A model generated the notes under the pieces. The model did not search any database. It was not told the DNA's origin and saw only the letters and a list, made by a program, of their open reading frames with translations. Shown piece by piece: positions 1 to 64,000 of a stretch of DNA of 64,000 nucleotides (positions within the stretch are counted from its first letter, which is position 1; each line of letters opens with the position of its first letter). A program made the position numbers and the translations under genes. Origin of the DNA: Enterococcus dispar ATCC 51266 (GTDB lineage Bacteria > Bacillota > Bacilli > Lactobacillales > Enterococcaceae); the NCBI RefSeq assembly GCF_000406945.1, contig NZ_KE136354.1:1022101-1086100 (forward strand), given 5' to 3'.

Positions 1-10
1 TATCAAATCA

Positions 11-23
11 TTTGACTATCAAA
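11..23. promoter_or_regulatory. FabT-like operator for a divergent gene off the left edge
   Basis: The sequence is TTTGA-CTA-TCAAA, a perfect inverted repeat with a 3-bp spacer, the form known for FabT (MarR family) operators of fatty-acid genes in lactobacillales. On the minus strand it directly follows a candidate promoter: -35 TTGCAT at 51-46 and -10 TATATT at 28-23, spacer 17. The repressor would therefore cover the start of a leftward transcript. The target gene lies outside the window. Confidence 0.55.
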
Positions 24-130
24 ATATATTATAACTTTTTTTAAAATGCAATACTTTTTTGTAATTTTTTTATTTTTCTAAAGCTATCTTCACCTATTTA
101 TGATTTTAGCGCGGATATTTTAAAAATTTA

Positions 131-181
131 TTGACAAGTGTTCAGACGAAAGCTAGTATTTAATTTAGTTTGAAAATCAAA
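131..181 (+). promoter_or_regulatory. Promoter with FabT-like operator for the FabK-like gene
   Basis: The -35 is TTGACA (131-136), the spacer 17 bp, the -10 TAGTAT (154-159). The inverted repeat TTTGA-AAA-TCAAA (169-181) lies just past the expected start point, a typical repressor position. The same motif occurs at 11-23. A Shine-Dalgarno AAGGAG (192-197) follows 6 nt before the ATG at 204. FabT as the binding protein is inferred from the motif. Confidence 0.65.
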
Positions 182-203
182 GTATTTTACTAAGGAGATT
201 ATT

Positions 204-1262
204 ATGAAATTAACACCAGTTGCAATTGGTGACTTAAATTTAAAAATTCCAATTATCCAAGGCGGAATGGGTATTGGCGTAAGCCTCTCCCGTTTGGCCG
301 GTAGCGTGGCAAAAGAAGGCGGAATGGGCATTATCTCTTGCGCCCAGATTGGCTTTAGTGATTCACTTTTTGAACGCGCGCCCTTTAAAGCCAACATGAA
401 AGCTATTGAAGAACAATACCATGCTGCTAAAACAATCGCAGGTACAGGTATTGTTGGTTTCAATATTATGTGCGCTACATTCAAATATGAGAAATACGTG
501 CAGCGTTGTGTTGAAGTCGGCGCCGATGTAATTATTTCCGGAGCTGGTTTACCTATTCATTTACCTGAATTAGTGGCAAATTCCAAAACGAAGATTGCAC
601 CTATCGTCTCTTCTGAAAAGGCAGCTAAAGTCTTGTTGCGAACTTGGGCTAAACGCTACAATCGGACAGCAGATTTTTTAGTAATTGAAGGACCTGAAGC
701 CGGAGGGCATTTGGGATTTAAGTACGACGGCATTCAAAAAGCCATTGATGAAATGGATGAAGAAGTAAAAAAAATCGTCGCAGTTGCAAAAGAATACGGT
801 GAAAAATTCAATTGTAAAATTCCAGTATTTTTTGCCGGAGGTGTGTATGATCGTAATGATATCGACCATTATTTAAGTCTTGGTTGTGCAGGTGTGCAAA
901 TGGCAACTCGGTTTGTAGTAACAGAGGAATGCGACGCTCCTATTGCATATAAAGAAAGCTATTTAAACGCAACCCAAGCCGATATCAAAATCATTAAAAG
1001 TCCAGTTGGGATGCCAGGCCGCGCAATTGAAAACGAATTTACCCGGACAATTAAAACAAAACAAATCCCAATTACAAAATGCCGCAGCTGTCTTTCCCGT
1101 GATCATTGCGATCGTAAAACTATCCCTTATTGCATTACGGAAATGTTGTTAAACAGCGTAACGAAAAATCCTAATCAAGGCTTAGTTTTTGCTGGCAGCA
1201 ATGTTTTTAAAGTAAACGAAATAACTACTGTGCCCCTTTTGATGAAAGAATTGAGTAAATAA
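204..1262 (+). CDS. NAD(P)H-dependent flavin oxidoreductase, nitronate monooxygenase / FabK-like family
   Basis: This 352-residue protein has the FMN-binding TIM-barrel pattern of the 2-nitropropane dioxygenase/FabK family: QGGMGIGVS near residue 19, a GFNIM strand, the EGPEAGGHLG loop around residue 160 and an FFAGGV-GVQMATRF phosphate-binding end. It is longer than typical FabK (about 320 residues) because of a Cys-rich insert near residue 290 (CRSCLSRDHC), which favours the nitronate monooxygenase branch. The FabT-like operator upstream instead suggests a role tied to fatty-acid synthesis, possibly as an enoyl-ACP reductase. The family is clear from sequence; the substrate is not. The gene is monocistronic and ends in a shared terminator. 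Confidence 0.8.
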   Translation: MKLTPVAIGDLNLKIPIIQGGMGIGVSLSRLAGSVAKEGGMGIISCAQIGFSDSLFERAPFKANMKAIEEQYHAAKTIAGTGIVGFNIMCATFKYEKYVQRCVEVGADVIISGAGLPIHLPELVANSKTKIAPIVSSEKAAKVLLRTWAKRYNRTADFLVIEGPEAGGHLGFKYDGIQKAIDEMDEEVKKIVAVAKEYGEKFNCKIPVFFAGGVYDRNDIDHYLSLGCAGVQMATRFVVTEECDAPIAYKESYLNATQADIKIIKSPVGMPGRAIENEFTRTIKTKQIPITKCRSCLSRDHCDRKTIPYCITEMLLNSVTKNPNQGLVFAGSNVFKVNEITTVPLLMKELSK

Positions 1263-1295
1263 AAAGCACGAGAGGATAATCCTCTCGTGCTTTTT
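1261..1295. terminator. Bidirectional terminator between the FabK-like and YkuJ genes
   Basis: A 16-bp perfect stem (1261-1276 with 1280-1295) closes on a TAA loop and has A and T runs on its two flanks. It overlaps the stop codon of the rightward gene and lies just past the stop of the leftward gene at 1303, so it can serve both convergent transcripts. Confidence 0.9.
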
Positions 1296-1302
1296 ATTAC
1301 GA

Positions 1303-1533
1303 TTATTGAATTAAATCATAGATTTCCATTGCCACGATATCAATATTATCGAATTGATAGTGCTGTTGGGTATCTGTTTCTGTCAATTCAAATGTTTCAG
1401 TTGATTTATCGTAAGTCACAGTACATTTTTCAACGCCCTCTTTTTCAAAACGGCGGACTTGGATTTCATTATCGGTTGCTTCAGTCATCGCTTCAAGACG
1501 TTTGATAATGGCAACTAATTGTGAACTTGTCAT
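1303..1533 (-). CDS. YkuJ/DUF1797 family protein
   Basis: This small acidic protein of 76 residues begins MTSSQLVAIIKRL and ends with the FDNIDIVAMEIYDLIQ motif. Both the length and the FDNID...EI..L ending match the Bacillus YkuJ (DUF1797) family, which has a solved fold but no assigned function. There is no signal peptide or membrane segment, so it should be cytoplasmic. The start has AGGAGG about 9 nt upstream on the minus strand. It is convergent with the FabK-like gene and lies 100 bp downstream of the dehydrogenase gene. Its function is unknown. Confidence 0.85.
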   Translation of the reverse strand: MTSSQLVAIIKRLEAMTEATDNEIQVRRFEKEGVEKCTVTYDKSTETFELTETDTQQHYQFDNIDIVAMEIYDLIQ

Positions 1534-1633
1534 GGGGAAAGCCTCCTTTTTCTCAACTTCTGTTATATTGTATCAAAAGCGTTAGCAGCTTGCATTGATT
1601 TTTACAAAAAAATCATACTTTTTTGTAAAAACC

Positions 1634-2497
1634 TTAGTTTCCCCACCATAATTTAATCAAAGCCTGTGTTCCATCATTTTCATAACCCATTTTAGCCAAC
1701 AACTCGTATAAACGTGTCGCTTCTTTTGTCGCCGGTAAATCAATTTCCATTTTTTCGGCTTCAGCTAAAGCAATTTTTAGATCTTTTATAAAATGCTTAA
1801 CAAAAAAACCAGGAGTATAGTCTTCTTTCAAAATACGCGGTGCATAATTTGCTAATGACCAATTTGCGGCACTGCCACCACCGACGGTTTCAATAACTTT
1901 TGTCAAATCCAAATTTGCAGATTTCGCATAAACAAGCATTTCTGTCATACCGGTCATAGTTCCCGCAATCATAATTTGATTCGCCATTTTAGTATGCTGT
2001 CCTTTACCAGGGCCACCATGTAGTGCATAACTTTTACCAATTATTTTAAAAAGCGGTAAAACTTTTTCATAAGCAGATTGTGTGCCCCCTACCATAATCG
2101 TTAAAGTAGCATTTTTTGCGCCCAAGTCACCTCCGGAAACCGGTGCATCCAGTGCTGATGCTCCTTTTTGCATCGCGGTGTGAGCAATTTTTTCTGCTAA
2201 TGAAGGCGTACTTGTTGTCATATCCACTAAAATTTTTCCTTTTACTTCCGCAGTAAAAATTCCGTTTTCTCCATAATAAATTTCTTCCACATCTTGCGGA
2301 TAGCCGACAATCGAAAATATCACATCTGCACTTTCAGCGACTGCTTTTGGTGTATCACGCCAAATCGCACCTTTTTCCACGATTTGATCAGCCTTGCTTT
2401 TCGTACGATTATAAACATACACTTCATTACCGGCCGCTAATAAATGAGATGCCATAGAATGTCCCATAACACCGATACCAATAAAACCAATCTTCAT
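1634..2497 (-). CDS. Beta-hydroxyacid dehydrogenase (3-hydroxyisobutyrate dehydrogenase family)
   Basis: This protein of 287 residues starts with the NAD(P)-binding motif GFIGIGVMGHSMASHL. The substrate-binding signature DAPVSGGDLGA lies near residue 117 and the catalytic-lysine region GKGQHTKMANQ near residue 165. This is the full length of the 3-hydroxyisobutyrate/tartronate semialdehyde reductase family, which includes Bacillus YkwC. Such enzymes oxidise or reduce small beta-hydroxy acids in the cytoplasm. No neighbouring catabolic gene fixes the substrate. GAGG precedes the ATG on the minus strand. An AT-rich hairpin at about 1600-1630 may end the transcript. Confidence 0.85.
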   Translation of the reverse strand: MKIGFIGIGVMGHSMASHLLAAGNEVYVYNRTKSKADQIVEKGAIWRDTPKAVAESADVIFSIVGYPQDVEEIYYGENGIFTAEVKGKILVDMTTSTPSLAEKIAHTAMQKGASALDAPVSGGDLGAKNATLTIMVGGTQSAYEKVLPLFKIIGKSYALHGGPGKGQHTKMANQIMIAGTMTGMTEMLVYAKSANLDLTKVIETVGGGSAANWSLANYAPRILKEDYTPGFFVKHFIKDLKIALAEAEKMEIDLPATKEATRLYELLAKMGYENDGTQALIKLWWGN

Positions 2498-2525
2498 TTT
2501 CTATCATCCTCTCAACGTAACAAAC

Positions 2526-2567
2526 AAAAAATCACAACTTTAGTATAAGCTAAAGCAGTGATTTTTT
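2526..2567 (-). terminator. Terminator of the glucosyltransferase gene
   Basis: The arms are AAAAATCAC-AA-CTTTAG (2526-2542) and CTAAAG-CA-GTGATTTTTT (2550-2567), with a short interior mismatch and a 6-nt loop. Read leftward it ends in a T run. It sits 19 bp past the glucosyltransferase stop and before the dehydrogenase start, so the two genes are probably separate transcripts. Confidence 0.75.
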
Positions 2568-2585
2568 CTTGTAATATGGCTGTAA

Positions 2586-3818
2586 TTAATTGGAAGTTCG
2601 TTTAAAAGAATATAATTTAACTTTAATTTTTTGCATTGTGGGTTCTGTTTCTTTTTCTAATGATAAATTCGCATAATACGCAATCATATCATGGTAAAAA
2701 TCTAGCATGGATTCACCAAAGTGGGTGGCAGAAATTTCATATAATTTATTTGATAGCTTTTGCGGATCAGATCCGAGACCACTTGCAATGTAATTCAAAA
2801 CAGCGTCTGCAAAATCATCATCAGAAGCAAAAGTCACCCCAAAAGAAGAATCATCTATTAGATTATTCAAATAATCATTTCCCTCCACCACCAAGGGTGT
2901 ACCTGCAGCCATCGCTTCAGTATAGGTCAAACCTTGTGTCTCTGACGTTGAGGCACTGACAAAGTAATCCGCAGCATGGTAATAAAGGGCAACTTCGTCA
3001 TTAGGAACTTCTCCGACAAAACAAACATAATCTCCTAAATTCAAACTTTGAACAAGTTCTTTTAATTCTTCAGTATAAGGTCCTTTACCCACAATAACTA
3101 AACGCGTCTGAGGCAATTGTGCAATAACTTTTGGCAAACCGTGAATAATAGCTTGAATATTTTTTTCATAAGAAATACGGCTCAATGATAATAACATGAT
3201 TTGGTTATCTGTAATTCCCAATTCTCGCCTTAACGCTTCTTTCATTTCACTTGTAATGTCTGGCCGCTCGAATTTTTCTAACTCAATTCCAGTGGGAATG
3301 ACGCGCATGGGGGAAGTGACGCCATAACCTCTTAAAGTATCAATCACTCGCTCACTTGGGCACACTACACCAGTGGTATGGTTTGCAAACAAACGCGAGA
3401 AATATTTAACATGGGATTGCCGTACTACTTTACCTTTCGCAATATAATGTAAATAATCTTCATACATTGTATGATACGTGTGAATGACTGGTACCTTCAA
3501 TTTTTTCCCTACCATTTTACCTAAAAGACCAGCGCCAAATTCTGTATGGGTATGAATTAAATCCAACTCCAATTCTTTTGCAATCAGATAAGCATACCAC
3601 ATTCCTCTCACCACAATTCGACGATCTTTAAAAGAAACAAAAGGAACACTCGGCATACGAATTATATCTTCTTCAATACCAGTTGCATTGGGATCTGTCG
3701 TGGTGAAAATATAGACTTCATGCCCCTTTTTTTCCAACTCGGTCTTTAATGTTTTAATTGATGTTGCTACACCGCTAACTTGCGGAAAATAGGTATCTGT
3801 AAAAAACCCGATTTTCAC
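2586..3818 (-). CDS. bgsB: 1,2-diacylglycerol 3-alpha-glucosyltransferase (GT4)
   Basis: This 410-residue GT-B glycosyltransferase begins KIGFFTDTYFPQVSGVATS, the hallmark of streptococcal and enterococcal monoglucosyl-diacylglycerol synthases. The GT4 signature E-x7-E occurs in SETQGLTYTEAMAAG near residue 294. The enzyme moves glucose from UDP-glucose to diacylglycerol at the membrane face, making the glycolipid that anchors lipoteichoic acid. The start is GTG at 3818 with GGAGG 7 nt upstream. In E. faecalis a second glycolipid glycosyltransferase (BgsA) is, as I recall, adjacent. Here the upstream 500 bp hold no gene, so the second sugar would have to be added by an enzyme encoded elsewhere. 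Confidence 0.8.
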   Translation of the reverse strand: MKIGFFTDTYFPQVSGVATSIKTLKTELEKKGHEVYIFTTTDPNATGIEEDIIRMPSVPFVSFKDRRIVVRGMWYAYLIAKELELDLIHTHTEFGAGLLGKMVGKKLKVPVIHTYHTMYEDYLHYIAKGKVVRQSHVKYFSRLFANHTTGVVCPSERVIDTLRGYGVTSPMRVIPTGIELEKFERPDITSEMKEALRRELGITDNQIMLLSLSRISYEKNIQAIIHGLPKVIAQLPQTRLVIVGKGPYTEELKELVQSLNLGDYVCFVGEVPNDEVALYYHAADYFVSASTSETQGLTYTEAMAAGTPLVVEGNDYLNNLIDDSSFGVTFASDDDFADAVLNYIASGLGSDPQKLSNKLYEISATHFGESMLDFYHDMIAYYANLSLEKETEPTMQKIKVKLYSFKRTSN

Positions 3819-4283
3819 AGTCTTTCCTCCAAACTATCTCGCTGTAACTTATACAGTTAACCAACAACTTTTCTATAGTGTATCACAGCTTTATCATACT
3901 TTAATCAAACTATAGTCCTATTTCAAATTACATTTTAGCGTTAAATCGCCTAAAATAACAATGAAAAAAGGACAAGTGACAAACTCGTTAGATGGCTCTC
4001 TTAGTACTAGCTGTTTAAATCATCAATTTCTTCAAAAACACCTCGAAATTCCCATCACAACTCTATCAGCAGAGACCGCCATTTTAATGCTTCTTCTTAT
4101 TTATTCATTTCTTAGCACAAGTACCTGCCTTTTATTTCTAATTATCTAAGCTTGTTTTGATTTCCTCTTTTTATCAAACTTTGATTCTTTACTTTAGCAT
4201 AACATATAAGAAAATACTTTTCTTTTATTAAGCTATTAAAAAGGGAAGTTTGAAGATTTGTCCTTTTATTAAAAATTTAAAAA
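3819..4283. other. Intergenic region without a supportable gene
   Basis: About 465 AT-rich bases separate the glucosyltransferase start from the ptsI terminator. The only long rightward frame (3961-4149) has no Shine-Dalgarno sequence and no recognisable domain. Leftward frames are broken by stops. I see no RNA gene. A promoter for the leftward glucosyltransferase must lie near 3830-3950, but I cannot fix its hexamers. Confidence 0.5.
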
Positions 4284-4314
4284 CAAAAAAACCCCAGAGA
4301 AAAATCTCCGAGGT
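4284..4314 (-). terminator. Terminator of ptsHI
   Basis: The hairpin arms are ACCCCAGAGA (4291-4300) and TCTCCGAGGT (4305-4314), pairing with two G-U wobbles. Read leftward it is followed by a run of seven T. It lies 13 bp past the ptsI stop. Confidence 0.8.
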
Positions 4315-4326
4315 AAAAAATAATTT

Positions 4327-6054
4327 TTATTTTACAGCTTCTTCTACTAATTCAATGACTTCTTCCATTGTATCGCAGTCATTTAATGCTTTATCAGCAA
4401 GAACTTTCATATCTTCAGTAGATAAACGTTTCATTAAGCTGCGTGTTTTAAGAACTGATGTTGCGCTCATTGAGAATTCATCTAAGCCCATGCCCATCAA
4501 AATTGGCACAGCAGTTTGATCGCCGGCCATTTCACCACACATACCAGCCCATTTACCTTCAGCATGAGCCGAATCAATTACGTTTTTAATTAAACGTAAG
4601 ATAGATGGGTTATATGGTTGGTAAAGATAAGACACACGTTCGTTCATACGGTCTGCAGCCATAGTATATTGGATTAAATCATTTGTACCAATACTGAAGA
4701 AGTCTACTTCTTTGGCAAATTTGTCTGCTAAGACAGCTGCCGCAGGAATTTCAATCATAATACCAACTTGGATTGTATCAGAAACTGTTACACCTTCGTT
4801 GATTAATTTTTGACGTTCTTCATCATACATTTTTTTAGCTGCTCTGAATTCTTTCAACGTTGCGACCATCGGGAACATAATGCGTAAGTTACCAAAAGCA
4901 GAGGCACGTAACAAAGCACGTAACTGTGTTCGGAACATGTCGTCGCCTAATTCAGATAAACTGATACGCAATGCACGATAACCTAAGAAAGGATTCATTT
5001 CATGCGGTAAAGTTAAGTATGGTAATTCCTTATCCCCGCCGATATCCATTGTCCGAACAACGACTGGTTTATCACCCATACCTTCTAGAACTGCTTTGTA
5101 GGCTTCAAATTGATCTTCTTCAGTTGGAAAATCAGGTGAATCCATATAAAGAAATTCTGTTCTATATAGACCGATTGCTTCAGCGCCATTGTTGTGTACA
5201 CCTTCTAAATCTTTTGGTGTACCAATATTAGCAGCTAATTCAAAGTGTTTACCATCAGCAGTGACAGTATCCGCTTCTTTTAGCTTTTCCCATTCGGCTT
5301 TTTGGGCAGCGAAATCTGCACCAGCTTTTTGGAATTCGGCTTTTTGTTCTTCAGTTGGATCAATGATAACATCGCCAATAATACCGTTAACAGCTAGAAT
5401 ATCGCCTGCTTTAACTTTAGCCGTAATTTCTTTTGTTCCAACAATCGCAGGAATTTCAAGAGAACGCGCCATAATTGCAGAGTGAGAAGTTCGTCCGCCA
5501 ATGTCAGTAACAAAAGCTTTAACGAATTTCCGATCTAATTGTGCAGTATCACTTGGTGTTAAGTCATGGGCAACCACGACAACTTCTTCATTAATCATTG
5601 AAGGGTTTGGTAAAGTAACCCCTAATAAGTGTGCTAAGACACGTTTGGCAACGTCACGGATATCAGCTGCGCGTTCTTGCATGTAAGCATTATCATCCAT
5701 TGCTTCAAACATGCCAATGTACATGTCAGTAACTTCTTTCAATGCAGATTCTGCATTGACTTTGTTATCTTTCACGTTTTGTTTAATTTGACCAATCATT
5801 TCAGGGTCAGATAAGACCATCAAATGAGCGTCAAATACTTGAGCTTCTGCTTCGCCCAAACTTTGCGCTGCTTTTTCCCGAATTTGTTGTAATTCTTCAG
5901 TAGATTTTGCTAAAGCATCGTCTAATCTTTTTGCCTCTGCTTCCGTATCATCTACAGAAATTTTGTTAAAGGATAAATCCGGTTGAACTAGCAGGTAAGC
6001 TTTCGCAACGGCAACTCCGTCACTTGCGGCGATCCCTTTTAGCATTTCAACCAT
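4327..6054 (-). CDS. ptsI: Phosphoenolpyruvate-protein phosphotransferase (PTS enzyme I)
   Basis: This 575-residue cytoplasmic enzyme takes phosphate from PEP and passes it to HPr, the first step of all PTS sugar uptake. The active-site histidine is H191 in [13 protein letters not shown]. The PEP-binding barrel follows, with [11 protein letters not shown] near residue 295 and the catalytic-cysteine region GMCGEMAGD near residue 500. The length is normal. Its ATG shares one base with the ptsH stop (TAATG), so the two are translationally coupled. The order ptsH-ptsI and their place beside clpE match E. faecalis. Confidence 0.97.
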
Positions 6055-6320
6055 TATTCAGATAATCCTTCTTTCTTCATTGTTTCAACGATTGCAGCCA
6101 TTGCGTCTGCTTCGTCAGCACCTTCAGCTGTGATTGTTACGTCAGAACCTTGGCCAACACCAAGAGACATAACGCCCATGATAGATTTAAGATTTACAGA
6201 TTTACCTTTGTACTCTAAGTTAATGTCAGAGTTAAATTTGCTAGCAGTTTGTACTAATAATGTAGCGGGACGTGCGTGAATCCCTGTTTCTGCAACTACG
6301 TGAAAATCTTTTTTTTCCAT
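6054..6320 (-). CDS. ptsH: Phosphocarrier protein HPr
   Basis: I start this gene at the ATG at 6320, giving 88 residues, because AAGGAG lies 9 nt upstream and the protein then begins [13 protein letters not shown] like other HPr; a frame extension to 6380 is not needed. H15 in [10 protein letters not shown] accepts phosphate from enzyme I. S46 in [11 protein letters not shown] is the HPr kinase site, which makes HPr a CcpA co-repressor in Firmicutes. It acts in the cytoplasm with PtsI, encoded directly downstream with a one-base overlap. Confidence 0.97.
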
Positions 6321-6414
6321 ATTAATCGGTCTCCTTTGTGAAACAAGTTTTTTGTGAGGGTTTTCTTTTTTAATAGTCAAAACAAATCATCAAAAAAGGC
6401 CCTTTCAACTGTTA

Positions 6415-6443
6415 AGATTACCATTTTTTTTACAATCGTACAA
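6415..6443 (-). promoter_or_regulatory. Probable ptsHI promoter
   Basis: Read leftward, TTGTAC (6443-6438) and TAATCT (6420-6415) are separated by 17 bp. This leaves an untranslated leader of about 90 nt before ptsH. A weak cre-like sequence overlaps the -35 on the minus strand, which would suit CcpA control, but it has at least three mismatches. Confidence 0.5.
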
Positions 6444-6523
6444 CCGTTTTCTCTCATAATCACTAAAAGATATCTAGTCCAATTGCATTTAAAATTATTC
6501 TGCCATTATTTAGAGCCACAAGG

Positions 6524-6552
6524 ATACTGAGTTAATACTGAGTTAATACTGA
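6524..6552. repeat. Short tandem repeat, 11-bp unit
   Basis: The unit ATACTGAGTTA occurs twice in full (6524-6534 and 6535-6545) and then as ATACTGA. It lies between the divergent ptsHI and clpE promoters. There is no coding sense in it. Confidence 0.8.
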
Positions 6553-6644
6553 CAATTCTATAAATGACACATAGTACGCAAAATGAAATGATAAAATCAT
6601 GTTCTCTCTACCTGTAACTCTCTTTTTTTCAGCAGACAAATTAC

Positions 6645-6717
6645 TTGCGCCATTCAAGAATTTTAGTATAATATAGCTATGGTCAATAAAGGTCAAAGAT
6701 AACTTTGACTTGACCTC
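6645..6717 (+). promoter_or_regulatory. clpE promoter with CtsR operator
   Basis: The -35 is TTGCGC (6645-6650), the spacer 16 bp and the -10 TATAAT (6667-6672). The direct heptad repeat GGTCAAT-AAA-GGTCAAA (6681-6697) matches the CtsR consensus and covers the start point. A second pair in the opposite direction, TTTGAC-TTGACC, follows at about 6704-6714. CtsR is the heat-shock repressor of clp genes in Firmicutes. Confidence 0.9.
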
Positions 6718-6783
6718 GCTTTTTAGGTGTATCTTTTTACTCAATAAAAAAAGCGCGTTACAATAATAATTGAAAGTAAATCC

Positions 6784-9051
6784 ATGAAAGGTCGTGAATT
6801 ATTTATGCTTTGTCAAAACTGTGGCAAAAATGAAGCAACCATTCATTTATACGCAAATGTAAATGGCCAAAGAAAACAATTGGACTACTGCCAAAGTTGT
6901 TACCAAAAATTGAAGAATCAAACTGGTAATCAAACAAATATGATGGCACAAGATCCATTTGGCTTTGGAAGTCTTGATGATTTATTCCGCCAAATGTCTC
7001 AACAAATGCAACCAAGAAATGCTGGCGAACAAACTCCGCCTACACAATTTGGCGGCGGCAACAACTTTAATGGCGGTCAACCTCCTCGTCAAAACCCAGG
7101 TGCCAATGGTCTTTTAGGAGACTATGGTATTAATATTACCGAGCAAGCTCGCAATGGTGACATCGATCCTGTTGTCGGACGTGACGACGAAATTAAACGT
7201 GTTATTGAAATTTTGAATCGTCGGACAAAAAATAATCCTGTTTTAATTGGTGAACCTGGTGTTGGTAAAACAGCCGTTGTCGAAGGTTTAGCACAAAAAA
7301 TTGTGGACGGTGACGTACCTCAAAAATTAATGGACAAAGAAGTAATTCGTTTAGACGTTGCTTCATTAGTTCAAGGAACAGGCATTCGGGGACAATTTGA
7401 AGAACGAATGCAAAAATTAATCGATGAAATTAAACAAGCTGAAAATGTTATCCTATTCATTGATGAAGTCCATGAAATTGTTGGCGCTGGTTCTGCCGGC
7501 GATGGCAATATGGATGCTGGCAATATTTTGAAACCAGCTTTAGCTCGTGGCGAACTGCAAATGGTTGGTGCTACAACCTTAAATGAATACCGCATTATTG
7601 AAAAAGATGCCGCGCTAGAACGTCGAATGCAACCTGTACGCGTGGATGAACCTTCTGTTGAAGAAACCATTGCGATTTTAAAAGGTTTGCAACCTCGTTA
7701 TGAAGATTATCATCATGTAAAATATACAGATGAAGCGATAAAAGCAGCAGCTATTCTCTCCAATCGTTATATTCAAGACCGATTCTTACCAGATAAAGCG
7801 ATTGATTTATTGGATGAAACAGGTTCTAAGAAAAACTTAACCATTCAATTAGTGGATCCAAAAGCAATTGAAAAGAAACTGCAAGATGCGCAAGCACAAA
7901 AACAACAAGCATCCCAAGAAGAAGATTTTGAAAAAGCTGCTTACTATCGCGATCAAATTAACAAATTAGAAGAAATGAAAAACAAACAAATCAGTGACGA
8001 AGAAACCCCAACAATCACTGAAAAAGATATGGAACAAATTGTTGAAGAACGGACCGGTATTCCAGTTGGAGAATTAAAAGAAAAAGAACAAACCCAATTG
8101 AAAAATCTTAGCCATGACTTAAAAGAACATGTTATTGGTCAAGATGAAGCCATTGATAAAGTAGCCAAAGCGATTCGTCGTAATCGCGTGGGATTAAGCA
8201 AAAAGAATCGTCCCATTGGTTCATTTTTATTTGTCGGACCTACTGGTGTTGGTAAAACAGAATTAGCAAAACAACTTGCTTATGAAATGTTCGGTTCAGA
8301 AGATTCAATGATTCGCTTTGATATGTCTGAATACATGGAAAAACATAGTGTGGCAAAACTAATTGGTTCTCCTCCAGGCTATGTTGGTTATGAAGAAGCC
8401 GGTCAATTGACTGAAAAAGTTCGTCGTAATCCATACAGTTTGATTTTATTAGACGAAATTGAAAAAGCGCATCCAGATGTTTTGCATATGTTCTTGCAAA
8501 TTTTAGATGATGGTCGCTTGACAGATGCCCAAGGTCGAACTGTTAGCTTCAAAGATACTTTGATTATCATGACAAGTAATGCTGGCACTGGCAATGTTGA
8601 AGCAAGTGTTGGTTTTGGAGCAGCCAGAGAAGGTATTACTCGCTCTGTTTTAAACCAATTGAATAATTACTTCTCACCTGAATTTCTAAACCGTTTTGAC
8701 GGCATTATTGAATTCAAAGCTTTAAGTAAAGAAAACTTGCTGCACATCGTAGAATTAATGTTAAAAGAAGTAAACGATATGTTAGCATCTCAACACCTTC
8801 ACATTACTGTACCAAAAGATGTGGAAGAAAAATTAGTCGATTTAGGCTACAATCCCGCTATGGGTGCACGTCCATTACGCCGTACTATTCAAGATCAAAT
8901 TGAAGATGGTATTGCAGAGTACTATTTGGATCATCCTAAAGCAAAAGAACTTGAAGCACGTTTAACCGAAGATGGTAAAATCGAAGTTACGCAGACACAA
9001 AACAAAGCAAATGATGAAGCAAAAGAACAAACAGAAACCCCCGAAGAATAA
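6784..9051 (+). CDS. clpE: ATP-dependent Clp protease ATP-binding subunit ClpE
   Basis: This is a class I Hsp100 ATPase of 755 residues. An N-terminal zinc finger (CQNC, then CQSC, residues 10-39) sets ClpE apart from ClpC. The first AAA module has Walker A GEPGVGKT at 156-163, a UVR-like coiled segment lies near residue 390, and the second AAA module has GPTGVGKT near residue 487. It unfolds damaged proteins and feeds them to ClpP. The start could also be the ATG at 6805, giving MLCQNC; neither site has a strong Shine-Dalgarno sequence. Expression should be heat-inducible through the CtsR operator upstream. A strong terminator follows. Confidence 0.97.
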
Positions 9052-9060
9052 TAGTACTAA

Positions 9061-9103
9061 ACTCATAATCTAGTCGAATTATACTAGATTATGAGTTTTT
9101 TTG
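9061..9103 (+). terminator. clpE terminator
   Basis: Perfect 14-bp arms (9061-9074 and 9083-9096) enclose an 8-nt loop and are followed by a T run. It lies 10 bp past the clpE stop. Confidence 0.9.
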
Positions 9104-9252
9104 TTTACCTTTGAAAGAAATTGCTACCATAAATAAACACGTAATCTGACAAACTTTGTTATCTTTTCAAGTGTAATCACTTTTCTTATCGCCTTTTGAA
9201 CCGTATAATAATAGATGAGTTAGTTCAAACTTGCCTTGAAGGAGTGAACCAG

Positions 9253-9570
9253 ATGAAATTAATCAACGTAACCAATAGTCACTCGCGTTTGGTGCGCAAT
9301 CAATTGGAGAATACAGATGCCGAATTGGTGAAAGTTTATACGGCTGGTAATTCTACTGTAGTATATACGGTAGCACCCAACCATAATGAAATTTTATTGA
9401 TTAATAAAAAGCGCAACCTGAATGAACGTGAAATTAATGAAGTAAAAGAATATTTTTTAAAAAAATTGCCCTCAGGTAGCTATGAGCCAGATACTATTAC
9501 CCAGATTGAGTTACCAGGTCTCGTTGAAATTTCCATTAAAACAAATCAACTCAGTAATAATGCCTCATAA
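9253..9570 (+). CDS. DUF1827 family protein
   Basis: This protein of 105 residues begins MKLINVTNSHSRLVRNQLENT and matches the DUF1827 family, found beside clpE/ptsHI in lactobacillales. Its function is unknown. I start at 9253 because GAAGGAG lies 8 nt upstream, rather than at an upstream in-frame codon at 9196 that lacks one. A TATAAT at 9204-9209 is the likely -10. There is no signal peptide or membrane segment. The gene stands alone between the clpE terminator and a strong bidirectional terminator. Confidence 0.85.
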   Translation: MKLINVTNSHSRLVRNQLENTDAELVKVYTAGNSTVVYTVAPNHNEILLINKKRNLNEREINEVKEYFLKKLPSGSYEPDTITQIELPGLVEISIKTNQLSNNAS

Positions 9571-9606
9571 AAAAGAAGGTACGGGCTAGCCCGTACCTTC
9601 TTTTTT
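9569..9606. terminator. Bidirectional terminator between DUF1827 and the Mga-type regulator
   Basis: This is a perfect palindrome of 19-bp arms centred on GGGCTAGCCC (9583-9592), with A6 and T6 flanks. It serves the convergent genes ending at 9570 and 9610. Confidence 0.92.
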
Positions 9607-9609
9607 ATC

Positions 9610-11061
9610 TTAAGAAATCTGTAAACGAATCTTTTGCTCTTTTTGTTTTTCTTTAAAAATGTGAAATAAGAAGTCATCGGTAGCATCAAATGATCCTTCC
9701 CCTTCCACAATCCAATATTGATAATTATTTGCAGGCACTAAAGAAGCTGAGCACGTAATAATTGCATCGTATTTTTCATTGGAAGCTGTATTCATCAAAG
9801 AATACTCCACAAAAGGTAAATCTTCAATTCGTTTTATCAAAGAATACAAAAGGAAATGGTTGGGAAAACCAATAATACCCACTTTAATTTTTTCCGTTTT
9901 TTCACTTCGTTCCACCTGTGGTAAGCTTACCAAAGTCAAAAGATTAATTAAGTCATCACTTTCTTCAGTATCCAAGACATTAGCGATATAACCTTGTAAA
10001 ATTTCATAGTTTGGATGTTGAATTTTTAAACTGTCCAAAATAAAATCCAAATTTTTCGGCGCTTTTCCTTGAAATAACTGTTGTCGCAAGAAGATAGTTT
10101 GATAATTTATTAAGAGTAATTCTTGTTTACTGCGAGAAAAATCTTGAAAATAAGGCGCCATTTTTGTCAAAAAGATCTTGGCTTTTTCTTTTGTTACAGT
10201 CAAATTTTTATAATTTTTTCTAACATAAGGTAAACGCGGATCATTGTCTGAAAAATATTGGGGCCAATAAAAAATCATATAAGCTACAAAATTAGCCTCT
10301 CTTTCGCGATATGTTTCCGCTACACCACTTTGACTCAATTTTTGTTTAAAACGTGCGTTTAGTGCTGTCGGATATAAGAAATGGTTAATTTCAGGTTCAT
10401 CTACATAATAACCCATACTAGTACGCAATAAACTAATTGCCTGGTAAAAAATAAATTCTCTTTGCTCAAAATATTTCAAATACATTAAATCATTTTCATC
10501 AAGGAGCGTATTTAAATCCATATTTTGTTTCTCAAAATATTGAAACAACTCCGTACCAAAATCAACCATCCAAAAAAAGTTAAAATACATAATTCTAACT
10601 AATGCTTCACGTCCAGTAACATCCATTTGTAAACAATTTAAACGAATTCCTTTATCTTTCAAATAAGCGACTAAAGGCTTCAAGCGGCGCATCAAAGAGG
10701 ACTGACTGAGTTCAGTTAATCGTCCAAACTCTTTTAGATCCATTTGCGGTTGTAACAATGTCGCCAACAAAACACGATAAGGAACACTATTTTGTAGAAG
10801 AAATTGACGATAACTATGAAGTTTTGGCAGATTCCCATCAATTTGAATTTTTTCTTTTTCAGTGAATAGAACATAACCTGTCTCTAAATCTATTAAATCC
10901 TGATTCATTTGCGTCAATAAATTAGCCGTTTTGATATGAGAAAAACCGGTATATTTTTCAAAATAATGAATTGGATACAATCCTCGATCTAAGTCCAACA
11001 TATGTTTAAATAACATAATCTTATTCTGTGCTGGATCATCTAATAAAATATCTTCTAACAT
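9610..11061 (-). CDS. Mga/AtxA-type transcriptional regulator
   Basis: This protein of 483 residues has the layout of the Mga family: an N-terminal helix-turn-helix (residues 15-65, HYFEKYTGFSHIKTANLL), a second winged helix (about 100-140, LKEFGRLTELSQSSLMRRL), a long helical PRD-like middle, and a C-terminal EIIB-like part starting near residue 385 (KVGIIGFPNHFLLYSLIKR). Such proteins sense PTS phosphorylation and control virulence or sugar genes. I cannot identify phosphohistidines with certainty. It sits beside ptsHI-clpE and is divergent, over 840 bp, from the VTC-DUF4956-lipoprotein operon, a possible but unproven target. The E. faecalis neighbourhood appears similar. Confidence 0.75.
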   Translation of the reverse strand: MLEDILLDDPAQNKIMLFKHMLDLDRGLYPIHYFEKYTGFSHIKTANLLTQMNQDLIDLETGYVLFTEKEKIQIDGNLPKLHSYRQFLLQNSVPYRVLLATLLQPQMDLKEFGRLTELSQSSLMRRLKPLVAYLKDKGIRLNCLQMDVTGREALVRIMYFNFFWMVDFGTELFQYFEKQNMDLNTLLDENDLMYLKYFEQREFIFYQAISLLRTSMGYYVDEPEINHFLYPTALNARFKQKLSQSGVAETYREREANFVAYMIFYWPQYFSDNDPRLPYVRKNYKNLTVTKEKAKIFLTKMAPYFQDFSRSKQELLLINYQTIFLRQQLFQGKAPKNLDFILDSLKIQHPNYEILQGYIANVLDTEESDDLINLLTLVSLPQVERSEKTEKIKVGIIGFPNHFLLYSLIKRIEDLPFVEYSLMNTASNEKYDAIITCSASLVPANNYQYWIVEGEGSFDATDDFLFHIFKEKQKEQKIRLQIS

Positions 11062-11900
11062 TTTATGTCCCCTTTTAAGTTTATATCCTATGATAGCACA
11101 AATGTGATTTATTTTGCTAGATGATTATGTTTCACTAAAAAAAATTCTCAATTTCTATTGGTTATAAAAGCTTTTTTGCATTTTATCTACCTTTTAAATT
11201 ACAAAAATGGTTTGAGGCAAATTGAAAAGACACTGGGTAGATAAACAACACGACATCTTTATCTCTTACATCAAACTCTGCAAATTCACTCTTTTGGGTA
11301 GTCGTCGTATTGAAGATGGAGTGTCCTCTTTTGCATCAATTTCTCTGTTTTTACCTTACTTGATTATGCAAAAAAGGGAGAACCAGTCTGAAGTAAAATT
11401 CTATTTTTATATAATTTTTTAATACGAAATTTACACCCTAATTCACTCATCCAAACATCTATTAACTATTAGATATCCGCGGTAATCTCTTACCGAGCAT
11501 CTCCATCACTATTCTTTGAAAAGTAGAAAATCAATCAACATCTTGCTACTTTAAAAATCATAACTTACTTTATAACCCGCGGAGCTCTCCTCTTCTTTGA
11601 GAATTATTCCTTCTTCAGATCCAATTTCGCCCGTCGTCTTACCATTTCGTTATTCTATCGACAACTTGTCTTATCACTACTTTTTAGACATTGGTCAATT
11701 ATACTTTCTCCATCCAATTTTCTTAATAATAAAATTAGCAACATGCCTCAGAATGAAGGATTTTGTCTACTCTTCATCTTCTCCAAAAAAAAGATTCGAC
11801 CAGTGGTATAAAAACAAGTTGCTAAATTTCAGCTTTTAATTTTTAACTTTCATTTATGCTAACTTTGCTAATCTGTTGTTGAGATGAAGGAGGTTATAGT
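11062..11900. other. Long intergenic stretch with decayed coding traces
   Basis: These 840 bases between the divergent regulator and VTC genes hold no intact gene. Rightward frames 11222-11422 and 11597-11839 lack Shine-Dalgarno sequences and recognisable motifs. A short leftward protein-like trace is listed separately. Promoters for both flanking genes must lie at the ends. A hairpin GGTAA-TCTC-TTACC occurs near 11482-11496. Confidence 0.5.
11551..11649 (-). pseudogene. Possible remnant of a decayed small gene
   Basis: Read leftward, 32 codons without a stop give a peptide containing GEIGSEEGIILKEEE, then SAGYKVSYDF and a stop. The even, charged composition looks like the end of a real protein. 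An in-frame stop immediately precedes it and several more lie further upstream, so no functional gene remains. I do not recognise the family with confidence. Confidence 0.25.
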
Positions 11901-12653
11901 ATGAAATTGAAAAATACATTTCAAAGACGAGAAATAAAATATTTATTAACGTATCAACAGTATGAAGAATTACGAGATAAAATGACACCTTTTATGGCAG
12001 AAGACCAGTATGGATTACATACGATTCAATCATTATATTGCGATACTCGTGATTTTTCGTTAATTCGGCAATCGATTGAAAAACCTATCTATAAGGAAAA
12101 ATTTCGCTTGAGGAGTTATGGTACGCCTACTGCGGATAGTCTGGCATTTTTAGAAATCAAAAAGAAAGTAAAGAAAGTGGTCTATAAGAGACGGCTAGCA
12201 ATTCCCTATCAGATGGCCAAACATTATCTTGAATATCCACAAAAAATTCCATGCAAGACGATTCAAGAGCAACAATTAATGAACGAAATTCAGTATCTTT
12301 ATGCCGGAAAAAATTTGGAACCAAAAGTGCTGATTGCCTATGATCGTCGTGCTTTTTTTAGTCAAAAACCTGAACTTGAAGATTTTCGTATCACTTTTGA
12401 TTTTAATATTCGCTATCGCGATAAGGACTTGGATTTAGCTTTAGGCGATTTAGGAGAACGTATAGCGCCTGAGATTGACGTATTGATGGAGGTAAAAGCT
12501 TTAGGAGCATATCCGTTATGGTTCAGTCATCTCTTAGCAAATTTGAAGATTTATAAAGGATCATTTTCGAAATACGCACAGATTTACCAGCGCGTGCTGT
12601 GGCCTAAACAAGCAATGAATGTAAAATTAGGAGGAAAAAAATATGTTGTCTAG
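11901..12653 (+). CDS. VTC-domain polyphosphate polymerase family protein
   Basis: This protein of 250 residues has the triphosphate-tunnel fold pattern of the yeast Vtc4 catalytic domain: basic strand R10-E11-K13, KEKFRLR (K67, R69, R71), LEIKKK (E85, K87), YKRR (96-98), YDRRAF (R149, R150), MEVK (E197, K199) and KGSFSKY (K219, S223, K224). These correspond to the phosphate-binding and metal residues of the family. There is no SPX domain and no membrane segment. In yeast the domain makes polyphosphate from ATP and passes it through membrane subunits. Here the next gene, overlapping by 11 bp, encodes a membrane protein. AAGGAGG lies 7 nt before the ATG. The product polymer is inferred. Confidence 0.85.
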   Translation: MKLKNTFQRREIKYLLTYQQYEELRDKMTPFMAEDQYGLHTIQSLYCDTRDFSLIRQSIEKPIYKEKFRLRSYGTPTADSLAFLEIKKKVKKVVYKRRLAIPYQMAKHYLEYPQKIPCKTIQEQQLMNEIQYLYAGKNLEPKVLIAYDRRAFFSQKPELEDFRITFDFNIRYRDKDLDLALGDLGERIAPEIDVLMEVKALGAYPLWFSHLLANLKIYKGSFSKYAQIYQRVLWPKQAMNVKLGGKKYVV

Positions 12654-13323
12654 TTTATTAGTGGAACAAACAAGTGAAACAGTCACGTTAATTGATTTAT
12701 TACTTTGTACGAGTGCTTCGGTATTATTGGGGCTCTTGGTGGCGTTGATTCATATGTATCGCAACGTTTACACCAAAAATTTTGTGATTACTTTAGCGGT
12801 GTTACCTGTTCTCGTACAATTGGTTATTATATTGGTCAACGGTAATCTCGGAACCGGTATGGCGGTATTAGGAGCCTTTAGTTTAATTCGTTTTCGCTCT
12901 GTTGCAGGAGGAGCTCGTGAAATTACAAGTATCTTTTGGTCAATGGGCATCGGTTTAGCTACTGGTATGGGTTATATAGGCTATATTGTCATTTTCTCTA
13001 TTATCACAAGTATCTTGGTTATCATTCTACAAGGAACCCGCTTCGGTGAAAATAACAAAGTAGCAGAACGTGAAATTAAAATCACGATTCCTGAAGATTT
13101 GGATTATCCAGAACTATTTGATGATATTTTTGAAAAATTTACTTATCAATACTCAATGGAATCTGTTCGTACAACTAATATGGGCTCTTTGTACGAACTA
13201 CGTTATCGGCTGAAATTGCGAGATGTAGCATTGGAAAAAAATCTATTGGATGAATTACGTGTACGTAATGGTAATTTACCAATTGTTTCTGGTAAAGTCG
13301 CAACAGCTAAAGATGAATTATAG
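12643..13323 (+). CDS. DUF4956 family membrane protein
   Basis: This protein of 226 residues has hydrophobic segments at about 17-38, 46-66 and 100-130 (probably two passes), a conserved loop GAFSLIRFRSVAGGAREI (78-95) and a soluble C-terminal domain from about 140. The loop and layout match DUF4956 proteins, which often pair with VTC-domain genes. Its start overlaps the VTC gene by 11 bp with GGAGG inside that gene, so the two are translationally coupled. By analogy with yeast Vtc1 it could carry the VTC product across the membrane; this is inference. The lipoprotein gene follows after 11 bp. Confidence 0.8.
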   Translation: MLSSLLVEQTSETVTLIDLLLCTSASVLLGLLVALIHMYRNVYTKNFVITLAVLPVLVQLVIILVNGNLGTGMAVLGAFSLIRFRSVAGGAREITSIFWSMGIGLATGMGYIGYIVIFSIITSILVIILQGTRFGENNKVAEREIKITIPEDLDYPELFDDIFEKFTYQYSMESVRTTNMGSLYELRYRLKLRDVALEKNLLDELRVRNGNLPIVSGKVATAKDEL

Positions 13324-13334
13324 GAGGAATAACT

Positions 13335-15206
13335 ATGAAAAAAATATTATCTACGCTTTTAATTTCAAGCGCTATATTAGTAGTGACTGGTTGTGCTACT
13401 GAGAATACGGCTACGAAGGCTACCTCTTCAGTGAACGCTAGTACCACTTCCAATACCGCTACCTCTTCAACAGGAATGACACAATTAAGTACGGATGAAA
13501 CAACCAAATATGGTACCTACGATGAGGAAGATTTTGATACTGGCTATGATGAAGCTACGAGCACCAAAATCCAATTGGATGGCACAAGTGCAACCATTGA
13601 GGGAGATGGAGCGAATGTGAATAAAGAAACGGTCACAATCTCTTCGGCCGGAACGTACGTTTTAAGTGGAAATTTTAGCGGACAAATCCTAGTGAGTGCG
13701 ACAAACCAAGATAAAATTCATCTTATACTAAATGGTGTCAAGATTAAGAACGAAGGCTCAGCACTCTATATCGAACAAGCGGATAAAACCATTGTCACTT
13801 TAGCAGATGGCACAACCAATACCTTAACAGATAGTACCAATTATACGTTTGCTACAGGTGAAAATGAACCAGATGCCACACTTTTCAGTAAAGACGATCT
13901 AACGTTAAACGGAACAGGAACGTTAGGTGTCACGGGGAATTATAAAAACGGTATCCGTGGTAAAGATGATGTGATAATTACTGGCGGAACCTATAATATC
14001 ACTGCTAAGAATACAGCGATTAAAGCTAAAGATGGTCTATCAATTGCTGCAGGAAATTTCGATTTGACTACTTCTGAAGGTGATGGTCTGCAAACCAATA
14101 ATTCGACCGATACGGATAAAGGCTGGATTGCTATTGACGGCGGAATTTTTAAAATTGACGCAGGACGTGACGGCATCCAAGCTGAAACAAATTTGAGCAT
14201 TCGGACTGCCACGATGACAATCAAAACAGCAGATGGTGCTACTAGTACGGATTTGGATACCGAAGAAAGCTACAAAGGACTTAAAGCTGGTAAGGCGATG
14301 CACGTAGATGATGGGAATTTCACTATCAATAGTGCAGATGATGCCATGCATAGTAACGATACAATCACGATTGACGGTGGTACGTGGACATTGGCAACAG
14401 GAGATGACGGCATTCACGCCGATAATGAATTGACTCTAAATGACGGAAATATCACGGTTAGTCACTCGTATGAAGGCTATGAAAGTGCTGTAATTACATT
14501 CAACGGTGGTACGCATGTCATCCATTCAGATGATGATGGTGTCAACGCGGGTGGTGGTAGTGATACAGCTGAAGAAACAGGTATGTTCGGTTCAGATAGT
14601 TTTGGTGGCTCTGAGAGCGGACCTGGCGGAGGCGACCAGGCAGACGATAGTAAGAAAATCATTATAAACGACGGAGCCATTACCGTCCATGGGGAAGGAG
14701 ATGGTTTGGATAGTAATGGAAATATTACTATGACAGGGGGCACAGTTTATGTAGATGGGCCAAGCGGCGGCGGAAATGGCTCCTTAGACTACAACGGAGA
14801 TTTTCTTCAAAACGGCGGTGTCTTAATTGCTACAGGTACAGCCGACATGGCGCAAACGACCAGTACAGATTCTAAACAAAAGGGTTTAGCCCTTTACCTT
14901 GACAATACGCAACAGGAAACTGTTGCGTTTCAAATTGGCGATACCATTTATGGTGTGTCCCCAGAAAAATCATTTGCCTTTTTATTTATTTCAACGCCTG
15001 AAATGAATGATACAAATAGTGTGACAATCACATTAGGTGGTGAAATTTCTGATACAAAAAATATCGCAACAGATGCTTCGGCTGGCGATACAAAACTTGG
15101 TACTTACGACTTAGCCGATACAATTACTTCAGTAGACCAATCTGGGAATGCTGTCAGTGGAAATCAAATGGGAATGAGTATGACGCCTGGCAATGGTGGA
15201 CGTTAA
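13335..15206 (+). CDS. Carbohydrate-binding domain lipoprotein (Cthe_2159-like beta-helix)
   Basis: This 623-residue exported protein has a lipoprotein signal with lipobox VTGC (Cys20), then a Thr/Ser-rich spacer (21-55). From about 75 to 480 it repeats short strands such as GTLGVTGNYKNGIRGKDD, DGLSI, DDAMHSNDTITI and DGIHADNELTL. This is the right-handed beta-helix pattern of the Cthe_2159 carbohydrate-binding family, which binds acidic polysaccharide. A Gly/Ser-rich acidic insert lies near 405-440. AGGAGG sits just upstream, 11 bp after the DUF4956 stop, so it is the third gene of one operon. Acidic Asp clusters may bind calcium. A strong terminator follows. Confidence 0.82.
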   Translation: MKKILSTLLISSAILVVTGCATENTATKATSSVNASTTSNTATSSTGMTQLSTDETTKYGTYDEEDFDTGYDEATSTKIQLDGTSATIEGDGANVNKETVTISSAGTYVLSGNFSGQILVSATNQDKIHLILNGVKIKNEGSALYIEQADKTIVTLADGTTNTLTDSTNYTFATGENEPDATLFSKDDLTLNGTGTLGVTGNYKNGIRGKDDVIITGGTYNITAKNTAIKAKDGLSIAAGNFDLTTSEGDGLQTNNSTDTDKGWIAIDGGIFKIDAGRDGIQAETNLSIRTATMTIKTADGATSTDLDTEESYKGLKAGKAMHVDDGNFTINSADDAMHSNDTITIDGGTWTLATGDDGIHADNELTLNDGNITVSHSYEGYESAVITFNGGTHVIHSDDDGVNAGGGSDTAEETGMFGSDSFGGSESGPGGGDQADDSKKIIINDGAITVHGEGDGLDSNGNITMTGGTVYVDGPSGGGNGSLDYNGDFLQNGGVLIATGTADMAQTTSTDSKQKGLALYLDNTQQETVAFQIGDTIYGVSPEKSFAFLFISTPEMNDTNSVTITLGGEISDTKNIATDASAGDTKLGTYDLADTITSVDQSGNAVSGNQMGMSMTPGNGGR

Positions 15207-15207
15207 T

Positions 15208-15396
15208 TTAAAAGAGGCTGTGACAAAAATTTGTCACAGCCTCTTTTAGTTTTTTTCTGATGACAACATTTTGATGCGCTAGTAAAGTAGCCTGCCATAT
15301 TATCAATTTACTCCGATAATTTTTAATCGTTATTTTGGAGAAGCCACGCATGGCGATGTCCAAACAAAACTCTTCTATTCCTTCATTCCAGTCCAT
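15208..15396 (-). pseudogene. Remnant of a tyrosine recombinase N-terminus
   Basis: This frame of 62 codons starts MDWNEGIEEFCLDI and continues RGFSKITIKNYRSKL. That is the pattern of the SAM-like core-binding domain of phage-type integrases (EF......G.S..TIKNY...L). Similarity ends near residue 32; the rest runs into the terminator of the neighbouring operon. No catalytic Arg/His/Tyr part exists. AAGGGG lies 9 nt before the ATG. I read it as the stump of a lost mobile element. Expression of a 62-residue peptide cannot be excluded. Confidence 0.5.
15210..15247. terminator. Terminator of the VTC operon
   Basis: Perfect 18-bp arms (15210-15227 and 15230-15247) enclose a 2-nt loop, with A-rich and T-rich ends. 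It starts 4 bp past the lipoprotein stop and overlaps the end of the leftward integrase remnant. Confidence 0.92.
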
Positions 15397-15401
15397 TAAA
15401 A

Positions 15402-15440
15402 TAACCCCTTTTCCATCAACTTCTGATAGAAAAGAGGTTA
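15402..15440 (-). terminator. Hairpin after prfC, probable terminator
   Basis: Arms 15402-15418 and 15424-15440 (17 bp, two G-U type mismatches) enclose a 5-nt loop. Read leftward it is followed by TTATTTTAAT, a moderate T tract. It lies 80 bp past the prfC stop. Confidence 0.55.
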
Positions 15441-15518
15441 TAAACCAGCCAATAGTCAGCGTTTATTTGAAGTAATTCTCAATTTGACATTCCAGAAACA
15501 TTGTTAAATCAACATTTC

Positions 15519-17099
15519 TTACATCAAACTCTTCAACTTCACATCGGGATACTTGTCGGCAAACCAGCGTTCGGCAAATTGGTTTTCAAATAAGAATAAT
15601 GGTTGGTCAAAACGATCCCGCGCCAAAATATTTCGTGATGAACCCATTTTTTCATCCAATTGTTCAGGGTCAATCCAACGGGCGATTTTGTGCCCCATCG
15701 GTGTCATCACCACTTCAGCGTTGTATTCGTTTTTCATTCGGTATTGGAATACTTCAAACTGCAATTGACCGACAGCACCGATTACATATTCATCGGTTAA
15801 ATAAGTCCGATACATCTGAATTGCACCTTCTTGAACCAGTTGTTGAATTCCCTTATGGAAAGATTTTTGCTTCATGACATTTTTTGCTTGAACCTTCATG
15901 AATAATTCCGGTGTAAATGACGGTAATTCTTCATAAGCCACTTTTAATTTACCTTCATAAAGGGTATCGCCAATTTGATAATTGCCGGTATCATAGACCC
16001 CGATAATATCGCCTGCTACTGCTTCTTGGATATTTTCTCTGGCATCCGCCATAAATTGAGTCACATTACTCAATTTCATTTTTTTCCCGGTTCGTTCCAA
16101 AGTAATATCCATTCCTCGTTCAAAAGTGCCTGAACAAATTCGAACAAAGGCAATACGGTCACGATGAGCCGGATTCATATTAGCTTGAATTTTAAAGACA
16201 AAACCAGAAAATTCAGGTTCATATGGACTGACTTCATCTCCTGCTTCTGTTTTATGCCCATAAGGTGATGGTGCAAACTCTAAAAATGTTTCCAAGAAGG
16301 TTTGGACACCAAAATTCGTCAATGCTGAACCAAAGAAGACAGGAGTCTGTTCTCCACGAGCAATTTTTTTAGGATCAAAACTATCGCCAGCTTCTTTGAC
16401 TAATTCTACTTCTTCTAAGACCTGATCATATAAGCCACTGCCCCGGAAAGGATGATCTGCAGGAATTTCTCCTTCTTCATTTAATGGAATTAAACGTTCA
16501 CCACCGTAATTTTCTGGGCGATATAATTCAACGCGTTCATTATATATATCATATAGTCCTTCTAAACCTTTACCCATCCCAATTGGCCAGTTCATCGGAT
16601 ACGATTCGATTTGCAACAAATCTTCTAATTCCTCTAATAATTCTAAAGGTTCACGACCGTCACGGTCCAATTTATTGATGAAAGTAAAAATTGGAATTCC
16701 CCGTCTTTTAACAACTTGGAATAACTTTTTCGTTTGGGCTTCAATCCCCTTGGCACTATCGATGACCATCACAGCACTATCGACTGCCATTAACGTGCGA
16801 TAAGTATCTTCAGAAAAATCTTCGTGTCCGGGAGTATCCAAAATGTTTACCCGCTTATCATCGTAATCAAACTGCATCACCGAACTCGTAACAGAAATTC
16901 CCCGTTGTTTTTCAATTTCCATCCAGTCTGATTTGGCAAAATTACCGGTTTTTTTCCCTTTAACGGTTCCAGCTTGGCGAATAGCACCACCAAAAAGTAA
17001 TAATTGTTCAGTAATTGTCGTTTTCCCAGCATCCGGGTGGGAAATAATCGCAAAAGTACGACGACTATCGACTTCTTTTCTTAAGTTTGGATTATCCAT
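15519..17099 (-). CDS. prfC: Peptide chain release factor 3
   Basis: This translational GTPase of 526 residues recycles RF1 and RF2 from the ribosome after termination. G1 is [10 protein letters not shown] (residues 19-28), the switch region has [12 protein letters not shown]3 is [13 protein letters not shown] near residue 88 and G4 is NKLD near residue 142. The length is normal for RF3 and differs from EF-G by the lack of a domain IV. AAAGGAG lies 7 nt before the ATG. It appears to be a single-gene unit with a candidate extended -10 (TGCTATACT, read leftward, near 17187-17195). Confidence 0.96.
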
Positions 17100-17220
17100 T
17101 GCGTTCTCCTTTATTTCGTAAAATTAAAAATGGTCATAACCATTAACATGTATTTGGTAATTGAAGTATTCATAAACAACTCTGCTAGTATAGCATGGAT
17201 TGAAAGTTTCATAAACGATA

Positions 17221-17251
17221 AAAAAAGGATGTGCTAAAATTTCAGCACATC
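17221..17251 (-). terminator. Terminator of the CNNM/HlyC gene
   Basis: Arms GATGTGCT (17228-17235) and AGCACATC (17244-17251) extend with AT pairs across the loop. Read leftward they are followed by CTTTTTT. It begins 12 bp past the stop. Confidence 0.85.
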
Positions 17252-17262
17252 ACTTTCTCGAA

Positions 17263-18636
17263 TTAGCGTCGGGGCTCGTCATCTTCAAATTCTTTACGAA
17301 AATGACGTCGTTCTTCTTCTGGTTCCACTTCAATTTCGGGATCACGGAAAATAACACGAATTTTTAAGACACGAGAACCTTCCATCTCCTCTGATATCAG
17401 CGTTAGATTATCAACTTCAAAGGAAAGTTTTTCACCTTGATCAGGAATGGTACCTAATGCTGTAATTAAGTAGCCCGCCATTGTATCGACATCACTCATA
17501 TGCAAGTCTGTGTCAAAAGCTTCATTAAATTCTTCAATCAACATTCGACCTTGAATAATATATTCGTGATCATTTATTTTTTCATAGAGTTTTTCAACTT
17601 CATCAGTTTCATCGTCAATTTCGCCTACGATTTCTTCTAAGAGATCTTCTAAGGTTACAACCCCTACCATTCCGCCATATTCATCTAACAGAATAGCCAT
17701 TTGATTGCGGGTCTTTTTCAATTCATATAGTAAATCATCAATGAAAACTGTTTCTGGTACAAATAACGGTTCTTGTAAAATTTGATGCATATCAATGTTT
17801 TCAAACCCAAATTGATAAGCAGCCTTTAACAGGTTTTTCGTATGCAAGACACCAATTACTTTATCTTTATCTTCATTATAAACTGGAATACGAGAATAAT
17901 TTTCGGACAAAACTTCATTAACGATATCACCAATTGGATCATTAATATCCACCATAAATGCATCTGTACGCGGCACCATCACCTCACGGGCCACTTTTGT
18001 ATCTAAAGAAAAAACGCCCTGTAACATTTCCAACTCGTCTTCTTCTAAGACACCTTCTGTTTCTAGCATATAGCGCATTTCATCGCGAGTCATTTTAGAA
18101 TCTTCATCGTCAAAATCCATTGGTGTAATCTTAGCCAACAAGCTGGTAGAAGCGGATAATAGCCAAACAAATGGTTTTGCGATGGTTCCAATGACACGTA
18201 TAACACCAGAAGTAAAGGTCGCCACTTCTTCTGATTTATTTAAGGCAATTCGTTTTGGGTAAAGTTCACCAAAAACAATAGAGACATAAGTCAAAATCGC
18301 TAAAACAATGATATTGGCAAGACTTTTAGCGGCAGATCCTCCACCTAAAACCGGGGCCAAGCGAGTGGATAATGCATCTGCTAAAGATGCCCCAGATAAA
18401 ATATTAACTAACGTAATTCCAACTTGAATCGTGGATAAAAAGTTAGTTGGGTTTTCCAATATTTTGAGTAATTTTTGCGACTTCACGTTGCCTTCTTCAG
18501 CTTTTTGTTCCACCCGGTTTTTGTTAATTGAAACAACAGCAATTTCCGATGCTGCCAAAAAGGCATTGATCAATGTTAAAACAATTAATAATAAAAACTG
18601 GGCGATCAGCGACTGACTCTCGGGGTCAGAATTCAT
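17263..18636 (-). CDS. CNNM/HlyC-CorC family membrane transporter
   Basis: This protein of 457 residues has three parts: an N-terminal DUF21 domain with four hydrophobic segments (about 10-30, 60-85, 100-125, 135-155), a CBS pair (about 215-335, with VPRTDAFMVDI and LLDEYGGMVGVVTLEDLLEEIVG) and a C-terminal CorC/HlyC domain. Proteins of this type export magnesium or other divalent cations; older annotations call them hemolysins. A highly acidic tail (EVEPEEERRHFRKEFEDDEPRR) ends the protein. AAGGAG precedes the ATG. No neighbour narrows the substrate. Confidence 0.88.
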   Translation of the reverse strand: MNSDPESQSLIAQFLLLIVLTLINAFLAASEIAVVSINKNRVEQKAEEGNVKSQKLLKILENPTNFLSTIQVGITLVNILSGASLADALSTRLAPVLGGGSAAKSLANIIVLAILTYVSIVFGELYPKRIALNKSEEVATFTSGVIRVIGTIAKPFVWLLSASTSLLAKITPMDFDDEDSKMTRDEMRYMLETEGVLEEDELEMLQGVFSLDTKVAREVMVPRTDAFMVDINDPIGDIVNEVLSENYSRIPVYNEDKDKVIGVLHTKNLLKAAYQFGFENIDMHQILQEPLFVPETVFIDDLLYELKKTRNQMAILLDEYGGMVGVVTLEDLLEEIVGEIDDETDEVEKLYEKINDHEYIIQGRMLIEEFNEAFDTDLHMSDVDTMAGYLITALGTIPDQGEKLSFEVDNLTLISEEMEGSRVLKIRVIFRDPEIEVEPEEERRHFRKEFEDDEPRR

Positions 18637-18672
18637 AATTTCTTTCTCTCCTTATATTTTCATGTTTAAATA

Positions 18673-18698
18673 GAAAAAAAGCGTGGCACCTGCCACGC
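18673..18698 (-). terminator. Terminator of the AI-2E family gene
   Basis: The hairpin GCGTGGCA-CC-TGCCACGC (18681-18698) has a T7 tract when read leftward (18680-18674). It is 45 bp past the stop of the transporter gene. Confidence 0.88.
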
Positions 18699-18742
18699 TA
18701 AAATCGTATCACAAAGGCAAATTCTTTGCAATAAAAACCCTA

Positions 18743-19876
18743 CTACTCTATTTTTGATGTCTCATTTTCTACTAATGTATCCTCATCTCGCTCTTTATCT
18801 TCTTTTATCAACTTCACAATAAAAGTAACTAAAACACGACACACGGCATAAAAAGGTACGCCTAAGAAAATTCCTAACAAGCCAGCAATATTTCCTGCAA
18901 CTAATAAGACTAAAATAATTGTCAAAGGATGGATAGCTAAAGTTTTACCAATTACATTTGGATAAATAATATTACCATCCAACTGTTGAACAATTAAAAC
19001 AACTACACAACATAGTAAAGCTTTTAAGGGCGAATCAAATACTGTTACTAACACTGCGGGCATTAACCCTAAATATGGCCCTAAATAAGGAATCAAATTT
19101 GTCACCCCAGCAATCACACCAAATAAAAAGGCGTAATCTACTCCAATAATCAAATAGCCGATAAAAGTAAATGTAGCAACGAAAACACATTCAATGGCTT
19201 GTCCACTAATATATTTAGACAATGTATAATTTAATTTACCTAATAAATCAACGATTTGTGCCCGTCGCTTAACAGGAAAGAAGCGCTCCACATTGGGGAC
19301 GAGACGATTGCCGTCTTTTAGCATATAAAACAAAATAAAAGGTGCAGTCACAATTATCATGGTAGCATTTGCTACTTGTCCTACGATTGAGCCGATGCTA
19401 TTTGACAGACTGCTTAAGAAGCGTTGGATAATTGTCCCGTAAGAAATGTCCAGCTTATCAAATTGCGCTTGCAAGTCAATTTGTTTAAAAAATGGGCTTC
19501 TTGCCATTTCTCTAATCCATTCTTCTACACTTGCGATAAAAGAAGGAATACTTTCTGCTAACGAAGTAATTTGACTTACAAGACTAGGAATGACACTGCC
19601 GATAATCAAGACCAAGGCGCCAATCAAAAGAATGAAAACAAGTACAATACCATAAATCCGTTTTAATTTGACTCTTTTTTCCAATAAGTTCACAATTGGG
19701 TTTAATAAATAATATAAAAATCCAGCAATTAAAACGGGGGCAAAAAGGGTAGAAAAAAAAGTACCTATGGGTTTAAAAATGAAATCAATTTTTGTGGAAA
19801 CAAAAATCAAAGTAGCTAAAATTAGTAGTTCTAGCGACCAAAACATGATTTTTGAATTCTTTAATTTTTCTAACAA
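18743..19876 (-). CDS. AI-2E family transporter (YtvI/TqsA-like)
   Basis: This polytopic membrane protein has about 377 residues and eight predicted segments, including the family motif region GVTNLIPYLGPYLG near residue 270 and the final pair of helices from about 320. I place the start at the TTG at 19876, because AAAGGAG lies 7 nt upstream; a longer frame to 19900 would put the Shine-Dalgarno sequence inside the gene. Family members export small molecules such as AI-2 or serve Na+/H+ exchange. The substrate is unknown here. The tail is charged (KEDKERDEDTLVENETSKIE). It is a single-gene unit with its own terminator. Confidence 0.85.
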   Translation of the reverse strand: MLEKLKNSKIMFWSLELLILATLIFVSTKIDFIFKPIGTFFSTLFAPVLIAGFLYYLLNPIVNLLEKRVKLKRIYGIVLVFILLIGALVLIIGSVIPSLVSQITSLAESIPSFIASVEEWIREMARSPFFKQIDLQAQFDKLDISYGTIIQRFLSSLSNSIGSIVGQVANATMIIVTAPFILFYMLKDGNRLVPNVERFFPVKRRAQIVDLLGKLNYTLSKYISGQAIECVFVATFTFIGYLIIGVDYAFLFGVIAGVTNLIPYLGPYLGLMPAVLVTVFDSPLKALLCCVVVLIVQQLDGNIIYPNVIGKTLAIHPLTIILVLLVAGNIAGLLGIFLGVPFYAVCRVLVTFIVKLIKEDKERDEDTLVENETSKIE

Positions 19877-20042
19877 GCTATCACTCCTTTGACTAAACAA
19901 AACAGTTTACAATTTTGTGATTCTGTTTTAATTTTAGTTGTTACTAATCTTATCAAAAAATAACTCTATTGCAAACTTAAAAGAGTATCATTTTCTGATT
20001 ATTTTGCACAAATCAAAAAAATAATGAAAGAAGGCGATTTTT

Positions 20043-20483
20043 TTGCGCATCCTCCAAACGCGAGACACAATGAGTGAGATTTATTTAGCAGCAGTAAAAA
20101 TTCGTAATCAAGTTTTTGTAAAAGAGCAAAACGTTCCCCTATCGATTGAAATCGATGGCAATGAAGCTTATGCCATTCATTTTGTGTTATATGATGACAA
20201 TAAAACACCCCTTGCAACAGTTCGGTTATTGCCTATTAATGATGAAATCGTAAAAGTACAACGAATGGCTGTATTAAAAGACTATCGGGGTAAAGGCTTA
20301 GGAAAAATATTGCTAAAAGGTGCAGAAGATTTCGCCAAAGAGCATGATTTTAAAGAAATTACTTTAGGAGCACAGTGGCAAGTTCGTAATTTTTATCAAG
20401 AAATGGGTTTTAAAGAGCAAGGAGACCCTTTTTATGAAGCTGGAATGAAACATATCACCATGACAAAATTGCTCACAAAATAA
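20043..20483 (+). CDS. GNAT family N-acetyltransferase (YjcF-like)
   Basis: This protein of 146 residues has the GNAT core: VQRMAVLKDYRGKGLGKILL (acetyl-CoA loop RGKGLG near residue 83) and the C-terminal NFYQEMGF strand. The length and the start VRNQVFVKEQNVP pattern resemble Bacillus YjcF and E. coli ElaA. The likely start is TTG at 20043, with AAGG 8 nt upstream; an ATG at 20024 is in a frame that stops quickly. The acceptor substrate is unknown. It is convergent with the amidase gene and shares a terminator with it. Confidence 0.82.
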   Translation: MRILQTRDTMSEIYLAAVKIRNQVFVKEQNVPLSIEIDGNEAYAIHFVLYDDNKTPLATVRLLPINDEIVKVQRMAVLKDYRGKGLGKILLKGAEDFAKEHDFKEITLGAQWQVRNFYQEMGFKEQGDPFYEAGMKHITMTKLLTK

Positions 20484-20499
20484 ACTCCCCAAAATAAAT

Positions 20500-20550
20500 A
20501 CCCAAAGAAATAGTGTCCTGCTACGAGGATAGCGCATTATTTCTTTGGGT
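20500..20550. terminator. Bidirectional terminator between the GNAT and amidase genes
   Basis: Outer arms of 13 bp (ACCCAAAGAAATA at 20500-20512 with its complement at 20538-20550) enclose a 25-nt region with a small inner stem TCCT/AGGA. It lies between convergent stops at 20483 and 20554. Confidence 0.7.
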
Positions 20551-20553
20551 AAA

Positions 20554-21531
20554 TTATTTAGTTAGACTCGCTACATATGCACGCACACCCTCAGCGATTC
20601 CTGATGCTACTTTATCTTGAAAATCAGTTTGTTTCATGATAACTAAGTCTTTATCACTATTTAAATAGCCTAACTCTAACAAAATACTAGGCCGATTGGA
20701 CTGACGCAAGACAAAGTAGTTGCCAACACGAATCCCATTATTATTTAAAGTGAGATTTTTAGCTAATGTACTGTTAAGAATTGTCGCTACAGTTCTGTCA
20801 TCTTGATAGTAGTAGTAAGTTGTTTGACCGTCCATCCCATTATCGTAATCATATTTATCGTAATGAATACTAATAAATAAATCTGCATTTTCTGCCATTG
20901 CTTTATCTGCAATGGTACTTAAGTCAAGATATTTATCTTGCGTGCGCGTATAAGCAACACTAACCCCTAGTTTTTCTAATGCTGATCCAACTTTTTTTAC
21001 CGTTTGAAGCGTCAATTCTTTTTCAATTAATGTACCATCATCACTTTCGGCACCAGTATCCATCCCGCCGTGTCCCGCATCCAATACTACTTTGAATTGT
21101 GCTAATGTAGGGTTTACTTTACGTGAGCTTGTGACGATCTTGGTATTTTCTTTTTTCAGCCAACCAATTTGGCCTTCGTTTGTATTAATCTGTATCCAAT
21201 CATCCTGACTTGCTAAATAGAGTCCCCACTCGCCACGATATAGTTTTACAACAGTTTCACTCTTTTCAGCCGGGGATTTTTTTAGGGAAACATAGTCATT
21301 AGCTGTTTGTGCTTCAGTACTGTATAGTGCCGGATCAACATAAACTTGAACTTTTTTTGAAGCGACGGTTAAAGGGTCTGGCTGCTCAATTTTCAAAAAC
21401 GAAGATTGCGCCGTTTTTTCTACTGGTTGTTTGATTGCATCACTTTTCGGCTCACTATGCCAAACCAACATGCCTATACCCGCTATACTGATTACTAAAA
21501 TCATGAAACCTAACTTGGTTTTTGTCTTCAT
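20554..21531 (-). CDS. N-acetylmuramoyl-L-alanine amidase with SH3 domain
   Basis: This 325-residue exported protein has an uncleaved or signal-type N-terminal segment (residues 7-24), a bacterial SH3 domain (about 75-135, LKKSPAEKSETVVKLYRGEWG) and an Amidase_3 catalytic domain (about 148-322). Zinc ligands are visible as DAGHGG (His near 153), E near 170 and the HYD of SIHYDKY; the catalytic Glu is in LLELGYLN. It cleaves the bond between muramic acid and the stem peptide in cell-wall turnover. The Shine-Dalgarno sequence is weak. No other wall gene adjoins it. Confidence 0.9.
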   Translation of the reverse strand: MKTKTKLGFMILVISIAGIGMLVWHSEPKSDAIKQPVEKTAQSSFLKIEQPDPLTVASKKVQVYVDPALYSTEAQTANDYVSLKKSPAEKSETVVKLYRGEWGLYLASQDDWIQINTNEGQIGWLKKENTKIVTSSRKVNPTLAQFKVVLDAGHGGMDTGAESDDGTLIEKELTLQTVKKVGSALEKLGVSVAYTRTQDKYLDLSTIADKAMAENADLFISIHYDKYDYDNGMDGQTTYYYYQDDRTVATILNSTLAKNLTLNNNGIRVGNYFVLRQSNRPSILLELGYLNSDKDLVIMKQTDFQDKVASGIAEGVRAYVASLTK

Positions 21532-21600
21532 CGAATGTCCAACCTGTATTTTAATTTGATATCTCTATTGTACCTTAAAATCCTTAAATGAACCTAAAAA

Positions 21601-21635
21601 GACTATCCCACAAAAATGCGGGATAGTCTTTTTAT
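21601..21635. terminator. Terminator after ntdP
   Basis: AAAGACTATCCC and GGGATAGTCTTT arms with a 10-nt loop are flanked by A and T runs. It overlaps the stop of the leftward gene ending at 21632 and precedes the amidase start. Confidence 0.85.
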
Positions 21636-22165
21636 TTTCGTGACAACTGCTTGTAGCGGTCATACCAAATATCGATATAGCCTTCAGAAAAAGGACCTTT
21701 ACCATTATTAATCCAATCCACTAATATTTTGACGTTTTCTTTTAAGATATAATCAACGTCTTGGGGATAATGCATGAGTTTACTGTGCTGCTCATATTCA
21801 TCCACGTCTAGTAGCCGCTTTTCACCGTCAGGAAAAACCTTGATATCAAGATCATAATCAATGTACTTCAAGGCCTCCTCATCTAATAAATAAGGTGAAG
21901 CTAGATTACAATAATAGGAGACACCTTTTTCACGAATCATGGCAATGACGTTAAACCAACACTTTTTATGAAAATAGACGATTGCGGGTTCTCTGGTTAC
22001 CCATCGTCTACCATCTGACTCCGTTACGAGTGTGTGGTCGTTTACGCCAATCATCGAATATTCACTGGTTTTTAAAACCATTGTATCTCGCCACGTACGG
22101 TGCAAATTGCCATCGTGTTTATAACTTTGAATCGTTACAAACTCGCCTTCTTTTGGAATTTGCAT
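21632..22165 (-). CDS. ntdP: Nucleoside tri-/diphosphate phosphatase (DUF402 family)
   Basis: This protein of 177 residues begins [25 protein letters not shown]. It carries the DUF402 pattern: [19 protein letters not shown], then YYCNLASPY and [14 protein letters not shown] with acidic metal ligands near residues 104-120. The length equals Bacillus YgaC and staphylococcal Ntdp, which hydrolyse nucleoside tri- and diphosphates. It is cytoplasmic. AAGGG lies upstream of the ATG. It is a single-gene unit. The biological role in the family is only partly known. Confidence 0.88.
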
Positions 22166-22269
22166 GCTATAACCCTTCCCTTTTAACCATGATGGTATGT
22201 TGGGTATGTTTTACACCGACATCGTAATTATTATAGCAATAAAAGTAAGCCTTGACTAGAAATGTTTAT

Positions 22270-23415
22270 TCACTGTTTCCTTTTTTCCAATAGTTCGACT
22301 AACTTTTGTTGCGGCTTGGGAAAAACATAGTGGTCAAATTCTTTAATCGCGACAAATTGACTTTTTGAGGGAAGTAAAAAATCGGCTTGCTTGACGCCAT
22401 AAAAAAGTAAAACGTGCCATTTTAGATGACTAAAAATGTGTTTTATTTCACCCAAGTGGCGCTTTTGCCAGACAACATCTTTCGACAATAACTCTGGTAG
22501 CGGAACATCTTCAGCTACAGAAAAAAGATCTAAAACATCAGCTTGTTTACCAAAATTTTTTTGAGCAAATTCAAAAGATTCACGACTAACCTCAATTAAT
22601 GGAAATGTCCACATTTTTGCCAACAATCCTTCATCTGCTCTTTGAGTTAAGAGGTATTCGCCATTGGCATTTGTAATGGCTGTTGCAAAGTAATAGACAT
22701 CTTTGGGTTTAGCCGCTTTTGTTTTAACAGGATATTTTTCTTGTTGGCCAGTTTGATAGGCAAAACAAAAGTTTTTTAAAGGACAGCTTTCACAGTCTGG
22801 GTTTTTAGGTGTACAAATTCCTGAACCTAAATCCATCAACGCTTGATTAAAATCTCCTGGTGCCGATAACGGTATTAGTCGGCGCAGTACTTGATCAAAA
22901 ATCTTACGACTAGCTGGTTTTGCAATGTCAGCGTCAATCCCATATAAACGACTCACTACGCGCATGGCATTCCCATCAATAGCAGGCTCCGCTTTTTGAA
23001 AAGCAATACTGGCAATTGCTCCGGCAGTGTAAGGGCCAATTCCTTTCAGTGAACCAATCGCTGCAATATCTGTAGGAAAGACACCGTCAAATTCTGTCAT
23101 GATTTGCTGGGCTGCTTTTTTTAAGTTGCGAGCACGGGAATAATACCCTAACCCTTCCCAGACTTTTAAAAGTTCTTGCTCATCACTTTGTGCAAGCGAC
23201 GCAATGGTAGGATATTTTGCGGTAAAGCGATAAAAATAATCAATAACTGTGTCCACTCGAGTTTGTTGCAACATAATTTCAGAAATCCAGATAAAATAGG
23301 GATCTTGGGTTTGTCGCCAAGGCAGGTTGCGCCGATTTTTTTGGTACCAATCGATAAAAATGGCTTGCAACTTTTTTATTTGTGCTTCATTTAAATACTC
23401 ATTCTGTCTGTTCAT
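22270..23415 (-). CDS. mutY: A/G-specific adenine glycosylase
   Basis: This 381-residue enzyme removes adenine paired with 8-oxoguanine. The N-terminal part has WRQTQDPYFIWISEIMLQQTRVDTV (catalytic Glu near residue 47), the helix-hairpin-helix LKGIGPYTAGAIASIAF and catalytic Asp in EPAIDGNAMRV. The iron-sulphur cluster cysteines are spaced C-x6-C-x2-C-x5-C (CTPKNPDCESCPLKNFC). A Nudix-like C-terminal domain (from about 240) reads the 8-oxoG strand. The gene overlaps recX by 17 bp, so the two DNA-repair genes form an operon. Confidence 0.95.
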   Translation of the reverse strand: MNRQNEYLNEAQIKKLQAIFIDWYQKNRRNLPWRQTQDPYFIWISEIMLQQTRVDTVIDYFYRFTAKYPTIASLAQSDEQELLKVWEGLGYYSRARNLKKAAQQIMTEFDGVFPTDIAAIGSLKGIGPYTAGAIASIAFQKAEPAIDGNAMRVVSRLYGIDADIAKPASRKIFDQVLRRLIPLSAPGDFNQALMDLGSGICTPKNPDCESCPLKNFCFAYQTGQQEKYPVKTKAAKPKDVYYFATAITNANGEYLLTQRADEGLLAKMWTFPLIEVSRESFEFAQKNFGKQADVLDLFSVAEDVPLPELLSKDVVWQKRHLGEIKHIFSHLKWHVLLFYGVKQADFLLPSKSQFVAIKEFDHYVFPKPQQKLVELLEKRKQ

Positions 23416-24187
23416 CGATAAATTGCTGAATCTCCTCTAATGAAAAGCCCTTTTGATAAAGACTTTGTTTAATTTTTTGATTACGAATCTGCGGTGCTTT
23501 ATTTTGATGACGTCGCCACAGTCTTTCGCCAGCTTTTTTTAAAGCTTCTTTTTCTGTTTCTTCATCTACTTCCAGTGACAGACTCTCTAGTACTGCACTT
23601 ACAATATCGCCATTAAATCCTTTTTGACGCAAAGCTAATTGCAATTTTTGCTTTGTTTCTTTAAAACTTTTATTATGAATTTTTTTGAGCACTTTTTGGG
23701 CAGTATGCGTTGCGACTTCAAACTGGGTCTTCTCATCATATAACCAAAGAGCATTTTCAATCACATCTGGGCTGAGTCCTTTTTGACGCAGTTGCTGTTT
23801 AATTACTCCCGGTCCTTTATCACTTAAGCGCATTTGCGTTCTGACATAACTTTCACCATAGATTTTATCATCTAAAACTGTTAAGTCTTTTAAGTGTGCG
23901 ATAATTTTTTCACGATCCAAACTGGGAATTTCACGTTCTCTTAAATAACTTCGTACTTCTTTTTCTGACCGAAGCTGATAACTAATATAATTTAGTGCCA
24001 ATTGAACGCCCACATCATAATGTGCGTTTTTATTGATTTCATTAATTGTTTTTTCGTCTAATTCCATTCCTTTTAGCAAGCGGAACTTAATCAATAGATC
24101 TTCAGAAACTCGTAACGTTTCACCATTAGATAAATCAACCTCATAAAAACCATGTTTTCCTTTTGCCACTCGTGCAACGGTAATCAT
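23399..24187 (-). CDS. recX: Recombination regulator RecX
   Basis: This protein of 262 residues consists of three-helix tandem repeats, visible as ALNYISYQLRSEKEVRSYL, VIKQQLRQKGL, LQLALRQKGFNGDIV and IKQSLYQKGFSLEEI. RecX binds RecA filaments and limits their activity. This is the long form usual in Firmicutes, with an N-terminal beta-rich extension (residues 1-60). AAAGGAGG lies 7 nt before the ATG. It is followed by mutY with an overlap; recA is not in the window. Confidence 0.92.
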   Translation of the reverse strand: MITVARVAKGKHGFYEVDLSNGETLRVSEDLLIKFRLLKGMELDEKTINEINKNAHYDVGVQLALNYISYQLRSEKEVRSYLREREIPSLDREKIIAHLKDLTVLDDKIYGESYVRTQMRLSDKGPGVIKQQLRQKGLSPDVIENALWLYDEKTQFEVATHTAQKVLKKIHNKSFKETKQKLQLALRQKGFNGDIVSAVLESLSLEVDEETEKEALKKAGERLWRRHQNKAPQIRNQKIKQSLYQKGFSLEEIQQFIDEQTE

Positions 24188-24389
24188 TTAGAACCCTCCT
24201 TTAGCAATTTATTTTAAAATAAATAAATGTAATACTACGCGAATATACGTTTGTAGTGTACCATAAAATCCCCTTTCTCCAAAGCTTTCGGGATTGTTTT
24301 GTTTCCTGAAATAGTATGTTAAGATAGCTACAGTAAAATAGAAAAAAGCGGAGATTTAATTTTTAATCACCGAAAACAAGGAGCCATTT

Positions 24390-25763
24390 ATGGAACAAGT
24401 TGTAAAACTGGGACAAAAAATTAACGTTACCATCAAACGTTTGGGTATTAATGGAGAAGGAATTGCTTATTTCAAACGCTTAATCATTTTTATTCCCAAA
24501 GCTTTACCAGGAGAAAAAGTTACTGCAAAAATTACCAACGTGACTGCAAAATTCGCCGAAGCCGAGATTCAGCAAATTATGAAAAAAAGTCCAGATCGAA
24601 TTACTGCCCCTTGTGTTTTTTATGATCGTTGCGGAGGTTGTCAGTTACAACACCTGGCTTATCCCAAACAACTGGATTTTAAGCGCGATTTATTGCAACA
24701 AGCTTTAACAAAGTTCAAACCGGCCGGGTATAAAAATTATAAACTAAAAGAAACAATCGGGATGGATAATCCTTGGCGTTATCGGAATAAAGCCCAATTT
24801 CAACTGCGTTATAATTCACAAAAACGAAAAGCTGAAGCTGGGCTTTATGAAACAGGCTCCCATAATTTAGTCGCAATTGATAATTGTATTGTCCAAGAGC
24901 CTGATACCCAAACTGTTATTAATACTGCTTTACAATTAGTTAATAAATATCAAATTCCAATTTACGACGAAAAGAAAAATAGTGGAATTTTAAAAACGTT
25001 AATGGTGCGAAAAGGTGTTCAAACAGGTGAAGTCCAGTTGGTATTTATTACCCATACGAATAAATTACCACAAAAAAATAGTTTGATTCGTGAATTAACC
25101 CAACGGCTCCCTTTTCTTGTTTCCATTATGCAAAATGTGCAAAGTAAAAAAACTTCGCTAGTTATGGGTGATAGTACGGAACTTTTATGGGGCAAAGAAA
25201 GTATTGCCGAATCTTTAGATGAGTTGAAATTTGATCTATCTGCCCGTGCATTTTTTCAATTAAATCCTTATCAAACCAAAATTTTGTATGATGAAGCCCG
25301 TAAAGCTTTAGCACTCTCCACACAAGAAACACTCGTAGATGCCTATTGCGGGGTCGGAACAATTGGTCTTTCCATGGCCAAAACTGCTAAAGAAGTACGG
25401 GGTATGGATACAATTAGTCAGGCAATTGCAGATGCTCAGCACAATGCTAAACGCCTGGGCGTTACAAATACCCATTACCAAACTGGAACTGCTGAAGAAT
25501 TATTACCACAGTGGTTAAAAGACGGTTTTCGACCAGATGCGATTGTAGTAGACCCGCCGCGAACCGGTTTAGATCAAAAATTATTACGAGCTTTGACGCA
25601 GCAGCCAGTCAAAAAGTTCGTTTATATTTCTTGTAATGTCTCCACACTTGCAAGAGATTTAGTTACTTTAGCTGACGTTTATAATATTCATTATTTACAA
25701 TCTGTGGATATGTTTCCTCAAACTGCCCGCTGTGAAGTAGTTGTAAAAATGACTAAAAAATAA
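24390..25763 (+). CDS. rlmD: 23S rRNA (uracil-C5)-methyltransferase, RlmD/RlmCD type
   Basis: This 457-residue enzyme methylates uracil C5 in 23S rRNA (U1939 type). It has an N-terminal TRAM domain (residues 8-66), the iron-sulphur cysteines in CVFYDRCGGCQLQHL (74-88) plus a later Cys, the SAM motif VDAYCGVGTIGLS near 315, DPPRTGLD near 390 and the catalytic Cys in YISCNVSTLARDL near 416. AAGGAG precedes the ATG by 7 nt. It is divergent from recX-mutY and monocistronic. Enterococci often carry two paralogues, so which site it modifies is not certain. Confidence 0.9.
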   Translation: MEQVVKLGQKINVTIKRLGINGEGIAYFKRLIIFIPKALPGEKVTAKITNVTAKFAEAEIQQIMKKSPDRITAPCVFYDRCGGCQLQHLAYPKQLDFKRDLLQQALTKFKPAGYKNYKLKETIGMDNPWRYRNKAQFQLRYNSQKRKAEAGLYETGSHNLVAIDNCIVQEPDTQTVINTALQLVNKYQIPIYDEKKNSGILKTLMVRKGVQTGEVQLVFITHTNKLPQKNSLIRELTQRLPFLVSIMQNVQSKKTSLVMGDSTELLWGKESIAESLDELKFDLSARAFFQLNPYQTKILYDEARKALALSTQETLVDAYCGVGTIGLSMAKTAKEVRGMDTISQAIADAQHNAKRLGVTNTHYQTGTAEELLPQWLKDGFRPDAIVVDPPRTGLDQKLLRALTQQPVKKFVYISCNVSTLARDLVTLADVYNIHYLQSVDMFPQTARCEVVVKMTKK

Positions 25764-25925
25764 AAACTTTTTATCCAATAGGCAAATCCGCTTCATTTGC
25801 AATCCAGATTAATAACTTCAAGTTATTTTAGTCGCAAAATTTTGATACCACAAAAATTGTATGCTTTTTAAGCTATAGAATATTGCTATGATTTTTTTGT
25901 TAAAAACTCTCTTAAACAGCAAAAC

Positions 25926-25957
25926 AAAAAGGCTACTGGAATGTTTTCCAGTAGCCT
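25926..25957 (-). terminator. Terminator of the lac operon
   Basis: Perfect 12-bp arms AGGCTACTGGAA (25930-25941) and its complement (25946-25957) enclose a 4-nt loop. Read leftward they are followed by TTTTTGTTTT. It lies 12 bp past the lacD stop. Confidence 0.92.
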
Positions 25958-25969
25958 GAGTTTTTCACA

Positions 25970-26941
25970 TTAGAATTTAACGGGTGTAGCTGTAGCTTGT
26001 AGTACTTCGTTTAGTTCTTCGATATTTTTGCGTCCTTGTGTACGCATCCATTCTTTAGCAGCTTCTTCTCCTCCTGTAATGAACGATTCCACCCCATTGG
26101 CCCAAGTTGCCCGACCACATAAGACACCATTGAAAGTTGAACCTGCCTCTTTGGCAAATTTCAATGTTTCTTGGAATAATTCTGCCGAAACACCGGCTGA
26201 TAAGAAGATAAATGGTAGATTCGTTGCTTCTGATTGTTCTTTGAAGTAAGCCATCGCTTCTTCTTTGGTATACGCCACTTCGCCTTTAGCGTAACCTTCC
26301 ACATAGTTCATATTAACTGGTACTTCCATTTTCAATACATCGACGCCATAACGTGGTTTAGAAAATTCTTTCATCATTTCAATAACTTTGTGCGGTTTTT
26401 TCACAGCATATTCTTTAGTGCTGGCGTCAGAATCATTGGCATCATAAGAAACGAGCTCTAAAAAGAATGGTAAATCTTCCGCCGCACATTCTGAACCGAT
26501 CCGTTCCATGAAAGCTTTCTTTTGGTCGTTAATTTCATCACTTTCATCCACATCGTAGTAAAGCAAGAATTTACAAGCGTCAGCCCCTGCTTCTTTAAGA
26601 CGTTTAACCGACCAGATAGACAAGATGTCAGGTAAGCGACCAGGTGTTGAAGCGTCATATCCTGTTTTTTCATAAGCTAATAATAACCCAGCATTTTCAG
26701 CTCTTACTTTAGCTGCCGGTAAACCATATTCTGGGTCAAGTAAGATAGAAGAAGCATATTGGGTTAATTCAGAGGAGACAATTTTTTTGAAATCTTCAAT
26801 TTGAACACCTTGCGCTTCTGTATCTTGGTACTTATTAATCATTTTCTTTAAAGCGCCCCGTTGATCGATGGCGAGTGCGGAAATCACACCATTTTTGTCA
26901 CTTAATTGTTTGATAAAGGCTTTTTTTGCTTCTGTTGTCAT
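25970..26941 (-). CDS. lacD: Tagatose 1,6-diphosphate aldolase
   Basis: This class I aldolase of 323 residues splits tagatose 1,6-bisphosphate into dihydroxyacetone phosphate and glyceraldehyde 3-phosphate, the last step of the tagatose-6-phosphate pathway. The start [33 protein letters not shown] and the Schiff-base region [12 protein letters not shown] (Lys near 205) match LacD. It ends the lacA-B-C-D block, 24 bp after lacC, with AGGAGG before its ATG. No PTS genes follow; a terminator does. Confidence 0.96.
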
Positions 26942-26965
26942 TTGTATATTCCTCCTAATATTTTT

Positions 26966-27898
26966 CTAAACTAAAGACACGTTTAATTGATTAAATAACT
27001 TTTGATAATTATCTAAATTAATGTGTCCGGTTACAGCTTCTTGCGCATTAAGCATACCCAAAACATTGGCTTTTTTCAAGACATCGTTATCTGAATCACC
27101 ATTATTAATTGCAGAAGTTAGACCTGCTACAGTTGAATCACCAGAACCAACCGGATTGACAACTTCAATTTTGGGAATTTCTACACGGTAAAATTTATCA
27201 TTATGTTTAGCAAAAGCACCCTTTGCGCCCATTGAAACAACGATCCATTCCACGCCGTCAAACAGGCTATCTTGTAATGCTTCTTTTAGTACTTCAATAT
27301 TGTCACTGACATCGCGGCCTAATAAGTCTGCTAGTTCTTCGGTATTGGGTTTAATAAGAAGTGGTTTAGCCTCCCCTTGTAAAGCCAATTTCAAAGATTC
27401 ACCTGAACAATCTAAAATGACCGGTTTATGATACATGTGACAAATTGTAATCATTTGGGCATAGAAATCTTTCGGTAAACCTGTTGGTAGACTTCCAGAA
27501 AAGGAGAGGATACTGGCATCTTTAACTAAATCGGTAAAATGATTTAAGAAAACCTCAGCTTCTGCATCTGAAATTACCGGCCCACTTTCCAAAATTTCGG
27601 TTTGTTTGCCTTCATGTAAGATTGCAATACAGTTTCTAGTTTCGCCATTAATTGGACTAAAAGAATGTGTAATTCCCGCTTCATCCAAATCCTTTTTGAT
27701 ACTTTCTCCTAAAAAGCCACCTAAAAGACCACTAGCTGTTACTTCATCTTCTAACTGTTTTAAGACCCGCGTGACATTTAACCCTTTACCACCAGCAGTT
27801 TTTTTTACATCAATTACACGATTGACTGTATCAAGCTTAAACGTTTCAAGGGGATAAGAAATATCAATCGAAGGATTCATCGTAATGGTTACAATCAT
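26966..27898 (-). CDS. lacC: Tagatose-6-phosphate kinase
   Basis: This PfkB-family kinase phosphorylates tagatose 6-phosphate with ATP. It has the start [18 protein letters not shown], the first signature [14 protein letters not shown] near residue 37 and the second [12 protein letters not shown] near 250 with the catalytic Asp. I choose the ATG at 27898 because GGAGG lies 7 nt upstream; the ATG at 27904 would leave only one base of spacing. The length is 310 residues. It lies between lacB and lacD with short gaps, clearly co-transcribed. Confidence 0.96.
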
Positions 27899-27937
27899 AA
27901 TCATGCCTCCATTTAATCAATTATTTTTATAATTTTA

Positions 27938-28453
27938 TTAATCGTGGTATTCGCCCCGATCCCATTTTTCTAAGAATTCATCAAAATAATGAGGATCTGT
28001 TTGGGCTGGTTTAGCACCTTCCACTCCATTAATTTTTTTTATTAATGCTTCATTTTCCGGTGTTTTTTTATACTCAGCTTTAATGAAAGCTTCAATAATA
28101 TCATTAATCAAAAATTCACCTGTAATTTTTCCACCAAAACCAATCACGTTGGCATTTAGCTGTTGTTTGGCATAAATAGCCGTTGTCATATCTCGTACCA
28201 AAGCTGCTCGCACTCCTGGAACTTTATTAACCGCATTTGTAATCCCAACACCAGTACCACAAATCGTCACACCGAGATCAGCAGTCCCACTAGTCACAGC
28301 TTCTCCAACACGTTTTCCATATATTGGATAATGCGTGCGAGTAAAATCGTAAGTTCCACAATCGATTACTTCATACCCTTTACTTTTCAAAAAATCCGCA
28401 ACAGCAATTTTTGTGTCTGTAACAATGTGGTCACAACCAATAGCAATTTTCAT
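27938..28453 (-). CDS. lacB: Galactose-6-phosphate isomerase subunit LacB
   Basis: This protein of 171 residues belongs to the RpiB/LacAB isomerase family. With LacA it turns galactose 6-phosphate into tagatose 6-phosphate. Visible motifs are [28 protein letters not shown] and the active-site loop [20 protein letters not shown] near 75. The C-terminus [18 protein letters not shown] is typical of LacB. AGGAGG precedes the ATG. It lies 18 bp downstream of lacA. Confidence 0.96.
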
Positions 28454-28471
28454 GAGTATTCCTCCATTTTA

Positions 28472-28897
28472 TTACGCCATTTTATTTAACATATCTACAC
28501 GAATCTGATGACGTCCACCATCATAATGGGCAGCTAAGAATTCTTTGACAATATTTTTAGCCAATTCTTCTCCCACAATTTCAGCACCAATGGTAATCAT
28601 CCGCGCATTATTGTGTTCTCTTGTCATATAAGCAGAACGTTCATCTGAAACCTCGGCGGCTACCATTCCTTTTACCTTTGTCGCCACCATAAAACTCCCT
28701 GCTCCATAACCGTCAAAAGCAATTCCCATTGATCCTTCATTTTCTTTCACATCATTGGCGATGGCTAAAGTTGAATCAACAAAATCTGATCCGTCAATGG
28801 ATTTATCAATAACTTCATAACCTTCGCTAGTTAAATAGTCTTTGACAACATCTTTCAATTTTTTACCTTGTTCATCTGAACCAATTACAACCCGCAT
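28472..28897 (-). CDS. lacA: Galactose-6-phosphate isomerase subunit LacA
   Basis: This protein of 141 residues begins [23 protein letters not shown] use the ATG at 28897, with AGGAGG 7 nt upstream, rather than a GTG one codon earlier; the result is the usual LacA length. The RpiB-family loop appears as [15 protein letters not shown] near residue 68, where LacA lacks the catalytic Cys found in LacB. It forms the heteromeric isomerase with LacB. It starts 11 bp past the stop of the first DeoR regulator, so regulator and pathway share a transcript. Confidence 0.95.
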
Positions 28898-28908
28898 CAC
28901 AGTTCCTC

Positions 28909-29667
28909 CTATTGCATGATATTTGTATATTGTTTATAGTAATTTTTTACCGCTTCATTGATGGTATCATCAGTGTACAGTCCATCAATTTTATTTAAGT
29001 TATAAAAATTATAAAAAGCATTCTGATTAAACTTATTTGCATCTGCGACCAAAAACTTTTGTTGCGCTTTATCTAATACTAGCTGTTGAAACTTTCCTTC
29101 TTCAATACTAAAAGTGGAAACAAATTCTTCCATAATACCGTTTACACCGACAAAAGCTTTTTGAATACTTAATTTTTGAATTGTTTCAATGGCAATTGAC
29201 CCCACAAAAGCACCAGTAATTTTTCGATATGCACCACCAATAAGATATAAATCGTGTTGCTCGTTGGTCGTAAGTAAATTGAAAACAGGTAAGCTATTGG
29301 TAATAATTCGTAACCTTTTTGGGGGTAAATATTTCGTCATCAATTCAATTGTTGTCCCTGTACCAAGAAAAATGGTATCCCCTTCTTGGATGGCCGCGGC
29401 GGCATTTTTAGCAATAAATTCTTTTTCACGACTATGCAATTGTTTTTTTTCACCATGAGATAATTCAATCGGTTTTTCACTTTCAAAGCTTAGACTTTTA
29501 GCTCCACCATGTACACGAATCAAGCGATTTTGAGAAGCCAATTCGTCGAGGTCACGTCGAATTGTCATGTCCGAAACATGGAGCTGTTCTTGAATAAATT
29601 TTACCGTGACCACTCCATGCAATTCACATAAAGTCATAATGGCCTGTTGACGTTTTGTTTTCAGCAT
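28909..29667 (-). CDS. lacR: DeoR-family repressor of the lac operon, first copy
   Basis: This protein of 252 residues starts at the ATG at 29667 (AAGG upstream); a longer frame to 29796 runs through the promoter and is not credible. The N-terminal DeoR helix-turn-helix ([39 protein letters not shown], about 18-57) is followed by a DeoRC sugar-phosphate sensor with [13 protein letters not shown]. LacR in streptococci and lactococci represses lacABCD and is released by tagatose 6-phosphate. Its promoter lies directly upstream and lacA follows within 11 bp. It is clearly related to the second regulator at 29840-30592. Confidence 0.88.
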
Positions 29668-29686
29668 CTCATCACCTTCCTTTGTT

Positions 29687-29715
29687 ATAATAAAACACTT
29701 ATAAACAAAATTCAA
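29687..29715 (-). promoter_or_regulatory. Promoter of lacR-lacABCD
   Basis: Read leftward, -35 TTGAAT (29715-29710), spacer 17 bp, -10 TATTAT (29692-29687). The spacer and its flank contain repeated TGTTT elements (GTTTATAAGTGTTTTAT), the kind of half-site bound by DeoR/LacR regulators. Binding is inferred. Confidence 0.65.
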
Positions 29716-29786
29716 CATTTTTCTAAGATATATGTTTATTTTTTTGCGTTTTTTTGTTTTAAAAGTAATTAACAGAATAATAAAAC

Positions 29787-29821
29787 AAAAAAACAAACAC
29801 TTTCATGAACAAAAGTGTTTG
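29787..29821 (-). terminator. Terminator between the two DeoR regulators
   Basis: Perfect 10-bp arms CAAACACTTT (29794-29803) and AAAGTGTTTG (29812-29821) have an 8-nt loop and a T7 tract when read leftward. It ends the transcript of the second regulator before the lac promoter, so the two regulators are separately controlled. Confidence 0.88.
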
Positions 29822-29839
29822 CTTTCCTTGCGCAATATT

Positions 29840-30592
29840 TCATTTAATAATTTCAACTTTATCTTCAAAGATCTGAGAACTATTATATTCATCTGGATTG
29901 GTCACAACAGCAGTCACATCTTTTAAGTGATAAAAAGTATAGAAATCTTCTTTATCAATTTTTGAAGTATCCATGAGTAAATAGCGCGCAACAGAATTTT
30001 GTAAAGCAATGGACTGCGTTTGCCCTTCTTCAATCGTCGCGGTCATAATTTTATCTTCTTTCAATGCATTGCAACTAAAAAAACTTTTATGAAAATGCAT
30101 ATTGGTTAATGACATATTAGCGATATCACCAAAAAAAGAACGCGTTCGCATACGCATTTCCCCGCCAATTAGATACACTTTCAAATTTCCTCGTTTATGA
30201 CTTAATATTTCAAAAACTGGTAAACAATTTGTAACAACACGCAATGAATCGTGTTGTATTAGTTGCGCTAAAACTTCAATTGTCGTTCCCGGTCCTAAAA
30301 AAATTGTTTCCTCTTCATTAATAAGTTCCAAAGCTTTTTGTGCGATAAATCGCTTTTCTGGCATATTCATAATTTGTTTATCTGAATGAGATAATTCTTC
30401 TTGTCGATAAGTATGAATCGTTTTGGCACCGCCATGTACACGCTTTAAGCGGCCTTGATCTTCTAATTCAGTCAAATCACGCCGCACCGTCATATCAGAA
30501 ACATTTAAGCGTTCCACAATATCTGCGACACGAATCGTTCCTTTTTCATCCACCAAAGAGACAATTGCGTTAAAACGCTCCTCTTTTAACAT
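29840..30592 (-). CDS. DeoR-family regulator, second copy beside lac
   Basis: This 250-residue protein has the same layout as its neighbour: helix-turn-helix KGTIRVADIVERLNVSDMTVRRDLTELEDQGRLKRVHGG (about 13-52) and a DeoRC domain with ETIFLGPGTTIEVLAQL. It also shares the FYTFYHLKDV...TNPDEYN ending style. AAGGAGG lies 7 nt before the ATG. It has its own terminator, so it is a separate unit. It may be a second lac regulator sensing a different sugar phosphate, or may control the missing lac PTS; neither is shown here. Confidence 0.82.
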   Translation of the reverse strand: MLKEERFNAIVSLVDEKGTIRVADIVERLNVSDMTVRRDLTELEDQGRLKRVHGGAKTIHTYRQEELSHSDKQIMNMPEKRFIAQKALELINEEETIFLGPGTTIEVLAQLIQHDSLRVVTNCLPVFEILSHKRGNLKVYLIGGEMRMRTRSFFGDIANMSLTNMHFHKSFFSCNALKEDKIMTATIEEGQTQSIALQNSVARYLLMDTSKIDKEDFYTFYHLKDVTAVVTNPDEYNSSQIFEDKVEIIK

Positions 30593-30666
30593 TCAAAATC
30601 CTCCTTGCAGTATATATTTTTAACTATTACGCTATTTAAAATACTAGCGTTTTACTTTTACTATTC

Positions 30667-30698
30667 AAAAGGAGCCATACACGTGTATGACTCCTTTT
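30667..30698 (-). terminator. polC terminator
   Basis: AAAAGGAGCCATACAC and GTGTATGACTCCTTTT form a near-perfect 16-bp palindrome at 30667-30698, 3 bp past the polC stop. The stem has one mismatch. Confidence 0.85.
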
Positions 30699-30700
30699 TT

Positions 30701-33700
30701 CTAATCAAACATAGAATCAAATAAAGATAGTTGATTTTCATCTGGTAAATCTTTTAAGACACCATTTTCTGACATATATTCAATCAATGTTTTCGAAACT
30801 TTCCCACGATTAGCCAAGTCTTCTTTTGAAAGAAACGGCCCGTCTTTTCTAGCTTCAACGATTTGTTTCGCAACGTTTATACCCAAACTTGGAACCGCAC
30901 GAAATGGTGCAATTAGTTTATTGTCTTCAATTACAAAATTCACCGCATCTGATTTATACAAATCAATCATGCCAAATTCCATTCCACGTTCTAACATTTC
31001 ATTGGTTAACTCTAAAACAGTTAACAGATTCTTTTCTTTGGTGGAAGCTTCCATCCCTTTGTCCGTGATTTCTTTCATCCGATCTTTGACCGCATCTTTT
31101 CCTCTTGTCATAGAAACTAAATCAAAGTCATCCGCACGAACTGAAAAATAAGCACAATAATATAAAATTGGATAATAAACTTTAAAATAAGCCACCCGTA
31201 ACGCCATTAAGACATAGGCGGCCGCATGGGCCTTAGGAAACATATACTTAATCTTTGAACAAGAGTCAATGTACCAATCCGGCACATCATTTTCCCGCAT
31301 CGCAGCTAAATAGGTTTCTCTTAACTCATCTGGAATTTTATTCCATTGTCCTTTCCGAACGGTTTCCATAATTTTAAAAGCCATACCACTTTCCAGACCT
31401 GCGTGCATTAGATATACCATGATATCATCACGACAACCAATTACTTCTGCCAAAGTTGCTTTGCCTTGCCGAATTAATTCTTCTGCATTACCTAACCAAA
31501 CGTCGGTTCCATGAGAAAGACCAGAAATTTGTAATAATTCTGCAAAAGTCGCAGGATGCGTTTCTTCTAACATGCCGCGTACAAATCGTGTTCCAAATTC
31601 GGGAATACCTAATGTACCGGTACGTGAATAAATTTGATCTTCTGTCACATCTAAAACTTCTGGGCCATCAAATATTCGCATGACGTTAGGATCATCTGTC
31701 GGAATTGTTTTTGGATCAATGCCCGATAAGTCTTGTAACATCCGAATTACAGTGGGATCATCATGACCTAAGATATCCAGTTTTAAAATATTATCGTGAA
31801 TAGAATGAAAGTCAAAGTGTGTGGTTTTCCATTCTGCACTTAAATCATCAGCTGGATATTGAATCGGGGTAAAGTCATAAACATCCATATAATCTGGAAT
31901 AACAATAATCCCCCCTGGGTGCTGACCTGTCGTTCGTTTTACCCCGGTAGCCCCTTGTGCTAACCGATCGATTTCCGCTGCACGTAATTGCATATTATGA
32001 TCTCTTTCATAGCCTTTCACAAAACCATAAGCGGTTTTATCGGCAACTGTACCAATTGTTCCAGCACGATAAACATAATCTTCTCCAAACAATACTTTGG
32101 TATAGTTGTGAGCTTCGGGTTGATATTCTCCCGAGAAATTCAAATCAATATCGGGAACCTTATCGCCTTTAAAGCCTAAGAAAGTTTCAAAAGGAATATC
32201 GTGACCATCTTTATTCAGACGGGTACCACATTTCGGACAAGCTTTTTCCGGCATATCAAAACCTGAACCATAAGAACCATCTTCATAAAATTCTGAGTAC
32301 TGGCAATTTGGACAGTAATAATGGGGCGCTAAAGGATTTACCTCTGTAATCCCTGTCATTGTAGCCACAAAACTAGAGCCCACTGATCCTCTGGAACCAA
32401 CTAAATAGCCATCTTCATTACTTTTATGCACTAATTTTTGAGAAATCAAATAAATAACGGAAAAGCCATTTCCTATAATTGATTTTAATTCTTTTTCCAA
32501 TCGTTTTTCAACAATATCTGGTAGCGGATCGCCGTATAATTCTTTGGCCCGGTTATAACTTAAATTGGTGATTTCTTCTTCTGAACCCGGAATTTTAGGT
32601 GTATATAATTTATCTTTAACCGGGATAACTTTTTCACAAGAATCTAAAAGTTTATTGGGATTTTCCACGACGATTTCTTTGGCCGTTTCTGCACCTAAAA
32701 ATTGAAAGGCAGTTAACATTTCATCTGTGGTACGAAAATGAACAGCCGGTAAACTATGACGATTTAGTGGATTTGCGCCACCTTGTGAATTAATTAAAAT
32801 TTTACGATAAATAGCATCTTCTTCATTTAAGTAATGCACGTTCCCAGTAGCCACTACAGGTTTATTAAGCTCATGTCCAATTTCTACCAAATTGCGGATA
32901 ATATCCTCCAAATCAGCTTCATTTTTGACCAATTCTTGTTCAATCAATGGTGCATATACTGCTTTAGGCATGACTTCAATATAATCATAAAACTTTGCTC
33001 TTTCTTTAGCTTCGTCAACACCTTTTTGCATCATGGCAACAAAAACTTCACCCTTATCACAAGCTGTACCTAACAAAAGTCCATCTCTTAATTTTAAAAT
33101 TTCTGAGCGGGGAATTCTGGGAACACCACCGTGAAAATATTTAACATTGCCCATTGAAATTAATTTAAATAAATTTTTTAGGCCAACCTGGGTCTGGGCT
33201 AAAATAGTAGCATGAAACGGTCTTGCCGCTTTAAAAGAGTTCTCTCCTCCGACATGTCGATTTAAATCTTCATGATAGTGCATATCGTGATTTTCTATTG
33301 CTTCTTTGACAAAAATCCAAGCTAGATGGCCGGTAGCTTCAGAGTCATAAATGGCCCGGTGGTGTTGTTCCAAACCAACACCAAATTTTTTCGTTAAAAC
33401 ACCCAGGCCGAAACGTTTAAATTCTGGATACAAATAGCGCGCCAATTCCAACGTATCGATTACAGGATTTTTGGCTTCCGGCATTTCCAAACGTTTATAC
33501 GTAGTATTAATAAATCCCATATCAAAAGAAGCATTATGAGCAACTAATACGCTGTCTTTAGCAAATTCAGTGAATAACGCCATCACTTCTTTTTCTGGCT
33601 TTGAACCTCGAACCATTTCATCGGTAATCCCGGTCAAATCTACTGTCGTTTTTGATAAAGGATGACCTGGATCAATAAATTCATCAAATGTGGCAATAAC

Positions 33701-35050
33701 ATTTCCCTTATGCATTTTAACAGCTGCTAATTCAATAATCGTATCATAGACAGCAGACAAGCCTGTAGTTTCCACGTCAAAAACGACATAAGTTGCATCT
33801 GTTAACGATACATGTGCTGGATTATAAGCAACCGGAACACCATCATCAACAACGAAAGCTTCGACACCGTATAAAACTTTGACCCCAGCTTTTTCTCCAG
33901 CATGATAAGCATCAGGAAACCCTTGCGCGCCCCCGTGATCTGTGACCGCAATCCCACGATGCCCCCACTTTCCAGCCTGGGCAACTAGGTCTGAAATACT
34001 ATTTGTTGCATCCATAGTACTCATGTTGGAATGCAGATGAAGTTCCACTCTTTTTTCATTTTCAGGTGCATAATCTTTGCGAGGCTCATGTTTTACCTCT
34101 GCAATATCTTGGGCAATCATGACTAAATCGCGTTGGAAAGTATCTTCTTGAATACTTCCGCGAATCTTCAACCATTTTCCCTTTGTTAAGGCATCAAAAA
34201 TTTGTTCATCTTTTTCCCCATTGGAAAACTTTTTAACGATAAAAGATGAAGTATAGTCGGTTACTTTTAACGTCAATAATTTACGTTTAGTTCGAAGTTC
34301 TCGTACCTCAGCGTCAAAAACAAATCCTTCAAAAGTAACACGTCGTTCTTCTTCGACAATATTTACCATTGGCATAATTGGTTCATCACTAGGGATATTA
34401 CGCCCTAAGACAAGCGGACCGAGCACTGGATTTTTTTCTTGTTTTTTCTTTTGTTCATGAAGCGCCATATTTTCTTGGGCCTGTCGCATTAATTGTGCGT
34501 GTTGTTCTTCTTGTCTTTGTGCCATTTCTTGCATGGCTTGGGCACCTTTTGCTTCGTCAAAACGGGGTTCAATCCGAAATTTGGTAAAACCAAAATCTTG
34601 ATAGCTCATTTCCATCTTCGGTAAATACTCACTTGTTAAATACGAAATAACAGCTTCATTTACGACTGGAAGAATAATTTTATTATTTTCTTTAAATGGG
34701 ACTTGTCCTTTTACAGCTTGCTCCACTGCTTTAGTACTACAATTCTGTTGCATTGCCAAAAACCAATAGTCTTGTAAAATTGCTTCGTCAAAATCAGCTT
34801 GAACTACATTTATGTGCAACTTCACATTGGCTATTTCGCTGAAAGCTAATTGTAGCTTTTGCCAAATTTTTTGATATAAAGCAGCAGGTAAAATTTCGGC
34901 TAAAGACAAGGTGAATTCCCAAACGCGCGATTTCCGATGGACAACTACCTCGGTAATTTCGCCGTCTTTTAACAAGGGATGCTGTCTTTCTTCTGGCGCC
35001 AAATCGATTTGCTCTAATAAAATCGCAAACCGTTCTTTTTCATTTGCCAA
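30701..35050 (-). CDS. polC: DNA polymerase III alpha subunit, Gram-positive type
   Basis: This main replicative polymerase has 1449 residues. An N-terminal domain is followed by an OB fold (about 230-320), a split PHP domain ([10 protein letters not shown] at 335-344), a DEDDh proofreading exonuclease (FDVETTG with D425 and E427, then [10 protein letters not shown] and [14 protein letters not shown]), and the C-family polymerase core with the acidic motif [13 protein letters not shown] zinc-binding CPNC-CPKC pair lies just before it. The start is TTG at 35050 with a GGGG-rich site upstream; no ATG is in frame nearby. In most relatives proS precedes it; here it does not. Confidence 0.97.
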
Positions 35051-35188
35051 AAAATCTTCCCCTTTCTTATAAAACCACTATTACTTATTATTAAAACTAT
35101 AATCTTTTGCAAATAAAATTAAGTCTCTTCATTTAAAAGGTACCTGAAATAGTATAAGCCATATTTGCAATTATTGCACTCATAAAAA

Positions 35189-35218
35189 AATGCCAAACAT
35201 TGAAATTTGTTTGACATT
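35189..35218 (-). terminator. rseP terminator
   Basis: Arms AATGCCAAACA (35189-35199) and TGTTTGACATT (35208-35218) pair with one mismatch. Read leftward they are followed by TTTTTTTA. It separates rseP from polC, so polC must have its own promoter in 35051-35188. Confidence 0.85.
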
Positions 35219-35290
35219 TTTATTGTGAAATATTTTATCCATTTGTCTATTGTTCACGAAAATTCAAGTGTTTTTCTTTTCCGACAAGTT

Positions 35291-36559
35291 TTAAAAGAAC
35301 CAACGTTGAATATCATTCCACGTTACTAAAACCATCAGTAGGAGTAAAAAGCCAAAGCCAATTAAAGTTAAAATTCCTTCTTTTTCCTGACTAAGGGGTT
35401 TGCCACGAACACCTTCGATGATATTGAGCACAATTTTCCCACCATCTAACGCTGGAATTGGCAATAAATTCATTACTCCTAAGTTCATGGAAATCACCGC
35501 CATTAATACCATTACCGTCAAAGGACCTTGTTTAGCCGCTTCGGATGACATTTGAAACATCGCAACAGGGCCGCCTAATTTATTGATATCGGGTTTAGCA
35601 ATTAGATTTCCTAGAGCTCGCAACAATTGTACTGAGCTATTTGCTGCTTGTTTAATTCCTCCAGTTAACTTCCCTATTACGCTAGTATCCATCGGGGCTT
35701 GAACACCAATCCGAACAACTTCTTGACCATCAATTTTTTCTTTTTTAGGAGTAACTTCTGCAGTAATTGTTTTATTATTTCTTTTAATGGTAAAATGTAA
35801 AACTTCATTTTTGCTGCTCGTAATCGCCGCTGTTAGATCCTCCCAAGAAGAAATCTTTTGTCCGTCAACACTTTCAATAGCATCGCCTGCTTTTAAGTTT
35901 GCTATTTGTGCTGGCGAATTGTCACTAATAGTACCGATTTTATTAGTATCGGTTATTGGCACACCACCTTGCAAGAAGGTAATAATGATAAACAAAACAA
36001 TTGCTAATAAAAAATTATTCATGGGACCTGCAAAATTAGTCAACATTCGTTGCCATAGCTTGGCTGATTGAAATTGTACATCCCGTGGTGCAATTCGTAC
36101 CTCAACGCCATCAGATTCAATAATCGTTGTATCATGTAAAACAGCATATGACACAAGCTGACTTTCATCGCCATTTTGATAACCAGAGACAAAGAGTTTA
36201 TCTTCTAAATCAAATTCAGCCAATTCAAAAGGAAAGGCGGTTGCCAATTGAATTTTACTACTAGTATTAATCTGTTTTACTTTACCTTCATCATTTAAAA
36301 CAAGGCCAATTGGCATCCCAGGGGTTAACTCTACTTCGTCTTCACCATTACCGGCCATTCGGACATAACCACCAATTGGTAGTGCGCGTAAAGTAAATGT
36401 GGTGCCATCTTTCCCTTGATGTCCCCAAATTTTTGGTCCCATTCCAATCGCAAATTCCCGTACTAAAATACCAGCTCTTTTGGCAAAAAAGTAGTGACCA
36501 AATTCGTGTATAATTACAATTACACTAAATACGAGAATAAATGTAATAAGTGTCTTCAT
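35291..36559 (-). CDS. rseP: Site-2 zinc metalloprotease RseP/Eep
   Basis: This intramembrane protease has 422 residues when started at the ATG at 36559 (AAAGGAAG upstream), the exact length I recall for E. faecalis Eep. The metal-binding HEFGH lies near residue 18, a PDZ domain at about 195-275 (GTISDNSPAQIANLKAGD) and the third metal ligand in NLLPIPALDGG near 365. Four hydrophobic segments span the membrane. It trims signal-peptide remnants into peptide pheromones and cleaves anti-sigma factors in enterococci. It has its own extended -10 promoter and terminator here, although cdsA lies upstream. Confidence 0.95.
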   Translation of the reverse strand: MKTLITFILVFSVIVIIHEFGHYFFAKRAGILVREFAIGMGPKIWGHQGKDGTTFTLRALPIGGYVRMAGNGEDEVELTPGMPIGLVLNDEGKVKQINTSSKIQLATAFPFELAEFDLEDKLFVSGYQNGDESQLVSYAVLHDTTIIESDGVEVRIAPRDVQFQSAKLWQRMLTNFAGPMNNFLLAIVLFIIITFLQGGVPITDTNKIGTISDNSPAQIANLKAGDAIESVDGQKISSWEDLTAAITSSKNEVLHFTIKRNNKTITAEVTPKKEKIDGQEVVRIGVQAPMDTSVIGKLTGGIKQAANSSVQLLRALGNLIAKPDINKLGGPVAMFQMSSEAAKQGPLTVMVLMAVISMNLGVMNLLPIPALDGGKIVLNIIEGVRGKPLSQEKEGILTLIGFGFLLLLMVLVTWNDIQRWFF

Positions 36560-36632
36560 ATTTTGTCTTCCTTTCATTAATAGCTTTTGTCATACAAAAA
36601 CTATTTTCCCCACACAAAAGCTGTGCTTTTAC

Positions 36633-36660
36633 ATTTTAGCATAGAAATAGCTTGGACAAA
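36633..36660 (-). promoter_or_regulatory. rseP promoter (extended -10)
   Basis: Read leftward, TTTGTC (36660-36655), spacer 16, TAAAAT (36638-36633) preceded by TATGC, an extended -10 element. It lies between the cdsA terminator and rseP. Confidence 0.5.
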
Positions 36661-36732
36661 ACTTTCCCATGTCTTTTTGTCATTTTATCCTTGCAGTTTT
36701 TTAGAATCAACCATTCATCCAAATTTTTTAAC

Positions 36733-36781
36733 AAAAAAACAGCCTCCAAAAGTAAGACAAAGGTCAAACTTTTAAAGACTG
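36733..36781 (-). terminator. cdsA terminator
   Basis: Arms of 14 bp (36740-36753 and 36768-36781) pair with three G-U wobbles around a 14-nt loop. Read leftward they are followed by TTTTTTTG. It is 12 bp past the cdsA stop. Confidence 0.8.
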
Positions 36782-36792
36782 CCTCTATTTGT

Positions 36793-37593
36793 TTAAAAAA
36801 TTCCAAATAAATGCATAATAGGAAAAACAAACAGCATACTATCAAAACGATCCAAAATACCCCCGTGGCCTGGTAAAATATTTCCTGAATCTTTTACGTC
36901 AAAATGACGTTTAATCGCCGATTCCACCAAATCACCAAACTGGCCAACAATAGAAAAAATAATCGTGAAAACGAGAACGAGTGGTAATGAATGACCAAAA
37001 TCTTGTTTACTTTGGAAAATTACAACATAAATCGCTGCGACAACTACAGCAGATATAATTCCTCCAAGTGCGCCTTCAACTGTTTTATTCGGTGAAATTT
37101 CAGGCCATAATTTATTTTTGCCATATTGACGACCAATCATATACGCCCCAATATCTGTAGCCCAAACAATTAGTAGACCAAAGAATAAAATGATTAAACT
37201 CTCGCTGCGAGCGCTCACGAATTCACGAAAACCCATCCCTACATATAAACTGACCAAAACCGGAAAACCGGCTTCATCGATGGTATACATATTTTTGGAA
37301 ACAACGGCAGCACCTAATAATAACAATACCGTTAAATAGAATAACGAAAAATTATCGACATTGGCTGGTAAAAAGAAAAACCAGCGCTCTTTAGGCAATA
37401 CAAGTAAAACAGCTCCGATTGCACTAATGATACCTTCAAAACTAATAATGTTTAGTTCTTTCATTCTAAATAATTCATAAACAGCCACTACAGCTAAAAC
37501 CGCTGCAGTCACTTCAATTGCTACACCACCGACATAAATAATGGGAATAAATAATGCCAGTGCGACAACTGCTGTGATAACTCTTTGTCTCAC
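36793..37593 (-). CDS. cdsA: Phosphatidate cytidylyltransferase
   Basis: This polytopic enzyme of 266 residues makes CDP-diacylglycerol from CTP and phosphatidic acid, the precursor of phosphatidylglycerol and cardiolipin. It has about seven hydrophobic helices and the family signature near the end (GQFGDLVESAIKRHFDVKDSG, then LPGHGGILDRFDS with the metal-binding Asp). AGGAGG precedes the ATG. It lies 30 bp downstream of uppS, and the two are probably co-transcribed. Confidence 0.95.
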   Translation of the reverse strand: MRQRVITAVVALALFIPIIYVGGVAIEVTAAVLAVVAVYELFRMKELNIISFEGIISAIGAVLLVLPKERWFFFLPANVDNFSLFYLTVLLLLGAAVVSKNMYTIDEAGFPVLVSLYVGMGFREFVSARSESLIILFFGLLIVWATDIGAYMIGRQYGKNKLWPEISPNKTVEGALGGIISAVVVAAIYVVIFQSKQDFGHSLPLVLVFTIIFSIVGQFGDLVESAIKRHFDVKDSGNILPGHGGILDRFDSMLFVFPIMHLFGIF

Positions 37594-37623
37594 AACTATT
37601 CCTCCTTTGTTTTACAATTTCAG

Positions 37624-38409
37624 CTATTTTTTTAAACCACCAAAACGACGATCACGATTTTGAAAAGTAGCAATTGCCATTTCCAATAATTCGCCGTTAA
37701 AATCTGGCCATAATGCGTCGGTAAAGAAAAATTCACTATAGGCAATTTGCCATAATAAAAAGTTACTGATTCGTTCTTCTCCACTAGTACGAATCAACAA
37801 TTCAGGATTTTGTAATTCAGCTGGTAAAAAACCCGTCATTAAATGATTACTAATAACTTCTTCTGTAATATCTTCTTTACTTGCGTCATTTTCTTTGAAT
37901 TCTGCATAAATATCTTTAAATGCTGTGACAATTTCTGCTCGACTGCCATAATTCAAAGCAAAATTCAAAACCATCCCCGTATTATCTTTTGTTTGCTCAA
38001 TTGCTCGTTTTACAGCATCTTGGGTATGAGCAGGCAAAAATTCGGTATAGCCCATCACATGCACTTTGACATTTTCTTTGATTAATTCTGGAACAAATTT
38101 ATCAAAAAAGTCCACTGGTAACTGCATCAAAAAACTCACTTCTTCTTCCGGCCGTTTCCAGTTTTCAGTTGAAAAAGCATATAAAGTTAAAACCTTTACC
38201 CCTAATCGCGAAGCGTGTTTGGTAATCGTTTTTACCGTTTCCATTCCCTCTTTGTGTCCAGCTACTCGTGGTAAACGACGGTTTTGAGCCCAACGCCCGT
38301 TACCATCCATAATAATCGCAATATGCTTAGGAACCGCTTTGTTACGATCGAAAGTAAACTCCGCCTCTTCTTGGACATATTTATTTTTCTGTGGAAAAAA
38401 ACGCCACAT
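37624..38409 (-). CDS. uppS: Undecaprenyl pyrophosphate synthase
   Basis: This cis-prenyltransferase of 261 residues builds the C55 lipid carrier for cell-wall synthesis from FPP and IPP. The signature HIAIIMDGNGRWAQNR (catalytic Asp near residue 36) and TLYAFSTENWKRP are intact, as is the ending LLIRTSGEERISNFLLWQ-AYSEFFF. AGGAGG lies 7 nt before the ATG. It heads the uppS-cdsA unit. No dxr gene follows cdsA, as expected in a mevalonate-pathway organism. Confidence 0.96.
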   Translation of the reverse strand: MWRFFPQKNKYVQEEAEFTFDRNKAVPKHIAIIMDGNGRWAQNRRLPRVAGHKEGMETVKTITKHASRLGVKVLTLYAFSTENWKRPEEEVSFLMQLPVDFFDKFVPELIKENVKVHVMGYTEFLPAHTQDAVKRAIEQTKDNTGMVLNFALNYGSRAEIVTAFKDIYAEFKENDASKEDITEEVISNHLMTGFLPAELQNPELLIRTSGEERISNFLLWQIAYSEFFFTDALWPDFNGELLEMAIATFQNRDRRFGGLKK

Positions 38410-38455
38410 AAAAAAGCCTCCTAACTTTTTTTACTTCACATAAATCATCTTACCT

Positions 38456-38464
38456 ATTATAGCA
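38456..38464 (-). promoter_or_regulatory. uppS-cdsA promoter (extended -10)
   Basis: Read leftward, TGC-TATAAT (38464-38456) is an extended -10 without a good -35, about 40 bp before the uppS ATG. Confidence 0.45.
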
Positions 38465-38646
38465 ATAATCAGAATGCTTGCCTATGAAAAGCAAGTAGGC
38501 TTTGCAAAATTATTAAAGGCTGTTATCCACATACTATGTCTTAAAAGCGCTTTTTTAGGAGAAGGAATGTTTCACAGAAATAATTTTTTTCCCCTTTATT
38601 GTCCTATTTTATAGTCACAAGGAGTTTTTGAAGCATAATTGTTCCA

Positions 38647-38679
38647 CAAAAAAAGAGTTGCGCTTGAGTGCACAACTCT
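38647..38679 (-). terminator. frr terminator
   Basis: AGAGTTG (38654-38660) pairs with CAACTCT (38673-38679), with a GC/GC inner stem. Read leftward a T7 run follows. It lies 13 bp past the frr stop. Confidence 0.85.
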
Positions 38680-38691
38680 AAAAAATTTTTA

Positions 38692-39249
38692 TTAGACTTC
38701 TAAAAGTTCTTTTTCTTTATCAGCCGCAATTTGATCCAATTGCTTAATGCTATCATCTGTTAATTGTTGCACATCTTTTTCTAAATTGCGCAAGTCATCT
38801 TCTGTGATATCACTATTTTTTTCTTGTTTTTTGTAGGCATCCATTGCGTCACGACGCACGTTGCGGACTGCAATTTTAGCATTTTCAGCTTCTTTTTTCA
38901 CTTCTTTAGCTAATTCTTTTCGGCGTTCTTCGGTTAACTGTGGAAATACCAAACGAATTACTGTGCCATCGCTTTGTGGCGTAATGCCAATATCACTTGT
39001 TAGTAAAGCTTTTTCTACTTCTTTAATCATTGATTTATCAAAAGGTGTAATTAAAAGTACACGCGCTTCTGGTGTTTGAATAGAAGCCATTTGATTAAGT
39101 GGAGTAGGCACACCGTAATAAGGTACTAAAACCCGATCCAATAAGCCAGCGTTGGCACGCCCCGCCCGAATTTGTCCTAATGTGCGTTGTAAATTTTCAG
39201 CGACTTTTTGCATTTTTTCTTTTGCTTCTGTCATTGTTGCATCTGCCAT
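38692..39249 (-). CDS. frr: Ribosome recycling factor
   Basis: This protein of 185 residues splits post-termination ribosomes together with EF-G. The start [40 protein letters not shown] and the hinge motif [14 protein letters not shown] are typical, and the length is normal. It follows pyrH with one base between the genes, an order conserved across Firmicutes. A Shine-Dalgarno run (GAGGGGG) lies inside the end of pyrH. A terminator ends the pair. Confidence 0.97.
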
Positions 39250-39250
39250 T

Positions 39251-40057
<807 letters not shown>

Positions 40058-40079
40058 TTATAACTGGCTTTAAAAAAAG

Positions 40080-40102
40080 GGAGCGCATAAAATGCGTTCC
40101 CT
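40080..40102 (-). terminator. tsf terminator
   Basis: GGGAGCGCAT (40080-40089) pairs with ATGCGTTCCC (40093-40102) with one mismatch and a 3-nt loop. Read leftward a T7 run follows. Confidence 0.85.
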
Positions 40103-40121
40103 ACTATTCAATTGAATAGAA

Positions 40122-41003
40122 TTATTTTTTAACTTGGCTCATAACTTCTTCAACAAAGTTATCTTCACGTTTTTCGATACCTTCGCCAACTTCAAAACGT
40201 ACAAATGATTTCACTGTAGCGCCTTTTGAAGCAACGTATTGAGAAACAGTCATATCCGGGTCTTTAACAAATGGTTGGTCAACTAAAGAAATTTCAGCTT
40301 TGAACTTCTTCAAGCGGCCTTCTACCATTTTTTCAACGATATTAGCTGGTTTGCCTTCGTTTAAAGCTTGTTCGGTTAAAACAGTTTTTTCATGTTCTAA
40401 TTCTTCAGCTGGAATTTGTGATTCGTCAACATAGCGTGGGTTGATAGCAGCTACGTGCATTGCAACGTCTTTTGCGACTGTTTCATCTGTTGTGCCATCT
40501 AAAACAGTTAATACTGCAATCCGTCCACCCATGTGTAAGTAGCCACCAAAAGCTGCATTGTCATCTTTTTCTACAACTTCAAAACGACGGAAACTAATTT
40601 TTTCACCGATAACTTGTGTTGCTTCAATTAATGCTGCTTCAACAGTACCTTTAGCAGTTTCTAATTTCATTGCAGCTTCCATATCAACTGGTTTGTTAGC
40701 AGCAACTAATTCAGCGATTTCTTTAACTAAATCTTGGAACATTTCATTTTTAGAAACAAAGTCAGTTTCTGAGTTAACTTCAACAACAGCTGCAACGTTA
40801 CCATTTACTGCAACAGAAGCTAAACCTTCTGCGGCGATACGGTCATTTTTCTTAGCTGCTTTTGCCATACCTTTTTCTCTTAATAAGTCTACGGCTTTTT
40901 CAATATCGCCTTCAACTTCTACTAATGCTCGTTTTGCATCCATCATACCGACACCTGTCATGTCGCGTAATTCTTTAACCATTTTAGCTGTAACGTCTGC
41001 CAT
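40122..41003 (-). CDS. tsf: Elongation factor Ts
   Basis: This protein of 293 residues exchanges GDP for GTP on EF-Tu. The N-terminal UBA-like part has [25 protein letters not shown] and the TDFV motif appears in [12 protein letters not shown] near residue 82. The length is normal. It lies downstream of rpsB, but a hairpin with a T tract stands between them, so part of the transcription probably stops there. AGGAGG precedes the ATG. Confidence 0.97.
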
Positions 41004-41049
41004 TTTTTGGTTCCTCCTCGAAGTTTGTTGCAGGTAAACTGCATTTCTT

Positions 41050-41105
41050 TAAAAAAAGCTGTTTCAAAGGAGAGTGAGGCTTGCCGCCTAGCCTTTGAAA
41101 CAGCT
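41050..41105 (-). terminator. Terminator-like hairpin between rpsB and tsf
   Basis: Perfect 14-bp arms AGCTGTTTCAAAGG (41057-41070) and its complement (41092-41105) enclose a second small stem (AGGC/GCCT). Read leftward, T7 follows. It would lower tsf expression relative to rpsB. Confidence 0.85.
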
Positions 41106-41130
41106 CCGTGTCAAAAATTATTTAACTGAA

Positions 41131-41916
41131 TTATTCAGCTTGGTTGTCGCCTTCAACAACGTCAACGATTTCTTCGATTGAAGTTGTGCCTTCAGCATCT
41201 TCTGATACGAAAGTTTCTTCAACAACTTGGTCTTCACCTTGGTTGCCTTCGATTAAAGCGTCAGCCATTTTAGCTGTGATTAGTTTAACGGCGCGAATCG
41301 CATCATCATTTGATGGGATTACAACATCGATTTCATCTGGATCACAGTTTGTATCAACCATCGCTACGATTGGGATATTCAATTTACGAGCTTCTTGAAC
41401 AGCAATACGTTCTTTACGAGGGTCAACGATGTACATTACATCTGGAATACGAGGCATATCAGCGATACCACCTAAGAATTTTTCAAGACGTTCGCGTTCT
41501 TTGTTTAAGCCCACAACTTCTTTTTTAGGTAGTACTTCAAAAGTACCATCTTCTTCCATTTTGTTGATTTGTTTCAAACGAGTAACACGTTTTTGAATTG
41601 TTTCCCAGTTAGTCAAAGTACCACCTAACCAACGATGGTTAACGTAGAATTGACCAGCGCGAGTTGCTTCTTCTTTGATTGCTTCTTGTGCTTGTTTCTT
41701 AGTACCGACAAACAATGCAACGCCGCCTTCTTCTGCAACGTTTTTCATGTAGTCGTATGCTGCATCTACTAATTTAACTGTTTTTTGCAAGTCGATAATG
41801 TAGATACCATTACGTTCTGTGAAGATATATTTCTTCATTTTTGGGTTCCAGCGACGAGTTTGGTGACCAAAGTGTACGCCGGCTTCTAGCAATTGTTTCA
41901 TTGAGATTACTGCCAT
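41131..41916 (-). CDS. rpsB: 30S ribosomal protein S2
   Basis: This protein of 261 residues starts at the ATG at 41916 with GGAGG 7 nt upstream; the frame is open to 41961 but the extra residues do not belong to S2. [27 protein letters not shown] and [36 protein letters not shown] are unmistakable. The acidic tail ([15 protein letters not shown]) is common in Firmicutes. It begins the rpsB-tsf unit behind a strong promoter and a structured leader. Confidence 0.98.
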
Positions 41917-42086
41917 GATTTTGTTTCCTCCAATTTGGTTTTTCCCTTTCAAAAACGTCAAGCTCTTTGGCAGACTTTACTATTGTAAAGCACCCTGTCT
42001 CAGATCCGTTTTTGATGTGGATTTTTTTGTCTGTAGGTTTTCCCCACATCCTTTGCTATTATACCGATAATGAAGTTGAGTTTCAA
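41917..42086 (-). promoter_or_regulatory. rpsB promoter and structured leader
   Basis: Read leftward, -35 TTGAAA (42086-42081), spacer 17, -10 TATAAT (42063-42058), a consensus-like promoter. The leader of about 135 nt can form a stem between GATGTGG and CCACATC (within 42014-42050). Ribosomal leaders often bind the encoded protein; an S2-binding role is inferred only. Confidence 0.7.
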
Positions 42087-42367
42087 GTCTGAAAGCATCT
42101 TTTTTTAAGATTTCTTTTTTTTATCAAAAAACGGCTTTTTCTACACTTAAAATAGGAGATTTTTCTCATTTTACTTGTTATTAATTAGACTAAATCTGCT
42201 GCCGAAAAAGACAGATAATTCAAACATTGTCGTAAAAAATGTGATAATACGCATAAATTTAAGCTGATAAATATTCTACTGTATAAAAAATCATTAATAG
42301 CACTATCTTAAAACGAAGTATTTTGTTATGATGAGATTGCAAATTTTTTTGATAAAGGAGCATACCG

Positions 42368-42838
42368 ATGCGTAAAGCAGACCGTCATTTATTAATTAAA
42401 CAAATTATCAGCAACCAAACTGTTCGAACCCAAGAGGAATTACTGAATATTTTGGAAAGTCATGGTGTTAGCGCCACTCAAGCAACAATTTCTCGTGATA
42501 TTCGCGATTTAAAAATCATTAAAGTCCCTGACGAAAACGGCGTTGCCCGTTTTGAAATTTTTCAAGGTGATCGCTTTGATGGCGATGGACGTGAAGAAGA
42601 ACGTCGTTTGATCCACATGATAGAAGACGTTGTAATCAAAGTGGAGCGTGTGCAGTTTTTAACCATTATCGTGACGATTCCAGATAACGCTCAAGTTTTA
42701 TGTGCCTTAATTGATGACATTGAAGTGCCAGAAAAAGTGACCACAATTGCTGGCTTTGATACGGTTATTGTCATCTCTCGCACTGAAGAAGATGCAGTTA
42801 AAATTGAAGAATATTTCAATTCTCATATTATTGCTTAA
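42368..42838 (+). CDS. argR: Arginine repressor ArgR/AhrC
   Basis: This protein of 156 residues has an N-terminal winged helix (RKADRHLLIKQIISNQTVRTQEELLNILESHGVSATQATISRDIRDLKIIK) and a C-terminal hexamerisation and arginine-binding domain with the Asp-rich GFDTVIVISRTEEDA motif near 136. It controls arginine synthesis and catabolism genes by binding ARG boxes. AAAGGAG lies 6 nt before the ATG. It stands alone, with a strong terminator, but near argS and arcABC. ARG-box-like half-sites occur upstream of arcA. Confidence 0.94.
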   Translation: MRKADRHLLIKQIISNQTVRTQEELLNILESHGVSATQATISRDIRDLKIIKVPDENGVARFEIFQGDRFDGDGREEERRLIHMIEDVVIKVERVQFLTIIVTIPDNAQVLCALIDDIEVPEKVTTIAGFDTVIVISRTEEDAVKIEEYFNSHIIA

Positions 42839-42851
42839 TACATTTCCTTTT

Positions 42852-42887
42852 AAAACACTTTAAACAGTTAACTGTTTAAAGTGTTTT
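42852..42887 (+). terminator. argR terminator
   Basis: This is a perfect 18-bp-arm palindrome (42852-42869 and 42870-42887) followed by T residues, 13 bp past the argR stop. Confidence 0.92.
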
Positions 42888-42988
42888 TTCTTTTCCACAT
42901 CATTTAGGAGACCCCAAAAGGAATTTTTCTTAATTCAATGCTACAATTAAGAAAAGATAAACAAGATATCAAAAAGGAGGAATTCTTT

Positions 42989-44556
42989 ATGCATTGGGCT
43001 TTTGAAATTGCTGAGACACTAATCAAACAACAGACAGACCCGAAAAGTAAAATTACTTGTGCGTCTGGTGTAAGTCCATCGGGTTATATTCATGTGGGAA
43101 ATTTTCGCGAAATTGCTACCACCTATTTTGTCACTAAGGCATTAACACTTTTAGGCGCTAATCCTCGTTATATTTTGTCGTGGGATGATTATGACCGCCT
43201 ACGAAAAATCCCCCAAAATGTTACAGGTGTTTCAAAAGAAAATATTGGCATGCCCTACACAAAAGTAGCCCCTCCAACAAAAGACACTTCAGCAAGCTCT
43301 TATGGAAATTACTTTGAGCAACTCTTTATTAATGACTTAGAGAAAATGGCGGTTAAACCTGAATTTATCTATGAAACAAAAGCTTACGAAAATGGGAATT
43401 ATGATCAAGAAATCGCCTTAGTTCTCACAAAGCGCCAAGAAATCTATGATATTTTAAGTCGTTTCCGCTCAGAAAAAGCAGATGAAGAGGAACGAGAAAA
43501 TTATTATCCAATATCTTTATATTGTGATAACTGCTATCACGACACAACTACGATTACCTGCTATGACGAAACAACGCGAACTATTTTTTATACATGCCAG
43601 CATTGTCAGCACGTCGGCCAACAAACAATTGGACAAAAACAAAGAATCAAACTTCATTGGAAAATTGACTGGCCTATGCGTTGGCAGTATGAAAAAGTAG
43701 CTTTTGAGCCTGGGGGCAAAGATCACTCTTCGAAAAATGGCAGTTTTGATGTTGCTAAGACAATTGCAAAGGAAATTTTCAACTGGCATGCTCCAATGTA
43801 TCAACCCTATGATTTTGTTAACATCAAAGGACAAACAAAAAAAATGTCCAGCTCGACTGGTAATATTTTGACTTTACCCGATTTATTATCTATTTACACG
43901 CCAGAATTAGTATTCTATTTATACGGTAAATATCAGCCAAAAGCTCAATTTGATTTGGGATTAGATGACGATGTTTTGCGCAACTACGCAGAATTCGAAC
44001 GCTTAGTATCAAAAGCCAAAGCAGGAAATTTGGATGAAACCAATCTCCAATTACTGCAACTGAGCGGAGCGAATCTTACAGAAAAGTATCCTGAATTCGG
44101 TCATGTTGTAAGCATCTTAGCGCTTACTGCCAATAATATTACCTTGGCACAAGAGATTTTAGAAAAAGAAGCAAGTTATACGAAAGAAGCCATCGCTTAT
44201 ATTTTACCGCGAGCCCAATATTGGATTGAAAATGACGCAAAAATCGACTCATCACAATTTGCGATACCAAAAACGTGCCATTCTATCAAACACTAAGCCC
44301 CAACCTAAAACAACAAATAAAAAAATTCCGCCAACTTTTACCAAATGCAGCGAAGTTAACCGACGAAGAATTCATGCAGCAAATTTATGATTTAAGTAGT
44401 ACCACCGATAAAAAAGAAAAGCGCGAGGCACAAAAAGCACTTTTTGCAGCACTTTATCAACTGACTTTAAACCAAGATCATGGTCCCCGAATTCCACTTC
44501 TAATCAAAGCAATTGGGATAAATAAACTGGACCAATTACTGTCCTTTGAGGGATAA
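42989..44556 (+). pseudogene. lysK: Class I lysyl-tRNA synthetase, interrupted by a frameshift
   Basis: The main frame (42989-44296, 435 codons) has the class I LysRS signatures: ASGVSPSGYIHVGNFRE (HIGH-type, near residue 25), paired CDNC and CQHC zinc-type motifs and KKMSSSTGNI near residue 287. It runs out of homology at 44268 and stops at 44296. The -1 frame continues directly as the missing C-terminal part (to 44556). One extra A in the run at 44269-44273 would join them as IPKNVPFYQTL and give about 521 residues, the normal length. The start at 42989 has AAGGAGG upstream. Sequencing error, a recent mutation or slippage are all possible. Confidence 0.8.
44275..44556 (+). pseudogene. C-terminal fragment of class I LysRS
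   Basis: This -1 frame piece of 93 codons contains KKFRQLLPNAAKLTDEEFMQQIYDL and ends LNQDHGPRIPLLIKAIGINKLDQLL, matching the end of class I LysRS (the GPR...L..IG motif). Its only start codon is a GTG at 44275 without a Shine-Dalgarno sequence, so it is not an independent gene. Its stop overlaps the ATG of the next gene (TAATG). Confidence 0.75.
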
Positions 44557-44834
44557 TGATGGTTTATTCACTTTCGGGTCTCGATAACTGCACCGCTTTT
44601 TTATTTGTTGGTTTTTCATTTACTGCCTTCTTACTTTTTTTAGGATTTATATTAAAAATCACAAAAGGTTTACTTTGGGCACGCACTTTTAAACAGTTCA
44701 AAAAAGACCAATACAATTGGTCCTACCAAAAAGAAAGAGAAGTTGGTCTAAAAATAAGTCGATTCATTTTAATGACAGTTCCACCATTTTTTCTGGTTTT
44801 TTTACTACTAATTATTTGGTTTCATTTTAAATAA
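44556..44834 (+). CDS. Small membrane protein of unknown function
   Basis: I do not recognise this protein of 92 residues. It has two hydrophobic segments (about 13-35 and 70-90) joined by a charged stretch (KQFKKDQYNWSYQKEREVG). Its ATG shares a base with the lysK stop, with GAGGG 5 nt upstream, so it is translationally coupled to the synthetase gene. An in-frame second ATG directly follows the first. Downstream lies a terminator shared with argS. Confidence 0.6.
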   Translation: MMVYSLSGLDNCTAFLFVGFSFTAFLLFLGFILKITKGLLWARTFKQFKKDQYNWSYQKEREVGLKISRFILMTVPPFFLVFLLLIIWFHFK

Positions 44835-44954
44835 TTAGTCTTCAACGGTGACGAGCCAAAAATGATTTAATTGTCCTCTATGATTAAACATTCAAGCATT
44901 AAATAAATTATTCTTTAAAAGACAGCTATTAAAATCTGTGGTCGTTAAAAGTTA

Positions 44955-45000
44955 AAATAAAAAGGTAGCCTCTGATAAAACAGAGACTACCTTTTTATTT
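44955..45000. terminator. Bidirectional terminator between the lysK unit and argS
   Basis: Arms 44955-44974 and 44981-45000 pair with one mismatch around ATAAAA, with A-rich and T-rich ends. It overlaps the argS stop. Confidence 0.88.
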
Positions 45001-46690
45001 ACATTTTATCTGGCGCGTGTAATCCCAATAGACGTAAGTCTTCTTTTAGTAAAACTGTCACAGCGTATACCAATGCAAGCCGTGCATCTTTTTGATTATC
45101 ATCAGCCAAAATTTTCACATTCGCATAATACTTATTAAAAGCTTGTGCCAATTTGATTGCATGCTTCGCAATCACAGATGGTTCATAGTTAGTTGCTGCT
45201 TTCAAGATTGTATCTGGGTATTGTTGAATTAATTTTACAACTTCCCAAGACGCTTCATCATTTAAGGTGTAGTCAGCCTTTTCATCTGGTGTAAAACCAG
45301 CTTTTTCTAAAATACTCATTGCCCGAGCATGCGTGTATTGTACGTAAGGACCAGTCTCGCCTTCAAAACGCACGACTTCTTCTAAAGTGAAGTCAAATGT
45401 ATTTAGGCGATCGTTTTTAAGGTCGTGGAAAATAACAGCCCCCACACCCACTTGTTTGGCTACTTCATTTTTATTTTCCAAGTCAGGGTTCTTTTCAGAA
45501 ATTTGTTCTTTAGCAGAATCAATTGCTTGATTTAATACTTCTTCAAGTAAGACGATTTTACCTTTACGCGTTGATAATTTTTTGCCACCTTGCGTAATTA
45601 AGCCAAATGCAATGTGATGCATATCATCAGACCAGTCAAAGCCCATTTCTTTTAAGACTGCTTTTAATTGTTTAAAGTGATAACTTTGTTCGTTGCCCAC
45701 CACATAAATTGATTGGGCAAAGTCATAGGTGCGTTTGCGATATAAAGCCGCCGCTAGGTCACGGGTGATATAAAGCGTAGCACCGTCAGACTTACGAATC
45801 AAAGCTGGATTTAAATCATAAGCAGATAAATCGACGATTTCTGCACCACGATCTTCTTTTAATAAATGTTTTTCTTCTAATAATTCAATAACTTCATCCA
45901 TTTTATCGTTGTAGAAAGCTTCACCGTTTAATGAATCAAATTTCACTTCTAACATGTCATAAATCTTATTGAATTCCTTCATTGATTCATCACGGAACCA
46001 TTGCCATAATGAAACAGCTTCTTTATCGCCGTCTTCTAATTTTTTGAACCAAGCACGTGCTTCATCATCTAGTTCAGGCTGCGTTTCAACTTCTTCATGG
46101 AATTGTACGTATAAACGTAATAATTCGTTGATTGGCTGTTCCTTAACAGCCTCTTCTGAACCCCATTTTTTATAGGCAACAATTAATTTACCAAACTGCG
46201 TACCCCAGTCACCCAAGTGGTTGATCCGAATCGGATTATAGCCAATCTTTTCCATGATAAAACCAATGGAATTACCGATAACAGTAGAACGCAAATGACC
46301 CATTGAAATAGGTTTGGCAATATTTGGAGAAGACAAGTCAATTGGTACATTACGATTTTCGCCGATATTAGCATCACCATAGTGTTCTTTTTCTTTTACA
46401 ACAGTTGCTAAAACTTTTTCTGAGATCGCTCCTTTGTTCATAAAGAAGTTTAAGTATGGTCCTACTACTTCAATTTTTTCGAAATTGGCGCCATCGATTT
46501 TTTCCGCTAATTCTGGCGCGATTTGTTGGGGTGCTTTTTTGTATGCTTTAGCTAATGCAAAAGCTGGAAATGCTACGTCACCATGATCGGCCGCTTTAGG
46601 ATTTTCCAATAGTTTTTCAATTTGTTCCATTGATAAATCATCTTTTAATACAGCATAAAGCGCTTTTGCTACGACATCTTTATTGTTCAT
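44999..46690 (-). CDS. argS: Arginyl-tRNA synthetase
   Basis: This class I synthetase of 563 residues charges tRNA-Arg. The HIGH-type motif appears in [20 protein letters not shown] near residue 122, the KMSK-type region is replaced by the ArgRS form ([13 protein letters not shown] near 375), and the C-terminal anticodon-binding domain contains [13 protein letters not shown]. The N-terminal Add-1 domain is present and the length is normal. A T-box leader upstream ties its expression to uncharged tRNA-Arg. AGGAGG precedes the ATG. Confidence 0.97.
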
Positions 46691-46803
46691 CTGATATCCT
46701 CCTTAGATTAAAATGAGCGTAAAACTCATCAGTTACCATTATTTTACAGTTTAATTGCCACCAAAAACCAGTTAGACCCTTTATCACAGTAGAATTTTGC
46801 CAA

Positions 46804-47040
46804 TAAAAAAAGCCCCTAACGATAATCGTTAGAGACGAGACTTCCCGCGGTACCACTCTTGTTGTCTGAAGTTCAGACCAGCTTCTTCTATAACGGTAGA
46901 TCGCCGTCTGCTTTTAATAAGCAAATTTTCCCAAGTGCGCTTCATATCTGTCTTTCCATTTGGCTTACACCGTCCCAAATTCGCTAAGCTTTCTAACAAA
47001 TACTACTCTCTTGTTCACAAAATCAATTATTAAACTGACA
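46804..47040 (-). ncRNA. T-box riboswitch of argS
   Basis: Read leftward, the conserved T-box AAGAGTGGTACCGCGG lies at 46860-46845 and is followed by a terminator stem (CTAACGATTATCGTTAG) and a T7 tract. The leader upstream (to about 47037) contains stem I features such as AGAGAGTAGTA and a GAAGCGCAC segment in which CGC could be the specifier codon, matching Arg. Uncharged tRNA-Arg would stabilise the antiterminator. The specifier is inferred without a folded model. An extended -10 (TGTTATAAT, 47052-47044) lies just upstream. Confidence 0.92.
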
Positions 47041-47124
47041 CTGATTATAACAAATACTTTTTTTTCTGGCTAGTCTTTTTGTCATTATTTTAAAACAACA
47101 AGTATTTTATTTGATTTTTTAACA

Positions 47125-47193
47125 AAAAGTGTACATTTATAACCGGTATTTCAAAAAATACCTCCACTGTACCCTAAAGGAGAAAAATGTACA
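47125..47193 (-). terminator. arcC terminator region
   Basis: Outer arms TGTACATTT (47130-47138) and AAATGTACA (47185-47193) enclose an inner stem GGTATTT/AAATACC. Read leftward, CTTTTTGTT follows. It lies 30 bp past the arcC stop. Confidence 0.7.
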
Positions 47194-47222
47194 GCAGAGA
47201 TATTTTTTAACAAAATTATGGA

Positions 47223-48167
47223 TTAATCAGCAACCACAATTGTACCAGCTTCATTAGCTAATAGATTTTCAATATTTTCCAATGAAGTAATGATTGCTTT
47301 GCCTTCAGGGCGAGCTTCAACAAATTCAATACATGCTTGCACTTTTGGTAGCATGCTGCCTGGTGCAAACTGATCTTCTTTAATATATTGTTTCATTTCA
47401 GAAACAGTTACTTGTTCTAATTTCTTTTGATCTGGTTTTTGATAATTTACATAAACATTATCTACGCCAGTCAAGACAATTAAAAGATCTGCGTTGATGA
47501 TTTCAGCTAATTTTTCAGAAGCAAAATCTTTATCAATTACCGCTTCACGGCCTTCTAAACCTGTTTTAGTTTCAACAACAGGAATTCCGCCACCACCAAC
47601 AGAGATAGTTACGACACCTTGTTCTACCAAACTTTCAATTACGCGTGCTTCTTTAATAGAAAGTGGTTTTGGTGAAGCAACAACTTTACGCCAGCCACGG
47701 CCTGCATCTTCTTTGAATGTAACGTTGCCAGCCGCCATTTGTTGGTTGGCTTCTTCTTCAGTAAAGAATGGACCCACGGGTTTACTTGGATTATTAAAAG
47801 ATGGATCATCTTCTGCAACAATCACTTGTGTCACTAAAGAAACAACATCTTTATCAATGCCTTTTTCTTTTAAGATTGAACCCATTTCATTTTGTAACCA
47901 GTAGCCGATTGAACCTTCAGTCATTGCTACACAAGTGTCTAAAGGCATAGCTGGTGTTTTTTCAGAGTCAGCAGCTGCTTGTTGAATCAATAAGTTACCA
48001 ACTTGCGGACCATTACCATGAGAGATGATTAATTCATCCCCTTGTTCAATAAATTGTACCAAATATTTTGCTGTTTCTTTTAATGCATGTTGTTGTGCTT
48101 GTGCGCTTGCATCGTCAGATAAGATTGCATTGCCGCCCAAAGCTACAACGACTTTCCGTTTTGCCAT
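47223..48167 (-). CDS. arcC: Carbamate kinase
   Basis: This 314-residue enzyme turns carbamoyl phosphate and ADP into ATP, ammonia and CO2, the energy-yielding last step of the arginine deiminase pathway. Motifs are [10 protein letters not shown] at the start, [13 protein letters not shown] near 49, [10 protein letters not shown] near 210 and [10 protein letters not shown] near 238. The length is standard. It is third in arcA-arcB-arcC; a hairpin lies in the gap to arcB. No arcD antiporter gene follows. Confidence 0.97.
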
Positions 48168-48220
48168 AATTATCGCTCCTCGTAAGAATTTTCGACAGTT
48201 TTTAGAAACACCAAAACAAG

Positions 48221-48257
48221 CCAGCTCTTTTGACAGGCAAAAGGCTCAAAGAACTGA
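48221..48257 (-). other. Intercistronic hairpin between arcB and arcC
   Basis: CCAGCTCTTTTGA (48221-48233) pairs with TCAAAGAACTGA (48246-48257), with wobbles, around a 12-nt loop. There is no T tract, so I read it as an mRNA processing or stability element rather than a terminator. Confidence 0.5.
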
Positions 48258-48295
48258 CTCGTCTTAGTTAAAGTAGGTTTTTAATTTAGTAGCGA

Positions 48296-49315
48296 TTAAG
48301 CGCGTGGAATGAACAGATTACCTAATGTTGCAGCCATGATAGCTTTGATTGAATGCATACGGTTTTCTGCTTGATCAAATTGACGAGCATATTTAGAACG
48401 GAATACTTCATCAGTAACTTCCATTTCAGTGATGCCAAATCTTTCTTTCATTTGTTCGCCATAGACAGTGTTAGTGTCATGGAATGCTGGTAAGCAGTGC
48501 AAGAAGATTAAGCGATCTGTATTATGTGTTTTTTCAATCATTTCCATGTTGATTTGGTAAGGACGCAATAATTTGATACGTTCTTCAAATTTGTCTTCTT
48601 CACCCATTGATACCCAAACATCTGAGTACAATACATCAGCGCCATCAACGCCTTTATCAACATCGTCTGTAACCATTAATTTAGCACCAGATTTTTCAGC
48701 AAATTCTTGTGCCATTTTTTGAATTTCTTCTTCAGGTTGTAAATCTTTTGGTGCTACGATACGTACGTTTGTACCTAAAATTGCACCTGTTACCAATAAT
48801 GAGTTTGCCATGTTGTTACGGCCATCACCACAGTAAGCTAATGTAATATCTTCAACAGTTCCGAAGTTTTCTTGAATTGTTAAGAAATCGGCAATCATTT
48901 GTGTTGGATGCCATTCATCTGTCAAACCATTCCATACTGGAACGCCTGAAAACTCAGCCAACTCTTCAACCATTTTTTGGCTGAATCCGCGGAATTCAAT
49001 CCCGTCAAACATACGGCCCAATACTTTGGCAGTATCTTCAGTAGATTCTTTTTTACCTAATTGGATATCATTTGCTCCAAGATATTCAGGATGTGCACCT
49101 AAATCAATTGCAGCTGTAGTAAATGCAGCGCGGGTACGAGTAGAAGTTTTTTCAAATAATAGAGCAATATTTTTGCCTTCTAAATAGTGATGTGGAATAC
49201 CGCGTTTTTTAAGATCTTTCAAATGTTCAGAAAAATCGATTAAATATTGAATTTCTTCTTTTGTAAAATCTTTTTCTGCTAATAAGCTTCTGCCTTGGAA
49301 TACTGATTCTTTCAT
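48296..49315 (-). CDS. arcB: Ornithine carbamoyltransferase, catabolic
   Basis: This protein of 339 residues converts citrulline and phosphate to ornithine and carbamoyl phosphate in the deiminase pathway. The carbamoyl-phosphate loop [12 protein letters not shown] lies near residue 54, [14 protein letters not shown] near 134 and the catalytic [10 protein letters not shown] near 270. Its length and the long C-terminus ([21 protein letters not shown]) fit the catabolic type. The place between arcA and arcC supports this. AAAGGAG precedes the ATG. Confidence 0.96.
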
Positions 49316-49345
49316 AAGTTGAGCTCTCCTTTAGTTAAATTTCAC

Positions 49346-49386
49346 TTGGTCCGCTAAGGCAGCTTAAAGCTGCCCGCAGAACCAAT
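49346..49386 (-). other. Intercistronic hairpin between arcA and arcB
   Basis: A strong stem GGCAGCTT/AAGCTGCC (49358-49374) sits inside outer pairs TTGGT/ACCAA. No T tract follows. Like the arcB-arcC hairpin it may set mRNA stability within the operon. Confidence 0.6.
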
Positions 49387-49394
49387 TCATACCT

Positions 49395-50624
49395 TTATTT
49401 TTTTAAATCTTCACGTACTAATGGTTGACTCATGCAACGAGGACCACCACGACCGCGTGATAATTCTCCTGAATGGATTTCTAACACTTTGATACCATAG
49501 CTACGCAAAATTTCGTTTGATACATAGTTACGATTATACGTTACCACTACACCTGGTGCAATTGCTAAAGTATTTGAACCATCATTCCATTGTTCACGAG
49601 GTGCAACGATTGCATCGCCATCACCCGTTGGAATTAATACTAAATCATCTAAGTGTAATAAATCTTTTAATGTGCCGTGTAAGTCATTTGTTTGTGTGAT
49701 TGTAATATCATCACCATTTGGTTCTAAGATAAAGCAATCGATTTTACCGTCAGCATCTTGAATAGCTGGATGAATAGTAAATTTGTCATAATCAACCATT
49801 GTAAATACAGTATCCAAGTGCATCATAGCGCGATTATTTGGAATTTTAATAGCTAGAACTTTTTCAAAGCCAGCGTTTTTAGCAAACATATTACGAGCCA
49901 ATTTTTCCAAAGTTTTAGCACTTGTTCGTTGTGAAATACCAACAGCCAATACTTCATGACTAAGAACTAATTCGTCCCCGCCTTCGATATGTCCTTCAGC
50001 TTCGCGATCTAACCAAACATCAACTTTACCAGCAAAACGTGGATGATGTTTTAAGATATATTCTGTGAATAGTGATTCACGACGACGCGCTTCAAAAGTC
50101 ATTTTGTTAACAGTCATCCCGTTACCAATTGAAGCAGAAGGGTCGCGTGTGAAGTATAAGTTAGGCATTGGATCCATATAAAATGGATATTCATCATCAG
50201 CAGATAAATCTAGTAATGAACGAGATTTAACGTCGATTTCTTTTGTGCGAACACCTGCCATGATTTTATCAACCATGTCTTGTGTATCCATGCTTAGTAA
50301 ATATTCAAACAAGCCTTGACGTACTGTTGCAGAATCAATATGAGATTCATCTAAAATGCGATTTAAAAATTCTTCTTTCACATTCCCAGCATCAATTGCT
50401 TCTGTTGATAATTTTTCTAAATAAAGTGTTTCTGCCCCATTGTCTTGTAATACTTTGGCGAACTCGTCATGCTCAGCTTGGGCATTTGGCAAATATGGAA
50501 TATCATCAAATAGTAAACGATCCATAATGTCTGGAGTTAAGTTTTCAACTTCTACGCCAGGTCTTTTCAATAGAACAGTGTTCAGTTTTCCAATTTCGGA
50601 AAACACGTGAATTGGTTTGTCCAT
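49395..50624 (-). CDS. arcA: Arginine deiminase
   Basis: This 409-residue enzyme hydrolyses arginine to citrulline and ammonia. Substrate and catalytic motifs are [13 protein letters not shown] near residue 165, [13 protein letters not shown] near 220 (catalytic Glu and His later in [12 protein letters not shown]) and the nucleophilic Cys in [12 protein letters not shown] near 401. It is the first gene of arcA-arcB-arcC. AAGGAGG lies 7 nt before the ATG. The pathway gives ATP and acid resistance. Confidence 0.98.
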
Positions 50625-50722
50625 TTTTTATTGCCTCCTTGTTATTGATTACATTAATAGATTAACCCTTAAAAGAAAGGGTTTTCAAATTTATTCGGCA
50701 TTACAAACGAGAAATATTTCAC

Positions 50723-50950
50723 ATTATATTGGTTGTTATTTATATTTACCCGTATAACGGATAAAACAATCATAACAAGGACTATATTTATTCATTTTTA
50801 ACAAAAAAAAAATATTTATTCATTTGTATTTTTTTTTTGCATATAAAATTATTTTCTTTATTATCAATGATTATTAAAGTTGAAAACGCATACTTTTTTA
50901 TCGTTTTGTATATTTTCGATATACACCAAGACCTTTTATTCATTTTTATC
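50723..50950. promoter_or_regulatory. arcA-arcR regulatory region
   Basis: Read leftward, TATAAT (50728-50723) is the likely arcA -10. Three copies of TTATTCATTT (around 50784-50799, 50812-50826 and 50934-50950) resemble ARG-box half-sites bound by ArgR/AhrC. TGAAAACGCATACT (50881-50894) is cre-like with two mismatches, consistent with CcpA control. I see no clear Crp/Fnr palindrome for ArcR. Confidence 0.5.
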
Positions 50951-51100
50951 AATTTCTTTCAATAAAAATTCGAATTAGAATTCTTCATTATTTTTTTGTA
51001 GTCAAACCCCCTTTTACAACGAGTTCGCTCTTTACAAAGCCTTAGAAAAAGGCAACAATATAAAATAGAGAAAAAAAGAGCAAAAAGGAGTTAGTCAGTT

Positions 51101-51787
51101 ATGTATGCGGATAAAGTAGATTACCAATTTTCTCGTCTAAGATACCAAGCAGATTTTGAACATCTCACTGAGGAAGAATTCCAACTTTTAAAAGCAAATG
51201 TATTATTGCGTTCTTATAAAAAGGGACAAGTTCTTTTTGATGAAGGAGATGCCAGAGATCGCCTTTATTATGTAATAGAAGGTCTAGTTAGAATTGAACG
51301 ATATGATGAAAGTGCTACTTATTACTATTATGATTATGTTTCAAACAACAGCGTTTTTCCCTTAGGCGGCGTATTTGAAGCAGAAGTCTATACACACAGT
51401 GCACAAGCCATGACCGATATTGAAACTTTCTATTTTCCGACCCAAATCTATGAACAAATTTGTCAAAAAAATAATGAGCAATTACTTTATCTTATTAAAA
51501 AGCAAAATAAAATTATCGAAAGCCATCAATTAAGGCTACAAACCGGTCTAACTTCAAATGCCCATGACCGCGTGACGCAAAATCTCTACATATTAAAGCG
51601 AGAATTAGGACAACAAGAATCTAAAACAAAAGTCACGATTCCTTTTCCAATTACCTTAAAAGAGCTTGCCGTCAATAGTGGTACAACGCGCGAAACAGCC
51701 GGTCAAGTGATTAAAAAATTAAAAGAAAAAGGATTCATTGACTACGATAAAAAGATTTTTACTTTTTATGAAGATGCAATCAAGTAA
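51101..51787 (+). CDS. arcR: Crp/Fnr-family regulator ArcR
   Basis: This protein of 228 residues has a cyclic-nucleotide-fold sensor (about 35-125, KGQVLFDEGDARDRLYYVIEGLVRIERYDES) and a C-terminal Crp-type helix-turn-helix (about 175-215, ITLKELAVNSGTTRETAGQVIKKLKEKGFI). There are no Fnr cysteines, so it is not an iron-sulphur oxygen sensor. It is divergent from arcABC over 476 bp, a position typical of the activator of the arginine deiminase operon. AAAAGGAG lies before the ATG. In E. faecalis arcR is reported inside the operon after arcC; here it is separate. Confidence 0.88.
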   Translation: MYADKVDYQFSRLRYQADFEHLTEEEFQLLKANVLLRSYKKGQVLFDEGDARDRLYYVIEGLVRIERYDESATYYYYDYVSNNSVFPLGGVFEAEVYTHSAQAMTDIETFYFPTQIYEQICQKNNEQLLYLIKKQNKIIESHQLRLQTGLTSNAHDRVTQNLYILKRELGQQESKTKVTIPFPITLKELAVNSGTTRETAGQVIKKLKEKGFIDYDKKIFTFYEDAIK

Positions 51788-51799
51788 ATTTTAAACAAA

Positions 51800-51835
51800 A
51801 AAACGGACACCTAGCATGGGCTAAGTGTCCGTTTT
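51800..51835 (+). terminator. arcR terminator
   Basis: Arms 51800-51815 and 51820-51835 (one mismatch) close on a 4-nt loop with T residues after. It is 13 bp past the arcR stop. Confidence 0.9.
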
Positions 51836-52007
51836 TAAAGAAATAAAGTCAGAAAGAGTCATCTTACAATTATTTGATTTCATTTCCCCCAAAAATCCAT
51901 CACCTTCAAGAAAATCACTCTTTCTTGACTACACTGGTATTGTATCTCTTTTTTCATTATTATTTTTTCAAAGTCAAGCACGCTTAAAAACATATTTTGA
52001 AAAAATA

Positions 52008-53021
52008 TTAGGCTAATGCCAAACCAGGCTTAGCATTTAATCGATAATCACTAATATTTTGTTTTCTTAGCTCCACATGAGCCGCTGCTCCAATCATCGC
52101 TGCATTGTCCCCACATAAACGCAAAGGCGGTACAATCAGTTCGACCCCAGGAACTTTTTTTGGTAACTCTTCACTTAATTGTTCCCGCAAGCCTTGATTA
52201 GCCGCTACCCCGCCAGCAACTACTAATTGTTTAACCGGCCAATTTTGGCATGCTTTAATAGTTTTTGTAGTCAAAACATCAATGACACTAGCTTGAAAAC
52301 TAGCCGCTAAATCTTCTTTACTTAATTCTGTCCCTTTTTGATTGGCATTGTGAACTAAATTAATAAAGGAACTTTTTAAACCACTAAAACTAAAATCATA
52401 ATTATCGTCATGAATCATCGCTCTAGGAAAATTAAATGTATCATTGCCCAGATGTGCAAGAGCATCAATTTCTTTGCCACTGGGATAAGTTAAGCCCAAT
52501 ACGCGACCAACTTTATCATAAGCTTCTCCTGCTGCATCATCCCGTGTTTCTCCGATAATTTCATAAGCTCCATCATCTGCCATATAGACAAGCTCTGTAT
52601 GCCCACCACTCACTAGTAAAGCCATCAAAGGAAATTGCAATGGTTTTACTAAACGGGCAGCATAAATATGTCCTGCCATATGATTCACTGGGATTAAGGG
52701 TAATTGATGTGCCCAAGCAAAAGCTTTAGCAGCTGCTATTCCAATTAGTAGTGAACCTACTAAACCCGGCCCATAAGTTACTGCAACTGCAGTTAAGTCT
52801 GCTGGTTTTACTTGGGCCTGTGCTAAAGCATCCTCTAGGCAAAGCGTAATTTGTTCCACATGATGACGGCTAGCAACTTCTGGCACCACACCGCCAAAAC
52901 GTTGGTGACTTTTAATTTGAGAAGCGACAATATTACTTAATATTTCATGGCCATCTTTAATCACAGCCACACTTGTCTCATCACAGCTGCTTTCCACAGC
53001 CAAAATTAATTCAGCATTCAT
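52008..53021 (-). CDS. tsaD: tRNA threonylcarbamoyladenosine transferase TsaD
   Basis: This protein of 337 residues transfers threonylcarbamoyl to A37 of ANN-decoding tRNAs. It has the ASKHA start [15 protein letters not shown], the metal-binding HMAGH near residue 113 with a further Asp near 300, and [11 protein letters not shown] near 85. It works with TsaB and TsaE. It ends the operon tsaB-rimI-rimI2-tsaD; only one base separates it from the preceding acetyltransferase gene. Confidence 0.97.
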
Positions 53022-53022
53022 A

Positions 53023-53487
53023 TTATTGCATTGGCCCCACTTTCTTTAACATAATCAAGGCATCTTCTACCGGATTTTGATAATAATCAGCCCGTCGACT
53101 AATAACTTCATAGCCATGAGCTAAATATAAATTTTTAGCAGAAAAGTTTCTAACCCGCACTTCCAAAAAAATCTGGTTAATCTTGGGAACTTTATCCACT
53201 AATTTCATTAAAATACCACCATATCCTTTATTTTGTGCTGTAGGATGGACTGCCAGGTTAGCAATTTCAATTTCATCAACAACTTTTTGATAAGCTAAAA
53301 AAGCGACAATCTTTTCCTTTTCTTCTATTACAAAGTAATGGGTCAAATCATTTTTTAAATCCGTTAAGTACTGCTCTTTTTTCCAAGGACTTCCCGTTTG
53401 ATAGGCAGCCTCTGCCAAGTTATACAATGAATCGGCCAATTCCGTCAAGTTGTAGTCATTTTTTTCTTTAATCTTAAAATCACTCAA
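53023..53487 (-). CDS. GNAT acetyltransferase, second RimI-like gene
   Basis: This protein of 154 residues has the GNAT core: [25 protein letters not shown] (acetyl-CoA loop near 90) and [26 protein letters not shown], the LEVR...NA..LY...G ending of RimI enzymes. The start is a TTG at 53487, overlapping the preceding gene by 8 bp; no ATG fits. RimI acetylates the N-terminus of ribosomal protein S18. Two related copies here suggest a second protein substrate, which is not known. Confidence 0.82.
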
Positions 53488-54010
53488 TGTATTTCACCAT
53501 ATCTAAAGCATCTTCGTTTGTTTGATCGTAGTAAGCTGTCTTGATAGCCCGGGAAACATAACCTAATTTCCGATAAAGACGCTGAGCATCTCGATTGCTC
53601 AAACGCACTTCTAAAGACATCGTTACACATCCATGCTTATGGGCAAAGGATTCTAATTCTTGTAATAAAAAAGTGCCAATACCCACGCCTTGAAAATCTG
53701 GGTCAACAGCAATATTGGTGATATGCGCATCATTACCAATAATGCGACAGCCCCCAAAAGCAATTAAAGTTTCATTTTCCACACACAAATATAAATGAGG
53801 TAAAGGTGAAATTAACTCCGTCAAAAAAGCCGATTTAGTCCAAGGTAATTTTCCATGATAAACTTTTCTTTCCACAGCTAAAAGTGCTTTAATATCTTCA
53901 TTTGTCACTTCGCGAACAAGCCACTCCGCATGGTCGGGATAAGACTGTGAGGAATAACCGGCTGATTTAAAAGGCGGTTTAGGAAAAAGTGCTTTAAATT
54001 TTTTCAACAT
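53480..54010 (-). CDS. rimI: Ribosomal protein S18-alanine N-acetyltransferase RimI
   Basis: This protein of 176 residues has a short N-terminal extension, then AHITNIAVDPDFQGVGIGTFLLQEL (acetyl-CoA loop near 115) and MSLEVRLSNRDAQRLYRKLGYVSRAIKTAYY, the classic RimI ending. It overlaps tsaB by 17 bp and the next acetyltransferase by 8 bp, so all are translationally coupled. The tsaB-rimI-tsaD order is widespread in Firmicutes, which supports the name. Confidence 0.9.
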   Translation of the reverse strand: MLKKFKALFPKPPFKSAGYSSQSYPDHAEWLVREVTNEDIKALLAVERKVYHGKLPWTKSAFLTELISPLPHLYLCVENETLIAFGGCRIIGNDAHITNIAVDPDFQGVGIGTFLLQELESFAHKHGCVTMSLEVRLSNRDAQRLYRKLGYVSRAIKTAYYDQTNEDALDMVKYIE

Positions 54011-54719
54011 AATTCTCGTCCCCAGTCCAATCTTGATGGGCTGCTATCCACTTTTCTTCTGCTTCTACACGTTTCAAATACAACGGCAAAAAAGCATGAA
54101 TGTTGGCAACAGGTTCTTTTTTTGATCCCAATTCTGCTAATACGGCCCCGCTAGGAAGTTGCCAATGAGGAATATGATTTATCTTGGCTTGGGGTAACAT
54201 TTCATTGATCTGATCCAAAAATTTTGCAGTATCTTCCCCCACAAATAAAATATCACTTTCATCAGCTAATTGTTGCACTAAATCAGTGAGAGCAATATGA
54301 GTGTCTGCTTTGATATTTTGCAGTTCATTTTTATGCCACTTATAAAGCCCAGTGTATACATTATTTCTTCTTGCATCAAACAAAGGAACAATAACGCCAG
54401 AATAGTTGCGGCAGTTTGCCGCTAATAAAGCAAGACTAGAAACACCAACTAACTCGCAATGTAGCGTGTCTGCCAATGTTTTTGCGGTAGTCACCCCGAT
54501 ACGCAGTCCGGTGTAGGAACCAGGTCCTTGGGCTACGACAATGCGATCAATGTCCTGTGGTGTTAATGCTACTTTTTCCATTAAGTCAGCAATCGCGGGC
54601 ATTAAAGTTACGCTATGGTTTTTATTAACATTGGTCGTGATTTCTCCTAACAAATTATTTTTGTCCATCACGCTGACAGTTAATGTTTTATTTGATGTAT
54701 CAAATGCCAATATTTTCAC
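53994..54719 (-). CDS. tsaB: tRNA threonylcarbamoyladenosine biosynthesis protein TsaB
   Basis: This protein has 241 residues when started at the GTG at 54719; AAAGGAGAGG lies about 8 nt upstream, while the longer frame to 54839 covers the promoter. It begins VKILAFDTSNKTLTVSVMD and has the ASKHA motif GPGSYTGLRIGVTTAKTLA near 68. TsaB is the dimerisation partner of TsaD in t6A synthesis and lacks its metal site. It heads the operon. An extended -10 (TGGTAAAAT, read leftward, about 54757-54749) may be its promoter. Confidence 0.94.
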   Translation of the reverse strand: MKILAFDTSNKTLTVSVMDKNNLLGEITTNVNKNHSVTLMPAIADLMEKVALTPQDIDRIVVAQGPGSYTGLRIGVTTAKTLADTLHCELVGVSSLALLAANCRNYSGVIVPLFDARRNNVYTGLYKWHKNELQNIKADTHIALTDLVQQLADESDILFVGEDTAKFLDQINEMLPQAKINHIPHWQLPSGAVLAELGSKKEPVANIHAFLPLYLKRVEAEEKWIAAHQDWTGDENYVEKI

Positions 54720-54796
54720 AGGGCTATCCTCTCCTTTAACTCTAATGTATTTTACCACAATTTTAAAAAAGTTAAACACAAGCTTATAAAAAGTAA

Positions 54797-54840
54797 GCAA
54801 AAAAATGTTAGCGTAGAAAATAAGATTCTGCGCTAACATT
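54797..54840 (-). terminator. Terminator of the gal operon
   Basis: Arms of 15 bp (54804-54818 and 54826-54840, one wobble) enclose a 7-nt loop. Read leftward, T7 follows. It begins just past the galR stop. Confidence 0.9.
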
Positions 54841-54843
54841 TTA

Positions 54844-55878
<1,035 letters not shown>

Positions 55879-55940
55879 CTAAACCTGCTAAGCTTTCATC
55901 TTATTTATCTTTATCGGGAATATTCAAATATTGTCAATTT

Positions 55941-57422
55941 TTAAAGAGTAGCAGCAAAACGTAAAAAGGCATTTTGTCCAACAACATCCCGTTTAAAGAC
56001 ACCGGCGTCTTCTAAGACACGGGCAAAAATTTGACCTACTTCTTCACGAATGACTGCCATGGCATTTTCTTTTTTAAATTCGTGGCGCAACATCATTTCA
56101 TCTGCCCATACTTTATGATATGCCGCTATTTCATTTGGCATATTTAATACATATTTTTCGACTTCTAACAACTCAGGTAATAAGCGGGGGGGTAATACTG
56201 CTAGCCCCATCACTTCAATCAGTCCAATATTTTCTTTTTTAATATGTTGCACATCCGGATGGGGATGAAAAATTCCGTCTGGAAATTCCGCTGAAACATT
56301 ATTATCCCGTAAAACTAAATCCACTTCATACAATTCACCATTTTTTCTCGCAATCGGTGTAACTGTGTGATGGGCGGTTCCGTCTTCACTATATGCTTTT
56401 ATCGATACACTTTCATCTGAATACTGCTTCCAAGCTTGCAAGATATACTCACAGGCATTAATCATTTCATTTTTATCCATTCCTTGCAGACGTATGACTG
56501 ATAATGGCCATTTAACAATTCCCGCTTTAATATTTTTGAAAACACTCAAGCTAATTTCTTTTTCAATTGGGGCTTTGGCCATAGCAAAAGTATGCTTTCC
56601 ACCTTGATAATGGTCATGGGATAAGATGGATCCGCCGACAATTGGCAAATCTGCATTGGAACCCACAAAATAATGTGGGAAAACCTCAATGATACTTAAC
56701 AGCCGTTCAAAAGTTGCTCGACTAATTTTCATAGGACGATGCTCTTCTGACAAGATAATGCAATGTTCATTATAGTAAGCATAAGGTGAATACTGAAATC
56801 CCCAACTCTCCCCATTTAAATTCATTCGAATAATGCGATGATTGGTACGGGCTGGATAATCCACGCGGCCTTTGTAGCCTTCATTTTCCATACACAGCAT
56901 ACATTTAGGATAGTTAACTGTTGCCACACTGCGCATAGCAGCAATTTCTTTGGGATCTTTTTCTGGTTTTGAAAGATTGATAGTAATTTCCAAATTACCA
57001 TATTCTGTTTCTGCAGGGAAAACGACATTCTTAGCAATGGCTCGTGTTTTGATATAGTCATTTTCTTGACACAATTGAAAGAAATAATTGGTTGCATCTT
57101 CTGGCTGCTTCGCATAATGCTGGGCAAAAAAAGCATTGACTACCGATGGAGGTGGCGTTAAAAAGTCCATTAATTGCGCTTCTAATATTTCTTTTTGCGC
57201 TAGACTATCATCAATCACGCCATTTTCTTTTGCTTTAGCAATTAATTTATCTAATAATACCAGTGAACTTTCCGGCTGATTTTCAAAAACAACTTTATCC
57301 AGACTATCTTCACCAATTAATGCGATAATACGGTTTTGGAGATAGAGGCGATCTAATTCCATATAACCACCGGCTTGAATTGCTAAAGTTGTAAAATCTA
57401 CCACTGCTTGGCTGATATCCAT
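55941..57422 (-). CDS. galT: Galactose-1-phosphate uridylyltransferase, Gram-positive type
   Basis: This 493-residue enzyme swaps UMP between UDP-glucose and galactose 1-phosphate. It belongs to the long Firmicute GalT family, not the E. coli type: FSPYAYYNEHCIIL near 217, VGGSILSHDHYQGGKHTFAM near 265 and HPHPDVQHIKKENIGLIEVMGLA near 390 are visible. Two ATGs lie in tandem; I prefer 57422 because the GGGGG site is then 7 nt away. It follows galE by 11 bp in the operon. Confidence 0.93.
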   Translation of the reverse strand: MDISQAVVDFTTLAIQAGGYMELDRLYLQNRIIALIGEDSLDKVVFENQPESSLVLLDKLIAKAKENGVIDDSLAQKEILEAQLMDFLTPPPSVVNAFFAQHYAKQPEDATNYFFQLCQENDYIKTRAIAKNVVFPAETEYGNLEITINLSKPEKDPKEIAAMRSVATVNYPKCMLCMENEGYKGRVDYPARTNHRIIRMNLNGESWGFQYSPYAYYNEHCIILSEEHRPMKISRATFERLLSIIEVFPHYFVGSNADLPIVGGSILSHDHYQGGKHTFAMAKAPIEKEISLSVFKNIKAGIVKWPLSVIRLQGMDKNEMINACEYILQAWKQYSDESVSIKAYSEDGTAHHTVTPIARKNGELYEVDLVLRDNNVSAEFPDGIFHPHPDVQHIKKENIGLIEVMGLAVLPPRLLPELLEVEKYVLNMPNEIAAYHKVWADEMMLRHEFKKENAMAVIREEVGQIFARVLEDAGVFKRDVVGQNAFLRFAATL

Positions 57423-57433
57423 CATTTTACCCC

Positions 57434-58423
57434 CTAGTCTTCATAGCCATGAGGATGACTAACGTGCCAATCCCAAGCAGTTTTAATAATATCTTTAATA
57501 TCTGTATAGGCGGGTTGCCATCCTAAAATTTCTTTTGCTTTATCACTAGAAGCTACCAACGTCGCCGGGTCTCCCGCACGACGTGGCGCAACTTTAGCGG
57601 GGATTTCTTTTCCTGTTACGAGTCTTGCTGCTTCCAACATTTCCTTCACAGAGTAACCATTATTACTACCTAAGTTAAAGACATTACTATCGTTTCCTGC
57701 TTTTAAATATTCCAAAGCTAAAATATGAGCAGCAATTAAGTCTTCTACTTGAACATAATCACGAATACAGGTACCGTCTGGGGTTTTATAGTCATCACCA
57801 AAAATTTGCAGGGCTTCTCTTTGGCCTAAAGCAACTTGTAAAATAATCGGGACTAAATGTGTTTCTGGATTGTGATCTTCTCCAATAGAAGCATCTGATT
57901 TTGCTCCGGCAACATTGAAATAACGTAATGCCACATATTTCATACCATACGCGTTATCGCACCATTTCATCATTTTTTCCATCATTAATTTACTTTCACC
58001 GTAAGGATTTTTAGGAGCTGTTTCAGCAGTTTCTTTAATCGGCACAACTTTTGGTTCACCATATGTTGCTGCAGTAGACGAAAAGACAATATTATTTACA
58101 TTATTTTCCTGCATCACTTCAAGTAAAATTTGCATGCCATAAACATTATTATTAAAGTATTTCAAAGGTTTTTCGACCGATTCACCGACTAAAGAACTAG
58201 CAGCAAAGTGAATGACCCCTTCAATTTCTTCTTTTTGAAAAACATTTTCTAAAAAAGACTTATCCCGCACGTCCCCTTCATAAAAACGAGCCGCTTGGTG
58301 AATTGCTTGTCTATGACCTGTTAATAAGTTGTCAACCACGACAACATCATATCCTTTTGTAATTAACTGGTCCACAGCGTGGGAACCAATGTAACCTGCT
58401 CCCCCTAATACTAAAATTGACAT
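57434..58423 (-). CDS. galE: UDP-glucose 4-epimerase
   Basis: This short-chain dehydrogenase-fold enzyme of 329 residues interconverts UDP-galactose and UDP-glucose. It has the NAD motif [14 protein letters not shown], the catalytic Ser in FSSTAATYG near 117 and the [12 protein letters not shown] motif (Tyr/Lys) near 141. The length is normal. GGAGG precedes the ATG. It is second in galK-galE-galT-galR, 18 bp after galK. Confidence 0.96.
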
Positions 58424-58441
58424 AATAAAACCTCCAGCTTT

Positions 58442-59605
58442 TTATTTTAATTTACGGGCACCGTCATCAATACTCGCTTTGTAAATATCCGTATCGTATC
58501 CAATCTTTGCTTTGTATGTTGTTTTTACATTTTCAGTAAAATTCGCAAATGCACTTGCTTTAACTAATGCAATCGCACAGCCACCAAAACCTGCTCCTGT
58601 CATCCGCGCACCTAATACACCTGTTTGCGCTTGAGCGGCCGCAACCAAAGTATCCAATTCGCTGCCTGTTACTTCATAATCATACTGCAATGATTTGTGA
58701 GATGCATTCAATAATTTGCCAAATGTGGCTAAATCACCTTTGACTAAGGCAGCTTTTGCCTTCTTTGTCCGTTCATTTTCAGTTACAGCGTGTTTTGCTC
58801 GTTTAATTAAAGTTTCATCCCCAATTAGATTTGTATTACTCAAAAATTCTTCTTCTGATAATTCACCTAATGATTGGATCGATAATTTAGTTTGCAAACG
58901 GCTTAAAGCATCTTCACATTCACTACGTCGTTCGTTATATTTTGAGTCGGCTAGTTCACGGCGCTTATTGGTATTCATAATAGCGACCACATAATCTCCA
59001 AATTCTGCTGGCACCATTTCATATTCCAATGTATTGGTGTCCAATAAAATAGCATGATCTTTTTGTCCCATCCCTATTGCAAATTGATCCATAATCCCGG
59101 AATTCACACCAATAAATTTATTTTCTACGCGTTTACCCGTTTGAACCAATTCAATCATTTTAACATCAAGTTGGAATAAATCTTTCAAAATAACACCAGT
59201 TAGCAGTTCAATCGATGCCGAAGATGAAAGTCCCGCCCCATTTGGAATAGTACCATAAAAAAGAATTTCCATGCCACTTTCAATGGCAAAGCCATCACTT
59301 TTTAAAAAGCGCACCATCCCTTTTGGATAGTTAGTCCAGTCGTGTTCCTTTTTAAATTCTAAATCATCAATAGAAAATTCAATAATTCCTTTTTCAGAAA
59401 AATTTTCTGAATATAGCCGCACTTTTTTATCATCTCGTTTACGCGCTAAACCATATGTTCCAATTGTAATTGAAGCAGGGAAAACATAACCACCATTATA
59501 ATCTGTATGTTCGCCAATTAGATTAATTCGCCCAGGAGCAAAGTACTCCCCACTTGCTTGTCCGCCAAATTTTTCATTAAAAATTGTTTGCAACTCTTTC
59601 TCCAT
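58442..59605 (-). CDS. galK: Galactokinase
   Basis: This GHMP kinase has 387 residues from the ATG at 59605, chosen because GAGG lies 8 nt upstream; a GTG three codons earlier overlaps it. It phosphorylates galactose at C1. Motifs are the galactose site [19 protein letters not shown] near 28, the ATP loop [16 protein letters not shown] near 118 and the C-terminal [14 protein letters not shown]. It is the first gene of the gal operon, directly behind a consensus promoter with operator sites. Confidence 0.97.
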
Positions 59606-59626
59606 CAAAAACACCTCGTCTATTTA

Positions 59627-59667
59627 TTTAGTAAATTTATTATAATTTATTTACTAAACTTTTTCAA
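59627..59667 (-). promoter_or_regulatory. gal promoter with paired operator half-sites
   Basis: Read leftward, -35 TTGAAA (59667-59662), spacer 17, -10 TATAAT (59644-59639). TTTAGTAAAT (59627-59636) and ATTTACTAAA (59649-59658) are inverted copies on both sides of the -10, centres 22 bp apart. They are the probable GalR sites; a dimer at either would block RNA polymerase. Confidence 0.75.
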
Positions 59668-59787
59668 ACTTTTTTTATATAAAGTCAAGAGTAATACGTT
59701 GGAAAAAAAGAAGCAAAAAGGCTTATAACTTTTATTTTTAGATAACTTGTTACATAATATAATAAAAGCATGAACGGAGTGATTGAG

Positions 59788-59955
59788 ATGAAAAAATTTG
59801 TATCTGGTGTTTTAGTGGGTACGTTAGCTACTGTTGCAGCTGCCGGTGCTTTTGTTACCGCGGTTAAAAAACAAGTTATCGATCCAATTGATGAAAAAGA
59901 AGCAATGATTGAAGAAAATCGAAAAAAAGCGATGCGTAAACGCGTTGCACGTTAA
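59788..59955 (+). CDS. DUF3042 family small protein
   Basis: This protein of 55 residues has one N-terminal hydrophobic helix (about 4-24, VSGVLVGTLATVAAAGAF) and a charged tail EKEAMIEENRKKAMRKRVAR. This is the DUF3042 family of lactobacillales, function unknown. I use the ATG at 59788 with GGAG 8 nt upstream rather than an in-frame ATG at 59770. A TATAAT at 59758-59763 is the likely -10. It is probably a membrane-anchored peptide. Confidence 0.85.
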   Translation: MKKFVSGVLVGTLATVAAAGAFVTAVKKQVIDPIDEKEAMIEENRKKAMRKRVAR

Positions 59956-59984
59956 AAAAGCACACCCAATGGGTGTGCTTTTTT
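59954..59984 (+). terminator. DUF3042 gene terminator
   Basis: Perfect 14-bp arms AAAAAAGCACACCC (59954-59967) and its complement (59971-59984) enclose a 3-nt loop. It overlaps the stop codon. Confidence 0.92.
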
Positions 59985-60070
59985 AACAGGTAAAGGGACG
60001 ATACAATTTTTAGCAAGGAATAATGCCGTTATACCACGGTTGTTGCGATTTAGCCTCACAAATTAGCTCT

Positions 60071-60430
60071 CTACGGCAATAAGTCGTCTAGATAAGATGC
60101 TAAAATGATTGCTTGATTATGGGATGAATCTTTTGCTCCATATAATAAAGTAACAGACTCTTTTTCTTCTATCAGATTTAACAGCTTCTTCACCACGTTT
60201 TTATTTGGCTCTGCTTGTAATTCCGCTAAATACCGCTTCTTAAATTCCTCAAATTTTAACGGATCATGATGAAACCACTTTCTTAAATCGGTGCTAGGAG
60301 CAATCTCTTTTAACCAAAGGTCTATATGCGCATCAACTTTCTTTATTCCCCGCGGCCAAATGCGATCTACTAAAATTCGAAAACCATCACTTTTTTCATA
60401 ATCGGCATAAATTCGTTTAACTTTGATCAA
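60071..60430 (-). CDS. DUF488 family protein (YeaO-like)
   Basis: This protein of 119 residues contains RILVDRIWPRGIKK, then LWLKEIAPSTDLRKWFHHDP and the later VTLLYGAKDSSHNQA. These are the conserved motifs of DUF488/YeaO proteins, whose function is not settled. It is cytoplasmic, with no Cys. AAGGG lies upstream of the ATG. It is a single-gene unit facing the DUF3042 terminator. No context suggests a role. Confidence 0.85.
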   Translation of the reverse strand: MIKVKRIYADYEKSDGFRILVDRIWPRGIKKVDAHIDLWLKEIAPSTDLRKWFHHDPLKFEEFKKRYLAELQAEPNKNVVKKLLNLIEEKESVTLLYGAKDSSHNQAIILASYLDDLLP

Positions 60431-60616
60431 CAGTTTCCCTTCTTTCTAATTCTCTACATGTGACACATATACTTATACTAATATTATACCCGTTTTCTTT
60501 TAATAAAAAATGTTTCCTGTCCTTTCCTTAACTGTAAAAGATGTGCTTTTCTACATCAAATTAGACTGTTTTTTAATTTTAACATCAATAAAAAACCTTC
60601 TTAGGAAAAGGAACGC

Positions 60617-60650
60617 TAAAAATAGCCAGTAGCTTTTTGCTACTGGCTAT
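60617..60650 (-). terminator. Terminator of the ABC transporter operon
   Basis: Perfect 12-bp arms ATAGCCAGTAGC (60622-60633) and its complement (60639-60650) close on TTTTT. Read leftward, TTTTTAGCG follows. It lies 28 bp past the last permease gene. Confidence 0.88.
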
Positions 60651-60678
60651 AATTAAGAGGAAGATTACGTAGCGCTGC

Positions 60679-61500
60679 TTATTTCACAGCCCCTTCTGCA
60701 ACACCTTTGATGATTTGTTTTTGCATAATAAAGTAGAAAATTACAACTGGCAAGACTGCAATTACTAAGCCTGCCAATGCTAAATGCCATTGTTTTGTAT
60801 ATTGTCCGAAAAAGAAGAACATCTTCAATGGAATCGTTTGAGTTTCAGGCGAATTAATTACTAATGATGGTAATAGATAGTCATTCCAAATCCACATCGT
60901 ATTCAATACAGCCACAGTCACCGTTGTCGGTTTTAGCATTGGGAAAATCACATGCCAAAACACTTGGAATCGAGAAGCGCCATCGATAATCGCTGCTTCA
61001 TCCAATGCCTTAGGAATTGATTTTAAAGCACCATGATATAAGAAAATAGACATGCTACCACCAAATCCAAGATACATAAAGATAATTCCGACTTGATTTA
61101 ACATTTGTGCTTTACCAAAAAGCGAGACTAATGGAATCATAACAGATTGAAATGGTACTAACATGGCTGCAACAAAAGCCATGAAGATAATTCCACTCAA
61201 TTTACTTTTCGTCCGCTCTAGCGCATAGGCACACATTGCAGAAAAAATAATGATGACAATCACGCTGACAACCGTAATCAATAATGAATTAAATAGTGTT
61301 TTTAAAAAGTCTAATTGTTGAAACGCTTCTGGATAATTATCCCAAGTAAAGTTTTCTGGAATTTTTAAAGGATTCGTAAAAATTTCTTGTTTCGATTTGA
61401 AAGAGTTCGAAATCATTAGATAAAAAGGTACAAGCCAAACTAGTCCTAAAAGCAGTCCTAAAACGGCACGTAAAAGTTGACTTTTTGTCATATTTTTCAT
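60679..61500 (-). CDS. Carbohydrate ABC transporter permease (MalG/MsmG type)
   Basis: This inner-membrane permease of 273 residues has six hydrophobic helices and the EAA loop near residue 185 (LDEAAIIDGASRFQVFWHVIFPML), which contacts the ATPase. The start MKNMTKSQLLRAVLGLLLGLVWLVPFYLMISNSFK is typical of the second permease of sugar-type importers. Its ATG overlaps the stop of the preceding permease gene by one base. It pairs with that permease and the binding protein upstream. The sugar is unknown. Confidence 0.92.
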   Translation of the reverse strand: MKNMTKSQLLRAVLGLLLGLVWLVPFYLMISNSFKSKQEIFTNPLKIPENFTWDNYPEAFQQLDFLKTLFNSLLITVVSVIVIIIFSAMCAYALERTKSKLSGIIFMAFVAAMLVPFQSVMIPLVSLFGKAQMLNQVGIIFMYLGFGGSMSIFLYHGALKSIPKALDEAAIIDGASRFQVFWHVIFPMLKPTTVTVAVLNTMWIWNDYLLPSLVINSPETQTIPLKMFFFFGQYTKQWHLALAGLVIAVLPVVIFYFIMQKQIIKGVAEGAVK

Positions 61501-62363
61501 TATGCTTCGACCTCTTTTCTTTTTGTAACATAAACTTGTGTTAATGAAATAATCGCAACAAATAAGAAGAATACAACTGCTTTAGATTGCGCATACCCCA
61601 TTTTATTTTCCACAAATGCAGTATTGTAGATATTCATAGCTACCATTTGCGTTGAATTGTAGGGCCCACCATTTGTTAAAGATAAGTTTTGGTCATACAA
61701 TTTGAAACAGTTAGAAAGTGTCATAAATAAACTAACTGTGAAACCAGGCATAATTAAAGGAAAGCGTACATTCCAAAATTTTTGCCAAGGTGTGGCGCCA
61801 TCCAAATCTGCTGCTTCTAACAACGATTCGTCTACCCCTTGTAAATAGGAGATGTAAATGACCATAATATAACCTGACATTTGCCAGCACATGACAATAA
61901 CCATTGCCCAAAAACCAGTTTGAGTAGTTGACAGCCATGTCTTTAAGCCCGGATTACCAAAGAAGTCCCCCATGGCAGAAAATGCATTAATGAAAATAAA
62001 TTGCCAAATAAAACCTAAAATCAAGCCACCAATCAAATTAGGCATAAAGAAAATTGTCCGTAATAGATTAGCACCTTTAAATTTGCTTGTCACCAGTAGT
62101 GCCAAGCCTAACCCAATGATGTTAATTAACACAATCGAAACAACAGCAAATTTTACGGTAAACCAAATTGCATTGCGAAAACCTTCATCATGGATCAATT
62201 TTTGATAATTTTCAATGCCAACAAAATTTCCTCTGGCAACGGCATCCCAATCGGTAAATGAATAATAAATACCATATAAAAATGGTACCACGACAACTAA
62301 AATAAGTGCGATTACAACTGGTGCTGCAAATAAATAAAACCACATCTTCCTTTGATGTTTCAT
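61500..62363 (-). CDS. Carbohydrate ABC transporter permease (MalF/MsmF type)
   Basis: This 287-residue permease has six hydrophobic helices and the EAA loop LLEAADLDGATPWQKFWNVRFPLIMP near residue 190. It begins MKHQRKMWFYLFAAPVVIALILVVVVPFLYGIYYSFTDW, the usual first segment of MsmF-like proteins. It lies between the binding-protein gene (72 bp gap) and the second permease (one-base overlap). With them it forms the importer core. A shared ATPase such as MsmK would be needed, and none is encoded here. Confidence 0.92.
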   Translation of the reverse strand: MKHQRKMWFYLFAAPVVIALILVVVVPFLYGIYYSFTDWDAVARGNFVGIENYQKLIHDEGFRNAIWFTVKFAVVSIVLINIIGLGLALLVTSKFKGANLLRTIFFMPNLIGGLILGFIWQFIFINAFSAMGDFFGNPGLKTWLSTTQTGFWAMVIVMCWQMSGYIMVIYISYLQGVDESLLEAADLDGATPWQKFWNVRFPLIMPGFTVSLFMTLSNCFKLYDQNLSLTNGGPYNSTQMVAMNIYNTAFVENKMGYAQSKAVVFFLFVAIISLTQVYVTKRKEVEA

Positions 62364-62435
62364 ACGCTAACTCCCCCTTATAAGAGAAAACACGAGAGAG
62401 CTTCAGATTCTCCCGTGTTTTCAATGTAAGCTTAA

Positions 62436-63743
62436 TTATTTCCGTTCGTCTGCCCATTTATCTTGCGCAGATTTAACAACTTCATCCCAAGATGCATCAC
62501 CAGCAACATATTTTTGAATTTCGGCGCCTAAAGTTTGTTCGCCCCATCCAGCTGGATAGCCCATGAATACCCAACCAGTTGTGTTACCGTCTGTATAATA
62601 AGTATAAACATCTTTTGAAAGTGGATCAGAAATTTTATCAGTATCGTAGCCTTTATACGCAGGTACAAATTTGAAGTCTTCTAAAACAATCTTCTTACCT
62701 TCATCAGAAGTATATAGATAGTCTAAGAAATCTTTAGAAGCTTTGATTTCTTCATCACTTGCATTTGGATTAACACCCCAATACATTGGTACGCCAACTG
62801 GAATTGTTCCTTCTGTTACACCATCAATTGGAATTGGTAATAAACCGATATTTTTATTCGCAAGATCTTTATTAATACCTTCAATTGTTGGATATACCCA
62901 GTTACCTTGTTGTGTCATTGCAACTTTTCCATTTGAGAATAATTGCTCAATTTGTTGTGAATAATCTAAACTGTTAGTAGGTTGAACAGAGTATTTATTG
63001 CTAATATCAAGATATTTTTTAAATTGATCACCATATTTAAATTCTACAGTTTTAGATTCATACGCTTTCATTACATCGTTATCAAACTCTGCATTTAAGA
63101 AAGCATTTGATCCATGTAAACCTGTAATCCATTGTTCTTTTGCAGCTAATGCAAATGGTGCATCAATCCCTAACTCACTTTTTTTGCTATCTAAAGTTTT
63201 AGCCGCAGTTTCTAAATCGTCTAATGATTTAATTGTTGACGCATCAATACCAGCTTTTTCAAAAATTTCTTTGTTGTAAAGGACACCATAACCTTCAATG
63301 TTGTATGGTAAACCTAGAACTTTTCCATCTTTTGTAGCACCTGTTAAAGTACCATCTAATGCTTGTTTAGCAGATTCTGTATCACTTAAATCAGTTAAGC
63401 TATCTACCCACATGTTCACATCTTCTGGTCCACCAATATTATAAATATTTGGTTCGTTACCAGATGAGAATTTTGATTTTAGGGCTGCGCCATAATCTGA
63501 ACCGCCACCAACTGTTTCAACATTAATCTTAATGTCTGGATTTTTTTCTTCATACTCTTTGGCTAGCTTTTCAAACTGATCTTTGAATTCTACTTTAAAC
63601 TGAAAAATATCGATTTCAGTTTGGTCTGATGAGCCACCACTGTTGCCACTTACACTGTCGCCTGAATTTCCACACGCAGCAATAGTTAATGCTACACCAG
63701 ATAGTAACAATCCTGCGCCCACTTTTTTCCAAAATCCCTTCAT
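62436..63743 (-). CDS. Sugar-binding lipoprotein of an ABC transporter
   Basis: This extracellular protein has 435 residues from the ATG at 63743 (AAGGAGG upstream). The signal peptide ends in the lipobox IAAC near residue 23, so it is anchored by lipid. A Gly/Ser linker follows, then a type 1 solute-binding fold (PDIKINVETVGGGSDYGAALKSKF; FSNGKVAMTQQGNWVYPTI; IPVGVPMYWGVN). The family takes up oligosaccharides or raffinose-type sugars; the substrate is not visible. It is the first gene of the operon. Confidence 0.92.
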   Translation of the reverse strand: MKGFWKKVGAGLLLSGVALTIAACGNSGDSVSGNSGGSSDQTEIDIFQFKVEFKDQFEKLAKEYEEKNPDIKINVETVGGGSDYGAALKSKFSSGNEPNIYNIGGPEDVNMWVDSLTDLSDTESAKQALDGTLTGATKDGKVLGLPYNIEGYGVLYNKEIFEKAGIDASTIKSLDDLETAAKTLDSKKSELGIDAPFALAAKEQWITGLHGSNAFLNAEFDNDVMKAYESKTVEFKYGDQFKKYLDISNKYSVQPTNSLDYSQQIEQLFSNGKVAMTQQGNWVYPTIEGINKDLANKNIGLLPIPIDGVTEGTIPVGVPMYWGVNPNASDEEIKASKDFLDYLYTSDEGKKIVLEDFKFVPAYKGYDTDKISDPLSKDVYTYYTDGNTTGWVFMGYPAGWGEQTLGAEIQKYVAGDASWDEVVKSAQDKWADERK

Positions 63744-63789
63744 TTCTGAATCCTCCTTCATATTGTCCCTTATTTCTTATTACATTTAT

Positions 63790-63818
63790 ATTATGCAATC
63801 GTTTTCTTTTTAAATCAA
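63790..63818 (-). promoter_or_regulatory. ABC transporter promoter with cre-like site
   Basis: Read leftward, TTGATT (63818-63813), spacer 17, CATAAT (63795-63790). The spacer contains GAAAACGATTGCA, which fits the cre consensus with two mismatches and also resembles MalR-type sites (GCAA-CG-TTGC family). Control by CcpA or a MalR-like repressor is inferred. Confidence 0.55.
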
Positions 63819-63829
63819 TAGTTTATCTG

Positions 63830-63847
63830 TTTGTTACCGGTAACAAA
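63830..63847. promoter_or_regulatory. Perfect 18-bp palindromic operator
   Basis: TTTGTTACC-GGTAACAAA is a perfect palindrome 12 bp upstream of the -35. Its central CCGG with TTAC/GTAA arms is typical of LacI-family operators. A second LacI-type element, GCAACCGATTGC, lies at 63905-63916. No dedicated regulator gene is in the window. Confidence 0.7.
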
Positions 63848-64000
63848 ATATAAATAACATTATTTGATTTTTTAAAATGCGATAAAAACAACGATATCAA
63901 CAATGCAACCGATTGCTTTAAGTATGTATTTATTTGCGCTGTGTCCTAGTTTTTCCATTATTTTTCATCCACAATAAAAATCAGAATGCAACAACTAAAT

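Follow-up and report, generated by a model that had tools for sequence, protein, structure and literature searches.

The question raised by this locus is whether three closely spaced genes of Enterococcus dispar ATCC 51266 encode a system that makes a phosphate chain and delivers it to the cell surface. The genes lie in a 64,000-nucleotide stretch of the genome (hereafter the window), and a sequence-only reading had proposed that they synthesize, export and capture a polyanion. PPK1, PPK2, Ppx-GppA and CotH had no match in the window genome (G000), and in the absence of a PPK1 or PPK2 match the VTC protein would be the only recognised candidate if polyphosphate is made there; the polymer may still be made, by a eukaryote-like route, in a Gram-positive genome that lacks a recognisable PPK. 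Our analysis favours a reading in which the VTC and DUF4956 proteins would be two subunits of one membrane machine that makes and exports a phosphate chain, with a surface protein handling the product, and we put its probability at roughly 0.4.

The three genes and their products

The layout expected from the sequence-only reading, with three plus-strand genes coupled by a frame overlap and an 11-bp gap (between DUF4956 and the lipoprotein gene) and closed by a shared terminator, is borne out by the ORF coordinates and by a terminator-like hairpin at the operon's end (Table 1). Read in the sequence, all three starts are preceded by a GGAGG run. The 18-base arm of the hairpin occurs twice in the window against 0.01 expected, while terminator predictions over the whole window total 2 against 3.0 in shuffles, which is chance level. 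Since the scanner's promoter counts are also at chance level (16 in the whole window against 15.7 in shuffles), no promoter is claimed.

Table 1. Features of the operon in window coordinates
Feature	Position	Strand	Basis	Remarks
Shine-Dalgarno-like AAGGAGG before VTC start	11887..11893	+	read in sequence	
VTC-domain protein gene	11901..12653	+	ORF + Pfam	250 aa; predicted polyphosphate polymerase, triphosphate tunnel fold
VTC/DUF4956 reading-frame overlap	12643..12653	+	ORF coordinates	11 bp
DUF4956 membrane protein gene	12643..13323	+	ORF + Pfam	226 aa; MgtC-like
Cthe_2159-type lipoprotein gene	13335..15206	+	PF14262 1.2e-90, relative 4peu 5.8e-35, composition	623 aa
Intrinsic terminator-like hairpin	15208..15249	+	terminator scan, arm repeat count	19-pair stem + T-run

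In a congener (L157, 15 kb), the three genes stand together without the window's neighbours, and the block behaves like a single unit. VTC, DUF4956 and Cthe_2159 are all missing from the four further genomes of the genus that were surveyed. A Mga-domain regulator (9610-11061, minus strand; Pfam, 1e-10) lies divergent from the operon, its match to the AcpB/EbpR/MafR NCBIfam model falling below cut-off (59.3 against 130 bits). A conserved link between this regulator and the operon was rejected, as neither the regulator nor clpE, prfC or any other neighbour turned up in tblastn searches of six relatives (the 15 kb of L157 and the 6-kb flanks of L032, L033, L034 from Tetragenococcus halophilus, L035 and L078). 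Just past the terminator, on the minus strand, a 48-aa open stretch (15253-15396) matches the N-terminal domain of phage integrases below threshold (E 0.12) and is possibly a recombinase remnant.

The assignment of the first gene to the VTC polymerases holds. The Pfam VTC domain (E 3.8e-42; 144.9 bits against a curated cut-off of 23) covers residues 8-230 of a basic protein (pI 9.54) that has no further Pfam match at E up to 1. A single-sequence phmmer search reached Vtc4 only at 0.041, and a profile search then made the link: the fold is a triphosphate tunnel closest to Vtc4, and the Vtc4 active-site residues are kept, with E197, S223 and K224 mapped through a weak second profile segment. We followed these residues in an alignment (A4) of the window and 64 of the best 80 named loci, truncated and over-long ORFs being excluded; a further alignment (A3) held the window and 59 of the same 80. 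The full set of tunnel residues claimed earlier is conserved with one exception: all 65 sequences have R69, R71, K87, E197 and K224, 64 have Arg at position 149 (the remaining one reads X) and 63 have Ser at 223, while K219 is K in only 14 and P in 41 and therefore falls outside the conserved set. Together these data support a protein built, in predicted fold and active site, like a VTC polyphosphate polymerase, and by homology it probably synthesizes a phosphate chain from a nucleotide. An alternative is that the bacterial enzyme makes no free polyphosphate and instead, at the membrane, moves nucleotide phosphate to an acceptor in the envelope (a lipid, a polysaccharide or a protein) that DUF4956 presents. 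This could account for E11, K65, K67 and K89, which are invariant in the bacterial VTCs and differ in Vtc4, and for the pair's neighbours in the CotH-type stretches inspected below, which include polysaccharide, acyltransferase and CotH genes; however, the Vtc4 tunnel residues that were mapped are conserved, and the closest structural neighbours are Vtc chains rather than other tunnel enzymes. We consider such a transferase improbable.

The second gene, read earlier as a membrane protein, encodes a DUF4956 protein (PF16316; E 1.2e-15, 58.1 against a cut-off of 30.6 bits) whose predicted model comprises five helices (16-131) and a C-terminal ACT-like domain (141-218). It has no direct Pfam match to MgtC (PF02308) at E up to 1. 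By profile, built on the 22 of 25 ORFs kept after a motif filter, it appears to resemble MgtC/SapB through the transmembrane core and the ACT-like domain across 192 aligned columns. Searches with a single sequence or model were less informative: phmmer against the PDB gave nothing meaningful, Foldseek against the PDB and BFVD gave nothing at E <= 0.001, and in a second look (VIA) the structural matches span residues 138-226 only, so that we do not propose a new fold. The Lys and Arg residues conserved at 80% or more in the transmembrane part (R40, K45, R83, R85 and R92) occur only at helix ends or in loops, and mapping conservation on the predicted helices placed no conserved basic residue within them. 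Four transmembrane segments have been predicted in a homologue, against the five membrane helices of our model (PMC12345266; this and the other papers cited by PMC number were accessible in part).

The third gene is, as proposed, that of a Cthe_2159 lipoprotein: the family match reaches 303.8 bits against a cut-off of 25.8, the N-terminal signal is followed by the lipobox VTGC with Cys20, and a relative has been solved. The protein is strongly acidic (pI 4.11; 88 Asp and Glu against 33 Lys and Arg) and has four D-G-type motifs. Calcium binding is known for the family, and a protein of this acidity could hold a polyanion only via cations. These features support its identification as a putative secreted, acidic partner of the beta-helix type.

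Constant pairing of VTC and DUF4956

Rarity of this gene arrangement in other genomes had been named as evidence that would count against a joint function, and our surveys found the opposite. Across 295 genomes of the order, VTC occurs in 101 and DUF4956 in 103, including all 101 VTC genomes; the two with DUF4956 only are G081 (match close to a contig start) and G262 (match below cut-off). A DUF4956 match lies within 600 bp in 113 of the 114 VTC match rows, so that the arrangement is not due to chance, and in the sole exception (G274) the two are on separate contigs. A survey of 368 genomes at the level of the phylum found both families in the same 56 genomes, with 61 of 66 VTC rows adjoining DUF4956 on the same strand (downstream in 54, upstream in 7); the five non-adjacent rows comprise genes about 2 kb apart (G443), genes on two contigs (G369), a partial second copy (G576) and two fragments (G613). 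With both surveys united, 155 of 155 VTC genomes also carry DUF4956. The pair is spread over many Bacillota, and both families are present (scored by presence only) in 3 of 14 control genomes, namely Bacteroides ihuae, Corynebacterium glutamicum and Methanosarcina acetivorans.

Named genomes were also scanned with a DUF4956 alignment; of at least 579 confirmed loci the best 80 were retained, so this sample leans to window-like sequences. All 80 have a VTC ORF in the flank, on the same strand in 78, and the frames overlap in VTC-DUF4956 order in 69 by a longest-start reading, which exaggerates overlap; the order is reversed in one (L091), and none of the 80 has a fusion of the two genes. The constant pairing and the overlapping frames make a complex of the two proteins likely. 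The clearest exceptions to adjacency are two Coriobacteriaceae MAGs (L071 and L077) with VTC 3-4 kb from DUF4956 on the opposite strand. In a Christensenella MAG, a single 676-aa frame (L061:3981-6008) joins a histidine kinase, its HATPase cut short, to VTC, which may reflect either a frameshift or a genuine fusion.

The MgtC and ACT likeness of DUF4956 also fits a regulator. The VTC protein might make its product, polyphosphate or a short chain of phosphates, in the cytosol under the control of DUF4956 as a membrane sensor of the MgtC/ACT type, the pair tuning phosphate or energy for envelope polymers with no export. Helices without internal basic residues would suit such a sensor, as would the response regulator-histidine kinase pair found in 29 of the best 80 of at least 579 loci (L032 and L035 among them; OmpR-type response regulator and histidine kinase, families confirmed in L032) and the altered Pel level of a DUF4956 mutant (PMC12345266). 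A pure regulator, however, would be expected to part from its enzyme somewhere, and none of the 155 VTC genomes lacks DUF4956; the commonest third gene in the same 80 loci, moreover, is secreted and points outward. We regard the sensor as rather unlikely.

A variable third gene

Third-gene counts for the order rest on 96 Cthe_2159 rows among the matches listed (weaker partials excluded; 90 of 94 positive genomes covered) and on 21 of 37 CotH rows, 16 weak ones being excluded. Among the matches listed, Cthe_2159 lies within 5 kb of VTC in 70 of 114 rows (44 downstream on the same strand, 23 divergent upstream and 3 upstream on the same strand), CotH in 14, and neither in 30, a class that includes contig breaks and fragment rows. 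Nineteen stretches of this last class were opened (L137-L155), and in several an unrelated opposite-strand gene comes right after DUF4956, which indicates that the VTC-DUF4956 pair can stand alone.

Among the best 80 of at least 579 loci, Cthe_2159 occurs in 59, directly downstream of DUF4956 on the same strand in 57 and within 150 bp in 54; a lipobox-like motif is present in 43 of these 54 proteins and a crude secretion segment in 48. The remaining genes within 150 bp downstream are four response-regulator genes and nine others (one being the L091 VTC), and the crude secretion test is failed by all four of the former and eight of the latter. One gene that fails it, in L096, looks lipoprotein-like by eye. 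In three Listeria species (L036, L037 and L038), the pair is followed by a protein of about 300 aa that is not Cthe_2159 and that has a beta-lactamase-fold match in L037.

Alternatively, the lipoprotein might be only an adhesin that binds plant or host polysaccharides, co-regulated with the pair but with no tie to the pair's product. Binding to cellulose and polygalacturonic acid has been reported for the founding Cthe_2159 protein (PMC6712302), and 27 of the 96 rows among the matches listed are away from VTC or in VTC-free genomes. Against this, 80 of the 90 genomes with Cthe_2159 rows among the matches listed also have VTC, compared with 101 of 295 overall, and the gene's position directly after DUF4956 in most of the best 80 loci (57) points the same way; we find an unconnected adhesin doubtful.

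We inspected ten CotH-type stretches together with L156, which we read as Pel-type by gene order and lengths. L167 has upstream and downstream genes in common with L156. Elsewhere the pair is accompanied by CotH, a HEAT-repeat protein and a GT2 glycosyltransferase (L161), by an MBOAT acyltransferase (L160 and L163, the latter also with an AlgX-like protein below its cut-off) or by LRR-Fn3-CotH proteins (L162 and L165), tying bacterial VTC proteins to surface polysaccharide loci. Within the stretches fetched, VTC-DUF4956-CotH also occurs without homologues of the other L156 genes, which contradicts the statement, in the accessible part of PMC12345266, that the trio is not found outside the Pel locus.

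A possible export machine and its known relatives

In the export machine that we favour, the VTC tunnel enzyme would polymerise phosphate from a nucleoside triphosphate at the cytosolic face, as is known for yeast Vtc4 and is suggested here by fold and residues. DUF4956 would anchor it at the membrane through the transmembrane bundle and the ACT-like domain, and the conserved R83, R85 and R92, at probably cytosolic helix ends, may accept the chain and guide it out of the cell. On the outside, an exchangeable surface protein would handle the product or the matrix that it enters, here the acidic beta-helix lipoprotein and elsewhere a CotH-type protein beside polysaccharide genes. We infer the outward direction from the secreted Cthe_2159 proteins, from CotH, described as secreted (PMC12345266), and from the yeast precedent.

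Several observations stand against such a machine. No conserved basic residue lies inside the DUF4956 helices, whereas the yeast pore is lined with them (PMC9911596); MgtC has been described as an inhibitor of ATP synthase that acts on PhoR (PMC12345266), and the ACT-like domain suggests sensing. The lipoprotein is itself acidic, the 30 of 114 VTC rows with neither third gene within 5 kb (among the matches listed) have no such partner nearby, and eight of the nine other close downstream genes in the best 80 of at least 579 loci fail the secretion test. In Streptococcus intermedius, deletion of the DUF4956 gene raised Pel and lowered aggregation by more than half in one medium, while the accessible part of the same study does not list a polymerase-gene (SIR_1593) deletion among the mutants with altered aggregation or Pel (PMC12345266); this asymmetry could reflect a toxic stuck chain or else a separate regulatory role. 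A stricter version, with an obligate two-protein machine passing polyphosphate made from cytosolic ATP through an MgtC-fold channel, the chain held via calcium by Cthe_2159 or, in CotH loci, serving as phosphoryl donor for a secreted kinase where ATP is lacking, we consider a long shot.

The novelty claimed at the outset is weakened by two Pel papers (PMC7112168, PMC12345266), which, in the parts accessible, already list a polyphosphate polymerase, a DUF4956/MgtC-ACT protein and CotH together. Also in print are the families themselves and the NELoc-2 block (PMC2879425), a non-Pel CotH block. Our searches found no paper that names the VTC domain together with Cthe_2159, or together with DUF4956, under those terms, a weak negative given thin coverage of subscription papers; what appears to be new, within that coverage, is pairing at such scale and the Cthe_2159 form. 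Mutations in or just upstream of a Clostridium thermocellum VTC gene have been recorded in evolved or engineered ethanol strains, with no function given in the accessible text (PMC10503014, PMC7063780). Surface polyphosphate, if true, would matter for biofilms, metal binding and contact with the host, and an uncharacterised MgtC-like family gains a concrete partner and a testable substrate.

Four known systems invite comparison. The yeast VTC complex (Vtc4/Vtc3/Vtc1; PMC9911596; eukaryotic VTC is also treated in PMC10657179) shares the tunnel polymerase fold, the active-site residues and a membrane partner beside the polymerase. It differs in that the bacterial polymerase has neither an SPX nor a transmembrane domain of its own, the helices residing in a separate MgtC-like protein without the basic pore lining, and in that the cell is bacterial. 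MgtC/SapB may share the core and C-terminal domain described above with DUF4956, which is set apart by its missing direct Pfam match and its place beside VTC. The streptococcal Pel accessory genes SIR_1592-1594 likewise place the two core families next to each other and add a third, extracytoplasmic protein (PMC12345266, PMC7112168), but this is CotH and the module adjoins Pel genes, whereas the window operon has the Cthe_2159 lipoprotein. In NELoc-2 of Clostridium perfringens (PMC2879425, PMC11677781), each VTC gene is followed by a gene of 222-226 aa annotated as tubulin/FtsZ and placed at the cytoplasmic membrane, which we infer to be DUF4956; unlike in the window, genes for CotH, a 685-aa protein, a HEAT protein and a glycosyltransferase follow, in the order and with lengths similar to those of L161.
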